Assembly: GCF_000224065.1 (NCBI RefSeq)
Contig: NZ_AFWT01000002.1
Coordinates: forward strand, 62,001-126,000
Direction: 5' to 3'
From: Thiorhodococcus drewsii AZ1
GTDB taxonomy: Bacteria; Pseudomonadota; Gammaproteobacteria; Chromatiales; Chromatiaceae
Length of the DNA stretch: 64,000 nucleotides
In this document: positions 1 to 64,000 of the stretch, in pieces
Position numbering within the stretch: position 1 is the first letter of the stretch
Layout: every line of letters begins with the position of its first letter
Translations under genes and position numbers: made by a program
The notes under the pieces: generated by a model
What the model saw: only the letters and a program-made list of their open reading frames with translations
Databases searched by the model: none
What the model was told of the DNA's origin: nothing

Positions 1-1889
<1,889 letters not shown>

Positions 1890-1975
1890 GAGGGTTTCGA
1901 GCCATTCGGCGCAATAGGCATTCGCGATTGCGCCCTACTCAAACGCCGGTTCGAGGCCTGGCTCCCGACAGAGGG

Positions 1976-2069
1976 TCGGGTGACGGCTGGCAGGGGTGTC
2001 GACGGCATGGATGCCGTCGTCAAGCCTCCAGGGATGGATTTACGGCGTCCCCAGCCAGCCGTTACCCGA
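1976..2069. repeat. Inverted-repeat (REP/MITE-like) intergenic element
   Basis: The 349-base gap between acnA and purB is dominated by a structured element. A 19-base left arm (1976-1994) is matched with two mismatches by an inverted right arm (2051-2069). Inside, 2001-2008 and 2011-2018 form a perfect 8-bp palindrome (GACGGCAT, GG, ATGCCGTC). It has no coding frame worth calling. The shape is that of a mobile or repetitive extragenic palindrome; copy number elsewhere in the genome cannot be judged from this window. It could also fold in the acnA 3' transcript. Confidence 0.6.
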
Positions 2070-2100
2070 TCCGGGAGTGCCCGCTTATTTCGTGGCCTGA

Positions 2101-3612
<1,512 letters not shown>

Positions 3613-3684
3613 CAGATCCCGACCCTCAGCGGAAAAGATCGACCTCGGCCCAAAGTCGAGCGCGATCGATATTTCGAGCGCAAT

Positions 3685-3720
3685 AAAAAAGGCCGATCAT
3701 GCCAAGGCATGATCGGCCTT
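3685..3720 (-). terminator. Rho-independent terminator (minus-strand ompA-family gene; possibly also purB)
   Basis: A perfect 15-bp stem (AAGGCCGATCATGCC / GGCATGATCGGCCTT, two-base loop) at 3689-3720 is preceded on the plus strand by A6 (3685-3690). Read on the minus strand this is a stem followed by U6, a classical terminator for the leftward OmpA-family gene. In the other direction there are only two T, so it would be weaker for purB. Confidence 0.85.
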
Positions 3721-3859
3721 ACCACAAGCCTCGGTCGGGGGGGTGAGGCTCACTGGACCTGAGTTGGCACCGGGTCTTAAGCGACCCCAATACCAAAAAA
3801 TCGGGAATGTAGTGCGAGATTTATTCTGGCGCTGGTGACTGACATAAGGGAGCGCCGAG

Positions 3860-3911
3860 CTGGAGGCCTATGCCACGCCGCAGAGGATGCAGCGTGCGCA
3901 GCGGCCTCCAG
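3860..3911. repeat. Nested inverted repeat between terminator and ompA-family gene
   Basis: CTGGAGGCC (3860-3868) is perfectly inverted as GGCCTCCAG (3903-3911), and a second pair, CACGC and GCGTG, is nested inside. It begins 12 bases past the stop of the leftward OmpA-family gene, so it lies in that gene's 3' untranslated RNA ahead of the U-tract terminator. Possible roles are RNA stabilisation or a second terminator. The rest of the 3613-3923 gap shows nothing else. Confidence 0.5.
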
Positions 3912-3923
3912 TTTCACCGAAGA

Positions 3924-4502
3924 TCAACCTTCGTAATCGGCCTTGATGGTCACGCGACGCTGCTCGACGGAGTAGATGTCGACGCCAGGCAGCATGTCGA
4001 GCTCACCACGGCTCTCGACGGACATGATGTCCTCGGAAGGAATACCACGGCTGATCATGTAGTCATGCACGGTCTCGGCACGACGCATGCCCAGCTGATA
4101 GTTGTAGGCCTCGGAACCCTTGGCATCGGTGTGACCGACCAGGGAGATCTTCTCGCGCACCGGGGTATCGTTGACCTGTGCGATGTAGTTGTCGAGACGC
4201 TGCAGTTCGCCATCGTTGACGATGTTCTCGAGCCGGTACTTGTCGAACTCGAAGTTCAGACGAACGTTGAATTCCTTCGGAACCGGAGCAGGGGCCACGC
4301 AAGGCTCCAGATCGTTCGGGCCGTGCAGACTCTGCCAGCACTCGCCGTAATTGGTGACCCAAGCGGTGCCTTCCGGCTTGGCCGACCAGAAATGCTCGTT
4401 GTTGTAGTCGCCTGCAACGGCCATGGGGGCAGCCAGCACCGCCGCCACCGCGAACGGAGCCGCCAGCGAGGCAAGGCGTAAAGTGTTCTTTTGTTTGCGC
4501 AT
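3924..4502 (-). CDS. OmpA-family outer membrane / peptidoglycan-binding protein
   Basis: A 192-residue exported protein with an N-terminal signal peptide (basic MRKQKNTLR, hydrophobic core, cleavage near AVAGDY). The C-terminal two thirds are an OmpA/MotB peptidoglycan-binding domain: VRLNFEFDKYRLENI opens it, LVGHTDAKGSEAYNYQLGMR holds the NxxLSxxRA-like helix region, and VESRGE and EQRRVTI follow. There is no eight-strand beta barrel, so it is a periplasmic or membrane-associated anchor to the cell wall rather than a pore. AGGA lies 8 bases upstream of the ATG. It is transcribed alone to the terminator at 3685-3720. The exact role is not recognised. Confidence 0.85.
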   Translation of the reverse strand: MRKQKNTLRLASLAAPFAVAAVLAAPMAVAGDYNNEHFWSAKPEGTAWVTNYGECWQSLHGPNDLEPCVAPAPVPKEFNVRLNFEFDKYRLENIVNDGELQRLDNYIAQVNDTPVREKISLVGHTDAKGSEAYNYQLGMRRAETVHDYMISRGIPSEDIMSVESRGELDMLPGVDIYSVEQRRVTIKADYEG

Positions 4503-4950
4503 CTTTCGTTTCCTGTTCAGGTGGGTGGAGAGGATCGAATCGGGAATCCTGGCTTATCGCTGAAATGCACGTCAGTAAAAAACAACAGCGTCGTGATTTT
4601 TTTCTTTAGCGCCGCAATTCCGCTCTCCCGAAACTGAAATCCAAAATAATTGGGTGCGGGCGGCGATGGATCGACCGCTCTGGGACACAGACATTTTAGC
4701 CCACAACAGGAACATAAGTGCAACTTTTTTATAGTTTAGATGTATATTTGCAACGATCGTTATCCCAATACAACAAACAGCCGAACAGCCGAGCTAACAG
4801 CGGCCTTCGGCGCACACGAACCGGCATTGAAAGCCGTGACCATTTCACAACAGACCCGGCAAACAGGGCATTGAAGCGGCGGCCAACAGCAGACATTTTC
4901 AGATATCGGCAACAACCGCCCATCTCAATGTTTTCACCCGGAACCGATCC
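4503..4950. other. AT-richer divergent intergenic region
   Basis: No supported gene. This stretch separates the leftward ompA-family gene from the rightward gene at 4951 and is noticeably more AT-rich than its surroundings. On the minus strand TTGCAC followed 19 bases later by TAAAAT (plus positions about 4693-4722) is a weak sigma70-like candidate giving a leader of about 190 bases. Short open frames here lack ribosome sites and family resemblance. Confidence 0.4.
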
Positions 4951-5472
4951 ATGCAGCTAGAGTCCGCTTTTGACGACCGCATCCTCGGGGCCTCGAAAGG
5001 GCCGATGACGCTCGATCGAAGCAATCTGATCCGACATGCCAGCGCCCTTATGGCAAGCCAATCGCGCCGAGAGCTCGTACTGTTCGGACGAGACCTCGAC
5101 CCCCAACTCTATGACAGCCAACCATTTCTCGATGGCGTCAGACGGCTCGCCCTGCATCGCCCGTCGATCTGCGTTCGGATTCTTCTGTTCGACACACGCA
5201 AGGCGACAGGCGCCGGTCATCGTCTGATCGAGTTAAGCCGAAAGCTCACCTCCCGCATCGCCATCCAGCGCGTCTGCGAGGACGACCGCGAACGGCTCGA
5301 CGCCTTCCTGATCGCGGACGAGCGCGGCTATATCCGACGGCGTCTGGCCGATACCATGGAGGCCGTCGCCGATTTCGACAACCCCCAGGAGTCGCGCCTA
5401 CTGCGGATGGATTTCGAGCAGATGTGGGAGCGCAGCAGCCCAGACACAGAGATGCGACGCCTCTTCCTGTGA
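4951..5472 (+). CDS. DUF7931-type conserved protein
   Basis: A 173-residue soluble protein starting at ATG 4951, with a GGAA run about 8 bases upstream. It resembles the family of uncharacterised domains sometimes fused to GNAT acetyltransferases (DUF7931, from memory). Visible marks are the early helix SNLIRHASALMASQSRREL, the strand VLFGRDLDPQLYD, the strand VRILLFDTRKA and the strand DAFLIADERGYIRR, an alternation reminiscent of phospholipase D-like half-domains but without an HKD motif. It ends in an acidic helix (MDFEQMWERSS). No function is assigned. It lies 71 bases ahead of the lipase-like gene and may be cotranscribed with it. Confidence 0.7.
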   Translation: MQLESAFDDRILGASKGPMTLDRSNLIRHASALMASQSRRELVLFGRDLDPQLYDSQPFLDGVRRLALHRPSICVRILLFDTRKATGAGHRLIELSRKLTSRIAIQRVCEDDRERLDAFLIADERGYIRRRLADTMEAVADFDNPQESRLLRMDFEQMWERSSPDTEMRRLFL

Positions 5473-5543
5473 CCGATCGCTGATATCGACGCCCTCGCCG
5501 TTATTCCATGTGTTCCCGAGAATCCCGCCCGAGCCAACGCACC

Positions 5544-6623
5544 ATGCACACGCATCCCCCCACACCCAGAAGCCCGATCGGACGCCTCGGATGGCGACGA
5601 CTGACGGCGATCAGCATCCTCGCGATCGGGGCCGTCACCCTGGGATGGACCTGGTGGGCCGAGGCTCATCCTCGCCAAGAGCGGGCACTGCGCGTCTTCG
5701 TCCATCAGCAACTCGAACAGCTCTTTCCAGAGTCCATGTCGATCGAGCGGGATAGCTGGTATGGGCTCATCGAACGACGCCCCGCAACCCCCGAAACGCC
5801 TGCACGGGTTCTGCTGGTTCACGGGCTGGACGAGCCAGGCACAATCTGGGACGACCTCATTCCCGCACTCGACAAGGCGGGCCTGAGCGTCTGGGAGTTC
5901 CGCTATCCGAACGATCAGGGCGTCGATCAGAGCACCCGATACCTGGCGAAACTCTGGCCGCAGCTCCCAAAGGACCTGCCCATCGCACTGATCGGACACA
6001 GCATGGGCGGACTGGTGATCCGTGACTTCGTGACGACCTGGCTGACACCAAGCGCCGGAGCGACACACGTGCAAAGCGCCCCTCTTCTCGGAGTCATTCT
6101 GGTCGGCACCCCAAATCATGGGTCAGAGTGGGCGCGATTGCGTGTCTGGCTGGAATTGCGCGATCACCTGAGCGGCGAGCGCGAGCGGCGCTTCTCACTC
6201 TTCTCAGCACTACGCGACGGAACCGGGGAGGCGAAAATCGACCTGCGACCCGGAAGCGATTTCCTCGAAGCACTCAACGCCCGACCCTGGCCGGCAGAAA
6301 TCCCCATCCAACTGATCGGAGGACGCCTGATCCGACCCACGGAAACGATGGAACAGAGCATCGCAACCATCGGGGGCGAACTTGGATCGGACGAGTTGAC
6401 GAAACGACTGGGCGACTGGTGGTCCAGTCTCGACAAGGGGCTGGGTGACGGGGTCGTAACGCGCGCATCGCTCAGCCTTCCGAACGCAGATCCACCGATC
6501 CTCGTCGAGGGCTCTCACCGAAGGATACTGCTGCGTGCCCGAAGCGGAGACCCGCAACCGCCAGCGATCGCCCCCATTCTGAAAACACTGGAACACTGGA
6601 TCGTCGCCAGACGCAACCACTGA
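5544..6623 (+). CDS. Membrane-anchored alpha/beta hydrolase (lipase/esterase-like)
   Basis: About 359 residues. A basic N-terminus is followed by a single hydrophobic segment (about residues 18-37, AISILAIGAVTLGW), suggesting a membrane anchor or uncleaved signal. The hydrolase core shows the oxyanion strand VLLVHGLDEPG, the nucleophile elbow IALIGHSMGGLVIRD (Ser in GHSMG) and VGTPNHGSEWARL, typical of triacylglycerol-lipase or PGAP1-like hydrolases; a late His in EGSHRRIL could complete the triad. The substrate is unknown. The start is uncertain: ATG 5544 was preferred for its Arg-rich leader, but ATG 5508 is in frame and neither has a clear ribosome site. Confidence 0.8.
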   Translation: MHTHPPTPRSPIGRLGWRRLTAISILAIGAVTLGWTWWAEAHPRQERALRVFVHQQLEQLFPESMSIERDSWYGLIERRPATPETPARVLLVHGLDEPGTIWDDLIPALDKAGLSVWEFRYPNDQGVDQSTRYLAKLWPQLPKDLPIALIGHSMGGLVIRDFVTTWLTPSAGATHVQSAPLLGVILVGTPNHGSEWARLRVWLELRDHLSGERERRFSLFSALRDGTGEAKIDLRPGSDFLEALNARPWPAEIPIQLIGGRLIRPTETMEQSIATIGGELGSDELTKRLGDWWSSLDKGLGDGVVTRASLSLPNADPPILVEGSHRRILLRARSGDPQPPAIAPILKTLEHWIVARRNH

Positions 6624-6636
6624 CTCGGAGCAAGCC

Positions 6637-8178
6637 TCAAGGTACAGCCTGATCCCCAACGCGCCGAATCCGCCCGTCGAGACGCGGAGCGATCACACCC
6701 TGCTTACGGATGGCCTGGATGAGCAGGTCCGAAATCAGCCGACCGGTCATCACCGGTTCGACCATCGCCGTAAAGACGGCATAGCCGTCGCCACCCGCCG
6801 CCAGAAAGTCCGACACCACGACAGAATAGAGCCGACCCGGATCGATGGGCCGACCCGCGATAGAAGCAGACCTGAGATCGCGCCCAGCGATCTCGTAACG
6901 CACCCCAGAGACCTGCAGAAAGCCCCCGGGGCTATCCTCGGGATCCATGGAAGCGCTACGCTCCAGGGCATCGAGGATCTGCCTTCCGCTCAACCGCCCC
7001 ACGACCAGTTCGTTCCTGAACGGAAACGCCTGATAGATCTGCTTGAGCGAAATGCGTCCACGCGGAATGTCGGCACGAAAGCCACCGGCGTTGAAAAAGG
7101 CGACATCCGAGCCCGTCTCGGAACGCGCCAGGTCGGCCAGGAAATCGCCGAAGACCGCCTCGCCACGTCGAATATCCCCGCGCCGGGCGCTCAGATCGAC
7201 CCGGGTCTCACCAATCTCCTCGCCCAGACCGGCCTCCGCCTGATCGACGATCCGCGCGATCTCACGCGCCATCTCCGGATCCTCGGGCAGACTCGCCTCG
7301 ATCGGAATCAGACGATAGCCCCCCTGACGCATCGCCCCATCTCGACACACCAGATCCATCCGGCCGAGCCACTCGCCACGCTCGCCAGCCTGCAGGATGG
7401 GCACACCGGACTGGACGACCGGCTGCTGCAGCACATGATGGTTGTGACCACCGACGATGAGGTCGATCCCCCCCACCGAGTCGGCCAGACGTCTGTCCTG
7501 GGCCAGCCCTAGATGAGAGAGCACCACGACCAGATCGGCCCGATCGCGCAACTTCGGCACCAGCCGACGCGCCACGGCGACCGGATCCTCGACCTTCACC
7601 CCAACACTGTTGCGCGGATGGGTCGTCAGCAGCAGTTCGGGTGTGACGAGACCGACCACGGCAACCTTGATGCCCTCCTCGTCCAACAGAATCGAATCAG
7701 GGGTCGGCAGCGGCTCGGGGACGACACGCACGTTCGCAGCAAGAAAGGGAAATCCCACCTGCCCCGCCAAACGACGGAAAACGTCCAGCCCATAGTCGAA
7801 TTCGTGATTTCCCATGACCGCTGCGTCGAGGCCCATCCGATCGAACATCAGCACATCGGGCACACCCTGAAAAAGGGTCGAGGTCAGGGTTCCCTGCAAC
7901 AGATCCCCCGCGAACAGCAGCAGAACCGGACGTCCGGAATCCTCCGCGCGCACCCGAGTGACCACCTCGGCCAGACGCGCGAGACCTCCCCGGAATGCCT
8001 GGCCATCCAGATCCCGGAAGGGCTCCAGTTGACCGTGGAAATCATTGAAATGAAGAATCGTCAGTTCATCGCCCGAACGGCAACCGGCCAGCGTGGACCG
8101 CGCGCCGAAGGCGGCAATGACGAAGAGTAGAACAACCGTCGAGCGCCAGCGGATCCACATAGCCAAGGACCTGCACAT
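6637..8178 (-). CDS. Periplasmic 5'-nucleotidase / UshA-family metallophosphoesterase
   Basis: About 513 residues with an N-terminal signal segment (VVLLFVIAAFGARSTLA). The N-terminal calcineurin-like domain holds the dimetal motifs: ILHFNDFHG, LLFAGDLLQG, MGNHEFDYG, VVLSHLG and VGGHNHHVL. The C-terminal 5_nucleotid_C domain supplies the substrate-binding part (FFNAGGFRADIPRG, FPFRNELVV, YSVVVSDFLAAGGDGY). Enzymes of this type hydrolyse nucleotides or related phosphoesters in the periplasm. An ATG at 8178 and another in frame at 8160 are both possible; AGG 9 bases upstream slightly favours 8160. It converges with the lipase-like gene, leaving only 13 bases between stops. Confidence 0.92.
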   Translation of the reverse strand: MCRSLAMWIRWRSTVVLLFVIAAFGARSTLAGCRSGDELTILHFNDFHGQLEPFRDLDGQAFRGGLARLAEVVTRVRAEDSGRPVLLLFAGDLLQGTLTSTLFQGVPDVLMFDRMGLDAAVMGNHEFDYGLDVFRRLAGQVGFPFLAANVRVVPEPLPTPDSILLDEEGIKVAVVGLVTPELLLTTHPRNSVGVKVEDPVAVARRLVPKLRDRADLVVVLSHLGLAQDRRLADSVGGIDLIVGGHNHHVLQQPVVQSGVPILQAGERGEWLGRMDLVCRDGAMRQGGYRLIPIEASLPEDPEMAREIARIVDQAEAGLGEEIGETRVDLSARRGDIRRGEAVFGDFLADLARSETGSDVAFFNAGGFRADIPRGRISLKQIYQAFPFRNELVVGRLSGRQILDALERSASMDPEDSPGGFLQVSGVRYEIAGRDLRSASIAGRPIDPGRLYSVVVSDFLAAGGDGYAVFTAMVEPVMTGRLISDLLIQAIRKQGVIAPRLDGRIRRVGDQAVP

Positions 8179-8364
8179 CAAGGACGGAAACGAAAAGAGG
8201 CCTGATACGCGCCGGACGCTCGTTCAGACCGCACGCAGGGGCAACGATCAGGAATGTGGACAAATGACGTGAAGAGTGACGCCAAACGTCCAACAGCAGA
8301 TTCAGGGAAGTGACGGATCGGGTCGCACTGCATTCGCGGCGCGACCCGACTTCAAGCTCGGCGC

Positions 8365-9051
8365 TTAGTTCAACGGAGCCATGTGACGCATCCACGCGGG
8401 CATCGGCCGAGCGATCGGTGCAGCCTGCGCGGGAGCAGCCTCAGCCTTGACAGGCTCAGCAGCCGGAGCAGCGTCAGCCTCGGCAGACTCGGCAGCCGGA
8501 GCGGCCTCAGCCTCGGCAGGCTCAGCAGCCGGAGCAGCCTCAGCCTCGGCAGGCTCAGCAGCCGGAGCAGCCTCAGCCTCGGTAGGCTCAGCAGCCGGAG
8601 CAGCCTCAGCCTCGGCAGACTCGGCAGCCGGAGCAGCTTCAGCCTCGGCAGACTCGGCAGCCGGAGCAGCTTCAGCCTCGGCAGACTCGGCAGCCGGAGC
8701 AGCTTCAGCCTCGGCAGACTCGGCAGCCGGAGCAGCCTCAGCCTCGGCAGACTCAGCAGCCGGAGCGGCCTCAGCCTCGGTAGGCTCAGCAGCCGGAGCA
8801 GCCTCAGCCTTGGCAGGCTCAGCCGGCGCCGCTGGCTGAACCAGCGCCACTTCACCAACCCGGGCCAGGTTCGCCGAAACCTGGGCCTGATCGAGCGACC
8901 CACGATTAACGACGAGAACCTCATGAGAAACTGTGTAGATCCCACCCAGAACCATCAACAGCGCCCAGACAGCGACGACGGTTACGCCCGCATTGTACTC
9001 ATCCAGCATGGCCTTGAATTTAGCAAAACGACCAGCCACGACTTCATTCAT
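8365..9051 (-). CDS. Single-pass membrane protein with Ala/Pro/Glu 11-residue tandem repeats
   Basis: A 228-residue protein. The N-terminal part has a short amphipathic stretch (RFAKFKAMLDEYN), then one transmembrane helix (VTVVAVWALLMVLGGIY) and a linker. After this come eleven copies of an 11-residue unit of the pattern PAAE(S/P)(A/T)EAEAA, plus a degenerate first unit, and a C-terminal tail PIARPMPAWMRHMAPLN. The repeat is acidic and probably extended, like spacer or cell-wall-spanning regions of TonB-type proteins, although no TonB domain follows. The start ATG 9051 has AGGA 8 bases upstream; two earlier in-frame ATGs lack one. I do not recognise a family; the repeat could inflate false database matches. 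Confidence 0.7.
   Translation of the reverse strand: MNEVVAGRFAKFKAMLDEYNAGVTVVAVWALLMVLGGIYTVSHEVLVVNRGSLDQAQVSANLARVGEVALVQPAAPAEPAKAEAAPAAEPTEAEAAPAAESAEAEAAPAAESAEAEAAPAAESAEAEAAPAAESAEAEAAPAAESAEAEAAPAAEPTEAEAAPAAEPAEAEAAPAAEPAEAEAAPAAESAEADAAPAAEPVKAEAAPAQAAPIARPMPAWMRHMAPLN
8446..8820. repeat. 33-bp tandem repeat array inside the Ala/Pro/Glu protein gene
   Basis: About eleven near-identical 33-bp units. Variants differ at a few positions (for example AGCAGCTTC against AGCAGCCTC, and TCGGCAGAC against TCAGCAGGC), and blocks of identical variants sit next to each other, as expected from slippage or unequal recombination. The length is a multiple of three, so copy-number changes keep the frame. 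Confidence 0.9.
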
Positions 9052-9305
9052 TAGGTGCATCCTCATGTTCGGATAACGATAAATTGAAAAATTGCTTGCA
9101 ATCAGCTAAGCCTTCCTAGGCTGCCTGAACGGGCGATTCGGTTCAAGCGAGATCGTGAGATTCGAGCACCCGCGCGAAGAGACCAAGATCCACATCCGAC
9201 AAACCGTTCGCTGAATGCTCCAGGTCATGTGTCGGTTTCATTAATCCTCAAGATTGAGTCAGCCCGAGGACGCCCAGCACCTCCGTGCGCTATATTTTCA
9301 CGGTT

Positions 9306-9339
9306 GTTTAGCGGCGTTATCAACCAACCAGCGCTAAAC
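9306..9339. promoter_or_regulatory. Perfect dyad in the ppsA upstream region
   Basis: GTTTAGCG (9306-9313) and CGCTAAAC (9332-9339) form a perfect 8-bp inverted repeat 140 bases upstream of ppsA. A TATATT (about 9290) just before it is a possible -10 element. It could be an operator or a leader hairpin; I could not match it to a known regulator. The rest of the 427-base gap (9052-9478) shows no gene. Confidence 0.35.
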
Positions 9340-9478
9340 GCTCGCGGCTACGCCCCCGCCTCTGCAATCGCCTCAGCCGAATCGCCCCAATACGGGCGTA
9401 CGCCGTCGGCGTCCCGCCGAGCGCCGCATGATCTCACAAGATGACCTTACGAATTTTAGCGACCGGAGAACGAACACG

Positions 9479-11854
9479 ATGACCGACTACGTCCGCTGGC
9501 TGAGCGACCTTGGGATGAACGACGTACCCATCGTTGGAGGTAAGAACGCCTCCCTCGGCGAGATGATCCAAAATCTAACTCATCTCGGGGTACAAGTCCC
9601 TGGCGGTTTTGCGACCACAGCCGACGCCTATCGCGACTTTCTCGCACGCGACGGGCTGGACGAACGCATCCAATCGGTTCTGGATGCGCTGGACGTGGAA
9701 GACGTCACCGCGCTAGCCGAAGCCGGCCCACGCATTCGCGGCTGGGTCATGGAGCAGCCCTTCCCGCCCGAACTGGATGCCGCCATCAACGCCGCCTACG
9801 AGAAACTGACCGCCGAGGCCGGAACCGATGCGGTATCCTGGGCCGTGCGCTCGTCGGCCACCGCCGAGGACCTGCCGGACGCCTCTTTCGCCGGCCAGCA
9901 GGAAACCTTCCTCAACGTCCAGGGCATCGACAACATCAAATACCGGATCAAGGAGGTCTTCGCCTCCCTGTTCAACGACCGCGCCATCGCCTATCGCGTT
10001 CACCAAGGCTTCGAGCATCGCCACGTCGCCCTGTCCGCCGGCATCCAGCGCATGGTGCGCAGCGACCTGGCCGCCTCGGGCGTCATGTTCACGCTCGACA
10101 CCGAGTCCGGCTTCCGCGACGCCGTCTTCATCACCTCCAGCTACGGCCTGGGTGAGATGGTGGTCCAGGGCGCGGTCAACCCGGACGAGTTCTACGTCCA
10201 CAAGCCCACGCTTCAGGCCGGCCGGCCGGCCATCCTGCGCCGCACCGTCGGCGACAAGGCCATCCGCATGGTCTACAACGCGCCGGGCGCCGACTCCTAC
10301 GTCAAGACCGAGCCGGTCCCGGAAGAGATGCGTCCCCTGTTCAGCATCACCGACGCCGAGATCGAGGAGCTGGCCAAGCAGGCGATCCAGATCGAGCAGC
10401 ACTATGGTCGACCGATGGACGTCGAATGGGCGAAGGACGGCACCGACGGCAAGATCTATGTCGTCCAGGCCCGTCCCGAGACGGTCCAGAGCCGCACCGG
10501 TAACGTCATCGAGCGCTATATGCTGCGACAGAAGGGACCGGTCCTGACCAACGGGCGCAGCATCGGCAGCCGTATCGGCGCAGGCAAGGCGCGTATCGTC
10601 GAAAGCATTGCCGACATGCATAAGGTCGAGGCCGGCGATGTGCTCATCACCGACATGACCGACCCGGACTGGGAACCGGTCATGAAGCGCGCTGCCGCCA
10701 TCGTCACCAACCGTGGCGGTCGCACCTGCCATGCAGCCATCATCGCCCGCGAGCTGGGCGTGCCCGCCGTGGTCGGCTGCAACAACGCCACCGACGTGGT
10801 CAAGGACGGACAGGAGGTCACCGTCAGCTGCGCCGAGGGCGACACCGGCTACATCTACGACGGCATGCTGGAGTTCGACTACAAGACGGTCGAACTCACC
10901 GCCATGCCCGAGATCCCGGTCAAGATCATGATGAACGTCGGCAACCCCGACCGCGCCTTCGCCTTCTCGGCCACGCCGAACGCTGGCGTCGGTCTGGCGC
11001 GTCTCGAATTCATCATCAACAACATGATCGGCATTCACCCCAAGGCGCTGCTCGAATTCGACCAGCTCCCCGCCGACCTCAAGGCCGAGATCGCACCGCG
11101 CATCGCCGCCTACCCGAGTCCGCGCGAGTTCTACGTCACCAAACTGGCCGAGGGTATCTCGACGCTGGCCGCAGCCTTCACGCCCAACACGGTCATCGTG
11201 CGCATGTCGGACTTCAAGTCCAACGAGTACGCCAACCTCATCGGCGGCCCGCGCTACGAACCCGAGGAAGAGAACCCCATGATCGGCTTCCGTGGCGCCG
11301 GTCGCTACGTGGCGGAGAACTTCAAGGACTGCTTCGAGATGGAGTGCGAGGCACTCAAGCGCGTGCGCGACGACATGGGTTTGACCAACGTCGAGATCAT
11401 GATCCCCTTCGTGCGCACCCTGGGTCAGGCCAAGGCGGTCAGCGAGGCATTGGCGGCACAGGGTCTGGAGCGCGGCAAGAACGGACTGCGCCTCATCATG
11501 ATGTGCGAGCTGCCGTCCAACGCCGTGCTGGCCGATGAGTTCCTCGAATACTTCGACGGCTTCTCGATCGGATCCAACGATATGACTCAGCTCACCCTGG
11601 GTCTGGACCGCGACTCCAGCCTGGTCGCCGAACACTTCGACGAGCGCGACCCGGCGGTAAAGAAGATGCTGTCGATGGCCATCGCCGCTTGCCGCGCTAA
11701 GGATAAGTACGTCGGCATTTGCGGTCAGGGACCGTCCGACCACAAGGACTTCGCCGACTGGCTGCTCAAGGAAGGCATCAGCAGCATCTCGCTCAATCCC
11801 GACACGGTGATCGACACCTGGATCTATCTGGCCGAACAAGCCAAGACGCTCTGA
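9479..11854 (+). CDS. ppsA: Phosphoenolpyruvate synthase
   Basis: Converts pyruvate and ATP to PEP, AMP and phosphate: gluconeogenesis and carbon-fixation anaplerosis. The protein is 791 residues, the E. coli PpsA length being 792. The order is an N-terminal ATP-grasp-like domain ([30 protein letters not shown]), the swivelling phosphohistidine domain with [15 protein letters not shown] (active His at about base 10733) and the C-terminal TIM barrel ([47 protein letters not shown] with the proton-donor Cys). The start is ATG 9479 because GGAG (9465-9468) lies 10 bases before it; upstream in-frame codons are unsupported. Its dedicated regulator ppsR is also in this window (33.9 kb). Confidence 0.97.
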
Positions 11855-11865
11855 TAAGCCCCCTT

Positions 11866-11897
11866 CGATCGCCGACGGCAGCCGCTGTCGGCGATCG
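11866..11897 (+). terminator. Hairpin terminator after ppsA
   Basis: A perfect 11-bp stem, CGATCGCCGAC / GTCGGCGATCG, with a 10-base loop begins 11 bases after the ppsA stop. The downstream tract is pyrimidine-rich (ATTCTCCCCTC) rather than a pure T-run, so termination strength is uncertain. Confidence 0.65.
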
Positions 11898-11951
11898 ATT
11901 CTCCCCTCGACGCCCTTTCCGAGACCGAAAGCGGGCCTGAATCGCCCTCTA

Positions 11952-13001
11952 TTGACAAATATCAGCGCGAGAGACCGGTCGAATACCGGTATCTTGAGCG
12001 GATTCGATCAATCCGGTCCATCACCATTGAATCTACTCATCCTCTGTACCTTCCTGGCGGCAGGAATCGCCCTCGCCCCCGTCCTCATTCAACGCGCCTA
12101 TCGGGCACCTCGCATCCCAGAACAGGGCACGCCCGCCGATCGCGATCTTCCCTACCGAGAGGCTCGCATCGAGACGCGCCAGGGCAAACAGCTGTTCGCC
12201 TGGCTGATCCCAGCCGACCAAAACGCGGAACCGGCTCCGACCGTAATCATTCTTCACGGCTGGGGCGGCAATGCCGAGCAGATGCTGCCCTTCGCCGTGC
12301 CGCTGCATCGTGCCGGCTTCGCGGTGCTGCTCTTCGACGCCCGCAATCACGGACGCAGCGATCCTGACGGGCTCTCGTCGCTGCCACGATTCGCGGAGGA
12401 TCTGGAAGACGCGCTCGACTGGGTTGCCCGATGCCCGGAGGTGGATCCGCAGCGACTGGCGGTGCTCGGTCATTCGGTGGGAGCCGGCGCGGTCCTGCTG
12501 ACGGCATCGCGACGCCCCAGACTCGCGGCGGCAATCAGCATCGCCGCATTCGCCCACCCCGAGCAGTTGATGGAGCGGCATTTGCGCTCCAAGCATATTC
12601 CCAGACCGATCGTCTGGCTGGTACTGCGCTTTATCGAATACCGCATCCAGGCCCGATTCGACGACATCGCCCCCTGCCAGACCATCCGCCGGGCGCAATG
12701 TCCGGTACTGCTGGTGCATGGCGAGGACGATGCGCGCGTTCCGTTTGAGGAGGCGAATCAGATCCATGCCAACCGACAGGACGATCGGGTCGAGCTACTG
12801 CCGATCCCCGATGCCGGACATGAATCTATCGATGCGATCGACCTTCACGCCGATGCGCTGGTGACCTTTCTGTCACGACACATCGTCACCGATCAGCCCC
12901 GCTCCTCAGCGGATACCTCGCCTTTCGACGCGCCGGAATCCGCATCCTGTTCGCCCGCCACATCTCCGGCAGACTCCGAAATCGTCTCCTCGACCTGCTG
13001 A
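11952..13001 (+). CDS. Membrane-anchored alpha/beta hydrolase
   Basis: Up to 349 residues. A hydrophobic helix near residues 27-48 (LLILCTFLAAGIALAPVLI) probably anchors the enzyme in the inner membrane. The catalytic domain follows: the oxyanion strand VIILHGWGGNAEQ, the nucleophile elbow LAVLGHSVGAGA (Ser), the Asp loop VLLVHGEDDARVP and a terminal His in PDAGHESID, a complete alpha/beta hydrolase triad. The substrate is unknown. The start is unclear: the open frame begins at a TTG (11952) and no ATG with a ribosome site was seen before the membrane helix. The last 109 bases overlap the 3' end of the opposite-strand permease gene; that Ser/Thr-rich tail is probably poorly conserved. Confidence 0.75.
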   Translation: MTNISARDRSNTGILSGFDQSGPSPLNLLILCTFLAAGIALAPVLIQRAYRAPRIPEQGTPADRDLPYREARIETRQGKQLFAWLIPADQNAEPAPTVIILHGWGGNAEQMLPFAVPLHRAGFAVLLFDARNHGRSDPDGLSSLPRFAEDLEDALDWVARCPEVDPQRLAVLGHSVGAGAVLLTASRRPRLAAAISIAAFAHPEQLMERHLRSKHIPRPIVWLVLRFIEYRIQARFDDIAPCQTIRRAQCPVLLVHGEDDARVPFEEANQIHANRQDDRVELLPIPDAGHESIDAIDLHADALVTFLSRHIVTDQPRSSADTSPFDAPESASCSPATSPADSEIVSSTC

Positions 13002-14110
13002 CTCCCTTCTGCGTCGCGCAATCCAAGCAGGACCAGATCCACGTCGGGAAGGATGTCCGAGAACTCGACGCCGTACATCTCCCAGATGGAGATGAAGAGC
13101 GAGGCGATCAGGGGGCCGATGAAGACACCGGGAAGACCGAACATGAAGATGCCGCCGAGCGTGCTGAAGAAGATCATCAGTTCGTGCATCTTGGTGTCCT
13201 TACCGACCAGCATGGGTCGCAGGACGTTGTCCAGGCTGCCAACGATCAGACCGCAGAACAGGGCCAGAAGAACGCCGCTGAGCACCTGGCCATCGAGGAT
13301 GAGGAAGACTACGGCGGGGATCCAAACCAGGGCCGCGCCGACATTGGGGATGGTGGAGAGGACCGCCATGACGCTGCCCCAGAAGACGGCGTTGTCGATG
13401 CCGACGACGGCGAAGGCGATCCCGGCGAGCGTTCCCTGCAAGAGTCCGATCAGCAACGAACCCTTGAGGGTCGCGCGGGTGACCGAGGTGAACTTCTCCA
13501 GCATCAGGCGCTCTTCGGCGGTCTTGAGCGGGAGGTAATAGAGGATCTTCACCATCAGCTTCGGTCCATCCATCTGCAGGAAATAGATGCTGTAGAGGAG
13601 GACGAAGAAGAGGAAAACAATATTGGCCGTACCCAGGGTGAACGAGGAGACGGACTCGACCAGGAAGCCGCTGGCGAGACTCGCCGCCTGGCTGAGGTGC
13701 TCGAGGATGAGATCGCGATGCTGCAGCAGAAGGTCGTAGAACGGCAGATGCTGGAGATAGGCGGCAAAGGAGGTCGGATCCTCGATGACGCCCTTGAAAC
13801 GCTCGGTGATCACCTGGCTCACGTCGAGCGCCTGGGCGACCAGGACCCCAACCAGCAAGGCCAGCGGGATGAGGACCATAACCGCGACGACCAAAAGAGA
13901 AAGACCGGAGGCCAGATGGCTCCGGCCTCCGAGCAGTCGCTCGAAACGCAGATAGAGCGGGCGGGCGAGCGCGCTGAAGAGCCCGGCGAGGAAGAGGACC
14001 ATCAGGAACCCCTGGATCATCGCCAAAAAGAGCGCAGAGATCCCCAAGGCCATCAACAGGATGACGACCTTGTTCACACGGTCCTGACTCGCTCGATCCG
14101 TCTTCAGCAT
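12893..14110 (-). CDS. AI-2E family transporter (PerM/YdiK-like permease)
   Basis: About 405 residues with seven to eight predicted membrane helices, for example VVILLMALGISALFLAMI and LVVAVMVLIPLALLVGVLVA. The family's conserved late segment is present: SVMAVLSTIPNVGAALVWIP, LLALFCGLIVGSLDNVLRPM and GGIFMFGLPGVFIGPLIASL. Members are proposed exporters or permeases (AI-2 exporter TqsA, Na+/H+ antiporters), so the substrate is not inferable. The start ATG 14110 has AGGAG 7 bases upstream and leaves 34 bases after pntB, so it is likely the last gene of the pnt operon. The acidic, Ser-rich C-terminal tail is encoded in the overlap with the convergent hydrolase gene. Confidence 0.88.
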   Translation of the reverse strand: MLKTDRASQDRVNKVVILLMALGISALFLAMIQGFLMVLFLAGLFSALARPLYLRFERLLGGRSHLASGLSLLVVAVMVLIPLALLVGVLVAQALDVSQVITERFKGVIEDPTSFAAYLQHLPFYDLLLQHRDLILEHLSQAASLASGFLVESVSSFTLGTANIVFLFFVLLYSIYFLQMDGPKLMVKILYYLPLKTAEERLMLEKFTSVTRATLKGSLLIGLLQGTLAGIAFAVVGIDNAVFWGSVMAVLSTIPNVGAALVWIPAVVFLILDGQVLSGVLLALFCGLIVGSLDNVLRPMLVGKDTKMHELMIFFSTLGGIFMFGLPGVFIGPLIASLFISIWEMYGVEFSDILPDVDLVLLGLRDAEGSQQVEETISESAGDVAGEQDADSGASKGEVSAEERG

Positions 14111-14144
14111 CGCCCGGCTCCTGGGCGCCGTCTCGTGCGCCCGG

Positions 14145-15545
14145 TCAGTGTCCGCCGCCCTTGAGCGCGGCATTCATCCCCTCGATAGTGTCCTTGGCGT
14201 CGCCGAAGACCAGCGAGGTGTTGTCCTGGTAGAAGAGTAGGTTGTCGACCCCCGAGTAGCCCGGCCGCATCGAGCGCTTGAGGAAATAGACCTGACGCGC
14301 CCGCCCGGCCTCCAGGATCGGCATGCCGTAGATGGGGCTCGATTTGTCTTCCTTGGCCGCCGGATTGACCACGTCGTTCGCGCCCACCACCAGGACCACG
14401 TCCGCGCTGGGGAACTCGGGATTGATCTCGTCCATCTCCAGCACGTTGTCGTAGGGAATATCGGCCTCGGCGAGGAGCACGTTCATGTGACCGGGCATGC
14501 GACCGGCGACCGGATGGATGGCAAACTTCACCTCCACGCCGCGCCCTTGCAGCAGCTCCATCAGCTCCTTCAACGAGTGCTGGGCCTGGGCAACCGCCAT
14601 GCCGTAGCCGGGCACGATGATGACCTTGCCCGCATCCTCCATCCAGTAGACGGCATCCTCGACCGAGGCCGACTTGACGCCTTTCTCCGCCGCCTGGGCA
14701 CCAGCGCTCTCGCCACCGCCGGACTCGGAACCGAAACCGCCGAAGATCACGTTGATGATGGAGCGGTTCATCGCCCGGCACATGATGAAGGACAGGATGG
14801 CGCCCGAGCAGCCGACCAGCGCGCCGACGATGATCAGCAGATTGTTGTGCAGGGTGAAACCGGTCGCTGCCGCCGCCCAGCCCGAGTAGCTGTTGAGCAT
14901 CGAGATGATGACCGGCATGTCCGCACCGCCGATCGGAATGATCAGGGTCACGCCGAGCGTCAGAGCCAGCAGCGTCATGGCGATCAGCGAGAGCAGGCTG
15001 CCGGTCATCGCGAAATGCACGGCGAGCGCTACCGCAAGCAGTCCGATCAAGGCATTGAGCAGATGCTGTCCGGCGAACTTGACCTGGGCGCCACTCAGCA
15101 GCCCCTGCAGCTTACCGAAGGCGATGACAGATCCGGTAAAGGTGATGGCGCCGATGACCACACCGGCCGAGATCTCGGCCATCAGCACCGGATTGAGCAG
15201 ATCGGCGCTGCGGTGGTGCAGGAAGGTGCCAATGCCGACCAGCACGGCCGCCATGCCGACGAAGCTGTGCAAGGCCGCAACCAGTTGCGGCATGGCGGTC
15301 ATCTGGATACGCGCGGCGAGAATGCTGCCGATGACGGCACCGGCGGCGACGCCGGCGATGATGAAGCCGTAGGACTGAACATCACGCCCCATCAGGGTCG
15401 CCGTGATGGCGATCAGCATGCCGAGCATGCCGTAGACGTTGCCCCGGCGCGCCGTAGACGGATGCGTCAGACCCTTGAGCCCCAGAATGAAAAGGATGGC
15501 CGAAAGCAGATAGGCCAGGGCCTGTTGATTGATCGAAAGTTCCAT
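14145..15545 (-). CDS. pntB: NAD(P) transhydrogenase subunit beta
   Basis: 466 residues. With PntA it forms the inner-membrane proton-translocating transhydrogenase that reduces NADP+ with NADH at the expense of proton-motive force. About nine membrane helices (LLSAILFILGLKGLTHP, FIIAGVAAGAVIGSILAARI and others) form the N-terminal dII part. The C-terminal dIII NADP(H)-binding domain begins near residue 290 and shows VIIVPGYGMAVAQAQ, HPVAGRMPGHMNVLLAEA, VLVVGANDVVNPAA and GYSGVDNLLF. It lies 15 bases downstream of pntA2. Codon use matches the surroundings. Confidence 0.96.
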   Translation of the reverse strand: MELSINQQALAYLLSAILFILGLKGLTHPSTARRGNVYGMLGMLIAITATLMGRDVQSYGFIIAGVAAGAVIGSILAARIQMTAMPQLVAALHSFVGMAAVLVGIGTFLHHRSADLLNPVLMAEISAGVVIGAITFTGSVIAFGKLQGLLSGAQVKFAGQHLLNALIGLLAVALAVHFAMTGSLLSLIAMTLLALTLGVTLIIPIGGADMPVIISMLNSYSGWAAAATGFTLHNNLLIIVGALVGCSGAILSFIMCRAMNRSIINVIFGGFGSESGGGESAGAQAAEKGVKSASVEDAVYWMEDAGKVIIVPGYGMAVAQAQHSLKELMELLQGRGVEVKFAIHPVAGRMPGHMNVLLAEADIPYDNVLEMDEINPEFPSADVVLVVGANDVVNPAAKEDKSSPIYGMPILEAGRARQVYFLKRSMRPGYSGVDNLLFYQDNTSLVFGDAKDTIEGMNAALKGGGH

Positions 15546-15560
15546 CGCTGACCGCCTCTA

Positions 15561-15857
15561 TTATTTTTTCTTCTTGAACATCGAGAGCATGCGGTGTGTC
15601 ACCAAGAAGCCCCCGAAGACATTGATCGAGGCGAGCAGAACCGCGAGAAAGCCGAAGAATTGAACCACAATCCCGGCATTGGGATCGCCAGCGACCAAGA
15701 GCGCGCCGATCAGGACGATGCCCGAAATGGCGTTGGTCAGGGCCACCAGCGGGGTATGCAGCGACGGGGTGACGCCCCAGACGACCCAGTAGCCGATGAA
15801 GCAGGCGAGGACGAAGACGTAAAGGGCAACGATCGAGGGATCCAGTGCCTCGGGCAT
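15561..15857 (-). CDS. pntAB: NAD(P) transhydrogenase subunit alpha, membrane part (PntAb)
   Basis: 98 residues. This is the separate C-terminal membrane segment of PntA, as in organisms with a three-gene transhydrogenase. It has three to four helices ([58 protein letters not shown]) and ends in LSMFKKKK. The start is ATG 15857: GGAG 8 bases upstream, and it gives the conserved MPEALDPS opening. It lies between pntAa and pntB. Confidence 0.93.
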
Positions 15858-15924
15858 ATGCGTAACTCCAAATCGTGATTGTGTGGGCGCCACCACCGAA
15901 CGGCGGAGGCGCTGCGGACGTCGG

Positions 15925-17022
15925 TCAGGCGGCCGACTCGACCAGCATGGCCGCGGTGATGTCGTCCTGCGTCAGATCCGCGAGTTCGGGACCGGCCTCG
16001 CCGGGACTCACCATGATGTCGAGGAGATTGAGCAGGTTGCGGGCATAGAAGGCGCTCGCGTCCGCCGGGACCATCGCGGGATAGTTGGTGAATCCCACGA
16101 GTGTAATGTTGTGACGGACCACCACCTCGTCGGCGACCGTGAGCGGACAATTGCCGCCGCTCGCCGCCGCCAGGTCGACGATGACGGACCCCGGACGCAT
16201 ACGCTGGACGACATCTTCCGTCACCAGCACGGGCGCCGGACGGCAGGGGATCTGCGCGGTAGTGATGATGACGTGGGCCTTGGCCAGCGCGTCGCCGAGT
16301 GCCGCCTGCTGGCGCGCCTTGGCCTCGTCCGAGAGCTCCTTGGCATAACCGCCCTCGCCCGCCCCGCTCTCGCCCAGGTCCAGATCGATCGGCTTGGCAC
16401 CGAGCGAGAGGATCTGCTCGCGGGTCTCGGGGCGCACGTCGTAGGCATGCACGTCTGCACCCAGACGGCGAGCGGTCGCGATCGCCTGCAGACCGGCGAC
16501 ACCGGCACCCAGCACCACGACCCGCGCCGGCTTGGCCGAACCGGCCGAGGTCATCATCATGGGAAAGAAGCGCCCATAACGGGCCGCCGCCTCAATGGTC
16601 GCGCGATAACCGGCGATGTTGCTCTGCGAGGACAGCACGTCCATGGATTGGGCACGCGAGGTGCGTGGCATGCGCTCCATGCCCAACACGCGCATTCCCT
16701 TCGCCAGCATGGCCGAAAGCACTGCGTCCTCGCCACAGCTCTCCAACAGACCGACATAGAGACCGCCCGCGCGCATCGCCTCGACGTCCTCGGCATCCGG
16801 GCGCCGAACCTTCAGCAGCAGGTCGACATCGTAGGCGCCAGCGCGGTCGGTGAGACGCGCCCCGGCCGCCTCATATTCGGCGTCGGGAAAGCCCGCAGCA
16901 ATCCCGGCACCGGACTCGACCAAGACCTCGAAGCCCTTGCCGACCAGTTTCTTGACGACCTCAGGGATCGAGGCGACCCGCGTCTCTCCGGGGCAGGTCT
17001 CCGAGGGAATTCCGATCTTCAT
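15925..17022 (-). CDS. pntAA: NAD(P) transhydrogenase subunit alpha, soluble NAD(H)-binding part (PntAa)
   Basis: 365 residues, the dI domain of transhydrogenase and a relative of alanine dehydrogenase. It opens [20 protein letters not shown]. The Rossmann site is [22 protein letters not shown] near residue 175, and the dimer/hydride region includes [15 protein letters not shown]. The closing segment [19 protein letters not shown] is typical. The protein stops before the membrane helices, which the next gene supplies. It is separated from upstream nadV by 167 bases that contain two short hairpins (17050-17066 and 17097-17116), so it may have its own promoter. Confidence 0.95.
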
Positions 17023-17189
17023 GGTGATTCGCCTTTTATTGTTCTGTCACCGCCTTCGAGGGCGGCAAAAATCTTGGCATTATGGTAACCGACCTGGATC
17101 CCCGCAACCGGGGATCGGACGACATCGGCGCCGAGCCTCGGGAATGCGGTGGCGCGCGCCCCAAGCGACAACGACACCGCTTCGGGCAC

Positions 17190-18614
17190 CTACATCGCCA
17201 AGGCCGCATCGGCGCGGGCACGGATTTCGGCCAGCGACTGATGCCCCTGGATCCGTCCGTCCTCATAGACGCATTGCAGCGCTGGCCGCCAGCCGGACTC
17301 CAGCGGCTCCTCCTCGCGCTGGGTGCGCCAGGTGCCGAACTCGGGGTTGTGCAGCAGGGTGAGCCGGCCGGGTTTGGACGCCTTCTCGGGATCGGTGCGC
17401 GGCTGTTTGGAGACATCGCGCCAGACCCCGTCACGCCGGATGGCGCTGGCCTTGAAGGCGAAACGCTGGGTGTCGCGGTCAAGCCGCTGCAGCAGCGCAC
17501 CGCCCATCCCGAAGGCCAGGTTCTCCACCGAGAATCCGGCCCGCTTGACCTCGGCCAGGATCTCGCCGATCGAATCCAAATCGATCCCGTCGCCCTGAAT
17601 GACCCGCACCCCATCGAGCACCCGGTAGCCCTTGGCGTTGACCCGAGCACCATAGCCCTCGGCCAGCTGTTCCAGAGTGCGGCGCACCATGGTCGGCGGA
17701 TGTCCCGAGTCGGGCCGGATCACCAGAGTCGCGCCGGACTCTCGGACCTGGTCGCGCAGCTCCTGGCTCCAATAGCCGACCGCGCGTTCCAGATCATAGG
17801 AGTCGGAGACGACCGCCAGCATACCGCCGGGGCGGGCGAAACGGTCGAGCATGTTGCGATAGGCGTCCAGCTCCCCTTCCTCGCCCCAGGCGGTGACAGT
17901 CGCGTGCTCGGCCGCCGGGATCGAGTAGGCCGCCATCTCGGCATCGTAATAGCGATTGGCGGCGATCACCCCGACCAAGGTATCCGACCCCTGGAAATTG
18001 ACCAGATGCGCGGCACCCCCGAGCGCGGCGGATTCGAACGAACTGACGCCCCTGGAACCGAAGTCGTGCAGCATGAAGGGCAGCCCGTCGAGCGACTCGG
18101 CCGTGTCCTCCAGATAGCGCCGGATCAGACCCTTGATGTGCCAGCTGATGGTCGCGACCGTGGTCGGATACCAGATGGCGCGCAGGATGGCGGTCTCGGC
18201 GTACTGTCCGATCCAGGGCACCTGCGGATCGGTGGACTCCACCGTGGCCAGCACCTGGCGCACCGGTACCACGCTGCCCTCGGCGACCGCGCACAGCCGG
18301 AGCGGCAACCAGCCGCCGTGCCGGTTCAGGATGTGTTCCCAGCCCGCGCGGTTGAAAGGCGCACCGGGCAGGTGACGGGCCTGGAAGTCTGCCGCCTCCT
18401 CGATCATCTCCCGAGTGATCGGCCGCGACAGATAGTCGCGCACGAACATCTGCAGCCCGAAGAAGAGCGTGCGCGGAAAACGCCCGCCGCGCGATTCCAC
18501 ATAGCTGAAGACCGCCTCGGTGCCGGGCGGATACTGCAGATAGTGCGAGAGCTTGTAGGAATCGCTGTTGAGAATGAGGTTGGCGTTCAATGGCGACGGA
18601 ACGGATGCGTTCAT
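17190..18614 (-). CDS. nadV: Nicotinamide phosphoribosyltransferase
   Basis: 474 residues, matching bacterial NadV and vertebrate NAMPT in length. It makes NMN from nicotinamide and PRPP. Family marks are ILNSDSYKLSHYLQYPPGTE at the N-terminus (the Asp-Ser-Tyr-Lys nicotinamide/phosphate site), MLHDFGSRGVSS, IPAAEHATVTAWG (the catalytic-His region), VVSDSYDLERAV, IRPDSGHPP, IQGDGID and AFGMGGALLQ. It is 80 bases downstream of the NMN adenylyltransferase gene, so the pair forms a two-step route from nicotinamide directly to NAD, bypassing deamidation. Confidence 0.95.
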   Translation of the reverse strand: MNASVPSPLNANLILNSDSYKLSHYLQYPPGTEAVFSYVESRGGRFPRTLFFGLQMFVRDYLSRPITREMIEEAADFQARHLPGAPFNRAGWEHILNRHGGWLPLRLCAVAEGSVVPVRQVLATVESTDPQVPWIGQYAETAILRAIWYPTTVATISWHIKGLIRRYLEDTAESLDGLPFMLHDFGSRGVSSFESAALGGAAHLVNFQGSDTLVGVIAANRYYDAEMAAYSIPAAEHATVTAWGEEGELDAYRNMLDRFARPGGMLAVVSDSYDLERAVGYWSQELRDQVRESGATLVIRPDSGHPPTMVRRTLEQLAEGYGARVNAKGYRVLDGVRVIQGDGIDLDSIGEILAEVKRAGFSVENLAFGMGGALLQRLDRDTQRFAFKASAIRRDGVWRDVSKQPRTDPEKASKPGRLTLLHNPEFGTWRTQREEEPLESGWRPALQCVYEDGRIQGHQSLAEIRARADAALAM

Positions 18615-18694
18615 TGGGTCTCTCCCCTATGGCCCGGAATCCCCGGGAATGGGCCGGCCCGGATCGGGCCGGCGATCGGAGGCGCGCGGTCGTG

Positions 18695-19747
18695 TCAGAC
18701 GGCGCGCCCGAGCAGATCCTGGACGATGTGGTAATGGTCCTCGTAGATCCGCGATTCGAGCGACTGAAACTCGGCCAGCGAGATCCACTGCGCCTTTCGG
18801 GCATCGCTGCCGCCCTTGACGCGCGGCAGGGGTCCCGGACGCAGTTCGAACAGAAAGGCATCCGTAATGGTACGCCCGCGCAGCGATCGCTGCGGGTCGT
18901 CGTAGCGCGCCCGGGCACGAATGCTGCCGCGCAGAACCGGCTCGGGCACCTTGATGCCGGTCTCCTCGCGCAGCTCGCGGATCACCGCGTCCTCGATGGT
19001 CTCATCGACGTCGAGAAAGCCGCCGGGCAGGGCCAGCAGACCGCGCCCCGGCTGGGCGCCGCGCTCGACCATGAGGATATGGCCCGCCTGCAGCACAACG
19101 GCATCGACGGTCTGGAAGATGGGCGGATAGGGCAAGGCCGCAAACTGTGAGCGATAGCGACGCACGAAGGCCCATTCCTGCCGCAGCGCCTCCCAGGCGT
19201 CCGGCTCGGATCTGATCCAGTCGCGCAGATAGGACTTGACCCCGTCCGGCAGAGGCTGGGCGGCCAAAATCTCGTCCAGGTCGGACACGCCCTCGCCCAG
19301 CAGGACATCGCGGATCTCAGTCGCCGACAGCATGGAGACCGGTTCGACCGGGCTGAAATCCCACTGCGGAAAGAGATCCAGATAGCTGGAGCTGTGATCC
19401 TTGCGATGACCCACCAGGGTGATGGAGGCCTCGCCGCCGGCCACGGCCGCGACGATCCCATCCACGGCGCCCTGCACCCCGGCAACCCAACTCGACAGAT
19501 TGTAAAGCCGGTCGGCAACGCCCGTGATCACGACCCGCTCGCGCAGCTCTGCGGGCAGCGCGGACTCGATCATCTCGCGCCGCTCGGCATAGCCGAATGG
19601 ATCGCGGATATTGCGCGGACGGTTGATGGATCCGACCAGGACGACCAGGTTGGAAGCCAGATCGAGCGCCTGACGCACGCAGGCGAGATGGCCGTCGTGA
19701 AACGGCTGAAAGCGGCCGATATAGACCGCGAGATCGTAGCGATTCAT
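18695..19747 (-). CDS. nadM: Bifunctional NMN adenylyltransferase / Nudix hydrolase
   Basis: 350 residues with two domains. Residues 1-180 are an archaeal-type NMNAT: YIGRFQPFHDGHL carries the nucleotidyltransferase HxGH-like motif, and SATEIRDVLL carries the ISSTxxR-like motif. From about residue 200 comes a Nudix domain with an intact Nudix box (GX5EX7REUXEEXGU: it begins GGFLDVDE and contains RELREETG, coded at about 18950-19025). The same fusion is known in Francisella and cyanobacteria (ADP-ribose pyrophosphatase activity). It is the first gene of the nad-pnt block. Confidence 0.95.
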   Translation of the reverse strand: MNRYDLAVYIGRFQPFHDGHLACVRQALDLASNLVVLVGSINRPRNIRDPFGYAERREMIESALPAELRERVVITGVADRLYNLSSWVAGVQGAVDGIVAAVAGGEASITLVGHRKDHSSSYLDLFPQWDFSPVEPVSMLSATEIRDVLLGEGVSDLDEILAAQPLPDGVKSYLRDWIRSEPDAWEALRQEWAFVRRYRSQFAALPYPPIFQTVDAVVLQAGHILMVERGAQPGRGLLALPGGFLDVDETIEDAVIRELREETGIKVPEPVLRGSIRARARYDDPQRSLRGRTITDAFLFELRPGPLPRVKGGSDARKAQWISLAEFQSLESRIYEDHYHIVQDLLGRAV

Positions 19748-19898
19748 GGGAATCCCCCAATGAATGTCTGTGGGATCACCGTCTATCGGCGATCACGGCG
19801 GAGAGCCGCCGATGTCGTCATAAGCTACGCCAAACAGAGTGGAAGTCAATTCTGTCCGTTTGGAACCAAAGAGGCGTCATCATCAGCGGCTCACTGAA

Positions 19899-19928
19899 TT
19901 GACACTCGATGAACACGGTCAGTAGGAT
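19899..19928 (+). promoter_or_regulatory. Candidate sigma70 promoter of the WGR/retron operon
   Basis: TTGACA at 19899-19904 (a perfect -35) and TAGGAT at 19923-19928 with an 18-base spacer would give a transcript starting about 25 bases before the WGR/HEAT gene. It lies in the divergent gap between nadM and the operon. A partial dyad (CCAAAC ... GTTTGG, about 19829-19862) just upstream could be an operator. Confidence 0.45.
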
Positions 19929-19958
19929 CTTCGTCTTACCAAACCGGAGACCACGGCC

Positions 19959-22900
19959 GTGAAGCTGGTCAAGCAGGTCAAGCTCGCGTTTCACGCCGGC
20001 AGATCCCACAAGGTCTACGAGATCGATCTGTGCGAAGTGGGCCGCGACCAGTTCGTCGTCAACTTTCGCTACGGCCGATTCGGGGCCACGCTGCGCGATG
20101 GCTCCAAGACCATCGCGCCCGTGAGTCGAGCCGAGGCCGATCAGGTCTTCGACAAGCTGGTCGATGACAAGATCACCAAGGGTTACGAGCCTGCCGAGGC
20201 GCGGGCCGATCGTGCCCCACCCTCTGCTCCGGCGCCTAATCGGACCGCCAGCGTCCAGGACGAGAACGCGCCCCAGACCCAGAATGACGCCCGAGCCGAG
20301 GCCGTGCTGCGCCGTCTGCGCGATGCAGACCAATCCCGCTCGGACTGGCCGCTGGAACGCGCCATTTGGCGCGCCGGTGAGTTGGAGCTGCGCGAGGCCG
20401 AGCCCCAGATCCTCGCCATCCTCCGGACCTGCGAGCCGCGCACCCATGCCCTGCGACGCTACTGCTGTGCGTGGGCCTTGGGCCGCAGCGGATCGATCAC
20501 CGCCATCGAACCGCTACGCCGCATCTTCGAAAGCCCACGAGAGCGGAGCGATCTGCGCCAAATCGCGGGGGAAGCCCTGAGGTTGCTCTACAGCGACGCC
20601 GATCGCGAGCGGTTTCTCAGGGGTCTGATCGACACCCTGCCCTCGGCGCTGAAGACGCCAGCCAGGGAAGGCCCCGCGACCGAGGCAGCGCGGGTTCTGA
20701 GGGGGCTTGTGGAACGCAACGACTACGAGCCGCTGCATACCGCCTATCTGATCGGCAACGAGCACCTGGCGCCAGCGGTGCTCCAGGTGCTGTCGGAGCT
20801 GCCCCCATTCGCCGACAACAGCTTCCGCGCGCTCAAGCGCATCTACAAGTGCGCCGAGCTCAGACGGGACGGCCGCGCCTTCGGCCTGCTCGCCTTTCGC
20901 TTCCAGACCGAGCGCGGCGGCAATGCCTGGAGGCGCGCCTATCTCGTCAGACGCAGCTGGCGCCTGCTGCGCCGTCTGGGCGAGCTCGGCTCCAACGACT
21001 GGGTCGGCCTGGCAGTCGGTGCACTGGTGCCCTTCACGGATGCGCATGGCGGCGAGATCCAGGTCCGGCAGCAGGTGCGTTACGACCATCGAGAGAGGCG
21101 TTATTACGAGACCCAGCAGCTATGGCCGCCCTTTGCTGGGTACTGGGTCTTTTGTCAGCTGCTCTATCGCAACAGCAGGCGCTTCCGCCCCGACAAGGGG
21201 CACAAGACCTTTCGCGCCGAAGACCGCGCCGCGATCGAGCGCGATGTGCCGGAGCGTGAGGAGGCCTTTCCGGAGCTGTGGGACCGATTGCCGCAGGGCC
21301 TACTGCACCTGCTGGACGAGAGCAACTGCCTTCCGGTCCACCAGTTCGCGGTTAAGGCACTGAGGGACAATCGCGCCTTCTGCGACCAGCTCGACACCGA
21401 CGCCCTGATCATGCTGTTGTCACGGCCGTATGAGGTCACGGCCCAGCTTGGGTTCGAGCTGGCCGAGCGGCGCTATGACCCCATGCACATCGACTTCGAC
21501 CTGGTGTCCGCAGTCGCCTGCTGCGCCTACGAGCCCGCACGCCAGGCCGCCTTTCGCTGGATCGAAGGCAATCGCCAGCCCTTCCTGGCGAACAGTGGCC
21601 TGATCGCGGCCCTGGTGCTCGCGCCCCACCAAGACACCCGCGACTTGGCGAAACAGCTGCTCCTCGGGGCCATCATGCCCGAGCACCAGGCTCGGGTCCT
21701 GGTTGGGCGAATCCTGTCCGCCCTCCTGCTGCTCGGCCCGGACGACGCCGACCGAGCGGCCGGAGCCGTGGACGTCGTCATCCGGGCTCTCGCCGGACAG
21801 CTGCAGGCGATCGGCGACCCGGTGATCCGCGACCTGGCGGCGCATCCGCTGGTGGCGCTGCGGGAGCTGGCCGGGCACATCCTGCTAGCGAAAGGAAGCG
21901 CACAGGTCGCCGACGACCTGCTGCTGGCCCTGTTGCGCTCGGAGACGTCCAGCTTGCGGATCATCGGGGCACGACTGGTAGGGCAGCTCCAGGATCAGGA
22001 GCTCACCCAGCGTCCGGAGCTACTGTATGCCCTGACCTGCAGCGAGCACGCCGACCTGCGCGAGACCATCCGACCGGTGCTGGCCCGGCTCGTCGAGCGC
22101 GACCCGGCGTTCGGGGCCGCGTTTGCCGCAATGCTGGTAGAGGGTCTGCGCCAGGAGGCGCCCGATGGCGTACACAGCCATCTGCTGAGTCTCCTGCGCG
22201 ACGAACTGTCGGCCGCACTCCCCGTCTTCGGAAAAGACGAGATCTTCAAGCTCCTGCGCTGCAAGGTCCCGCAGGCCCAGGAGTTGGGCGGGCTGCTGCT
22301 GCAGCGCGACACCTTCACCGAGCCGCTGACCATCAAGGAGATCGTTCGGCTCGCCAACCACCAGGTGCTGGCGGTGCGCCAGGCCGGCTGGCAGCTCAGC
22401 GAGCGCAGTGTCGATCGCCTCAAGCAGTCGATGGCGCAGACGGTGCGTCTGCTGGACGCCAAGTGGGACGACTCCCGCGAATGGGCCTTCGGCCTGTTTC
22501 GCGACAGCTTCGATGCGAACCAGTTGACGCCCGAGGTACTCGTCGCCATCTGCGACAGCGTGCGCCCGGACGTCCAAGCCTTCGGCCGCGAGCTGATCAC
22601 CCGCTATTTCGACTCGGCGCATGGCGAGCAGTATCTGCTGAAGCTAGCCGAGCATCCATCCGAGGCGCTACAGCTGTTCGCAACCAACTACCTCGAACGC
22701 TACGCCAGCGGCAACGCGGTGCGGCTCGGCGAGCTGGAGCCCTACTTCGTCTCCATCCTCTCGCGCGTCAACAAGGGACGCATCGCCAAACGCCGGGTAC
22801 TCCAGTTCCTGGTCGCCGAAGCGCTGGCAGACGAGGCGAGCGCCCAGTTGGTGGCACGGATCTTCACGCGCCAATCCGTGACCATGGTCATCGGTGACAA

Positions 22901-23027
22901 GGCTCGGCTGATCGAAGGCATGGTGCGGATCCAACAGACCTGGCCACGGATCGCGCTGCCGCTGCAGCCGATCAATGCGCCGGAGCACGACGCACCGTCG
23001 AGCCGCAGGGGGGAATATGGAGTTTAG
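19959..23027 (+). CDS. WGR-domain protein with long HEAT/ARM-like repeat region (retron-associated)
   Basis: 1022 residues, GTG start. Residues 5-80 form a WGR domain: KVYEIDLCEVG, a strand pair, NFRYGRFGATLRDG in place of the WGR tripeptide, then a helix ending KITKGYEP. After a Pro-rich linker, most of the remainder is alpha-helical repeats of about 35-40 residues (for example AEPQILAILRTCEPRTHALR, LRYCCAWALGRSGSITAIEP, DVQAFGRELITRYF), typical of HEAT/ARM solenoids. No catalytic motif or membrane segment was found, so a scaffold or nucleic-acid sensor is plausible. WGR domains elsewhere bind DNA or regulate ADP-ribosylation (PARP). It overlaps the next gene by 11 bases, indicating translational coupling. 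ARM-type proteins accompany one class of retrons, as here. Confidence 0.8.
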   Translation: MKLVKQVKLAFHAGRSHKVYEIDLCEVGRDQFVVNFRYGRFGATLRDGSKTIAPVSRAEADQVFDKLVDDKITKGYEPAEARADRAPPSAPAPNRTASVQDENAPQTQNDARAEAVLRRLRDADQSRSDWPLERAIWRAGELELREAEPQILAILRTCEPRTHALRRYCCAWALGRSGSITAIEPLRRIFESPRERSDLRQIAGEALRLLYSDADRERFLRGLIDTLPSALKTPAREGPATEAARVLRGLVERNDYEPLHTAYLIGNEHLAPAVLQVLSELPPFADNSFRALKRIYKCAELRRDGRAFGLLAFRFQTERGGNAWRRAYLVRRSWRLLRRLGELGSNDWVGLAVGALVPFTDAHGGEIQVRQQVRYDHRERRYYETQQLWPPFAGYWVFCQLLYRNSRRFRPDKGHKTFRAEDRAAIERDVPEREEAFPELWDRLPQGLLHLLDESNCLPVHQFAVKALRDNRAFCDQLDTDALIMLLSRPYEVTAQLGFELAERRYDPMHIDFDLVSAVACCAYEPARQAAFRWIEGNRQPFLANSGLIAALVLAPHQDTRDLAKQLLLGAIMPEHQARVLVGRILSALLLLGPDDADRAAGAVDVVIRALAGQLQAIGDPVIRDLAAHPLVALRELAGHILLAKGSAQVADDLLLALLRSETSSLRIIGARLVGQLQDQELTQRPELLYALTCSEHADLRETIRPVLARLVERDPAFGAAFAAMLVEGLRQEAPDGVHSHLLSLLRDELSAALPVFGKDEIFKLLRCKVPQAQELGGLLLQRDTFTEPLTIKEIVRLANHQVLAVRQAGWQLSERSVDRLKQSMAQTVRLLDAKWDDSREWAFGLFRDSFDANQLTPEVLVAICDSVRPDVQAFGRELITRYFDSAHGEQYLLKLAEHPSEALQLFATNYLERYASGNAVRLGELEPYFVSILSRVNKGRIAKRRVLQFLVAEALADEASAQLVARIFTRQSVTMVIGDKARLIEGMVRIQQTWPRIALPLQPINAPEHDAPSSRRGEYGV

Positions 23028-24675
23028 CTACGCCTATCGCGGCAGCTCGTCGGTGCAGGGCGGTGCCGATCGCACGGATATGTCCTTTGCTCCGGACACC
23101 AAGCGCGCCCCCACCTTCTTTCGCGGCGAGCTGGCGCAATCCCTGCCGTTCCGCGAGGCCATCAGCGCCCTACACGATGTCGTGGTCTCGGATCTGCGGT
23201 TCCAGCCCAAGGATCGCACCGCCTACATGCAATGGCTCGCTACCCAAGATGAGCTCGATTGGGCGCAAGTGCTCCAGCAGCGCGGCACCCTGGGGCAGCA
23301 GATCGAGACGCTGCGTCGTGAGCTGGACGGGCTGCGCCGCACCAGCTCGGAGCGGATGGCCCCCTTCTATCGGGCGCGAAAACGCTATTTCGATTACCTC
23401 TACCGCACCGACATGGACTATTGGTACGTCCTGGATCCGGTGATCACCGTCCATCCGGACGAGCTCTTTTTCGAATGTTTCTCCCAGGACGAATCCACCT
23501 ACGGCAAGCTCGGCGCCAGCTACGAGGTGTTCACCAGCCTGGGTGAGCGCGCCTGCGGCACCACCAATGTGGACTATTCCCAGGCACTCTACGACGAATT
23601 CCAGAAGATCCGTAGCTACAAGACCACGCGGCTGGAGGTGGATCCGTCCGGCTTCGAGGTCGAGACGACGAATGAGGACAGCTACAAAGAGGTCAAGATC
23701 GACCTGCCAGACTCCTGGGTGCGCGGCTTCCTGCAGGTAAGTTCAGCGATGAGCCTACCGGCCATCACCTTCGAGCTGCACCCGATGGACATCCACAACT
23801 TCTGCTTCGTGCTGCGGCGCCACAAGGAATTGCACGGACCCCGCTCCATGCGCTACCTGCTCACGCCCGGCCAACCGGTCAAGGTCGTCTTCGAGCCCTG
23901 GAACATCGAAGTGATCTGCGCGCGCTCGATCTATCAGGGCGACACGGCCGAAGAGGTGCGGGTCTGGGGACGACGGCGCATCCATATCCTCGAGCGGCTG
24001 GTGCCGGTCGCCAAACGTTTCGTCGTCCATCTGCTCGGCAGCGGCCTCCCCGCCTTCTATGTCGCCGACCTCGGAGACATGAGCTTCACGCTGGGGCTGT
24101 CGGGCTGGACCGCCAACGACTGGTCCAGCGCCGGCAACTTCGACCTGATGGCGCCGCGTACCGACGTCGACGACCTGACCAAGCGTCGCGTCTTCGATGC
24201 CCTGAAGGAAAACTGGTACGAGGCCCCGGAGTCGCTGGCCCGGCGGCTTCAGCTCGACCGTTCCATCGTGCTGGGCGCACTGTCCGCCTACACGCAGGCC
24301 GGCCGTGCCATCTTCGACATCGACAAGGGCGTCTACCGGGTCCGTGAGCTGTCGCGCGAACCCTTACCGATGGACAGGCTGCGCTTCGCGAGTCCCAGGG
24401 AGGAGGCCGCAACGCGTCTGGTCGAAGCGCATCGCGTTTCGGTTCGGAGGAACGCCGCCCCGGATCAATGCCTGGAGCTCACGGGCACCGTCAAGGACGG
24501 AAAACACGTCCATCGAGCGATGTTGTTGCTCGATGCGGATCGACGTATGATCCAGGCTCATTGCAGCTGCAATTTCTATCAGCAGAACAAGTTGTTCCAG
24601 GGGCCATGCGAGCACATTCTGGCGCTGCGCATGGCCAAGAGTGAAAAACGTTCCTTTTGGAACCGGTTTCGGTGA
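23017..24675 (+). CDS. Winged-helix/SWIM zinc-finger protein (retron-associated, WHSWIM type)
   Basis: 552 residues. The start ATG 23017 has a G-rich ribosome site (AGGGGG) and overlaps the upstream stop. The long N-terminal part is unrecognised; residues 90-120 look coiled-coil (QQIETLRRELDGLRR). About residues 385-450 read as a winged helix (TKRRVFDALKENW, APESLARRLQL, VLGALSAYTQAGR, YRVREL). The C-terminus is a SWIM zinc finger: the Cys codons at 24562 and 24568, then 24607 with His at 24613, give CxC-x12-CxH. SWIM fingers bind DNA or protein. WH-SWIM proteins are the named partner of one retron type, supporting a toxin or effector role in this operon. No enzyme motif was identified. Confidence 0.8.
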   Translation: MEFSYAYRGSSSVQGGADRTDMSFAPDTKRAPTFFRGELAQSLPFREAISALHDVVVSDLRFQPKDRTAYMQWLATQDELDWAQVLQQRGTLGQQIETLRRELDGLRRTSSERMAPFYRARKRYFDYLYRTDMDYWYVLDPVITVHPDELFFECFSQDESTYGKLGASYEVFTSLGERACGTTNVDYSQALYDEFQKIRSYKTTRLEVDPSGFEVETTNEDSYKEVKIDLPDSWVRGFLQVSSAMSLPAITFELHPMDIHNFCFVLRRHKELHGPRSMRYLLTPGQPVKVVFEPWNIEVICARSIYQGDTAEEVRVWGRRRIHILERLVPVAKRFVVHLLGSGLPAFYVADLGDMSFTLGLSGWTANDWSSAGNFDLMAPRTDVDDLTKRRVFDALKENWYEAPESLARRLQLDRSIVLGALSAYTQAGRAIFDIDKGVYRVRELSREPLPMDRLRFASPREEAATRLVEAHRVSVRRNAAPDQCLELTGTVKDGKHVHRAMLLLDADRRMIQAHCSCNFYQQNKLFQGPCEHILALRMAKSEKRSFWNRFR

Positions 24676-24704
24676 GGAGGATCAGGCTGTCGTGGTCATC
24701 CCTT

Positions 24705-24907
24705 GTCGCGTTGCTCTCTAGAGGCGCGACATCGGAAGCGGACTCATCCTTTGCATTCTGGGCGGCGGATCGCCGTCTTTGCCAAGTGGTTATTCATGCG
24801 TCACTAGCTCGCTCTTAACTGTGGCGATACTGCCCCCTAGGTGCCTTTGCCGGTTGAATCCCTTGGATTCAAAGGTGCACCTAGGGGGCGTATCGCCTGG
24901 AGTTGAG
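24705..24907 (+). ncRNA. Candidate retron msr-msd noncoding RNA
   Basis: The gap between the SWIM gene and the reverse transcriptase holds three hairpins in the order expected of msr then msd. Hairpin 1 is 24705-24730 (GTCGCG/CGCGAC with an inner CTC/GAG). Hairpin 2 is about 24760-24778 (CGGCG, GAT, CGCCG). The third is very long, 24814-24907: CTTAACT/AGTTGAG (one G-U), GGCGATAC/GTATCGCC, one bulged T, GCCCCCTAGGTGC/GCACCTAGGGGGC perfect, and an apical TTGAATCC-CTT-GGATTCAA. The third would be the reverse-transcribed msd. The branching G and the a1/a2 repeats are not assigned with confidence; the best a1/a2 pair is GATCAGG (24680-24686) with CCTGATC (25026-25032), which is short. The true RNA may therefore extend from about 24680 to 25032. 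Confidence 0.65.
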
Positions 24908-25045
24908 ACGATCTAGTCCTGAGTCATTCGAAAGGACTCCGCGCCGCTCCGGCCCCCTCCTCACCACCCTCATCCGTGCCTGCCACCTCACCACATCCGG
25001 GCCTGTCGACCATCACCGCTGGTGCCCTGATCGCGAGGCCCGTCG

Positions 25046-26722
25046 ATGCTCGCGCCTTGTGGCTCGCCACCATCGAAGCGGCTAGTCTTTCTCGGCGCGT
25101 CCCGCACGCTCGAACAATGGCTCGCCGTCAGACCGCCCCAGATGCACGCCAACAGACCCGAGCCGAGCCGAGCCATGAGCCAACCCTCCTCTCGCCAAGC
25201 GCTGTACGATCGCATCCGCAAGAGCTCGAAGGACTCCGTCATCGTCGAGGAAATGATTCGCCTCGGATTCTGGCCGGCCGCCGGCACCATGCCGGAGGAC
25301 CCGGCGGATGAGATCCGCCGACGCGCCGAGCTCGAGGCCCAGCTGCGCGCGCTGCGCACCGAGCAGACCAGGCTTCACAATATCGAGGCGCTCAAGCGCG
25401 AGGTCCGCAAGCGGCGCATGGCCGAGGCCCGTGAGCGCCGCAAGGAGACCAAGGCCCGCAAGCTGGCCGAACGCCAGGCGCGGGCCGAGACCTGGAAGGC
25501 CAAGAAAGAAACGGATATCGGATTTCTCGGGGAAGGAGTGTCCGCCGGGCTCGGGCACAAGGGCTGCGACGCCGAGCGGTTGGCCGAGCACGGCCTTCCC
25601 GAGCTCGCCGACGCGGCGGCGGTGGCGGCGGCCATGGGGATCGACCTCGGCACCCTACGCTTCCTCGCCTATGCATGCACGACCAGTCGGGTCAGTCACT
25701 ATGTGCATTTCTTCATTCCCAAACGCACCGGCGGTAAGCGCGCGATCTCGGCGCCCATGCCCAAGCTCAAGCATGCGCAGCACTGGATCCTGGCCAACGT
25801 GCTCGACCCGGTCGCGCTCGACGAGCATGCCCACGGCTTTCGTCACGGGCGCTCCATCCTCACCAACGCCCAACCCCATCTGGGGTCCCGGGTGGTCGTC
25901 AACTGCGACCTGCAGAATTTCTTCCCCACCGTCAGCTATCGCCGTACCAAAGGGCTGTTCCAATCCCTCGGTTATGGCGAGCAGGTCGCCTCGATCTTCG
26001 GACTGATCTGCACCGCGCCGGAGACCCAGGAAGTGGAGCTCGACGGCCAGCGCTATTTCGTGGCGCTCGGCGATCGGGTCCTGCCGCAAGGATCGCCGGC
26101 CAGCCCGGCCATTACGAACCTCATCTGTCGCGGCCTGGATCGGGCGCTGGAGAAGACCGCCCGTCAGCTCGGTTTTCGCTACACGCGTTACGCCGACGAC
26201 CTGAGCTTCTCCTCCGACGATGCCAATGCAGACGTGGGCCGATTGCTGGGACGAGTCCGGTGGCTGGTGCAACGCCACGGGTTCGTCGTCCACCCGGACA
26301 AGACACGGGTGCTCAGGCAGAGCCGGCGACAGGAGGTGACCGGGATCGTGGTCAACGAGCGCCCTGCGGTGCCTCGGGAGACCCTCAGGCGGTTCCGCGC
26401 CACGCTCTTTCAGATCGAAAAGGACGGCCCGGCAGGCAAGCGCTGGGGCCGTGCCACAGGCGATAACGGCGTCGACCTGATGGCCGCCATCGAAGGGTTC
26501 GCCAACTATGTCGCGATGGTGGATCCGGCCAAGGGTCGGCCGCTCAAGGCGCAAGTGGCCGCGCTGATCGCCCGCTACCCGAAGCAGGCTACCCCCTTCA
26601 AGGGCCGCAGACGCCCCAGCCAATCGACTGACAGCCCGACGAGCGAGCCGAAGCGCGACGCTACAGCGCCCGAAGTCGTCGATGGCACGAAGAAAAAGAA
26701 GAACTGGTGGAAGCTGTTTTAG
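25046..26722 (+). CDS. Retron-type reverse transcriptase
   Basis: Up to 558 residues. The RT palm is clear: fingers KRAISAPMPKLKHAQHWIL, motif A VVNCDLQNFFPTV, motif B LPQGSPASPAITNL, and the active site YADD at 26189-26200. Two hallmarks of retron RTs are present: NAxxH as NAQPH (25865-25879, region X) and VTG (26336-26344, region Y). An unusual charged coiled-coil of about 70 residues (ELEAQLRALRTEQTRL onward, Arg/Lys/Glu rich) precedes the palm, and a Lys-rich tail ends the protein (TKKKKNWWKLF). Start: ATG 25046 has GAGG 7 bases upstream, but family resemblance begins only at MSQPSSRQALYDRIRKS (ATG 25175). It would copy the structured RNA just upstream into msDNA. Confidence 0.92.
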   Translation: MLAPCGSPPSKRLVFLGASRTLEQWLAVRPPQMHANRPEPSRAMSQPSSRQALYDRIRKSSKDSVIVEEMIRLGFWPAAGTMPEDPADEIRRRAELEAQLRALRTEQTRLHNIEALKREVRKRRMAEARERRKETKARKLAERQARAETWKAKKETDIGFLGEGVSAGLGHKGCDAERLAEHGLPELADAAAVAAAMGIDLGTLRFLAYACTTSRVSHYVHFFIPKRTGGKRAISAPMPKLKHAQHWILANVLDPVALDEHAHGFRHGRSILTNAQPHLGSRVVVNCDLQNFFPTVSYRRTKGLFQSLGYGEQVASIFGLICTAPETQEVELDGQRYFVALGDRVLPQGSPASPAITNLICRGLDRALEKTARQLGFRYTRYADDLSFSSDDANADVGRLLGRVRWLVQRHGFVVHPDKTRVLRQSRRQEVTGIVVNERPAVPRETLRRFRATLFQIEKDGPAGKRWGRATGDNGVDLMAAIEGFANYVAMVDPAKGRPLKAQVAALIARYPKQATPFKGRRRPSQSTDSPTSEPKRDATAPEVVDGTKKKKNWWKLF

Positions 26723-26761
26723 ACGCTGACAGCATGAGATTTCAACCTGAAAAGAGGAGAT

Positions 26762-26893
26762 GAACCGCAAAGGGCACAAAGAGCGCAAAGAATTTCAACA
26801 TGTTGCCCGCGAAGCGATGCTCACCCAAGGGGTGAGGCGATGCAGCAAGGCAACTCGATGTTTTTCTTCGTGTCCTTCGCGCCTTTGCGGTTC
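26762..26893. repeat. MITE-like inverted repeat between RT and WGR-propeller genes
   Basis: An imperfect terminal inverted repeat of about 30 bases (left 26762-26792 beginning GAACCGCAAAG; right 26864-26893 ending CTTTGCGGTTC) flanks about 70 bases. A small internal hairpin is CTCACCC/GGGTGAG (26820-26836). Sequences of the GAACCGCAAAG-with-AAAGG-periodicity kind are, from memory, dispersed in many environmental bacterial genomes. It carries no gene and fills the 278-base gap. Confidence 0.65.
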
Positions 26894-27000
26894 CAATTGC
26901 CGAATTTAGGCTCAAGCGTGCCAGGGAAGGGTCGTCTGCAGAGATCGGCATCCCGCTCGGCGCACGCCTCGACCCGATACGACCAAAAAAGGAGCCGATC

Positions 27001-28425
27001 ATGGCCGACCAATTAGAGTATCTCGAGCTCTCCGAAGCGGAAGGTAGCGCTCACAAGTTCTACGAAGTCGCGGTGAACGACTGTCTCCTGACCATCCGCT
27101 ACGGGCGTATCGGCGACCAGGGACAGCGCCAGGAAAAGAGCTTTCCCAGTCATGAACAGGCGCTCGCCGAGGCCAAGAAGAAGATCAGCGCAAAGAAGAA
27201 GAAGGGCTACGAGAACGCGGTGATGGGGGTTCGCCAAAAACGCGCGATCACCCGACGCGCCACCGCCAGCTCGCCATCCAGATCCAAGCCATCGCCGGTG
27301 ATCTGGCGCTTCGAGACCGGCGCCGCCACCTTTGGCATTTTCGTCGACGAGACGTCCGTGTGGGCCGGCACCCAGGCCGGGCGTGTCTTCCGTCTCAGCC
27401 ACGAGGGCAACGTCACCCATCAGTTCAAGCTGCCCGACGGCGTCAAATGCATCGTCGCCGACGACGATTGGCTCTACGCCGGCTGCGACGACGGCAAGGT
27501 CTACGACCTCTCGTCCAAGGCGCCAATGGTGGCCTACGAGATCCACGAAAGCACCGATATCTATTGGCTCGATATCGCCGATGGCGTGCTCGGCGTGGCG
27601 GACGCCAACGGCAAGATCGTGATCATCAACCACGACGACGAATCCCAGTGGGAGAAACAGTCCCGTGGCAAGTCGGGCTGGATGGTGCGTTGCGACGAGC
27701 TTGGCGTCTACCACGGCCACACCGGCGGCATCACCATGTACGACTGGGAGGATGGCACCCAGATCTGGCACGCGAACACCGATGGCCAGGTCCTGTTCGG
27801 CTGGCAGGAAGAATCCCATGTCTATGCCGCCACCAGCGCGGACAAGGTGCTGCAGTTCACCAAGCGTGGCGAGCCGGGTCATACCTATGTGTGTGACAGC
27901 ACGGTCTATTCCTGTGCGACTGCGGAGGATGGCAAATACGTCTTTGCCGGTGACAACAGTTCATCCGTCTATTGCTTCGCCGAGGACGGCAAGCGGATCT
28001 GGAAGCTGGCCACCCGCTGCGGCTCGGCCCTGTCCATGCAATACCATCGCGATCGCCTCTATATCGTCACCTCGGACGGCACGCTCGCCTGTCTCGACGT
28101 CTCCGATGCCGCGATCGAGGCAGCAGAAGCCGGCACGGTGCCCGAGGCCAAGACCTTTACCGCACCCACGGAGGCCGCCGCTGCCCAGGTTCAATCGAGC
28201 GTCGAGCGCGTCGACAACGCCGGTGACAAGGTGGTGGTCGAGTGCTATCAGGAGGGCTCCAAGTTACGGGTACGAGTGGTGAGTGCAGGCTATGAGGCCT
28301 GGAACGTCCAGTTCCCGAAGAACATCCGCGAAGCGGGTCGCCGCTATGTCGTGGACGAGCTGCGCCCCTCCTCGCGCGGCAACTTCTATCGCGCCTATGG
28401 CGAGATCAAAAGGCTCGACGACTGA
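27001..28425 (+). CDS. WGR-domain protein with beta-propeller (WD/PQQ-like) repeats
   Basis: 474 residues, ATG 27001 with AGGAG 6 bases upstream. Residues 5-80 are a WGR domain (AHKFYEVAVNDCLLTIRYGR, then KSFPSHEQALAEAKKKISAK). A basic linker follows. Residues 100-375 make repeated beta-sheet blades, each with a W-x-G or YAGxDDGKVY-like turn (VWAGTQAGRVFRL, LYAGCDDGKVYDL, VYAATSADKVLQF, YVFAGDNSSSVYCF, LYIVTSDGTLACLD), consistent with a PQQ/WD-like propeller. The last 80 residues are a separate domain. No catalytic residues were recognised. Its WGR domain pairs with that of the first gene of the island, suggesting a shared system. Confidence 0.75.
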   Translation: MADQLEYLELSEAEGSAHKFYEVAVNDCLLTIRYGRIGDQGQRQEKSFPSHEQALAEAKKKISAKKKKGYENAVMGVRQKRAITRRATASSPSRSKPSPVIWRFETGAATFGIFVDETSVWAGTQAGRVFRLSHEGNVTHQFKLPDGVKCIVADDDWLYAGCDDGKVYDLSSKAPMVAYEIHESTDIYWLDIADGVLGVADANGKIVIINHDDESQWEKQSRGKSGWMVRCDELGVYHGHTGGITMYDWEDGTQIWHANTDGQVLFGWQEESHVYAATSADKVLQFTKRGEPGHTYVCDSTVYSCATAEDGKYVFAGDNSSSVYCFAEDGKRIWKLATRCGSALSMQYHRDRLYIVTSDGTLACLDVSDAAIEAAEAGTVPEAKTFTAPTEAAAAQVQSSVERVDNAGDKVVVECYQEGSKLRVRVVSAGYEAWNVQFPKNIREAGRRYVVDELRPSSRGNFYRAYGEIKRLDD

Positions 28426-28637
28426 TGTCACCCCGCATCGGCAGCCACTCGCGAAGTGGATAGCCGACCGCCCCGAATCCTGCATGAAGGAACCCATCCT
28501 GCGCGGGTGGCGCAACGCCTCGAACCCCTTTTCGGGATACGAGCGCTTTCCCGAGGATGCGGACGGGTAGGTAACCGCCTGAGCATGCGCTAAAGAGGCG
28601 AGTCGAGCGGTCGGGATCCGGGCCAGATGTCGGACCT

Positions 28638-29603
28638 CTAGCTGCGGCGCGCCTCTCTTGGAAGGAGGCCGAACTGCTTACGGAATGCCGTACTGAAGTG
28701 GCTGACGTTGCTGTAGCCCAGCCGCGAGGCGGTCTCCGTCACGCTGTGACGCTGCAGCAACCGGCGCGCGACCATCATGCGCTCGCGCTGGAACAGCGCA
28801 TAGACGCTGGTTCCGAACATGGCCTTGAAGCCGCGCTTGATTTTGAGCTGATTCAGCCCGGTTTCCCGTGCGAGCTGTTCGATCGTGGGCGGCCTGCTCA
28901 AGTCGCTCAGCAGGATGTCGCGAGCCTCGATCAGGCGGCGGCGCTCGCGCGCGCAGACCCCCGAATCGCAGGCCTTGGGTCGAATCGATTTCAGATGCCA
29001 GGCGAGGAATTCCAGGCTGGCCGCCTGCACGAGAAGAGAGGATGGCGACTCCTCGGCCAGCAGATGACCGAGCCGGACCGCCGCATCCTGGATGCGCATG
29101 GAGACCGGATTGCGCAGGAGACAAGACTCGCATGCCCGATCCGAGCAGAATCCCTCGTATTCCTCGCCGGCGAGGTCCTCGAGCAGGGCCGGGGCGATGC
29201 GCAACTCGACATTGCACCAGTCGGCGCTGCATTCGAGGTGGAAGCGCCCACCGGGGGCGAACGAGGCGAGGACATTGGTCTGATCCAGTTCGAAACGCTG
29301 CCCGCCATGACGCACCTGCGTCCGTCCCCTCAGCTGGCAGTTGAAATGAACGCGCGCCTGCTCGTTCTCGTCCGCCACCGCGTACAGCTCCCAGCAAGCG
29401 GCGGACGAGGCCACGGAAACCGCCAGCCCCGGCTGCACCTGGTGCGTCCTGACCCTCAGCGCCGAGGCGCAGAAGACATCCACCCGAGCCGGATTCTCGA
29501 AAAAGTCGGCCGACCGCAGCAATTCCACCTCGCCCCCCGCCCGCACGATACCACCGCTGCGTCGCACATCGACCTCACTGAATTGATCCCGAATACGCAC
29601 CAT
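28638..29603 (-). CDS. AraC-family transcriptional regulator (PchR-like)
   Basis: 321 residues. The C-terminal 100 residues are the double helix-turn-helix of AraC/XylS proteins (PPTIEQLARETGLNQLKIKR, then VTETASRLGYSNVSHFSTAF, with RKQFGLLPREARRS at the end). The N-terminal sensor domain is of the kind found in PchR-like regulators that sense ferri-siderophores. It contains a cysteine cluster, FCSDRACESCLL, that could bind metal. Start: ATG 29603, directly after a TTG. The gene is divergent from a TonB-dependent receptor and has a Fur box 14 bases upstream, so iron-dependent control of the receptor is the likely role. Confidence 0.9.
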   Translation of the reverse strand: MVRIRDQFSEVDVRRSGGIVRAGGEVELLRSADFFENPARVDVFCASALRVRTHQVQPGLAVSVASSAACWELYAVADENEQARVHFNCQLRGRTQVRHGGQRFELDQTNVLASFAPGGRFHLECSADWCNVELRIAPALLEDLAGEEYEGFCSDRACESCLLRNPVSMRIQDAAVRLGHLLAEESPSSLLVQAASLEFLAWHLKSIRPKACDSGVCARERRRLIEARDILLSDLSRPPTIEQLARETGLNQLKIKRGFKAMFGTSVYALFQRERMMVARRLLQRHSVTETASRLGYSNVSHFSTAFRKQFGLLPREARRS

Positions 29604-29616
29604 CAAAAAAGATACT

Positions 29617-29631
29617 GAGAAACATTATCAT
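29617..29631. promoter_or_regulatory. Fur box in the AraC regulator / TonB receptor divergent region
   Basis: TGAGAAACATTATCA matches the 7-1-7 Fur consensus TGATAATNATTATCA at 12 of 14 defined positions. It lies 14 bases upstream of the regulator's ATG and 159 bases upstream of the receptor. Repression by Fur-Fe(II) of the regulator, and through it of the receptor, is inferred. Confidence 0.7.
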
Positions 29632-29789
29632 TTGCAACAAACACCCGATCCATGAGCAGCGGATTCCCGATCGCCCTCCGCAAATGATCCCACTGCGGGT
29701 GAAATCGTCCCGAATCGGGTAGTGCCCGGCAAGGCGGGCCGCAGAGGATATCGAGCCTGAAGCGACATCCTGCGATTCAAGGGCTCGAT

Positions 29790-31865
29790 ATGTCTAACAC
29801 TCTGCTCCATTCCGCGCCGCTGCATTTCTGCATGGGGCTGCTGCTCGGATCCTCGATCGCCGTCGCCCCGGCGTTCGGCGACGAACCCGGCACGACCGAC
29901 GAACCGGACGCCGTCGCACTGCCCTCCATCACCGTGACCGCCGAGAAGACCTCCGCCATGGAGCAGGATGTTCCGGCAAGTATGACGGTCGTGACGGGTG
30001 ACACCTTGGAACGCTCGGGCGCCGAGGAGATGATCGACGTCGTGCGCCAGGTACCGAACATGTACATGACCAAGGCGGGGCAGCACGCCTCCGTGGCCTT
30101 TTTCTCGATGCGCGGCATCGCGCCCTTCATGGAGGCAGAGCAACCGATCGGCTTCTTCGTCGACGGCGTGCACTACCGAAACGTCGACCTGGAACTACTG
30201 GATATCGAGCGTGTGGAAGTGTTGCGCGGACCCCAATCGGTCCTCTACGGACGCAACACCGAGGCGGGGGCGGTCAATGTCATCACCCGCGACCCGGAAC
30301 CCTTTCGCGAGGCGACGCTCTCGGCCGACATCGGCAACTACGAGCGCAGAACGGCCAGCGTGATTCTAGGCGGCCCCCTTGGCAGCAACGACTGGTCATA
30401 CCGGCTGGCGGCCAGGGGTCTGGTCAGCGACGGCTATTTCACACGCGTCCCAGACGGTCGCGACAACGTCGACGAGGCGCGCGACTACAACGCCCGGTTC
30501 AAGCTGCGCTGGAACCCAGACGATACCTGGGACCTCATCGCCACCTACGACGGACAGCGCTACCGCGATAGGTCCACCAACATCGCCCCTTTGAGCCAGC
30601 TGTACGCACATCCGCACGACGTCTACTCCGATTACGTGGGCGACAACGACAGCGACGTTCATAGCGGGAACGTCCGCGCGATCTATCGCGCACCGGAATT
30701 CACCCTGACCTCCATCTCGGCCTATACGAACGAGGACAAGACGTCGACCTACGACGTCGACGCCTCGGCGTTCGACCTGCTGCGGCTGACGACCGATGTC
30801 AGATATTCACGCTACTCCCAGGAACTGCGTCTGAGTTCCCCGGACAGGGCCGGCGGACCACGATGGCTCGCCGGTTTCTACTATTTCAATCAGACCGAAC
30901 ACAACGAGTTCGCGATGGACATGGGCGGCATGGGCTACGGCGTTCAATCGGCCCAAACCAAGACCCGCACGCGCAATCTGGCAGCCTTCGGACAGGTCAC
31001 CTGGCCACTGACCGAGCGTCTCTCGCTGATCACCGGTCTGCGCTACGACCACGAGCGCAAGAGCGCCGACAACCATCAAATCTGGACCGCCATGGGTGTC
31101 GATTTCGTGGACAACCGCGACATGACCTTCAAGGCCTGGCTGCCGAAGCTCGGGCTGGAGTACAAGCCCCTCCCCAACCTGCTGACCTACGCCATCTTCT
31201 CGAAAGGATACAAGGCCGGCGGCTACAACAACCTGGCCGACCGCGGGAGCGAGGTATACGACGCCGAATACACCACCAACTACGAAATCGGCCTGAAGCA
31301 CACCAGCACGGACGAACGGCTGCAGACCCGGCTCTCGCTCTTCTACATCCAGTGGACCGACCAGCAGGTTGAGGAACTGATACTGACGGAATCCAACCTC
31401 ACCAACGCCGGCGAGAGCGTCAGCCGCGGCATCGAGCTGGAAACGGCATGGCAGGCGACCCGGTCGCTGCTGCTCAAGGCAGGCGGGGGCTGGAACGACG
31501 CCCATTTCGTCGACTACGACTATGGCGGACAGGACCTCTCCGGCAAGCGCCCCCCCAACGCCCCCGGCTACACCTACAGCCTGAGCGCGGATTACGAATT
31601 CGGCAACGGCGCCTACGCCCATGCCGGCTGGCAGGCCAACGGCCCCGTCTACTTCGATTCCCCCAACACCCAAAAGCAGACCGACTACGGCCTCCTCAAT
31701 CTGACAGTCGGCTACCAATTCGACCGCTACGAGGCCGCGCTCTGGATCCGGAACGCACTCGACGAGACCTACGTCACCCGCGCCTTCGACATCGGCGGCG
31801 GCACCTACGCGGGGATCGCGGGCGATCCCCGCACCTACGGCCTGACGCTGACGGCACTCTGGTGA
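29790..31865 (+). CDS. TonB-dependent outer-membrane receptor (probably siderophore)
   Basis: 691 residues. A signal peptide (MGLLLGSSIAVAPAFG) is followed by a TonB-box-like SITVTAEKT. The plug domain (residues 50-160) shows DVPASMTVVTGDTLERSG, VPNMYM, RGIAP and VEVLRGPQSVLYGRNTEAGA. The rest is a 22-strand barrel ending in aromatic Trp (YGLTLTALW). Plug and barrel length fit FecA/FptA-like receptors. The linked PchR-like regulator, the Fur box and the following (broken) siderophore-permease remnant argue for a ferric siderophore substrate, but which one is not visible. The remnant starts 7 bases after its stop. Confidence 0.93.
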   Translation: MSNTLLHSAPLHFCMGLLLGSSIAVAPAFGDEPGTTDEPDAVALPSITVTAEKTSAMEQDVPASMTVVTGDTLERSGAEEMIDVVRQVPNMYMTKAGQHASVAFFSMRGIAPFMEAEQPIGFFVDGVHYRNVDLELLDIERVEVLRGPQSVLYGRNTEAGAVNVITRDPEPFREATLSADIGNYERRTASVILGGPLGSNDWSYRLAARGLVSDGYFTRVPDGRDNVDEARDYNARFKLRWNPDDTWDLIATYDGQRYRDRSTNIAPLSQLYAHPHDVYSDYVGDNDSDVHSGNVRAIYRAPEFTLTSISAYTNEDKTSTYDVDASAFDLLRLTTDVRYSRYSQELRLSSPDRAGGPRWLAGFYYFNQTEHNEFAMDMGGMGYGVQSAQTKTRTRNLAAFGQVTWPLTERLSLITGLRYDHERKSADNHQIWTAMGVDFVDNRDMTFKAWLPKLGLEYKPLPNLLTYAIFSKGYKAGGYNNLADRGSEVYDAEYTTNYEIGLKHTSTDERLQTRLSLFYIQWTDQQVEELILTESNLTNAGESVSRGIELETAWQATRSLLLKAGGGWNDAHFVDYDYGGQDLSGKRPPNAPGYTYSLSADYEFGNGAYAHAGWQANGPVYFDSPNTQKQTDYGLLNLTVGYQFDRYEAALWIRNALDETYVTRAFDIGGGTYAGIAGDPRTYGLTLTALW

Positions 31866-31872
31866 ACCCGCG

Positions 31873-32022
31873 ATGACCGGATCAACGCGCACGAGCGAAT
31901 ACCGTAGCCTGGCCCTGATGTAGGTCGGTCAGGGGTTGCCGACCGGGCTCGCCTTCTACGCCCTGGGCACCCTAACCCGCGACGCGGGCTACAGCGTGGC
32001 CGACGTCGGCCTGGGCACCGTA
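31873..32022 (+). pseudogene. Remnant of an MFS siderophore permease (RhtX/FptX-like), nonsense and truncated
   Basis: The frame from ATG 31873 reads MTGSTRTSEYRSLALM, then TAG at 31921-31923, then continues in the same frame as VGQGLPTGLAFYALGTLTRD and SVADVGLG. This is the first transmembrane helix and loop typical of PAT/RhtX-type permeases; the stop occupies a position where a Tyr or similar codon is expected. Homology ends abruptly near 32022, so the remaining roughly 380 codons are lost. It follows the receptor gene by 7 bases, as an operon partner would. Confidence 0.7.
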
Positions 32023-32091
32023 CGGGCCGTTCTCGAAGAACCAGATCTCGTCGCGACGCAGCAGTTGCAGGTCCATGAGGGGTATCATGGG
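32018..32091 (-). pseudogene. Fragment of an AAA-type ATPase gene (antisense)
   Basis: On the minus strand the bases read LMDLQLLRRDEIWFFEN and a few residues either side. The RRDEIWF(V/F)E run is very characteristic of the C-terminal region of AAA15/OLD-like ATPases found in defence or abortive-infection loci. Nothing else of such a gene is recognisable around it, so it is a scrap joined to the permease remnant. Confidence 0.5.
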
Positions 32092-32167
32092 TCTCGAGTC
32101 CGCGCATACGCACTTCGTCATTACGAAGTGGTCCGAACTGCTCACACACGCAAAGGGTTGTACCTCA

Positions 32168-32914
32168 ATGGATATTCCTCGGATATTCAACATCACCGAA
32201 AGCGCCCACCGCATCCATAACCCGATCACACCCGACAAGCTCGCCACTCTCGGCGCGGCACTGCGTCTGAAGCCGGGGACCCGAGTGCTCGACCTGGGCA
32301 GCGGTTCCGGTGAGATGCTGTGCACCTGGGCGCGCGATCACGGCATCATCGGCACCGGCATCGACATGAGCCCGTTGTTCACCGAGCAGGCGAAATCACG
32401 TGCCGAAGAACTCGGTGTCGCCGATCAAGTCACGTTCATCCATGACGATGCTGCGGGCTACGTCTCTGACGAGAAGGTCGGTGTGGCAGCCTGCATCGGT
32501 GCCACCTGGATCGCCGGAGGCGTCCTCGGCACGATCGAGCTTCTGGCGCGAAGCCTGCACACAGGAGGGATCATCCTCGTCGGCGAACCCTACTGGCGAC
32601 AGTTACCGCCCACGGAAGATGTTGCCAAGGGATGCCTTGCCGGCTCGATCTCGGACTTTCTTCTACTCCCGGAGCTTCTCGCATCGTTTCGGCGCAGTGG
32701 CTACGACGTCGTCGAAATGGTTCTGGCCGACCAAGACGGCTGGGACAGATATGAGGCCGCGAAATGGCTCACCATGCGTCGATGGCTTGAAGCCAATCCA
32801 GAGGACGCGTTCGCCAGTGATGTTCGCGCCCAACTGACCGCCGAACCCGAACGCTACGCCGCTTACACACGTGAATATCTGGGCTGGGGTGTGTTCGCCC
32901 TGATGCCGCAGTGA
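32168..32914 (+). CDS. SAM-dependent methyltransferase (class I)
   Basis: 248 residues. The SAM-binding motif I is RVLDLGSGSGEM, motif II the acidic GTGIDMSPLF, and motif III AACIGATWIAGG. The C-terminal part (SLHTGGIILVGEPYW) matches SAM methyltransferases of the small-molecule type; the substrate is unknown. I used ATG 32168, which gives MDIPRIFNITES; earlier in-frame starts (32075) run into the ATPase-like scrap and are probably not translated. AAGGG about 12 bases upstream is a poor ribosome site. Confidence 0.8.
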   Translation: MDIPRIFNITESAHRIHNPITPDKLATLGAALRLKPGTRVLDLGSGSGEMLCTWARDHGIIGTGIDMSPLFTEQAKSRAEELGVADQVTFIHDDAAGYVSDEKVGVAACIGATWIAGGVLGTIELLARSLHTGGIILVGEPYWRQLPPTEDVAKGCLAGSISDFLLLPELLASFRRSGYDVVEMVLADQDGWDRYEAAKWLTMRRWLEANPEDAFASDVRAQLTAEPERYAAYTREYLGWGVFALMPQ

Positions 32915-32973
32915 TGCATAAGCGGGAGAACGCTGATTGATCGCCGCTCCTGTCAGGGCCAAGGATGGCCCGC

Positions 32974-33003
32974 CATGTTCGAGCACGCGAGTGCTCGAAC
33001 ATG
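32974..33003. terminator. Perfect 13-bp hairpin between convergent genes
   Basis: CATGTTCGAGCAC, loop GCGA, GTGCTCGAACATG: a perfect 13-bp stem between the stops of the methyltransferase gene and the convergent ppsR. There is no T-run on either side, so it is a stem-type bidirectional terminator or a transcript stabiliser rather than a classical one. Confidence 0.55.
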
Positions 33004-33058
33004 AAGCGCGTCGAACACCCCGCTTTCGACGCACGAGCTGACTGAATGCCAGGAGGCA

Positions 33059-33907
33059 TCAGATCACGGCGGTTTTCCCGCCGGAAGCGGCTCCGCCATC
33101 GAGATTGTCCTTGAGCATCTTGATGATCTGCGAGGAGATCTCCTCGATCGACTGGGTGGTGGTGTTGAGCACCGGAACCTGCAGGCGTTTGTACATCTTC
33201 TGGGCCTGTTTGATGTCATCCTGGCAGCGCTTCAGCGAGGCATAGCCGCTCCCGGGACGACGCTCCTCGCGGATGAGTTGCAGCCGTTGCGGCTCGATCG
33301 TCAGTGCGAACAGCTTGTGCCTGCAATCGTAGAGGAGCTGGGGCAAGTCGCCGCGCTCGAAGTCTTCCTCGGTGATGGGATAGTTCGCCGAGCGCAGACC
33401 ATAGTGCATGGCCAGATAGAGACAGGTGGGCGTCTTGCCGGAACGCGACACGCCGGTCAGGACCACGTCGGCGCGATGGAAATTGTCCGGTCGGATGCCG
33501 TCATCGTTGGCCATCGCGAAATTGATGGCCTCGATGCGCTTGGTGTAGTAGCTGGGCTTGGTGATGGCGTGGCTCTGGCCGGATTTCAGACTCGGCGGCA
33601 CACCAAGTTCGGCCGACAGCGGCCCGACGAAAACCTCGAAGAGTTCCACGTAGAAACAGTTGCCGCCCTTGAGGATGTCGCGAATCTCGTGGTTGAGCAT
33701 GGTCGCGAAGACGATCGGCCGCGCGCCATCGCGATCGGCGGCCTCGGCCATCCGCTGGGTCAGCGCCTGGGCACGCAGTTCGGTGTTGATATAGGGCATG
33801 TACACCTGCTCGAAATTCACGGTATCGAACTGCGACAGCAGGCTGTGACCGAGCGTCTCGGCGGTGATGCCGGTACTCTCGGAGACGAAGAAGACGGTGC
33901 GATTCAT
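33059..33907 (-). CDS. ppsR: PEP synthase regulatory protein (kinase/pyrophosphorylase)
   Basis: 282 residues, DUF299 family. It inactivates PEP synthase by ADP-dependent phosphorylation and reactivates it by phosphate-dependent pyrophosphorolysis. It shows the N-terminal FFVSESTGITAETLGHSLL, the P-loop-like GVSRSGKTPTCLYLA and YPITEEDFERGDLP. It starts at ATG 33907, which gives MNRTVFFVSES; the longer frame to 33961 has no ribosome site. Its target gene ppsA lies 21 kb away in this window. Confidence 0.95.
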   Translation of the reverse strand: MNRTVFFVSESTGITAETLGHSLLSQFDTVNFEQVYMPYINTELRAQALTQRMAEAADRDGARPIVFATMLNHEIRDILKGGNCFYVELFEVFVGPLSAELGVPPSLKSGQSHAITKPSYYTKRIEAINFAMANDDGIRPDNFHRADVVLTGVSRSGKTPTCLYLAMHYGLRSANYPITEEDFERGDLPQLLYDCRHKLFALTIEPQRLQLIREERRPGSGYASLKRCQDDIKQAQKMYKRLQVPVLNTTTQSIEEISSQIIKMLKDNLDGGAASGGKTAVI

Positions 33908-34142
33908 GAGGTCTCTACAACTGAAACTGATGATTGGAATCGACGGCGAGACTCGCCGCAACGATCAGGGAGGAGCTGAAGCGCATGGCTCGGCAGGACT
34001 GCACCTTATTGAATCACAACCGGGCCGTGTGACCCATGTCAATGTGATCTATATTGGAATTTGTTGATATGCAGAATATCCGGCGCGGGATGATAAGGGA
34101 GCCGCCCACCGGAACCTTCCCCACTTGGCTGAGGACCACTCA

Positions 34143-34598
34143 ATGGCCACCATCGACAACGACCAAGACCTCCGAGCCGCGCTCAACCAGCTGAATCCCG
34201 AGCAGCAGCGTCTACTCGGCTCCCGCTTCGCGGAGCGCGTCATGCATCTGAGTCGGGACGAGCGCACCAACCGCGCGATCGCCACCGGACTGCGCGCCGA
34301 CGCAAGCCCCGGAGAGCTGGAGGATGCCTTCAAATCCGCAAAGTCCTATGCCGTCACGACCTATACCGACTGCGGCAAGGACACCGACTGGATGGCGCAA
34401 GCGGATCACTTCGTCGCCGCCTCCATCACCGCCGCGCTGATGCCGGAAGCACTCATGACCGAAAAGCAGAACCGCGCTTGGAAGGCGGCGGTCCAGGCGC
34501 GCATGGCGCTCAACTGCGCCATGATGGAGGACGACAGCGCCTCCGAGCATGAAGAGGTCGAGCAGCAGCATAGGATCGCCAGCGAATTCCTGAACTGA
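34143..34598 (+). CDS. Conserved small helical protein upstream of hydrogenase genes
   Basis: 151 residues, ATG 34143 with GAGG 8 bases upstream. It is predicted mostly alpha-helical (LRAALNQLNPEQQRLLGSRF, DAFKSAKSYAVTTYTDC, ALMPEALMTEKQNRAWKAA), acidic, soluble and without a signal peptide. Two cysteines (TDCGKD, NCAMM) are separated by about 50 residues. I do not recognise the family. It sits 125 bases from hypC and in front of the hydrogenase operon, but transcription in common is not shown. Codon use is like that of its neighbours. Confidence 0.7.
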   Translation: MATIDNDQDLRAALNQLNPEQQRLLGSRFAERVMHLSRDERTNRAIATGLRADASPGELEDAFKSAKSYAVTTYTDCGKDTDWMAQADHFVAASITAALMPEALMTEKQNRAWKAAVQARMALNCAMMEDDSASEHEEVEQQHRIASEFLN

Positions 34599-34723
34599 CT
34601 CCGCCCGACGCATCCGCGAATGCCCGACTGCCCCCCTGGCTGGTCGGGCATTTGCGTCTCGCCCAACGCCATGCGCCCCTCGACCGGCTTCGCGACATCC
34701 TCGCCGATCGGTAGGTCAATCGG

Positions 34724-34963
34724 TCATCCGCTCGGGGCGTCGCTCGACGCCAGCATGGCATCGTAGATCTCCCAGGCTTCCATGGCCCGTTCGGCGTCGA
34801 TCTTTTCGATCGCCTGCCCCAAATGGACGACGAGATAATCGCCGACCTCGATCGATTCGTGCTGCATCAGAAATAGGCTCACTTCGCGCTCGACACCCTT
34901 GGCCTCGCAATGAGCCAGGAAGCCATCGATGGAGCGGACCTGCATGGGGATTGCGAAACACAT
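34724..34963 (-). CDS. hypC: HypC/HupF-family hydrogenase maturation chaperone
   Basis: 79 residues, starting MCFAIPMQV: the essential N-terminal Cys directly after Met and the family MCxxIP motif, with VGDYLVVHLGQAIEKID in the middle. HypC-type proteins carry the Fe(CN)2CO unit to the hydrogenase large subunit together with HypD; HupF-type proteins chaperone the large subunit. Divergent from the protease gene (86 bases apart), so the gap must hold promoters. HypA, B, D, E and F are not in this window. Confidence 0.93.
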   Translation of the reverse strand: MCFAIPMQVRSIDGFLAHCEAKGVEREVSLFLMQHESIEVGDYLVVHLGQAIEKIDAERAMEAWEIYDAMLASSDAPSG

Positions 34964-35049
34964 CCTCTAAATCTCCGAATCGACCCGGTGGGGATGGGGA
35001 TGAGGCTATGCTTGTCGGCGTCGTCCATCAAGACTGGTAAGCCCGCATC

Positions 35050-35523
35050 ATGAAACCACGCACACTCGTTCTCGGACTCGGAAACGTCCTCATGACCGAC
35101 GAAGCGGTCGGCGCCGAGGTGATTCGTCGTCTCTCATCCGATCAGACACTGGACCCATCGATCACCTGCATCGACGGCGGCACCTTGAGTTTCACGCTCG
35201 CCGCTCCGATCGGCGATTGCCAGCGCTTGATCGTGGTGGATGCCGCCAAGCTCGGAAAGGCGCCGGGCGACGTGCGTGTCTTCGAGGACGTCGAGATGGA
35301 TCATCAGTTGCGCTCCAACGCCAAGAGCGTTCACGAAGTCAGCCTCTCCGACCTCATGGACATGGCGCGTCTGACCGACAGCCTGCCCGATCAGCGCGCC
35401 TTGATCGGCATCGAGCCCGAGTTCATCGGTTGGGGCGAGACCCTAACCCCAGCGGTCGAGGCGGCCGTTCCCATCGCGATCCAACGCATTCACGACCTGC
35501 TCGCGCGCTGGGATAGCGAGTAG
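35050..35523 (+). CDS. hynD: Hydrogenase maturation endopeptidase (HynD/HybD type)
   Basis: 157 residues. It cleaves the C-terminal extension of the [NiFe] large subunit after nickel insertion. It has the HybD fold marks TLVLGLGNVLMTDEAVG (metal-binding Glu), IVVDAAKLG (Asp) and KSVHEVSLSDLM (His). The large subunit encoded at 39.3-41.0 kb carries a 15-residue tail beyond the last ligand His that this enzyme would remove. It starts at ATG 35050 and is followed by a 161-base gap before the HupH-like gene. Confidence 0.93.
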   Translation: MKPRTLVLGLGNVLMTDEAVGAEVIRRLSSDQTLDPSITCIDGGTLSFTLAAPIGDCQRLIVVDAAKLGKAPGDVRVFEDVEMDHQLRSNAKSVHEVSLSDLMDMARLTDSLPDQRALIGIEPEFIGWGETLTPAVEAAVPIAIQRIHDLLARWDSE

Positions 35524-35684
35524 ACCGGAGGCGCCTGATATCACCAATTTCAGAATCTTATGAATTTCAATGCGAATTAATATTCGATCATGCTGAACTG
35601 CTAACAAAGATGCGCTGCATCAAATCCGAGGACGCCGAATCGGCCTAGAATTTTTCTTACATATCGCGACGTCGAGGGTCGATC

Positions 35685-36140
35685 ATGTCAGGCTCGGATC
35701 AGATTCCCGTTTCCATCGAATCAAGCGCCTCCTGCTCGGGCAAGCCTCGCGACTACGGGAATGCTCGCGCCGTCCTCGGCCAGATCCGTCACGCCCTGGA
35801 ACGCTTGATCGCCAGCGGCGAAGAAACCCGCATCGACCTCAACGCCATGCCTTTCGGGCCTGGCGACCTTGAACACCTGACGAACTGCTTGGGCACCGGC
35901 GAGGTCCAGGCATCGGTCGAGGCGCTCGGACCCACACGCATTCAGGAAACCGCGATTCCAGGCGTTTGGCTGGTGGACTATCTGAACGCCGAGAACCAGC
36001 GCCTCACACTACACATCGAGATCGCCAACGTTCCGCAGATCCTGTGTCCGCAGCCTCAGGATCTCGCGCTCGCGATCGATCGGCTCGATGCCCGCCTGGA
36101 CGGCACCCCGGCACCGAACACCCCGCCACTATCGTCCTGA
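35685..36140 (+). CDS. HupH/HyaF C-terminal-domain protein (hydrogenase assembly)
   Basis: 151 residues. The central part matches the C-terminal domain of HupH/HyaF: MPFGPGDLEHLTNCLGTGEV, then RIQETAIPGVWLVDYLN and an IEIANVPQIL segment. Full HupH proteins carry two such domains; this is a single-domain version. Such proteins help Fe-S cluster assembly on the small subunit in several bacteria. It lies 20 bases upstream of hynS, so it is likely the first gene of the structural operon. Confidence 0.75.
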   Translation: MSGSDQIPVSIESSASCSGKPRDYGNARAVLGQIRHALERLIASGEETRIDLNAMPFGPGDLEHLTNCLGTGEVQASVEALGPTRIQETAIPGVWLVDYLNAENQRLTLHIEIANVPQILCPQPQDLALAIDRLDARLDGTPAPNTPPLSS

Positions 36141-36160
36141 CACCATATTGAGGAGGGACC

Positions 36161-37270
36161 ATGGCTGCCCGCGAAACCCCCGACAAGACCCTTGGCGAAA
36201 GCCTGCGAGACATCGGACTGTCTCGTCGTGGATTCCTGAAGTTCTGCGCCGCGACCGCGTCCATGATGGCCCTCCCACCGAGCATGGCACCGGCGATCGC
36301 CGCCGCGCTCGAACAGGCCAGACGCCCCTCGGTCATCTGGCTGTCCTTCCAGGAGTGCACCGGCTGCACCGAATCCCTGACGCGTAGCCATAGCCCGAGC
36401 GTCGAGGAACTCATCTTCGATTTCATCTCGCTCGACTACCACCACACCCTGCAGGCCGCAGCTGGCGAGGCCGCCGAGGCGGCCCGGCTGCAGGCGATGG
36501 AGGCCAATCGCGGCGAGTATCTGGTGATCGTCGACGGCTCCATCCCAGGTCCAGACGCCAACCCTGGATTCTCGACGGTCGCCGGTCACAGCAATTACGA
36601 CATTCTGATGGAAACGGTCGAGCACGCCGCTGCCGTAATCGCGGTCGGGACCTGCGCCGCCTTCGGCGGACTGCCTCAGGCCAAGCCCAACCCGACTGGA
36701 GCCATGTCGGTGATGGATCTGGTGAAAGACAAGCCGGTCATCAACGTCTCCGGCTGTCCACCCATCCCCATGGTCATCACCGGCGTACTGGCGCACTACC
36801 TGACCTTCGGACGACTGCCGGAGCTGGATGCCTACCACCGCCCAATGGCCTTCTACGGCCAGTCGATCCACGACCGCTGCTATCGCCGGCCCTTCTACGA
36901 CAAGGGCTTGTTCGCGGACAGCTTCGACGACGAGGGGGCAAAGCTCGGCTGGTGTCTCTACCGGCTCGGCTGCAAGGGTCCGACCACCTTCAACGCCTGC
37001 GCCACCATGCGCTGGAACGCGGGGACCAGCTGGCCGATCGAGTCCGGCCATCCCTGTCTCGGCTGCTCCGAGCCAAGCTTCTGGGATGGCGGCGGTTTCT
37101 ACGAACCGGTCTCGGTACCCATCGGAACCAGCACAACGACGCTCCTCGAAGCGGCGGCGGTCGGCGCGGTTGCCGGTGCCGGAATCGCCACCGTCGCCCG
37201 CAAAGGCAAGAAGGACGCCGTGAAGACGCGCCAGCCCGTCACGATCGAAGAACTGGAGCAGAAACTATGA
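36161..37270 (+). CDS. hynS: [NiFe]-hydrogenase small subunit (Isp type)
   Basis: 369 residues. A twin-arginine leader (SRRGFLKFCAATASMM) directs export with the large subunit. The three Fe-S clusters are ligated from ECTGCTES, GTCAAFGG, SGCPPIPM, the region from H-D-R-C to C-Y-R-R, LGCKGPTTFNAC and PCLGCSEPSFW. A C-terminal hydrophobic segment (LLEAAAVGAVAGAGIATVA) tethers it to the membrane. It oxidises H2 with HynL and passes electrons through the clusters to Isp1/Isp2. The stop overlaps the isp1 start (ATGA, 37267-37270). Operon order: hupH-like, hynS, isp1, isp2, hynL. Confidence 0.96.
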   Translation: MAARETPDKTLGESLRDIGLSRRGFLKFCAATASMMALPPSMAPAIAAALEQARRPSVIWLSFQECTGCTESLTRSHSPSVEELIFDFISLDYHHTLQAAAGEAAEAARLQAMEANRGEYLVIVDGSIPGPDANPGFSTVAGHSNYDILMETVEHAAAVIAVGTCAAFGGLPQAKPNPTGAMSVMDLVKDKPVINVSGCPPIPMVITGVLAHYLTFGRLPELDAYHRPMAFYGQSIHDRCYRRPFYDKGLFADSFDDEGAKLGWCLYRLGCKGPTTFNACATMRWNAGTSWPIESGHPCLGCSEPSFWDGGGFYEPVSVPIGTSTTTLLEAAAVGAVAGAGIATVARKGKKDAVKTRQPVTIEELEQKL

Positions 37271-37929
37271 ACGGGTCGATGGAATTTCTGCTGTGGGTCA
37301 AGGGTCCCCTATTCACCATCGCCATGGTGATCTTCGCCATCGGTCTGCTCGCGCGCCTGCTCGAAATCTTCCTGCTCGGACGCGCGCCCAATTATGCCGA
37401 GGCCCGCGCCGGCGAATGGCTGCCGGGACTGCGGACCATGATCGCCCGCACCGTCGCCGATCCCGGCACCTTCAAGCGAGCGCCCTTCAACGTGGTGGTC
37501 GGCTGGCTCTGGCACATCGGCTTTCTGATCGCGCTGCTGCTGTTCATCCCGCACATCGAGCTGTTCAAGGGCGTGCTCGGCCTCTACTGGCCCGGACTGC
37601 CCAACCCGATCGTCGACCTGGCCACGGGCGTGACCCTGGTCGCCCTGGTCGCGACCCTGGTCCATCGGATGACCCACCCGGTGAAGCGCCGCATCAGCAC
37701 GACCGAGGACTATCTGGTGTGGACGGTCGTGTTCATGGTGGTGCTGACCGGCTATCTGGCCTATCACCGCCTGGTCGAGCCCTACCCGCTCGCCCTGGGG
37801 ATGCACATCCTCTCGGCCGAGCTGCTGCTCGTCCTGCTGCCATTCACCAAGCTGACGCACATCTTCACGGCCTTCATCGCCCGCTGGTACAACGGCGCCG
37901 CCTTCGGCCGCAAGGGGGTTCAGTCATGA
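37267..37929 (+). CDS. isp1: Isp1, membrane cytochrome b-type electron carrier
   Basis: 220 residues with five predicted membrane helices (LFTIAMVIFAIGLLARLLEI, VVVGWLWHIGFLIALLLFI, LVWTVVFMVVLTGYLAY and others). It resembles NarI/DsrM-type quinone-linked cytochromes b. Conserved His residues in the second (WLWHIGF) and last helices (GMHILSAEL) are probable haem ligands. It starts ATG 37267 with the ATGA overlap and ends with another ATGA overlap with isp2, so the three proteins are made together. It links HynSL to the quinone pool or DsrK-like partners. Confidence 0.92.
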   Translation: MNGSMEFLLWVKGPLFTIAMVIFAIGLLARLLEIFLLGRAPNYAEARAGEWLPGLRTMIARTVADPGTFKRAPFNVVVGWLWHIGFLIALLLFIPHIELFKGVLGLYWPGLPNPIVDLATGVTLVALVATLVHRMTHPVKRRISTTEDYLVWTVVFMVVLTGYLAYHRLVEPYPLALGMHILSAELLLVLLPFTKLTHIFTAFIARWYNGAAFGRKGVQS

Positions 37930-39218
37930 CCGAGCTCACACTCGAACGCGGACTCGCGGCCTTTCGCGCCGAGATCGACGCACCGACCGCCGCCTTCTTC
38001 TCCAGCTGCGTGCATTGCGGTATCTGTGCCCAGTCCTGTCCCTTCTACCTGGAAACCGGCGATCCCAAATACACGCCCATCCTCAAGCTCGAACCGCTGC
38101 GTCTGGTCTGGGAGGCCGAATTCACCCTCTGGGGCAAGATCAAGGGCCTATTGGGTCTGCAGCAAAAGGTCACGGATGCGATGCTGGCGGAATGGGAAGA
38201 GCTGCTCTACGACTCCTGCTCCATGTGCGGACGCTGCTCCATGGTCTGCCCGGTCGGCAACGATCTAGCCTATATGATCCGCAAGTCGCGCGAGGGCATG
38301 GTCCAGGCCGGCCACGCGCCCGAGGGACTGATCAACGCCTCGATCCGCGCCATTACCACCGGCAGCCCCATGGGCCTGCAGTGGAAAACCCTGGCAGTGC
38401 AGATCAAGCACGTCGAGGCCAGCACCGGACTGGAGATTCCGGTCGACAAGCAAGGCGCCGAATACATGGTGCTCATGTCCTCGATGGAGATCATCAACTT
38501 CCCCGAGTACCTGGAAGCCATCACCAAGATCTTCGATCACGCCGGAGTGACCTGGACCCTTTCCACAGAATGCTTCGAGGCCACCAACGCCGGCATTCAG
38601 ATCGGCAACAAGGACATCGCCGCGCAACTGGTCGAGCGCGTCGTAGCGGCGGCCGAGACGCTCAAGGTGCCCAAGGTCATCAGTCCAGAGTGCGGACACG
38701 CCTTCACCGCCATTCGCTGGGAAGGCCCCAACCTGATCGGACGCCCCTACCCCTTCCGGGTCTTCCACATCGTCGAGGTGTTGGAGGAATTGCGCGCGGC
38801 GGGACGCCTCCAGACCGAAGGCAAGGAGAGCGATCGACTCTCGATGCACGATCCCTGCAACCTGGCCCGCAAGAGTGGCGTGATCCAGCAGCAGCGCAAC
38901 CTCATCGATCTGGTGGCCGAGGATTTCGTCGATCTCAAGGAACACGGCAAGTTCCAGTGGTGCTGCGGCGCCGGCGGCGGCGTCAGCTCCAACGAGCGCG
39001 CCGAAGAACTCAAGATGGCGGCCTTCAAACGCAAAAAGGCCCAGATCGAGGAGGTGGCGCCCGAGCGCATGGTCACCATGTGCGCGACCTGCCGGACCCA
39101 GCTCGAAGAGGGTCTGGAGACCTTCAATATGGAGATCCCGGTCATCGGCCTGACCGAAATGATCGCCGAGCATCTGGTCGAGAAACCGCGCGCCGCCGAG
39201 GATGACGCCGAGGCCTGA
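37926..39218 (+). CDS. isp2: Isp2, HdrD/DsrK-like iron-sulfur protein
   Basis: 430 residues. Two N-terminal 4Fe-4S motifs (SSCVHCGICAQSCPFY and DSCSMCGRCSMVCPVG) precede two CCG-type cysteine domains: the first is degenerate around STECFEATNAG, and the second includes WCCGAGGGVSSNERA. This arrangement matches heterodisulfide reductase D and DsrK. Isp2 likely carries electrons from Isp1 or HynS to a disulfide or sulfur acceptor at the cytoplasmic face. It lies 65 bases upstream of hynL. Confidence 0.93.
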   Translation: MTELTLERGLAAFRAEIDAPTAAFFSSCVHCGICAQSCPFYLETGDPKYTPILKLEPLRLVWEAEFTLWGKIKGLLGLQQKVTDAMLAEWEELLYDSCSMCGRCSMVCPVGNDLAYMIRKSREGMVQAGHAPEGLINASIRAITTGSPMGLQWKTLAVQIKHVEASTGLEIPVDKQGAEYMVLMSSMEIINFPEYLEAITKIFDHAGVTWTLSTECFEATNAGIQIGNKDIAAQLVERVVAAAETLKVPKVISPECGHAFTAIRWEGPNLIGRPYPFRVFHIVEVLEELRAAGRLQTEGKESDRLSMHDPCNLARKSGVIQQQRNLIDLVAEDFVDLKEHGKFQWCCGAGGGVSSNERAEELKMAAFKRKKAQIEEVAPERMVTMCATCRTQLEEGLETFNMEIPVIGLTEMIAEHLVEKPRAAEDDAEA

Positions 39219-39283
39219 TCCGCCGGCCAGCACCCGACAATTGCGGGGCCGGTCCGCCGACCCCGCGCAGGAGATCCGCCAAC

Positions 39284-41014
<1,731 letters not shown>

Positions 41015-41051
41015 CCGACGCCCCACACATCCGACGTCCCATCGTCTCGGA

Positions 41052-41076
41052 CGGCGCCCCAATCCCAAGGGCGCCG
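41052..41076 (+). terminator. Hairpin after hynL
   Basis: CGGCGCCC (41052-41059) pairs perfectly with GGGCGCCG (41069-41076) across a 9-base loop, 38 bases past the hynL stop. No T-run follows; a possible terminator or stabiliser of the hydrogenase mRNA. Confidence 0.5.
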
Positions 41077-41611
41077 CCCATCGTCCCCTCCCCGCACCGA
41101 TCGATCGCCAGTTCACACTGCGGACAACCCACAGTCCCGCATCCAAACCCTGGTCCGATTCGCTTGCCCGCGTCGCGCGCCGGTATCAGAATGGTGGTTT
41201 ATGGAGCCACGATCAGGAGGAATGCGCAGACCGACCGATGCAACACCGGGCGCCCGCCGCAACGCCGAGCGGAGAAAAGATGTGCAACGGATCCCAGTCC
41301 AGGATTCGATCTATAGGTAAATTTAGGTGGCGAGTCGATCTCGCCGATGCACGGAGCTGAAAGGCGACAGGTCGTTTGACCATGGTATCGACAGCCCCCC
41401 ATTCTGACCGCTTACCGACGGCCGTGACCGCTGTTCGACGCACCGCCGCCACGGCGACTCCCAGACCGAGCGCCCCAGACCTGAGCCGGAGCGCACCTCG
41501 TCCCGGAGGGGATTAGGTCACGGGACCGGACTGTAAATTCAATCATATGGCGTCCGGCGGATCAGCTTACGTCAGCCGTTCACCACACTAATCATTGGAA
41601 CCGATGCCCCG
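41077..41611. other. Long noncoding stretch upstream of the receiver gene
   Basis: More than 500 bases with no supported gene. The short frames here (for example on the minus strand at 41199-41402) have no ribosome site or family resemblance. I see no riboswitch consensus, tRNA or repeat. The A/T-rich patch at about 41530-41555 (TGTAAATTCAATCATATGG) may hold the promoter of the gene at 41612. Confidence 0.4.
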
Positions 41612-42601
41612 ATGAAGATACTCCTGGTCGACGATTCAAAATCTGCGCGCTACGCGTTGCGACTTCAACTTCAGCGCCACGGCATTGAGGTCGAGACGGC
41701 CGACTCGGCCGAATCCGCCTTCGAGGTTCTGCGCGAGAGCCTCCCGGACGCCATCCTCATGGACCACATGATGCCTGGGCTCAACGGCTTCGAGGCGCTT
41801 GAGGTCATCCGCGAGGATCCACGTACCGCCGCGATCCCCGTCGTCATGTGCACCTCGCACGAAGAACCGGAATTCGTCGCCACGGCCAAGAAGAAGGGCG
41901 TCTTCGGCATCCTTCCAAAATCGGCAGCCCCCGATCTGCTACCCGAAATCCTGGAGCGTCTGCACACCGAACTCGACGGCGGAGCGCCCCCGGCCCCGAT
42001 CAAAGAGCAGGGAACAGCCCCGCAAGCGGCGCCGGCCGGTCTGTCCGAGGAGGCCGTGCTCAAGCTGATCGAGTCCAGACTGGAAGCTCGGCTATCACGG
42101 GTTTTGCCCGCATTTGTGGAGGAAGTGCGTCGGGATCTGACCGAAGGACTGCGGAACGAGACGAACCATATCCTCGACGAGCGCCTCGCCGCCGATCAGG
42201 CCGCCCAGCGCACCGCACCCCCGAAGCCCACCATGGCCGATCTGCAGGCTATCTCGACCCGTCTGGCGACCGAGACCCTGCCCGACCTGGTCAAGCGCGG
42301 CATTGAGGCCGAGCGCGCCTCCCTGCTGGAATCCTTCGAGAAGCACATGCGCGATCAGCGTCCTCGCGGGGGCGCCGGTCAAGGACAGGATGAGACCGAG
42401 AACACCGCCAGGGCGGCCGCAGCGGCACGCCGCGAGACCCAGGAGGCCATCGAAGCCGCGCTCGTGTCATCCCAGCAATCACTCCAAGCGGTCGAGCAAT
42501 CGCTGCGCGGAGCCATGGGGCGCATCTACACCCTGGTCGCGCTCGCCGCACTGGCCGGCATCGGGGCCGCCGCCGGAGTCTATTTCTTGCTTCAAGCCTG
42601 A
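41612..42601 (+). CDS. Response-regulator receiver protein with C-terminal membrane anchor
   Basis: 329 residues. Residues 1-120 are a CheY-like receiver: ILLVDDSKSARYALR (acidic pair), ILMDHMMPGLNGFEAL (phospho-acceptor Asp), VMCTSHEE (Thr/Ser) and ILPKSAAPDL (Lys). A Pro/Ala-rich linker leads to alpha-helical, probably coiled-coil segments (SRLEARLSRVLPAFVEE, TARAAAAARRETQEAIEAAL), and a single hydrophobic helix closes the protein (IYTLVALAALAGIGAAAGVY). No DNA-binding or enzymatic output domain is present, so the receiver is apparently held at the membrane as a tail-anchored protein. A sensor kinase is not nearby. It is 8 bases upstream of the beta-lactamase-like gene. Confidence 0.9.
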   Translation: MKILLVDDSKSARYALRLQLQRHGIEVETADSAESAFEVLRESLPDAILMDHMMPGLNGFEALEVIREDPRTAAIPVVMCTSHEEPEFVATAKKKGVFGILPKSAAPDLLPEILERLHTELDGGAPPAPIKEQGTAPQAAPAGLSEEAVLKLIESRLEARLSRVLPAFVEEVRRDLTEGLRNETNHILDERLAADQAAQRTAPPKPTMADLQAISTRLATETLPDLVKRGIEAERASLLESFEKHMRDQRPRGGAGQGQDETENTARAAAAARRETQEAIEAALVSSQQSLQAVEQSLRGAMGRIYTLVALAALAGIGAAAGVYFLLQA

Positions 42602-42609
42602 GGATCGGG

Positions 42610-43557
42610 ATGCATTTCTTCACATCGACCGAGCACGCCGCCGAGGATGCAGCGGCGTGCCCCGAACGACGTTGGTTCCTCGAAACGCTGGCGGCCGCCT
42701 CGGTTGGCGCGCTGGTCGGCTGGCCCGATCTCACTGAGGCGAAATCCACCGGTTCACAGCTTGAGGGACAGGTCTCGCGCCTGGTCAAAAGGATGCGTCG
42801 GCAAGGTCTGATCCTGGCCAGCGAAAGCACCTCCTGGTCCGTCTACGACTTCACAACCCGCACCAAGCTCGTTTCCATCAACGAGGCCGTCCCCCGCCAG
42901 GCGGCGAGCATGATCAAACCCTTCGTCGCACAAGCCTATTTCTATCAGGTCTCCCAGGGTAAAAAAGGCGCCCGTTACACCAATTCGGTGCGTCATACCA
43001 TGGAGCGGATGATTCAACACAGCGACAACAGGGCGACCAACAGACTCTTCGATCTGGTCAGCCGCCACGGTGCCGGGCGCGGCCCGCGCGAGGTGGAGGC
43101 CGTGCTCAAAGCGAACGCGCCAGGCATCTTCAAGCAGGTTCAAGTGGTCGAGAAAATCCCCGCCAGCGGCGCAACCTACGCCAATCGCGCGTCCGCCTGG
43201 GATTACAGCCGTTTCCTCTACGCGCTGCACCACGGAAAACTGCCCTACAGCAAGGAGATGCATCGATTGATGCGTCTGCCGAACCACGACCGCATCACCA
43301 CGCGTGTCGCCAGCATGCCGTCCTCGGTACATGCCTGCGACAAGACCGGCTCCACGGCCAAGCTCTGCGGCGACATGGGCATCATCGAGGCACGCGACCG
43401 GTACGGTCACACCCATGCCTACACCATGATCGGCATCATTGAGCGTCAAACCAGAGCTCGCCACTATGGCAGCTGGATCTCAAAGCGCAGCGATGCCATC
43501 CGCGAGGTCTCGAACCTGGTCTATCTGTACATGAAGGATCGGCATCGACTGGTCTGA
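42610..43557 (+). CDS. Class A beta-lactamase-like serine hydrolase, Tat-exported
   Basis: 315 residues. A twin-arginine leader (ERRWFLETLAAASVGALVG) suggests Tat export. All three penicilloyl-serine motifs are present in order: SxxK as SMIK (nucleophile Ser near residue 101), SDN in MIQHSDNRATNRL, and KTG in HACDKTGSTAKLCGDMG. I cannot see an unambiguous class A Omega-loop Glu, so it could be a D,D-carboxypeptidase or transpeptidase-like protein rather than a resistance enzyme. GAGG overlaps the upstream TGA, so it is translated with the receiver gene. Confidence 0.85.
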   Translation: MHFFTSTEHAAEDAAACPERRWFLETLAAASVGALVGWPDLTEAKSTGSQLEGQVSRLVKRMRRQGLILASESTSWSVYDFTTRTKLVSINEAVPRQAASMIKPFVAQAYFYQVSQGKKGARYTNSVRHTMERMIQHSDNRATNRLFDLVSRHGAGRGPREVEAVLKANAPGIFKQVQVVEKIPASGATYANRASAWDYSRFLYALHHGKLPYSKEMHRLMRLPNHDRITTRVASMPSSVHACDKTGSTAKLCGDMGIIEARDRYGHTHAYTMIGIIERQTRARHYGSWISKRSDAIREVSNLVYLYMKDRHRLV

Positions 43558-43658
43558 GTCAGCCAGAGGGTCCAGGCTGACCATGCCGCATGGCGGCGCC
43601 TTCTGGTAGTCTTCATCGGTTCAGCGAAGACTCGCCTCACACCGATCGGACATGCACC

Positions 43659-44855
43659 ATGAAGACTCAGCCACTCATCCTGCGCAAGGACCAGGAACGC
43701 CGCCTGCTCGCCGGCCATTGCTGGACCTACAGCAACGAGGTCGACACCCAGGCGACCCCCCTCAAGTCACTGGAACCCGGACAGCCGGTCGAGATCCTGA
43801 GCAGCCACCAGCGCTGGATCGGTCATGGTTACGTCAATCCGCATTCGCTCATCAGTGCGCGCATTGTCAGCCGCGACCCGAACCATCCGCTGAGCCCCGC
43901 GCTCTGGCTTCAGCGCATCCACGATGCGCTCACACTGCGCGAGCAGCTCTACCCTCGTCCCTATTACCGGCTCGTCTTCGGCGAGAGCGACGGCCTGCCC
44001 GGACTCATCGTCGACCGTTACGGCGATCTGCTCTGCGTCCAGATCACCACGGCCGGCATGGAGCGGGCGCGCGGCGAGATCCTGGCCGCGCTCGAACAGG
44101 TGGTTCGTCCCAAGGCGATCGTGCTGCGCAACGACACCTCGGTGCGTACCCTGGAGGGCCTGGAGCAGAAGGTCGAGGTCGTCCTGGGATCCCCGGAGGA
44201 CGCGGTCACGCTGATCGAGCACGAGCTGGAATTCGTCATCTCGCCCCTGACCGGACAGAAGACCGGCTGGTTCTTCGATCAGTCCGAGAACCGTGCCCGC
44301 CTCGCCCGCTACGGCGTCGGCAAGCGGGTCCTGGACGTCTGCAGCTATATCGGCGCCTGGGGCGTGCGTGCGGCGGCGCTGGGAGCCGAGCAGGTCACCT
44401 GCGTGGACAGCTCGGAATCGGCGCTCCAACGGGTCGCCGAGAACGCCGAGCGTAACGGTCTGGCCGACCGCGTCGCCAGCATGCAGGGCGATGCATTCGA
44501 GGTTCTGCGCGAGCTGCGCGATCAGGGACAGCGCTTCGATACCGTGCTCCTGGATCCGCCCGCCTTCATCAAGCGCCGCAAGGACGAGAAAGACGGCACT
44601 CAGGCCTATCAGCGTCTCAACCGACTCGGCATCGAGATACTCGAACCGGGCGGTCTGCTGGTCACCTCGTCCTGCTCGTTCCACATGGGACGCGACACCT
44701 TCCTACGGACCGTCCAGCAAGCAGGTCGACGCGCCGGACGCAGCCTGCAATTGCTCGAAGCCGGACAGCAAGGCCCGGATCACCCGGTGCATCCGGCGAT
44801 CCAAGAAACCGCCTATCTCAAGACGCTGTTCCTGCGCGCCCTGCCGGCATTCTGA
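43659..44855 (+). CDS. rlmI: 23S rRNA (cytosine-5-)-methyltransferase RlmI
   Basis: 398 residues (E. coli RlmI has 396). It methylates C1962 of 23S rRNA with SAM. An N-terminal PUA domain (PLILRKDQERRLLAGHCWTY, WIGHGYVNPHSLISARI) is followed by a linker domain with GESDGLPGLIVDRYGD, and by a Rossmann methyltransferase: VLDVCSYIGAWGV is motif I, VLLDPPAFIKRRKD is motif IV, and LVTSSCSFHM is the late Cys motif. ATG 43659 was preferred to the longer frame at 43590 because it gives MKTQPLILRKD, the family start. Confidence 0.95.
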   Translation: MKTQPLILRKDQERRLLAGHCWTYSNEVDTQATPLKSLEPGQPVEILSSHQRWIGHGYVNPHSLISARIVSRDPNHPLSPALWLQRIHDALTLREQLYPRPYYRLVFGESDGLPGLIVDRYGDLLCVQITTAGMERARGEILAALEQVVRPKAIVLRNDTSVRTLEGLEQKVEVVLGSPEDAVTLIEHELEFVISPLTGQKTGWFFDQSENRARLARYGVGKRVLDVCSYIGAWGVRAAALGAEQVTCVDSSESALQRVAENAERNGLADRVASMQGDAFEVLRELRDQGQRFDTVLLDPPAFIKRRKDEKDGTQAYQRLNRLGIEILEPGGLLVTSSCSFHMGRDTFLRTVQQAGRRAGRSLQLLEAGQQGPDHPVHPAIQETAYLKTLFLRALPAF

Positions 44856-44857
44856 TT

Positions 44858-44943
44858 CAGCCGCCAGCCGCCAGCCGCCAGCCGCCAGCCGCCAGCGATA
44901 TCATCTCGCTGGTAGCTGGTAGCTGGTAGCTGGTAGCTTTTTT
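44858..44943 (+). terminator. Terminator built from two heptamer tandem repeats
   Basis: Five tandem copies of CAGCCGC (44858-44892, plus a partial CAGC) are separated by about 11 bases from four tandem copies of GCTGGTA (44908-44935), then GCT and T6 (44938-44943). The two arrays are near-complements: they pair along about 30 bases, with only C-A mismatches and G-U wobbles where the heptamers differ, and the T-run follows. It starts 2 bases after the rlmI stop. A repeat tract thus doubles as a rho-independent terminator. Confidence 0.75.
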
Positions 44944-45014
44944 CCATGCCCCTACATAGACTTTCTCATGCCTCATACGCGCCTTGCCGTCCGGCATCGG
45001 CTCAAGATCCAACC

Positions 45015-45617
45015 ATGAAAGTCACGCCAAACCCCATGCAGCACATCGAGCCAAGTCATCATCGTAAAACCTGGAGATCGCGGATCGCCTCGCTTCCCTC
45101 GGGCCTGTTCGGCGCATTGGCGCTGGCTGGGCTCATCGGATTGGGCGGATGCGCCATGCAGAAAGACACGCCGCCCCCGGTTACGGGGCCCATCGACAAG
45201 GTCGTGGTGAAAAAGTCGGCGCGACAGCTTGAACTCGTCATGAACGGCAAGGTGGTGCGCCAGTATCGCATCTCACTCGGCGGATCCCCCGTGGGACACA
45301 AATACCGCGAGGGCGATCAGCGCACCCCGGTCGGCGACTACGTTCTGAACTGGCGCAACGCCAACAGCAACTATTACAAGGCGATCCACATCTCCTACCC
45401 CAACGATCGCGACCGCATGGTCAGCCGCCAGCTCGGATACAACCCGGGCGGCATGATCATGATCCATGGTCTGCCGAATTACGTGCGCTCGGAGAATCTG
45501 CGCAAGCAGTACGGGGGGCGCGACTGGACGCACGGCTGCATCGCGGTCCAGAACCATGAGATCGACGAGATCTGGCGCCTTGTCCCGGACGGCACGCCGA
45601 TCCAGATCCTGCCCTGA
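45015..45617 (+). CDS. L,D-transpeptidase lipoprotein (YkuD family)
   Basis: 200 residues from ATG 45015; the frame is open from ATG 44946, directly after the terminator T-run. A lipobox ending in LGGC near residue 50 predicts a lipoprotein. The YkuD catalytic domain shows VVVKKSARQLELVMNGKVV and GGSPVGHKYREGDQRTPVGD, and the active site His in MIHGLP with DWTHGCIAVQN (HGC nucleophile Cys). It would cross-link peptidoglycan or attach lipoprotein to it, in the periplasm. Both start sites lack a convincing ribosome site. Confidence 0.88.
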   Translation: MKVTPNPMQHIEPSHHRKTWRSRIASLPSGLFGALALAGLIGLGGCAMQKDTPPPVTGPIDKVVVKKSARQLELVMNGKVVRQYRISLGGSPVGHKYREGDQRTPVGDYVLNWRNANSNYYKAIHISYPNDRDRMVSRQLGYNPGGMIMIHGLPNYVRSENLRKQYGGRDWTHGCIAVQNHEIDEIWRLVPDGTPIQILP

Positions 45618-45690
45618 CCGCGCCCTGCGGTGTCCCTCGGGGCCTGGAGCGGCAGAGATCGCCTAAGGCCCCTTCCCATCAAGTCGGCGG

Positions 45691-47175
45691 CTAGCTCGCG
45701 GGCGCCCGCCGGACCAGAAGCCGACGCACGTCCGCAACCAGGACGACCAGCAGGAAGACGGCCATGGCGAGGCTTCCGGTGATCAACGAGTGCCAGGCGG
45801 TGACCGACTCGACCCAGCCGGCGGCGGCGTAGAGCCCTAGCCCCAGTGCGATATAGCCGAGCACACGCCCGATCTCGTAAGGCACCGGATAGTACAGTCG
45901 CCCGAGCAGATAGGACATGAGCACCATCGAGCTGTAGCAGACCAGATGCGCCCAGGCCGCACCCTGGTAGCCATGGATGGGCACCCACCAGAACAGCAGG
46001 ACGATGGTGATGAGCGACCCCACCATCGACACGCCCGCACCCAAGAGGGTGCGATCGGTCAACTTGTACCAGATGGACAGGTTGACATAGACCCCGAGAC
46101 AGAGCTGCGCCAGCAACAGCACGGGCACCACGTCCAGACCCTCGCGATAGGCATCGCCGACGAAATATTTGAAGACGTCCATGTAGAGCACGACCAGCAG
46201 GAAAAGGAAGACGCAGCAGATCACGAACCAGTTGAGCACCAGCGCATAGGTCTGGCGGGCGTCACTCTGTTTGGCATAGCTGAAGAAGAAGGGCTCGCCG
46301 GCGTAGCGGAAGGCCTGGATGAAGAGCGACATGAGGATCGAGAGCTTGTAGCAGGCGCTGTAGATACCGAGTTGGGCGAGATTGGTCTCGGCATCGTAGG
46401 GCAGCAAATACTTGAGCGCGGCGCGGTCGAGCATCTCGTTGATGATGCCGGCGAAGCCGATGACCACCATCGGCAGCGAATAGCGGATGAGACGCCCGAA
46501 GAGGACGGTATCGAAGACGCGGAGCCCGCCCCTGAATTGCGGCGACAGCAGCACCAGCTTGATCAGGCTCGCCGCCAGATTGGCGACGAAGACATAGCCG
46601 ACGCCGATCTCGGGGACCCAGAGCCGGCCGAGCAGCGACGCCGGATCGGCCTCGTAGGCGTGCCGGCAGAAATAGATGAAAAAGAGCGTCAGGCCCACGT
46701 TGGCCCCGATCTCCAGCAGCTTGACGATGGCGAAACGACGCGCCTGGTTCTCGGCCCTCAGCCGTGCGAAGGCGACTGCACCGATCGAATCCAGGGCCAG
46801 AATCGCCGCGCACCACCAGATGTATTCTGGATGATTCGGATGGCGCAGCAGATCGGCGATCGGCTGGCTCAACATCAGGAGCGTGACGAAGAAGAGCCCG
46901 TTGGACAGCACCAGGAATCGAAGCACGGTCCCGTAGACGACCTCCGGCGGCCAGTCCCCCGTCGAGCGGAAGCGGAAATAGCCCGTCTCCAGCCCAAAGG
47001 CCAGGACGACCGCGAGAAACCCCATGTAGGCGTAGAACTCGGCGACCACACCGTACTCGACCGGCGCAAAGCTGTAGGTGAGAAAGGGAACCAGCAGATA
47101 GTTGAGGAAGCGCCCGAAGACGCTGCTGACGCCATAGATGGCCGTCTGAGAGGCGAGACGTTTGATCGGATTCAA
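45691..47175 (-). CDS. Polysaccharide flippase (Wzx/RfbX-type)
   Basis: 494 residues and 12-14 membrane helices (for example FLAVVLAFGLETGYFRFR, LFIQAFRYAGEPFFFSYA, VLFGRLIRYSLPMVVIGFAG). The N-terminal LASQTAIYGVSSVFGRFLNY is typical of MOP-superfamily polysaccharide exporters. Such proteins flip lipid-linked oligosaccharides across the inner membrane. No glycosyltransferase genes are next to it in this window, so the substrate (O-antigen, capsule or exopolysaccharide) is not fixed. It lies 74 bases downstream of the DUF4124 gene. Confidence 0.88.
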   Translation of the reverse strand: MNPIKRLASQTAIYGVSSVFGRFLNYLLVPFLTYSFAPVEYGVVAEFYAYMGFLAVVLAFGLETGYFRFRSTGDWPPEVVYGTVLRFLVLSNGLFFVTLLMLSQPIADLLRHPNHPEYIWWCAAILALDSIGAVAFARLRAENQARRFAIVKLLEIGANVGLTLFFIYFCRHAYEADPASLLGRLWVPEIGVGYVFVANLAASLIKLVLLSPQFRGGLRVFDTVLFGRLIRYSLPMVVIGFAGIINEMLDRAALKYLLPYDAETNLAQLGIYSACYKLSILMSLFIQAFRYAGEPFFFSYAKQSDARQTYALVLNWFVICCVFLFLLVVLYMDVFKYFVGDAYREGLDVVPVLLLAQLCLGVYVNLSIWYKLTDRTLLGAGVSMVGSLITIVLLFWWVPIHGYQGAAWAHLVCYSSMVLMSYLLGRLYYPVPYEIGRVLGYIALGLGLYAAAGWVESVTAWHSLITGSLAMAVFLLVVLVADVRRLLVRRAPAS

Positions 47176-47249
47176 GGTGAGGATCCAGGCAGGTCGCGGA
47201 TGGAAATATCGGGCGGCATTCTAACCATTTCCGCGAACCTCGCACCCCG

Positions 47250-47798
47250 TCAACGACGTTCTTCTGCAGGCGCGACCGGCTTGAGCGAACGCCCAGGTCG
47301 CCGCAGCGACATCTGGCTGGGAGGCGGCTGCGGGCGCGCCTGGGGCACAGGCGGTGGCGGCCTGCGATGATGATGGTGCCCGGATCGCCAGCCCCAGGGA
47401 AGGACATAGACCGGCTCACGCGCCCGCTCGGCCTCCGCCTCGTACTGCTTGGCCCGCGCCTCGGCGGCGGCGATCTCGGCAAGACGTCGGCGCTCTTCCA
47501 GCTCGGCCAGATAGGCCCGGCGTCTCGCCGTTTCGCGCGCCTGACGCTCCGCCCGCATCCGCCGGCTCTGGTTCATCACCGAATAGCGATCGTCGCCAGG
47601 CGCGGCGAACGTCCCGGTCTCCGGCATCGGCAGCGTCTGGACCGGGCGCCCCTCCATCTCGGGGACGCGATCACTGAAATGCACCTGGCCCTGGTCGTCA
47701 GTCCAACGATACAGGGCCTCGCCCGCGCCCACGCCCGCACCCACGCCCGCAGATGCCAGAAGCATGAATACCAAGCCGATGGTCCAAAACGCTGACAT
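47250..47798 (-). CDS. DUF4124-domain periplasmic protein
   Basis: 182 residues from ATG 47798. A signal peptide (FWTIGLVFMLLASAGVGAGVGAG) is followed by the DUF4124 core ALYRWTDDQGQVHFSDRVPE, a small beta-hairpin domain of unknown function common in gammaproteobacterial envelopes. An Arg/Glu-rich helix follows (MRAERQARETARRRAYLAEL), then a His/Pro/Arg-rich tail (HHHHRRPPPPVPQARPQPPP). The His run could bind metal. It lies 32 bases after the HD-GYP gene and is probably cotranscribed with it. Confidence 0.82.
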   Translation of the reverse strand: MSAFWTIGLVFMLLASAGVGAGVGAGEALYRWTDDQGQVHFSDRVPEMEGRPVQTLPMPETGTFAAPGDDRYSVMNQSRRMRAERQARETARRRAYLAELEERRRLAEIAAAEARAKQYEAEAERAREPVYVLPWGWRSGHHHHRRPPPPVPQARPQPPPSQMSLRRPGRSLKPVAPAEERR

Positions 47799-47830
47799 CC
47801 TCGACCTCCAGTCCTGTTCCGATCCGCCCC

Positions 47831-49114
47831 TCACCCAGACTTACGGCCCGATGGCGGCTTGAAGTAGTAGCTCAGTTTGTCGGAGAGATTGAGATATTCG
47901 ATTTGATCCTCGGTCAGGTCGGATCGGTGCAGACTCTTGCTGATGTCGACCTCCTCCTCCGCCAGATCCAAGATCAGTGCCTCATCCTGGGGGATCTCGG
48001 GCGAGTAGAGCAGCACATTGGGCTTGAGCAGATCGGCCGGATTGATTGTGACCACCAGGGCAACGCGGTCGTCGGCGAGCTTGACCACCGTCCCAGGTGG
48101 ATAAACGCCCAGATTGGTGATGAAGGTCGTCAGCACCTTGGCGTCGTACCACTTGCGCTCTTGCGAATACATGCGCGAAACCGCCTGGTGGGGCGAAAAC
48201 CCGCGCTCGGCGCCAAATCCGTTGCAGAGATTGTCGTAGCGATTCACGACCGCGATGATTCGTGTCAACATCCCGATATCGCCCCCGGACAGACCCTCTG
48301 GAAAGCCGCTGCCATCCAGATGCTCGTGGTGCCTGGAGATGACCTCGATAACCGCCTTGGGTAGACCCGAAATCGCACGTGCGATCTCGGCGCCATAACG
48401 CGGATGCTGCTCATAGAACTGACGCTCGGCCTTGTTAAAGGCCTCCTTCTTGAGCAGGATCTTCGGCGGAATCTTCTGATGACCCAGGTCATGAAAGAGC
48501 GCCCCCATACCGAGCAAGCGCAACTGGGACTTTTCCAGCGACAGCTGCTGACCGATCACCAGGGCCAGCGCGGCCACGTTGACGGCATGGAAATAGCTGT
48601 TCTCATCCTGGTGCTTGAGATTGACCAGCTGCACCGTGGCCTCGGAATCGGCGGTGAGATCGTCGACCATCTGGACCACGAGTTCCTGGGCCTCCTCGAC
48701 CGCCTGCATCGGCGAGGATCGGAGATGATTCATCAGGGTCTTGGCCGAGCTAACCGACTGACTGTAACGCTTCGAGCATTGGTTGAGACGGGATCGGCGC
48801 TGTTTGAGAACTTCGATACGCCGCCGCTTCTCCTCCCACAACGCCTGAGAGAGATGCTCCTTCACCTCGTCGGTCAGGGGCTCCTCCTCCACCGCAGGCG
48901 CCTCCTCTCCCTCGGGCGCTGGGTCGCTGCGATTGGGGTCGATGCGGATCGAGGCGATGCCGAGCTGACGCAGGGCGTCGAGCTGTTTCTGGGTGCGGAT
49001 CTTGAAGCTGCCGGTCAAGAACGGGTGGTTCATCCACGGCAAATCGAGATGCACGAAGAGACCGATCCGCAGCTGGCTCGTGTCGACGGTTGTATTGCTC
49101 ACATCATGGACCAC
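47831..49114 (-). CDS. HD-GYP cyclic-di-GMP phosphodiesterase
   Basis: Up to 428-448 residues. An N-terminal DUF3391-like segment (SQLRIGLFVHLDLPWMNHPF, FKIRTQKQLDALRQLGI) is followed by a helical spacer and an HD-GYP domain: FHDLGHQKIPPKILLKKEAF is the HD core, and HHEHLDGSGFPEGLSG is the GYP loop, as GFP here, a variant seen in some members. It would degrade c-di-GMP. The start is uncertain: no ATG near the conserved N-terminus; GTG 49114 has GGAAAG about 10 bases upstream, GTG 49102 is also possible, and the frame stays open to 49177. Confidence 0.9.
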   Translation of the reverse strand: MVHDVSNTTVDTSQLRIGLFVHLDLPWMNHPFLTGSFKIRTQKQLDALRQLGIASIRIDPNRSDPAPEGEEAPAVEEEPLTDEVKEHLSQALWEEKRRRIEVLKQRRSRLNQCSKRYSQSVSSAKTLMNHLRSSPMQAVEEAQELVVQMVDDLTADSEATVQLVNLKHQDENSYFHAVNVAALALVIGQQLSLEKSQLRLLGMGALFHDLGHQKIPPKILLKKEAFNKAERQFYEQHPRYGAEIARAISGLPKAVIEVISRHHEHLDGSGFPEGLSGGDIGMLTRIIAVVNRYDNLCNGFGAERGFSPHQAVSRMYSQERKWYDAKVLTTFITNLGVYPPGTVVKLADDRVALVVTINPADLLKPNVLLYSPEIPQDEALILDLAEEEVDISKSLHRSDLTEDQIEYLNLSDKLSYYFKPPSGRKSG

Positions 49115-49333
49115 ACCAAACGCAACTTTCCAGATCCTGAATGTCGCCGCCGACCCTCGGCAGAGACCCGCAAGCATAGGGTATAGAATCGAAATTCAGC
49201 AAATGGCGTCACCCTAGGACGCACACAACGCGGATGCGCCCAGGATTGGCGCGCTTGATTCTCAACCGAACGGCTTGTAGCTTGCATCATTAGGAATTTT
49301 CTAGCCTTATCGACGCACCCGAGACCGAAAGAA

Positions 49334-52162
49334 GTGACCGACTACAAGAACACCCTGAATTTACCCAAGACCGGCTTCGCGATGAAGGCCAATCTGGCCC
49401 AGCGCGAGCCCGAAATGCTCAAGCACTGGGAATCCCTGGATCTCTACGGACGCATCCGCGAGGCCCGCGCCGGCGCGCCCACCTTCATCCTGCACGACGG
49501 TCCTCCCTACGCCAACGGCAATATCCATATCGGTCACGCGGTCAACAAGGTCCTCAAGGACATCATCGTCAAGGCGCGCACACTCGACGGGATGAACGCA
49601 CCCTATGTCCCCGGCTGGGACTGTCACGGTCTGCCGATCGAATTGCAGGTCGAAAAGAAAAAGGGTAAGCCCGGCCAGAAAATCTCGGCGGCCGAATTCC
49701 GGGTTGCCTGCCGCGAGTATGCCGCTAAACAGGTCGATGGCCAACGCGCGGACTTCAAGCGGCTCGGCGTCTTCGGCGACTGGGAGCGTCCCTATCTGAC
49801 GATGGACTTCGGCTTCGAGGCCGACATCGTCCGCTCGCTGGGGCGTATCATCGCCAACGGCCATCTGCAGAAGGGCGAGAAACCGGTGCACTGGTGCATC
49901 GACTGCGGATCGGCGCTGGCCGAGGCCGAAGTCGAGTATGCCGACAAACAGTCGCTCGCTATCGACGTGCGCTTCCCCGTGATCGACCCCACCCTGCTCG
50001 CCGAACGCTGTCACGGGACCCCGAACGGCTGCGGAGAGGGCCCGGTCTCGGTCGTCATCTGGACCACCACGCCCTGGACCCTGCCCGCCAACCAGGCGGT
50101 CGCGCTCAATGCCGAGCTGGACTACGTCATCGTCGAGGCCGACTCCGAGACGGGCAAGGAGCGGCTCATCGTCGCCGAGGGTCTGCTCAAGGACACCATG
50201 GACCGCTGGGGCATCGAGCACTATCGGGTGGTCGGCTACGGCCGCGGCATCGATTTCGAAGGAATCAAGCTCCGCCACCCCTTCTACGACCGCGAGGTGC
50301 CGGTTATCGTCGGCGAACACGTCACGCTCGATGCCGGTACCGGTGCCGTGCATACCGCGCCCGGGCACGGCCTGGAGGACTACATAGTCGGTCAGCGCTA
50401 CGGCCTGCCGGTCGACAATCCGGTCGGCGGCAACGGTCGCTTCCTGCCCGGAACGCCGCTCTTCGAGGGCGAAAACGTCTTCCAGGCCAACGAGCACGTG
50501 GTCGAGATCCTCAAGTCCAAAGGGGCTCTGATGCTGGAGACCCGCTTCACCCACAGCTATCCGCACTGCTGGCGCCATAAGACCCCCATCATCTTCCGCG
50601 CCACGCCCCAGTGGTTCATCAGCATGGACAAGCAGGGGCTGCGCGAGGGCGCGCTGCACGAGATCGAAAAGGTCGACTGGATGCCCGAGTGGGGCCGCAA
50701 TCGCATCGAATCCATGGTGCAGGGACGTCCCGACTGGTGCATCTCGCGCCAGCGCACCTGGGGGGTGCCCATCACCCTGTTCGTCCACAAGGAAACCGCC
50801 GAGCTCCATCCGCGCACCCAGGAGCTGATCGAAGAGGTCGCCAAGCGGATCGAGACGCAGGGCATCGAGGCCTGGTTCGCCCTTGAGCCCTCGGATCTGC
50901 TCGGCGACGAGGGCGCGCATTACGACAAGGTGCACGACACGCTCGACGTCTGGTTCGACTCGGGCGTCACCCATGCCTGTGTGCTGGAGCGCCGAGAGGG
51001 CCTGAGCGCGCCGGCCGATCTCTATCTGGAAGGCTCCGACCAGCATCGCGGCTGGTTCCAGTCCTCGCTCATGACCTCGGTCGCCATGCATGGCCATGCG
51101 CCCTATCGCCAGGTGCTGACCCACGGCTTCACCGTGGACGCCAAGGGCGAAAAGATGTCCAAATCCAAGGGCAACACCGTCAGCCCGCAGGACGTGATGA
51201 AGACGCTCGGCGCCGACATCATCCGACTCTGGGTCGCCGCCACCGACTATCGCGGCGAGATCAGCGTCAGCGACGAGATCCTCAAGCGCACCGCCGACGC
51301 CTATCGGCGCATCCGCAACACCGCGCGCTTCCTGCTCGCCAATCTCAACGGCTTCGACCCGGCGGCCAATCTGGTCGCGCCCGCCGACATGATCGCTCTC
51401 GACCGCTGGGCCGTCGACCGCGCCTGGCGTCTGCAACAGGAAGTGATCGCCGCCTACGGCGACTACCAGTTCCACCTCATCTATCAGAAGGTGCAGCAGT
51501 TCTGCGTGGTCGATCTGGGCGGTTTCTATCTCGATGTCATCAAAGACCGCCAGTACACCACCCAGTCTGACAGCCTGGCGCGGCGCTCCTGCCAGAGCGC
51601 CATGTATCACATCGTCGAGGCCATGAGCCGCTGGCTAGCGCCCATCCTCAGCTTCACCGCTGACGAGATCTGGCAAGCGATCCCAGGCGAGCGTGCGGAG
51701 ACCGTCTTCACCGAAACCTGGTACGACGGGCTCTTCGCCCTGGACGACGGCACCCCGATGGACCGCGATTTCTGGGATGCCATCATCGCCGCACGCGTCG
51801 CCATCGGCCCAGCCCTGGAAGGCGCCCGCAAGGCCGGACAGATCGGCTCCTCGCTGGATGCCGAGCTGGATCTCTATGCCTCGGATGACCGATTGAGGCA
51901 ACTGGAAGGGCTCGGCGACGAACTGCGCTTTGCCCTGATCGCCTCCGAGGTACGAATCCACCCGATTGCCGAACGCCCGGAGACGGCATCGGTCACGGAT
52001 CTCGACGGACTCGCCGTCCTGGTCACGCCATCGGACCACGTCAAATGCGCGCGCTGCTGGCACCACCGCGCCGACGTCGGCACCAACGCCGAGCATCCCG
52101 AGCTCTGCGGACGCTGCGCCGAGAACGTCACCGGAAACGGCGAGATCAGACGCTTCGCTTAG
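49334..52162 (+). CDS. ileS: Isoleucine--tRNA ligase
   Basis: 942 residues, GTG start at 49334, giving [19 protein letters not shown], the family opening. The HIGH motif is in [18 protein letters not shown] and the KMSKS loop in [13 protein letters not shown]. The editing domain between them includes [19 protein letters not shown] and [12 protein letters not shown]. The C-terminal zinc-binding motif is [12 protein letters not shown] ... CGRCAENV. It charges tRNA-Ile and hydrolyses misactivated Val. It starts a likely unit with lspA, although ribF and murJ, often upstream, are not here; the upstream gene is divergent. Confidence 0.98.
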
Positions 52163-52203
52163 AGCCCGCAGCTCCCAACGGGAGCATGACCGCTAGACCT
52201 CAG

Positions 52204-52232
52204 GATACCCGGCGCATCCTGCGCCGGGTATC
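52204..52232 (+). terminator. Perfect 13-bp hairpin after ileS
   Basis: GATACCCGGCGCA, loop TCC, TGCGCCGGGTATC starts 42 bases after the ileS stop. It has no T-run but a GATTCGGATTT tail. It can act as a terminator or REP-like element; the following copy-type element at 52264 favours a repeat origin. Confidence 0.6.
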
Positions 52233-52263
52233 GATTCGGATTTACGCATATGGCGGGTCTGCA

Positions 52264-52293
52264 GCCCGGATGAAGCGATAGCGAAATCCGTGG
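52264..52293. repeat. Dispersed REP-like palindrome (CCCGGAT ... ATCCGTGG)
   Basis: CCCGGATGAAGCG with its imperfect inverse GCGAAATCCGTGG is a short palindrome of a very widespread intergenic type in proteobacteria (from memory). Together with the hairpin at 52204 it fills the 320-base ileS-lspA gap, which otherwise holds no gene. Confidence 0.55.
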
Positions 52294-52482
52294 CAGCACC
52301 AACCGGCAAGCGAGAAGGCCACACCGCCCCACCCGCGTCCAAGCCGCCGGGATCTCTCGGCAAACCTGGCGCTTTAGGTATACTGCCGAGCGACCGGGCA
52401 AACGCTGTCTGCTCTCATTTTTCCGTCTCTCAGTCGCGCATCCTCGACGCCTGATCGAGGGTCCAAAAGAGGAACACGACTC

Positions 52483-52992
52483 TTGAAACACTGGCTTTGG
52501 CTTTCGCTCTTCGTACTGGCCCTCGACCAGGCGACCAAGTGGTCGATACTGGCCCTGATGAAGCCGTTCGAACCGGTCGAGGTATTACCGCACATCAATC
52601 TCACCCTGATGTTCAACGAAGGTGCGGCATTCAGTTTTCTCTCGACAGCCGGCGGCTGGCAGCGCTGGCTGTTCTCGGGGCTGGCACTGGTAGTGAGCCT
52701 GGTCCTGGTCGGCTGGCTGCTGCGGCTCAAGCCGCATGAGAAGGTCCAGGCGGCGGGGCTTGCACTGTTGATCGGCGGCGCGGTCGGCAATCTGATCGAC
52801 CGCGTGCTGCTCGGACATGTCATCGACTTTATCCAGGTCTACATCCCGGTCATCCCGCTCGCCATCTTCAACCCCTGGCCGGCCTTTAATGTCGCCGACA
52901 GTGCTATCACGCTCGGGGTCGCGGCGCTCTTCTGGATCTTCCTGGTCGACGATCTGCGCCAGGGCCGCGCATCCCGCAACGCGACCCCATAG
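52483..52992 (+). CDS. lspA: Lipoprotein signal peptidase (signal peptidase II)
   Basis: 169 residues, TTG start at 52483 with GAGGA 9 bases upstream. Four membrane helices. The conserved aspartyl-protease motifs are in GAVGNLIDRVLLGHVIDF (catalytic Asp) and FNVADSAITLGV (second Asp). NEGAAFSF is the early family motif. It removes signal peptides of prolipoproteins, for example the L,D-transpeptidase lipoprotein at 45.0 kb. fkpB and ispH, which usually follow lspA, are absent. Confidence 0.96.
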   Translation: MKHWLWLSLFVLALDQATKWSILALMKPFEPVEVLPHINLTLMFNEGAAFSFLSTAGGWQRWLFSGLALVVSLVLVGWLLRLKPHEKVQAAGLALLIGGAVGNLIDRVLLGHVIDFIQVYIPVIPLAIFNPWPAFNVADSAITLGVAALFWIFLVDDLRQGRASRNATP

Positions 52993-53478
52993 TTCGCCGC
53001 GCCCGGCCCGATCCACGACGGGAAAAGGCCCGACAAAACCACAATGGGATCGAGAACTTGGATATGATGTGCCTTCGACACAGGCCATCACCGTCGATGA
53101 CTGGAAGAACGCGGCCTCGCCTTTCCATCAAGTTCCCGATCGCTCGGGTCGCCGTTAAGGGTAGTCAACGGGGATAGCATCCCTGCATTCATCAGGCCGA
53201 CCTGGAGCAACATTCAAATCGCTCCGGATCTGGATGAACCATCGCATCGCCCGATTCGCCCGAGAGCCGTCTCGACGAATCCAGAATCACACACAGGGCA
53301 CGCCGACCTGGCTTTACCGCGAGTTCGATTCAACGACAAGCGACCGATCCAGGCTTACAACCTGACTCAAAGACACCTCAGACCAGAACTTTCCACACGA
53401 CCGCACCCCTGACGCCCCAGAGGCCATCGACGCGACCGATCGCGCGAGCCGGGCGCCGGCTCGGCGGCAGAGGCACGT
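52993..53478. other. Intergenic stretch, lspA to rimK
   Basis: 486 bases without a supportable gene. A TATGAT (about 53066, TTGGATATGATG) could be the -10 of a rimK promoter, without a clear -35. The frames here are short and lack ribosome sites. No repeat or RNA structure stood out. Confidence 0.4.
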
Positions 53479-54384
53479 ATGAAAATCGGCATCCTTTCGC
53501 GCAATCCGTCGCTCTATTCGACCCAGCGTTTGGTCGAGGCGGCACAGGCCCGCGGACACGAGACCAAGGTCCTCGACGTCCTGCGCTGTTACATGAACAT
53601 CACCTCGCACGCACCTTCGATCCACTACAAGGGCGAAGAACTCAAGGACTTCGATGCCGTCATCCCGCGTATCGGCGCCTCCGTGACCTTCTACGGCACG
53701 GCCGTGCTGAGACAGTTCGAGATGATGGGGGTCTATCCACTCAACGAATCGGTCGCCATTACACGCGCGCGGGATAAGCTGCGCTCGCTGCAACTGCTGG
53801 CACGCAAGGGCATCGGTCTGCCCATCACCGGCTTCGCGCATGCGCCGGACGACGTCCAGGACCTGATCAAAATGGTCGGTGGCGCCCCGCTGGTCATCAA
53901 GCTGCTAGAGGGCACTCAGGGCATCGGCGTGGTCTTGGCGGAGACGCAACAGGCGGCCGAAAGCGTGATCGAGGCGTTCATGGGCCTCAAGGTCAACATC
54001 CTGGTCCAAGAGTACATCCGCGAGGCCCAAGGCGCGGACATCCGCTGTCTGGTGATCGGTGACAAGGTCGTGGCCGCCATGAAGCGTCAGGCCAAGGAAG
54101 GAGAATTCCGCTCCAACTTGCATCGGGGTGGAAACGCCTCGCTGATTCGCATCACACCGGAGGAGCGCTCCACCGCGACCCGCGCGGCCAAAATCATGGG
54201 CCTCAACGTCGCGGGTGTCGATATCCTGCGCTCCAATCATGGACCGGTCGTGATGGAGGTCAACTCATCTCCCGGCCTGGAGGGTATCGAGTCGACGACA
54301 GGCAAAGACATTGCCAGCCTCATGATCGACTTGATCGAAAAAAACGCGGCACTCGGCAAGACGCGAACCAGAGGTCAGGGCTGA
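53479..54384 (+). CDS. rimK: Ribosomal protein bS6--L-glutamate ligase (RimK, ATP-grasp)
   Basis: 301 residues. It adds Glu residues to the C-terminus of ribosomal protein S6. The family opening [20 protein letters not shown] is followed by an ATP-grasp domain: [38 protein letters not shown] and [17 protein letters not shown], with metal-binding Glu/Asn at the end. Ribosome site: GAGG, five bases before ATG 53479. RimK substrates in other bacteria can be a different protein, so S6 is inferred from the family. Confidence 0.94.
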
Positions 54385-54567
54385 TAGACGCAACGATTGC
54401 CTGACCGGAGCCCCGCAGCATGCGGGTATAGATTTGCGCCATCTCGATGCCTGGCGTCGGGTCGAAATTTCATGACAGACACTATTGAGGGCGATCCAGC
54501 GCAGCTGGAGCAACGTACTGTGCGCGTTGGCAGCGCTCGTCACCAGCATCAAGAAACGCAAATCTCT

Positions 54568-54576
54568 TGATATAAT
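54568..54576 (+). promoter_or_regulatory. Extended -10 promoter element
   Basis: TGATATAAT is an exact extended -10 (TGN TATAAT) in a 354-base gap that otherwise holds no gene. No strong -35 is at the usual distance, as allowed for extended -10 promoters. It would drive the small gene at 54739 with a leader of about 155 bases. Confidence 0.5.
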
Positions 54577-54738
54577 TACTGATCAGTTCCGCGCTTCAGC
54601 CGAACCCGTATTGGCTCCGTGCAGGAAACGCGGAGGCACTCGAAAGGCAGCTGGCATCTAACCGGACCCCATCGCAACGAACATGTCAGACCTCGGCGCC
54701 CATGTCCCTCAGATCCTCCCACTCCCCCGGAGCACACC

Positions 54739-55026
54739 ATGGCCAACGGCTTCGTACTGGTTCTATTAAGGGAGCTTCGAGAGAACCTCAACAAACTGCG
54801 CCAGGGTCTCGACGAACGCCTGGACTCGGGTAACGCCCATCTAGAACAGATCACCACCAGCCTGGGCCGCGTCGAAAGCGATCTGAACGAGCAGCGCAAA
54901 TTCAACCGCCAGATCGCCCTCAATCAGGCCAAGCACGAGGAGGTGCACGCCAGCAGCATGGAGCAGATCCAGATCGAGCTACGTGAGTTGCGCGAGCAGG
55001 TACGCCAACTCAAACAGGGGCGTTGA
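54739..55026 (+). CDS. Small coiled-coil protein
   Basis: 95 residues. The start ATG 54739 has GGAG about 8 bases upstream; the frame is open further upstream but unsupported. It is nearly all helix with regular heptads: LVLLRELRENLNKLRQGLD, LEQITTSLGRVESDLNEQ and the closing IELRELREQVRQLKQGR. No signal peptide or membrane segment and no cysteines. I recognise no family. It sits between an extended -10 promoter and the convergent retropepsin-like gene. Confidence 0.65.
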   Translation: MANGFVLVLLRELRENLNKLRQGLDERLDSGNAHLEQITTSLGRVESDLNEQRKFNRQIALNQAKHEEVHASSMEQIQIELRELREQVRQLKQGR

Positions 55027-55050
55027 AGGCGCGATCCAGCTATTTCGGTC

Positions 55051-55818
55051 TCACTTGGATGCCAGCGTGAGTTGATTCTTCTCGTCGTCGATGGTCATGC
55101 GAAAGCGCCCAAGCACACTCATGCCGAGCAGCGAATTGCCGCCAAGACGCTGGTCGTCGATGAACGCGACCTCGACATCCGAGATGCGCGTCTCGCCCAA
55201 CCAGATGCCCGAGAGCTTGCCGACGTACGCCTCGACCGAACCGTTCGCGGTCTGGACCGACTGGCTCCGCGTGGAACTCGGGCTCATACCGAGCGTCGAC
55301 ATCAGCGAAACCGGCAGCACCACCTGATCCGCCCCGGTGTCGATCAGCATCGACTCCTCGGTCTTCTGGCCGCCAATCCCTTCGAGCGTCAGGGTCACCG
55401 CATGGGATGCCCCCTTGCGCGTGGTTTCAAGCACGATCTCGTTGGCCTTGGACGCACCTCCGTCGTCAGACTCCGAGGCCCCGTCCACGCTGCTGACCAT
55501 GGGGGGCGGAACATAGGCCGCCTTCTCACCCAGTATGATCACCCGCTCGACACCGCCATCCGGTGACTGAACAATGATGTGGTCGAACGCCTCCAGCAGC
55601 GTGTCGAGCCGCACGCGCAAATCGGCCCCAGCGACATGACCGAGTACGCCCTGAGTCTGCTCGATCCCGCGCAATTTGAAGCCGTGCTCGGACATCAAAT
55701 GCTCGAGCTCGACCGCCACATCGACCTGTCCCGAGCGGGACGGAGCATCCTCCGCGCAGACCAGCCCGCCAAACAGCAAGAGGGGCGTCACCCAATACCA
55801 GTGGACCATGGATTTCAT
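55051..55818 (-). CDS. Retropepsin-like aspartic protease (periplasmic)
   Basis: 255 residues from ATG 55818. A short signal peptide (WYWVTPLLLFGGLVCA) is followed by an unassigned N-terminal domain with VELEHLMSEHGFKLRGIEQ. The C-terminal 120 residues are a single-lobe clan AA protease domain: MLIDTGADQVVLPVSLM carries the catalytic DTGA, ISDVEVAFIDD and NSLLGMSVLGRFRM follow. Such enzymes work as dimers; the target is unknown. Five longer in-frame starts upstream (to 55872) have no ribosome site. Confidence 0.88.
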   Translation of the reverse strand: MKSMVHWYWVTPLLLFGGLVCAEDAPSRSGQVDVAVELEHLMSEHGFKLRGIEQTQGVLGHVAGADLRVRLDTLLEAFDHIIVQSPDGGVERVIILGEKAAYVPPPMVSSVDGASESDDGGASKANEIVLETTRKGASHAVTLTLEGIGGQKTEESMLIDTGADQVVLPVSLMSTLGMSPSSTRSQSVQTANGSVEAYVGKLSGIWLGETRISDVEVAFIDDQRLGGNSLLGMSVLGRFRMTIDDEKNQLTLASK

Positions 55819-56021
55819 CGTGTCCAGACTCCGAAAACGGATATAAAAGCGGGTTTCGAGGACGATTGGCAATGGGTTGAAGAACCCGCGAAATCACCTT
55901 CGCGCCACCGCATACGATAAGACGAAAAAGGCGATAACAGTCGAAATGCTTGCACGTATTATGGACAATTGGCGCATGCAGCGACTGAACCTGCGCTTTT
56001 GCACGACCTGACTCCGACCCC

Positions 56022-57281
56022 ATGCCAACATCCATCATTCCACTGCTACGCAAAAAACCGACCTGCCCCACCCACGGCTGCGAGCTGATCCTGTCCAACC
56101 ATGGCACCAAGCCCAACCCCTATCATTATCTGATCGAGGTGGTGAACACCCCGCTGCTCTATTGCCCCCAGTGTCTGGAGACTGGCCAGCACACCTCGGT
56201 CGAGGTCGAGCCGGCGGCCTCCATGGCCTTTCTAAAGCAGCTGGTCCGCCTGCTGGACAAGAGCACATTCCCGGGACTGCTCTCCAAGCCCAAGATCCGG
56301 GTCGACTTCAACCCGACCAAGACCATCATCGATCTGGTTCCCGGAGGCGGATTCGAGCGCCCCTTCGAAGACGCGATCCAGGAAGATATCGCCGCGCCTT
56401 CCAGCACGCCAGCCGACCCGGAGCAAAACCCGGAGCGTCTGACCGGAATCGAGCCTGTGGCGCCGCGCCACAGGCTCGACCAGCTCATCCTCGACCCGGA
56501 AACCCTCCAGCAGATCCGCGAGGCCACCAACGTGCTGCTCTCGCGCGATCTGCTCTACGAGACCTGGAATCTCGCCTCGGTCGCCCGAACCGGGCGTCGA
56601 GTCGCGCTCAACTTCTACGGACCGCCCGGCACGGGCAAGACCCTGGCCGCCGACGCCGTCGCCGATCTGCTGGAGAAACGGATTCTCAAGATCAGCTATG
56701 CCGAACTGGAGTCCAAATACGTCGGCGAGACACCGAAGAACATCAAGGCCGCCTTCAGCAAGGCGCGCGAGACGGATGCCCTGCTCTTTTTCGACGAGGC
56801 CGACTCCATCCTCGGCAAACGTCTCGTCGACGTCTCCCAGTCGGCCGACAACAGCATCAACGTCGCCCGCAGCACCACCTTGATCGAACTCGACAACTTC
56901 GAGGGCGCGGTCATCTTCGCCTCCAATCTGGTGAGCAACTACGACACCGCGTTCCTGCGCCGGATGCTCGCCCACGTCGAATTCAAACTCCCCGCAACCG
57001 AACAGCGCGAGCGCATCTGGCGCAGCCACATCCCAACCGAACTCCCGCTCGCCAAAGACGTAGACTTCGCGACCCTCGCCGACTCCTCGAAAGGCGCAGC
57101 GGGCGGCGATATTCTGAACGCCGTCCTGCTCGCCGCCTCCTATGCCTCGATGCGTCCCAGCGAATCCAGAGTCGTGACACTCGCTGATTTCGAGCGCGCC
57201 ATTGGATTCATCCTCGAAGGCAAGCGCAAGATCCTCAAAGGCCCGCTCGTCGCCGAGACTGGCTCCGTCCCCTGCGGTTAA
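56022..57281 (+). CDS. AAA+ ATPase with Cys/His N-terminal segment
   Basis: 419 residues. The N-terminus has two Cys groups: CPTHGC (C15, H18, C20) and CPQC (C48, C51), a likely zinc site. The AAA module begins near residue 190: Walker A FYGPPGTGKTLAAD, Walker B ALLFFDEADSILGKR, sensor 1 EGAVIFASNLVSNYD and the arginine-finger region RRMLAHVEFKLP. It resembles FtsH/VPS4-type AAA ATPases but lacks a protease. The adjacent gene is convergent. No clear ribosome site precedes ATG 56022. Substrate unknown. Confidence 0.85.
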   Translation: MPTSIIPLLRKKPTCPTHGCELILSNHGTKPNPYHYLIEVVNTPLLYCPQCLETGQHTSVEVEPAASMAFLKQLVRLLDKSTFPGLLSKPKIRVDFNPTKTIIDLVPGGGFERPFEDAIQEDIAAPSSTPADPEQNPERLTGIEPVAPRHRLDQLILDPETLQQIREATNVLLSRDLLYETWNLASVARTGRRVALNFYGPPGTGKTLAADAVADLLEKRILKISYAELESKYVGETPKNIKAAFSKARETDALLFFDEADSILGKRLVDVSQSADNSINVARSTTLIELDNFEGAVIFASNLVSNYDTAFLRRMLAHVEFKLPATEQRERIWRSHIPTELPLAKDVDFATLADSSKGAAGGDILNAVLLAASYASMRPSESRVVTLADFERAIGFILEGKRKILKGPLVAETGSVPCG

Positions 57282-57536
57282 GTGTTATCCCGGATTCATC
57301 CAATCGACAAGCGGATTAGCATAACGAACAAGATGCTGTTGCGACTCCAAGCCAAATCAGGCAACCTCATCTGAAATGCTTGAGAAATAATGACATACGA
57401 ATTTTAAAAACGTAATCGGGCATATCAATCGAACGCGATCGAACTGCTGACCGAGGAACGACCAAAAGCGCAGTTCGAATGCCCGTTCGGCCCGCCCCTT
57501 CTCGACCAAATTTGGATGAAAAGGAGGCTCTGAAAC

Positions 57537-57845
57537 ATGGAAACACCCCGCAACAGCTGCCAGATCGCAAGTCTTGACGAGCGCCGGTTACGGCGGCTAG
57601 AAGAAGCGATCAGCGTCACCCGAACCAAGCTCGACGTCGTCGGGATTCGGATCGAATGGCTCGGGCGCAAGCTCCTGAGTACCGAGCTCGAGCGCGCGGA
57701 CCTTCGCCGCGCGCTCGCCGAGCGGACCTGGGAATTCAATCTGCTCCACCACCGATTGAGACACGAACAGCAAGCAAGCGACGATCAGATCGAACAGGAT
57801 CTCGCGCCGATCGAGCACGACTCCTCGGAAGCGGGGCTAAGCTGA
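57537..57845 (+). CDS. Small helical coiled-coil protein
   Basis: 102 residues with a strong ribosome site (AGGAGG at 57522-57527, 10 bases before ATG). Two amphipathic helices: DERRLRRLEEAISVTRTKLD and GRKLLSTELERADLRRALAE. Acidic tail. I recognise no family. Its last 61 bases overlap the 3' end of the convergent cobT-like gene. A/T-rich, codon-poor 57282-57520 separates it from the AAA ATPase gene. Confidence 0.65.
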   Translation: METPRNSCQIASLDERRLRRLEEAISVTRTKLDVVGIRIEWLGRKLLSTELERADLRRALAERTWEFNLLHHRLRHEQQASDDQIEQDLAPIEHDSSEAGLS

Positions 57846-58594
57846 TTTCGAACAGGCAAACCAGCCGTCTGCCGCCCGAGCACCTCAGGGCGGGGCATAT
57901 CGGCCGCAAGCCACGCCAGAACGCCAGGGTGAAGCCGCCGGACCAAAGAGAGGGCCGCATCGCCGCCCCGCCCGAGACACAGCATGGGAATCCCGATCTG
58001 GCCGGCGGCGATGGCCGCCCCGACAAGCGCGGCGAATTCGCGGCAGCCGCAGCGAACGAGACGCCGATAAGGGTCACTCTCGCCCACAGGGGACTGCAAC
58101 CTCATCCCCCCCGCGTCCCACTCGCACGCCACCCCAACGAACAGCCCACAGCCAGCCAATTTGGCACGCTCCACGGCATGGCGGCCACGACTCAATGCGA
58201 CATCGAGGGCATGCTTGTTCAGCGGACTCGGCTCGATTGATGACCGGCCGCCCGAACCGTCGCCGAAGGCTCGGGCTCCGCATCCCTCTGCCGCCCCCAG
58301 ATGGCACACCTCGGTCTCGGGCCATTCGCTCTCTTGACGAACGGATCCGGCAAAGACACGCAGCCCCGGACTCCAAACCCGATCGATACGATCCTGGATG
58401 ACCCTCGGGTCCTGTCCGTCGGCGAACACCACGAACCGCAGCGGAGCCGTCAAACCGCCAAACGGCTCGACGCACCTCGGCGCGGCCGGAACGCTCAGCC
58501 AGTCGGGCCTCCGCGCATCGGATTCCCGTACAGCGCCCCGCCTGGAAACTGGGGTTTCGAGGAATGCCTCGACGCGCGCGCCGACAGCCGTCAT
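57785..58594 (-). CDS. Divergent CobT-like (NaMN:DMB phosphoribosyltransferase) protein
   Basis: 269 residues, ATG 58594 overlapping the cobD stop by ATGA, a strong sign of translational coupling. The plan resembles CobT: LRFVVFADGQD near the start, a helix LDVALSRGRHAVERAKLAGC, then GCREFAALVGAAIAAGQIGI and LRPEV-like end (MPRPEVLG). However the canonical substrate loop GEMGIGNTT is replaced (VGVACEWDAGG), and the N-terminal part is about 80 residues shorter. It may activate a lower-ligand base for cobamide, or be a degenerate paralogue. Identification rests on layout and a few motifs, so it is moderate. Confidence 0.55.
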   Translation of the reverse strand: MTAVGARVEAFLETPVSRRGAVRESDARRPDWLSVPAAPRCVEPFGGLTAPLRFVVFADGQDPRVIQDRIDRVWSPGLRVFAGSVRQESEWPETEVCHLGAAEGCGARAFGDGSGGRSSIEPSPLNKHALDVALSRGRHAVERAKLAGCGLFVGVACEWDAGGMRLQSPVGESDPYRRLVRCGCREFAALVGAAIAAGQIGIPMLCLGRGGDAALSLVRRLHPGVLAWLAADMPRPEVLGRQTAGLPVRNQLSPASEESCSIGARSCSI

Positions 58595-59667
58595 CGACGT
58601 GCACGCCTCAAAGCCGCATCCAGGCGCGCCCAACCCGATTCATCGCCTGGCAGACCAAAACGCAGACTGTCCGGGGCATCGAAACGACGCACCAAGATGG
58701 CCTGTCGAGCCAAGACGTCCTGAATCCGCTCGGCCTCATGGGTTCTGACCCATTGAAAGAGCGCCGTACCACCGGCGGGCGACAAGCCATGTCCATCGAG
58801 CAGATCGGCGAGACGCGCCGCGCGCCGATGCAGAGAGCGGCGCTCCGCCTCCTGCCAGGCTCGATCCGACAAGGCCAGACGCGCGACCTCGCGCGCCGGA
58901 CCCGACAGGGTCCAAGGCCCGAGCAGCCGTCTCACACGCTCGCGCAAACCGGGCTCGGCGAAGAGAAAGCCGACCCGCGCACCGGCCAACCCGAAGAACT
59001 TGCCGAGCGAGCGCAGCACCACCAGCCCCTCTCGGCCGGCATGCGGCAGCAGGCTCAACTCGGGGGTCGTATCCATAAATGCCTCGTCGACCACTAGCCA
59101 GCCACCGCGCTCGGCGAGACGCGTATGCCAATCGAGCAACCGATCGACCGACCAGCGCCGTCCGCTCGGATTGTTGGGATTGATGACGACCAGCGCATCC
59201 AGCCTTTCGGCCCCATCGCTCAAACGATCCTCGATCTCGGCATCGTCCAGCTCGACCACTCTGTGCCCGGCGCGACGCCAGGCATGGGCATGCTCGCGAT
59301 AGCCGATGCGCGGGATCCCGACCCGACCCGGATCGCGGAGCATGGGCAAGGCCTGGATGGCCGCCTGCGAACCGGCCAGCGGCAAGGGGTTCGGGGCGCC
59401 ATAGTAGCCGGCCGCAGTCGACTCCAAATCGTCCTCGTCCTCAGGAAGGCGTCCCCAGCAGGTCGCCGCAAGCGGCGGCACGGGCCAAGGCACGGGATTG
59501 ATGCCGGTTGAGAGGTCGAGCCAATCGGAGACTGGAATGCAATAACGCTCGGCGGCTTGGCGCAGACGTCCGCCATGCTCGGGTGGTGCCAAATCGATCA
59601 GAGGAAGATCTCCAACGCGGATAGAAACGAACGGCCAGCCCCTGCAACGGAACCGGACAACAGACAT
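58591..59667 (-). CDS. cobD: Threonine-phosphate decarboxylase (CobD/CobC type)
   Basis: About 358 residues of a PLP aminotransferase-like enzyme. It makes (R)-1-amino-2-propanol phosphate for the cobamide nucleotide loop. Family marks are the opening HGGRLRQAAERY and DWLDLSTGINPVPWP, the aminotransferase VINPNNPSG, the WLVVDEAFMD acid pair and the PLP-Lys motif RSLGKFFGLAGARVG. It ends ALRRARR. The start is uncertain: the frame runs to 59724 and several Met/Val codons (59667, 59628) are possible. The order cobD then cobT-like fits cobamide assembly. No cobalamin riboswitch was seen upstream. Confidence 0.88.
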   Translation of the reverse strand: MSVVRFRCRGWPFVSIRVGDLPLIDLAPPEHGGRLRQAAERYCIPVSDWLDLSTGINPVPWPVPPLAATCWGRLPEDEDDLESTAAGYYGAPNPLPLAGSQAAIQALPMLRDPGRVGIPRIGYREHAHAWRRAGHRVVELDDAEIEDRLSDGAERLDALVVINPNNPSGRRWSVDRLLDWHTRLAERGGWLVVDEAFMDTTPELSLLPHAGREGLVVLRSLGKFFGLAGARVGFLFAEPGLRERVRRLLGPWTLSGPAREVARLALSDRAWQEAERRSLHRRAARLADLLDGHGLSPAGGTALFQWVRTHEAERIQDVLARQAILVRRFDAPDSLRFGLPGDESGWARLDAALRRARR

Positions 59668-60178
59668 CCGAGCAAGCCACATCCTCGGATTAAGCCGATC
59701 AATCTGCCATTCGCACGCCATCACCGCAAGTGCAATGGATCAGCCGTCACTGGAACAAGCAACCGGGCGACGCTAGAACATCCGAGCCTGTGCGAGCCTC
59801 GTAACACCCCGAGCGAAGAGGCTTATGAACCAACCACCATCGAGGAACCGAGCCACGCCTTAATTTGGACGCGATTTCTCATGAAACGGCCCAAACCTCG
59901 ACGCGTATTCGATCTTCACGACTTGGCGACACTGCGCTCAGCAGGTATCTTGCTCCGCTGCCTTATCATCAGACACGGATTCGAGACTCTCCCAGCAGAA
60001 TAGGTCTTGTTGCTAATGTCATTTCTCGCCAGTATCGAACCCGATTCGTTGACGACCGTAGCGCCAATCGTCCTTGACGCGGACCGCGCGACAACGACGA
60101 GGCTCGACTCGCCTGATGTATTTGCGGCAATCCATTTCGTTCTGGGTCCGAATCGAGATCCTATCTAGAGGAAACCAC
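59668..60178. other. Divergent cobD/nhaD intergenic region
   Basis: More than 400 bases with no supported gene. It must hold the promoters of leftward cobD and rightward nhaD. I looked for the GCCACTG box of a cobalamin riboswitch on the minus strand and did not find it. The short frames here do not resemble proteins. Confidence 0.4.
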
Positions 60179-61579
60179 ATGCCCTCCGCACGAACCCTTT
60201 TCATCGGACTGCTGGCGTTGCTCGCCCCTTTTGGGGTCTTTGCGTCCGAAACGGCCGAGCATCTCGACCTCAATCTGACGACCCATTGGGTCGGTTACAC
60301 CGCACTCATTGTCTTCGGCCTGGCCTACGCGCTGGTGATGGCCGAGGAATTCCTGCATCTGCGCAAGTCCAAGCCCGTCATCATCGCCGCAGGCATCATC
60401 TGGTGCCTGATCGCCTTCATCTACACGCAGATGGGCGAGCCACACCTCGCCGGCGAGGCGGTTCGCCACAATCTGCTCGAATATTCCGAGCTGATGCTCT
60501 TCCTGCTGGTCGCCATGACCTACATCAACGCTCTGGATGAGCGGCTGGTCTTCGATGCGCTGCGCGCCTGGCTCATCCGCAAGGGATTCGGCTTCCGTTC
60601 GCTGTTCTGGATGACGGGCATCCTCTCTTTCCTCATTTCCCCGGTCGCCGATAACCTGACGACAGCCCTGCTCATGTGCGCCGTGGTCATGGCGGTCGGC
60701 GGCGACAACAAACGCTTCGTCACGCTCGCCTGCATCAACATCGTGGTTGCGGCCAACGCCGGCGGTGCCTTCAGCCCATTCGGCGACATCACCACCCTCA
60801 TGGTATGGCAGAAGGGTATCGTCGACTTCTTCGGTTTCTTCAAGCTGTTCGTGCCAGCCATCGTCAACTTCGTGGTGCCTGCGACGATCATGTTCATGGC
60901 AGTGCCCAATCTCAAACCGGACGCCGCGAACGAAGACGTGCATATGCGCCGTGGCGCGCGCCGTATCGTTCTGCTGTTCCTGGCGACCATCGCCACCGCC
61001 GTGAGCTTCCACAACTTCCTGCATCTGCCCCCGGTGATCGGCATGCTGACCGGTCTGGGCTACCTGCAGTTCTTCGGCTTCTACCTGAGAATGACCCACC
61101 ACAAGGAGACGACTAAGGGTAACAATGACGACCTGGTCGGCGACATGCCGCCCTTCGACGTCTTTAGCAAGGTCGCGCGCGCCGAGTGGGACACCCTGCT
61201 CTTCTTCTATGGCGTCGTCCTCTGCGTCGGCGGTCTGGGCCAGCTCGGCTATCTGGCGATGACCTCCGAACTCATGTACGAGCAATGGGGCCCGACCCTC
61301 GCGAACGTCTCGGTCGGCGTGCTCTCGGCCATCGTCGACAACATCCCCGTCATGTTCGCGGTTCTGACCATGAATCCGGACATGAACGAGACCCAATGGC
61401 TTCTGGTCACACTCACTGCGGGCGTCGGCGGATCTCTGCTCTCCATCGGCTCGGCAGCGGGCGTGGCACTCATGGGCCAAGCGCGAGGGACCTACACCTT
61501 CTTTGCCCATCTCAGCTGGACCCCGGCAATTGCCTTGGGCTATCTGGCAAGCATCGCGGTCCACCTCTGGATCAATTGA
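60179..61579 (+). CDS. nhaD: Na+/H+ antiporter NhaD
   Basis: 466 residues from ATG 60179, with GAGG 7 bases upstream. A cleavable signal (FIGLLALLAPFGVFASE) precedes about 11-12 helices. The ion-transporter superfamily fragment AFSPFGDITTLMVWQ and the conserved SPVADNLTTAL and SAIVDNIPVMFAVLTM motifs match NhaD. It exports Na+ (or Li+) in exchange for protons, useful in saline or sulfidic water. The stop overlaps the TTG start of the nuclease gene (TTGA, 61576-61579). Confidence 0.95.
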   Translation: MPSARTLFIGLLALLAPFGVFASETAEHLDLNLTTHWVGYTALIVFGLAYALVMAEEFLHLRKSKPVIIAAGIIWCLIAFIYTQMGEPHLAGEAVRHNLLEYSELMLFLLVAMTYINALDERLVFDALRAWLIRKGFGFRSLFWMTGILSFLISPVADNLTTALLMCAVVMAVGGDNKRFVTLACINIVVAANAGGAFSPFGDITTLMVWQKGIVDFFGFFKLFVPAIVNFVVPATIMFMAVPNLKPDAANEDVHMRRGARRIVLLFLATIATAVSFHNFLHLPPVIGMLTGLGYLQFFGFYLRMTHHKETTKGNNDDLVGDMPPFDVFSKVARAEWDTLLFFYGVVLCVGGLGQLGYLAMTSELMYEQWGPTLANVSVGVLSAIVDNIPVMFAVLTMNPDMNETQWLLVTLTAGVGGSLLSIGSAAGVALMGQARGTYTFFAHLSWTPAIALGYLASIAVHLWIN

Positions 61580-62133
61580 CGACGACCCACCGCCCACGCG
61601 AGGGGAAACGCCCTTCCCTAGCTACGCTGGCCGTCACCCTGCTCCTGACTTGGGGCTGGGCGACGGCCAGCGCCGGCTCGCCGGACACCAAGACTCGGCA
61701 TTGCCGAGCACTGAAGGTCTTGGACGGCGATTCAGTCGTACTGAGTTGCTCGGGGAAACGGATCGAGGTCCGGCTGCATTGCATCGATGCACCGGAGAAG
61801 GACCAGCGCCCTTGGGCGAATCGATCAAGGAGCCATCTGCGCCGCATCCTGCCCGACCGCATCCTGATGGCCCCCATCGAACACGACCGTTTCGGCCGTG
61901 TCGTCGCCGACCTCTACAGCGATACCTCCAAGCGGCAATTCATCAATCTGGAACAGGTCGCCAGCGGCAATGCCGCCGTCTACCGTCGCTATTGCAGCGA
62001 CCCCCAGTTCCAGCGCGCCGAGCGCAGGGCGCGCGAGGCAGGACGCGGGATTTGGAGCACGCCCGGGCTACATCAAACGCCCTGGCGCTTCCGGCACAAC
62101 AACCGACGCGGCGCTCGATCAAACGCGCAGTAG
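61576..62133 (+). CDS. Secreted thermonuclease-like protein (SNase family)
   Basis: 185 residues from a TTG at 61576 that overlaps the nhaD stop. The signal segment LATLAVTLLLTWGWATASA would export it. The staphylococcal-nuclease fold shows VLDGDSVVL (metal Asp), VRLHCIDAPEKD (catalytic Arg and Glu), HDRFGRVVADLY and FINLEQVASGNAAVYRRYC. It would cut DNA or RNA in the periplasm or outside. An Arg-rich tail (RFRHNNRRGARSNAQ) ends it. Its last 15 bases overlap the 3' end of tsaC. Confidence 0.9.
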   Translation: MTTTHRPREGKRPSLATLAVTLLLTWGWATASAGSPDTKTRHCRALKVLDGDSVVLSCSGKRIEVRLHCIDAPEKDQRPWANRSRSHLRRILPDRILMAPIEHDRFGRVVADLYSDTSKRQFINLEQVASGNAAVYRRYCSDPQFQRAERRAREAGRGIWSTPGLHQTPWRFRHNNRRGARSNAQ

Positions 62134-62682
62134 CTGTCCGGTCAAACCATCACGAATCCGCGAGGGCCGATTCGCACCCGAACAGGCGCCAGCCAGCACA
62201 TAGTCCGGCCCATTCTCAAAACCCAGACGCACCTGCACCGCGGTTCGCGCCGGTCGAAGCTGGGCCCGATTCGCGCTAGTCGAGACAATCGGACCACCAT
62301 AGGCGCGACAGAGCGCGGCCGCGATCGGGTGCGCCGTCACCCGAACCGCAAGCGTCTCGAAGCGACCTGTAAGCCAGTCCGGCGTCCGCTCACTCGCGGG
62401 AAAGAGCCAGGTATTGGGTCCCGGCCAAGAAGACCAGATTTCGCGGAGACGATCCTCGGGCAGAGACTCCACGAAAGGCTTCAGCTGATCTTGATGCGAG
62501 GCGATGAGGATCAGCCCCTTGGAAACCGCGCGCTGCTTGATCGCGAGCAGGCGCTCCACCGCTTCACCGTTCCAGGGATCGCACCCCAGACCAAAAACGG
62601 CCTCGGTCGGATAGGCGATCACCCCGCCCGAGCGCAGGCATTGAACAGCGATACGGAGACGATGCGACGAAATGACGGACAT
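62119..62682 (-). CDS. tsaC: Threonylcarbamoyl-AMP synthase (TsaC/YrdC)
   Basis: 187 residues. It makes the activated intermediate for N6-threonylcarbamoyladenosine (t6A37) in tRNA. It matches the short TsaC form: GGVIAYPTEAVFGLGCDPW (substrate loop), LLAIKQRAVSKGLILIAS (KQR helix), WPGPNTWLFPAS and AVRVTAHPIAAALCR, then IVSTSANRAQ. It starts at ATG 62682, opening MSVISSHRLRIAV. It converges with and slightly overlaps the nuclease gene. Confidence 0.95.
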   Translation of the reverse strand: MSVISSHRLRIAVQCLRSGGVIAYPTEAVFGLGCDPWNGEAVERLLAIKQRAVSKGLILIASHQDQLKPFVESLPEDRLREIWSSWPGPNTWLFPASERTPDWLTGRFETLAVRVTAHPIAAALCRAYGGPIVSTSANRAQLRPARTAVQVRLGFENGPDYVLAGACSGANRPSRIRDGLTGQLLRV

Positions 62683-62898
62683 GGGGGATACTCAATCAGC
62701 GAACAGGTGGACACGTATCGAAGAGAAGTCAACGCAGCCAGAAAACAGGATCGGCGCCCGAACAAGCCGTTACCGGATCTCGCGCCCTGGAGCGGCACTC
62801 GCATTTCGCTGAGACACCCACAGAACGTAGACTCCCGCTATGGAAATACGCGGAACACTCTCCTATAGTTTTGGGCTGCGTCGTCCACGGTTGTCAAC

Positions 62899-64000
62899 GT
62901 GAATACACCGCTCCCAAAGCCCAAGACCAAGCTCGATACCTGGATGGACCTCATCCGCCAGCAGAAGATGCCCGTCTTCGACGCGACGGTGCAGAAGATA
63001 TTCAGGATCTCACGCGACGACAAGGCACCCTTATCGGACCTGGCCAGTATCATCCTTCACGACCCGGCCTTCACGGCGCGCGTGCTCAAACTCGCCAACT
63101 CCATCCATTACAACCCATCGAGCACGGCCATCAGCACCATCACCAGGGCCGTGATCGTGCTCGGAATCAACGCCGTCTGCAACATCTCACTGACCCTCTC
63201 GCTGGTCGAGGCCACGATCGAGGGCGCGGCCAAGCAGCGCTTCGCCCGCGAACTGGGGCGAGCCATGCACGCGGCCGTACAGGCGCGCGGCCTCGCCATG
63301 GCGCGCGGCGACAAATCGCCGGAAGAGGTCTTCATCGCCACCCTGCTGACACGCATCGGTGAACTGGCCTTCTGGTGCTTCGGTGGCGAACTCGGCGAAC
63401 AGCTCGAACGACTGAGCAACACCCCGGGCATCTCCCCCGAACAGGCGCAAGAGCGCCTCCTCGGTTTCCGTTTGAGCCAGCTCAGCCGACAACTCATCCA
63501 CGAGTGGCACCTGACCGAGCTTCTCCAGGATACCGTCGATCATCCCACCAAGAGAAACGACCGCGTTCTGACACTCGCGCTCGGCCATCAGATCGCGCGC
63601 TGCGCCGAGGAAAAGGGTTGGCAATCGCCAGACATGGAGAAGCTGGTGAACAAATCCGCAATCCTCGCCGCACTCTCGAAGAACGACGCGCGCAGCATGC
63701 TGCACCAAGAAGCCAGACAGGCATGCATCATGGCGACCGATTACGGCGCCGACTTCGCCGCCCCATACATCCCGCAACCTGCGTCCTCGCGCGACCGCAG
63801 CCAGGAGCCGACCGGGGCCGAGACGTCCATTCTCGCAAGCAAGCCCGCTCCGCCCCCGTCTGGAGGTCTGCCCTCGGACCAACTGACACAGATGAAGATC
63901 CTGCGCGAACTCGCGACCCTACTGGCCGAGGAACGCTGCGACCTCAATGTCATCATGGAACTCGTGCTGGAAGGCATCTATCGCGGCATTGGAATGGACC
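62899..64000 (+). CDS. HDOD-domain protein, 3' end outside window
   Basis: A GTG start (62899) opens a frame with no stop to the end of the window (367 codons). It begins MNTPLPKPKTKLDTWMDLIR. The HDOD domain (a catalytically inactive HD relative in signalling) shows LPVFDATVQKIF-type opening (KMPVFDATVQKIFRIS), LASIILHDPAFTARVLKLAN and AISTITRAVIVLGINAVCN. After about residue 290 there is a Ser/Pro-rich linker, then the start of another domain (MKILRELATLLAEERCDLNV), possibly GAF. It could control chemotaxis, flagella or sensing; a GTG 5' of it has no strong ribosome site. Confidence 0.88.
   Translation, partial: MNTPLPKPKTKLDTWMDLIRQQKMPVFDATVQKIFRISRDDKAPLSDLASIILHDPAFTARVLKLANSIHYNPSSTAISTITRAVIVLGINAVCNISLTLSLVEATIEGAAKQRFARELGRAMHAAVQARGLAMARGDKSPEEVFIATLLTRIGELAFWCFGGELGEQLERLSNTPGISPEQAQERLLGFRLSQLSRQLIHEWHLTELLQDTVDHPTKRNDRVLTLALGHQIARCAEEKGWQSPDMEKLVNKSAILAALSKNDARSMLHQEARQACIMATDYGADFAAPYIPQPASSRDRSQEPTGAETSILASKPAPPPSGGLPSDQLTQMKILRELATLLAEERCDLNVIMELVLEGIYRGIGMD

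Follow-up and report, generated by a model that had tools for sequence, protein, structure and literature searches.

A probable type XIII retron in Thiorhodococcus drewsii AZ1 with a covarying msr-msd RNA and a predicted clamp-like partner protein

Retrons are bacterial elements that defend against phages and produce a small molecule of DNA and RNA joined by a branch. The type XIII class stems from the retron classification of Mestre et al. 2020, as it is cited in PMC9252829, and is defined here by the PADLOC models for this type. Our search of the open literature found no account of the mechanism of type XIII retrons; the general scheme, phage defence by effector release, comes from other retron types (PMC12548924). 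Retron reverse transcriptases (RTs) have the hallmark motifs NAxxH, YADD and VTG, an msr core consisting of an 8-bp stem with a 3-nt loop is required for RT binding, and the published retrons include msDNA Ne144 of Nannocystis exedens, with RT-Nex2 (PMC6868368).

The DNA analysed here, hereafter the window, is the whole stretch of 64,000 nucleotides from T. drewsii AZ1 (contig NZ_AFWT01000002.1, positions 62,001 to 126,000), and it very probably contains a complete type XIII retron, a new member of the known type, whose template RNA gene is the msr-msd RNA described below. The window harbors the canonical type XIII gene order, in which a WGR/HEAT gene is followed by a SWIM gene, the noncoding RNA (ncRNA) and the RT gene, and every operon protein matches its own PADLOC type XIII model (WGR_XIII, SWIM_XIII and RT_XIII). 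The RT gene (25175-26722, plus strand) matches RT_XIII with E = 5.8e-185 and a score of 613.8 bits, compared with 296 for the next RT model in PADLOC. Its start at 25175, ATGAGCCAACCC, is conserved, within a reading frame open from 25046, and the encoded protein carries NAxPH, YADD and VTG in columns that are invariant across 22 homologues. Profile searches identify the Ec86 and Ec67 retron RTs as its closest solved relatives. Collectively, the three PADLOC models, the RT motifs and the kinship to Ec86 and Ec67 thus argue strongly that the locus is a type XIII retron. The host genome also contains further RT-like genes, at C126:96357-97088, C140:231288-231887 and C137:797-1318, which lack a type XIII ncRNA match.

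When genomes were scanned with the RT, 36 loci were recovered at 43-59% identity, from Cyanobacteria, Myxococcota, Acidobacteria, Bacteroidota, Planctomycetes and others. The order WGR-SWIM-ncRNA-RT is present in 23 of the 36, and five more retain the ncRNA with a changed set or order of neighbours, such that about 28 type XIII loci besides the window have an ncRNA at the same place 5' of the RT. These homologous ncRNAs align to the window almost gap-free in the msr. A covariance model built from 17 of them, with the window left out, matches the window at 24747-24937 with 147.2 bits (E = 3e-40, model positions 1-190), and this is its only match both in the 64 kb and in the 5.5-Mb host genome. 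Rfam contained no family matching the ncRNA at gathering or relaxed thresholds.

Several of the related loci depart from the common arrangement. Two tandem ncRNA copies precede one RT in L038 (5081-5270 and 5348-5538) and in L032 (6489-6652 and 6691-6853, in a record with short N runs), and the gene order is changed in L051 and L053. In the cyanobacterial locus L022, two genes separate the ncRNA from the RT (4904-5806 and 6113-6886), one RNase III-like and the other resembling a NYN nuclease on visual inspection; the RNase III-like frame is also found in L021. L045 has the order WGR-SWIM-RT with no room for an ncRNA (6972-6983) and no covariance model match.

The ncRNA of the window spans about 24671-24965. 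The first-pass annotation had set its limits at 24680 and 25032; an ncRNA does lie there, but its 5' limit moves to 24671, where it overlaps the SWIM stop codon, and its 3' limit to about 24965. The RNA folding which that annotation had proposed as a check gave, for 24671-24966, a minimum energy of -155.5 kcal/mol, compared with -107.5 +/- 4.9 in dinucleotide shuffles (z = -9.8, 0 of 200 shuffles). The predicted cDNA strand also folds far better than its shuffles (z = -10), and the 94-nt stretch of the long stem as first drawn was among the most stable in a stability scan of the window. All three hairpins proposed at first pass are present in the minimum-energy fold. The long interrupted msd stem-loop had been placed at 24814-24907; its 13-bp core (24832-24844/24877-24889) and 8-bp apical stem (24854-24861/24865-24872) are as described, while fold and covariation extend it to 24803-24917 (plus strand). 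The conserved msr hairpin (24760-24778, plus strand) pairs 24760-24767 with 24771-24778 (P 0.94), forming an 8-bp stem closed by a GAT loop.

Covariation was counted on a MAFFT alignment not fitted to a structure. In this alignment 92.5% of cells pair, compared with 74.5% in shuffles and 33-40% when the partners were slid, and covariation scores 0.50, compared with 0.17 after shuffling (0 of 500 shuffles). The msd stem covaries along its whole length (helices 4-6), and the msr hairpin, which is mostly invariant, contains two compensated pairs. The first-pass annotation had named a lack of compensatory covariation in homologues as one result that would refute an msr-msd RNA; instead, two-sided changes occur in 31 of the 49 pairs of the MAFFT alignment. 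Its reading of the region as an msr-msd RNA is thus borne out by the position 5' of a PADLOC type XIII RT, by retention in about 28 loci and by the strong covariation.

The closing stem and the branching G, which were not clear at first pass, can now be assigned from the fold and the homologues. The a1 arm (24671-24752, plus strand; fold, with covariation of its inner pairs) and the a2 arm (24931-24965, plus strand; fold and covariation) form an interrupted stem of about 31 bp, with helices of 10, 5, 5, 5 and 6 bp whose a1 strands are 24671-24680, 24685-24689, 24692-24696, 24738-24742 and 24747-24752; this full-fold stem supersedes the 7-bp pair that had been the best earlier candidate. Taken by itself, its outer helix has no more than moderate significance, since a perfect 10-nt complementary run arises in 65 of 5,000 shuffles; for the inner helix, homology provides support. 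When a1 and a2 of the window were tested as a plain two-strand duplex, significance was weak (z = -1.65), because a duplex search cannot skip a hairpin inserted in a1, and it was the full fold that resolved the two arms. The inserted hairpin (24699-24736, plus strand), seen in the fold and not in the homologues read, contains an 8-bp helix (24704-24711/24724-24731, P about 0.99). Thus, of the two short hairpins previously taken together as msr hairpins preceding the msd, 24760-24778 is indeed the msr hairpin, but 24705-24730 is a non-conserved insertion in a1.

In the homologues, the closing stem starts directly ahead of the G in CTTG or CTAG, and the opposite strand of this stem begins directly after CG|AAGG. 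The distance from this G to a2 is 175-180 nt (188 in one homologue) and 178 nt in the window. Each of the 18 sequences counted forms the three pairs adjoining the G. The first pair is T-A in 16 of them and A-T in two from Nannocystis; at the third, 16 have C-G, and the window and L046 carry T-A, a compensated change. The conserved position of the G, the spacing and the closing stem together point to 24753 (plus strand; TTTG|CAT), a position that is kept in all homologues and abuts the a1/a2 stem, as the branching G, and to 24930 as the first template base, both being predicted by analogy with known retrons (PMC6868368).

The length of the msDNA can be predicted by transfer from N. exedens. In N. 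exedens DSM 71, locus L042 contains an ncRNA of the same covariance-model family as the window, and the genome contains one further, partial model match (model positions 42-169) at L059:1501-1628 (G092:C1:6825566-6825693). This diverged partial msd copy, likely a retrotransposed one, aligns from L042 position 6775 on, with no similarity before 6775, and the interval between this position and 6917, where the cDNA is predicted to start, measures 143 nt. Because the partial copy begins at the predicted cDNA 3' end, the N. exedens msDNA is taken to be 143 nt long, and the corresponding msd template in the window is 24788-24930 (plus strand), with a predicted msDNA of about 143 nt whose 5' end would be CGAATGACTC on the minus strand. 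The earlier size of about 90 nt is therefore too short. The msr would extend from 24753 to 24787 (plus strand), up to the predicted msd start, and a short msr-msd overlap is expected. The 143-nt length and the partial copy fit an identification of L042 with retron Ne144.

Three other readings of the ncRNA were weighed. The hairpins between the SWIM and RT genes might be an intrinsic terminator or attenuator and not a template RNA, as they are intergenic, lie inside an operon and are very stable. This reading was dropped when no terminator pattern was found at the long hairpin; moreover, a terminator would not need a 190-nt architecture with msr hairpin and closing stem that is conserved across phyla together with the RT, and we regard it as having almost no chance of being correct. 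The msr-msd as it was earlier drawn, with two msr hairpins (24705-24730 and 24760-24778) and an msd of about 90 nt (24814-24907), is very improbable as well. Although its hairpins do fold as described, the first of them is located upstream of the conserved position of the branch G and is missing from homologues, conserved pairing widens the long stem to 24803-24917, and a cDNA made as in known retrons would have to begin next to a2, at 24930.

The locus could also be a type XIII retron with a decaying ncRNA, in which the interrupted a1/a2 stem and the inserted hairpin no longer support priming. Here a1/a2 is less regular than in the homologues and a1 does contain the extra hairpin, but the conserved msr and msd elements and the inner a1/a2 pairs are all intact, the inner helix carries a compensated pair, and the RT, SWIM and WGR reading frames are intact, which makes decay improbable. 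The reading that we retain is a complete type XIII retron that includes its template RNA.

The two partner proteins contain no recognisable catalytic domain. The WGR_XIII protein (19959-23027, plus strand; PADLOC E = 0, with Pfam WGR and HEAT matches) harbors a PARP-like WGR domain on a HEAT/ARM solenoid, and its AF2 model (mean pLDDT 86.6) matches HEAT/ARM solenoids. The SWIM_XIII zinc-finger protein (23017-24675, plus strand; PADLOC E = 1.8e-240), whose start at 23017 is conserved within a frame open from 22975, is predicted to combine a PCNA-like clamp fold with a winged helix and a SWIM finger. In a Foldseek comparison of its model with the PDB, all top 50 matches are clamps (PCNA and 9-1-1), the best being 7ti8_G (E = 2.7e-8, probability 1.00; target TM 0.66 over 243 columns), and in BFVD the model matches viral PCNAs (E = 9.3e-9). 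Only one model was available, with a mean pLDDT of 67.9 and values of about 80-95 over most of residues 245-360. Its second clamp domain is confident: residues 250-361 form beta-alpha-beta-beta-beta twice, which equals one full clamp domain. The first domain is weaker and would comprise about residues 35-227, with a coiled-coil insertion.

Sequence profiles from Pfam, PHROGs and PDB gave no clamp signal for SWIM_XIII. Profile-profile comparison with DnaN and T4 gp45 also gave none, and this test is uninformative because its positive control, DnaN against gp45, failed likewise; no PCNA was recognised among the proteins tested from halovirus HVTV-1, which had been sought for the profile comparison. 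We consider a clamp fold of SWIM_XIII likely, and what it would mean for function a hypothesis. A search of the open literature found no paper joining retrons with sliding clamps in this sense. The SWIM_XIII model also matches in the control genome, that of the archaeon Methanosarcina acetivorans.

Downstream of the RT, the window contains a gene for a WGR and beta-propeller protein (27001-28425, plus strand; Pfam), a possible fourth component on the basis of linked relatives and co-occurrence. Relatives with 54-64% identity are located in the flanks of L032 (1-1059), L037 (185-1699) and L051 (9719-11164), such that the gene adjoins type XIII retrons in four unrelated genomes, including that of the window. 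Full-length copies occur in two of the 369 genomes of the class, the host genome and G057, both of which are among the eight SWIM_XIII-positive genomes of these 369; in G057 the copy and the RT lie on different contigs. Some type XIII loci may comprise the WGR/beta-propeller gene as a fourth component.

These features are compatible with the following course of events. The ncRNA (about 24671-24965) would probably be made within the transcript of the WGR-SWIM-RT operon or be processed out of it. The a1/a2 pairing, supported by structure and covariation, would place the 2'-OH of G24753 opposite the template end and so permit priming. By homology, the RT would bind the conserved 8-bp/3-nt msr hairpin and copy from 24930 back to about 24788 into a single-stranded DNA of about 143 nt, which would fold into the long interrupted hairpin and remain linked to the msr via a 2'-5' linkage, with the template RNA being removed by RNase H as in known retrons. 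If type XIII follows other retron types (PMC12548924), the RT and msDNA would restrain the WGR/HEAT and SWIM proteins, which phage disturbance would free, resulting in a growth stop.

How the effector acts may be indicated by its predicted folds. The PCNA-like fold predicted beside a winged helix and a zinc finger in the SWIM protein, and the WGR domain on a solenoid, suggest an effector that would act on DNA or the replisome and not by NAD, tRNA or protease chemistry. We tentatively propose, as a possibility that is on balance doubtful, that in type XIII a PCNA/9-1-1-like clamp is the partner of the msDNA. In this proposal the long msDNA hairpin, bound by the clamp-like SWIM protein and the WGR/HEAT scaffold, would sense replication or DNA ends or act as a decoy for them, and the clamp-like protein, once freed, would block the replication of phage or host DNA. 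If correct, this would define a class of retron effectors that does not rely on an enzymatic toxin.

Thus, what was a tentative reading becomes a defined retron, for which the branch G, a1/a2, the msd limits and the msDNA length are predicted and testable. The ncRNA assignments apply to a family spread over several phyla, and through the inferred identity of L042 they connect type XIII with msDNA Ne144, which is known from biochemistry. The clamp fold predicted for the SWIM protein, in turn, provides a concrete structural handle on type XIII effector action.

Comparison with known systems places the locus most closely with the other type XIII retrons, which have the same three protein models, gene order and ncRNA 5' of the RT, the nearest RT found being 59% identical to that of the window. 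The window differs from them in the hairpin inserted in a1 and in its downstream WGR/beta-propeller gene. Retron Ne144 of N. exedens shares with the window the ncRNA family and the 143-nt msDNA prediction, and the N. exedens RT and SWIM proteins are likewise type XIII by PADLOC. However, the Nannocystis branch site is TAGC compared with TTGC in the window, and the Nannocystis a1/a2 is long and uninterrupted, whereas that of the window is interrupted. Compared with the PCNA and 9-1-1 clamps, the SWIM protein is predicted to share their fold over about 240 residues, but no sequence similarity to them was detected and, unlike them, it contains the added coiled-coil insertion, winged helix and SWIM finger. 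Retron-Eco1 (Ec86) has the closest solved RT by profile (E = 1.3e-69) and, as in the window, an msr core of an 8-bp stem with a 3-nt loop (PMC6868368). In contrast to the window, Ec86 employs other effector genes, with no WGR or SWIM proteins, and its RT lacks the long N-terminal extension of the window RT.
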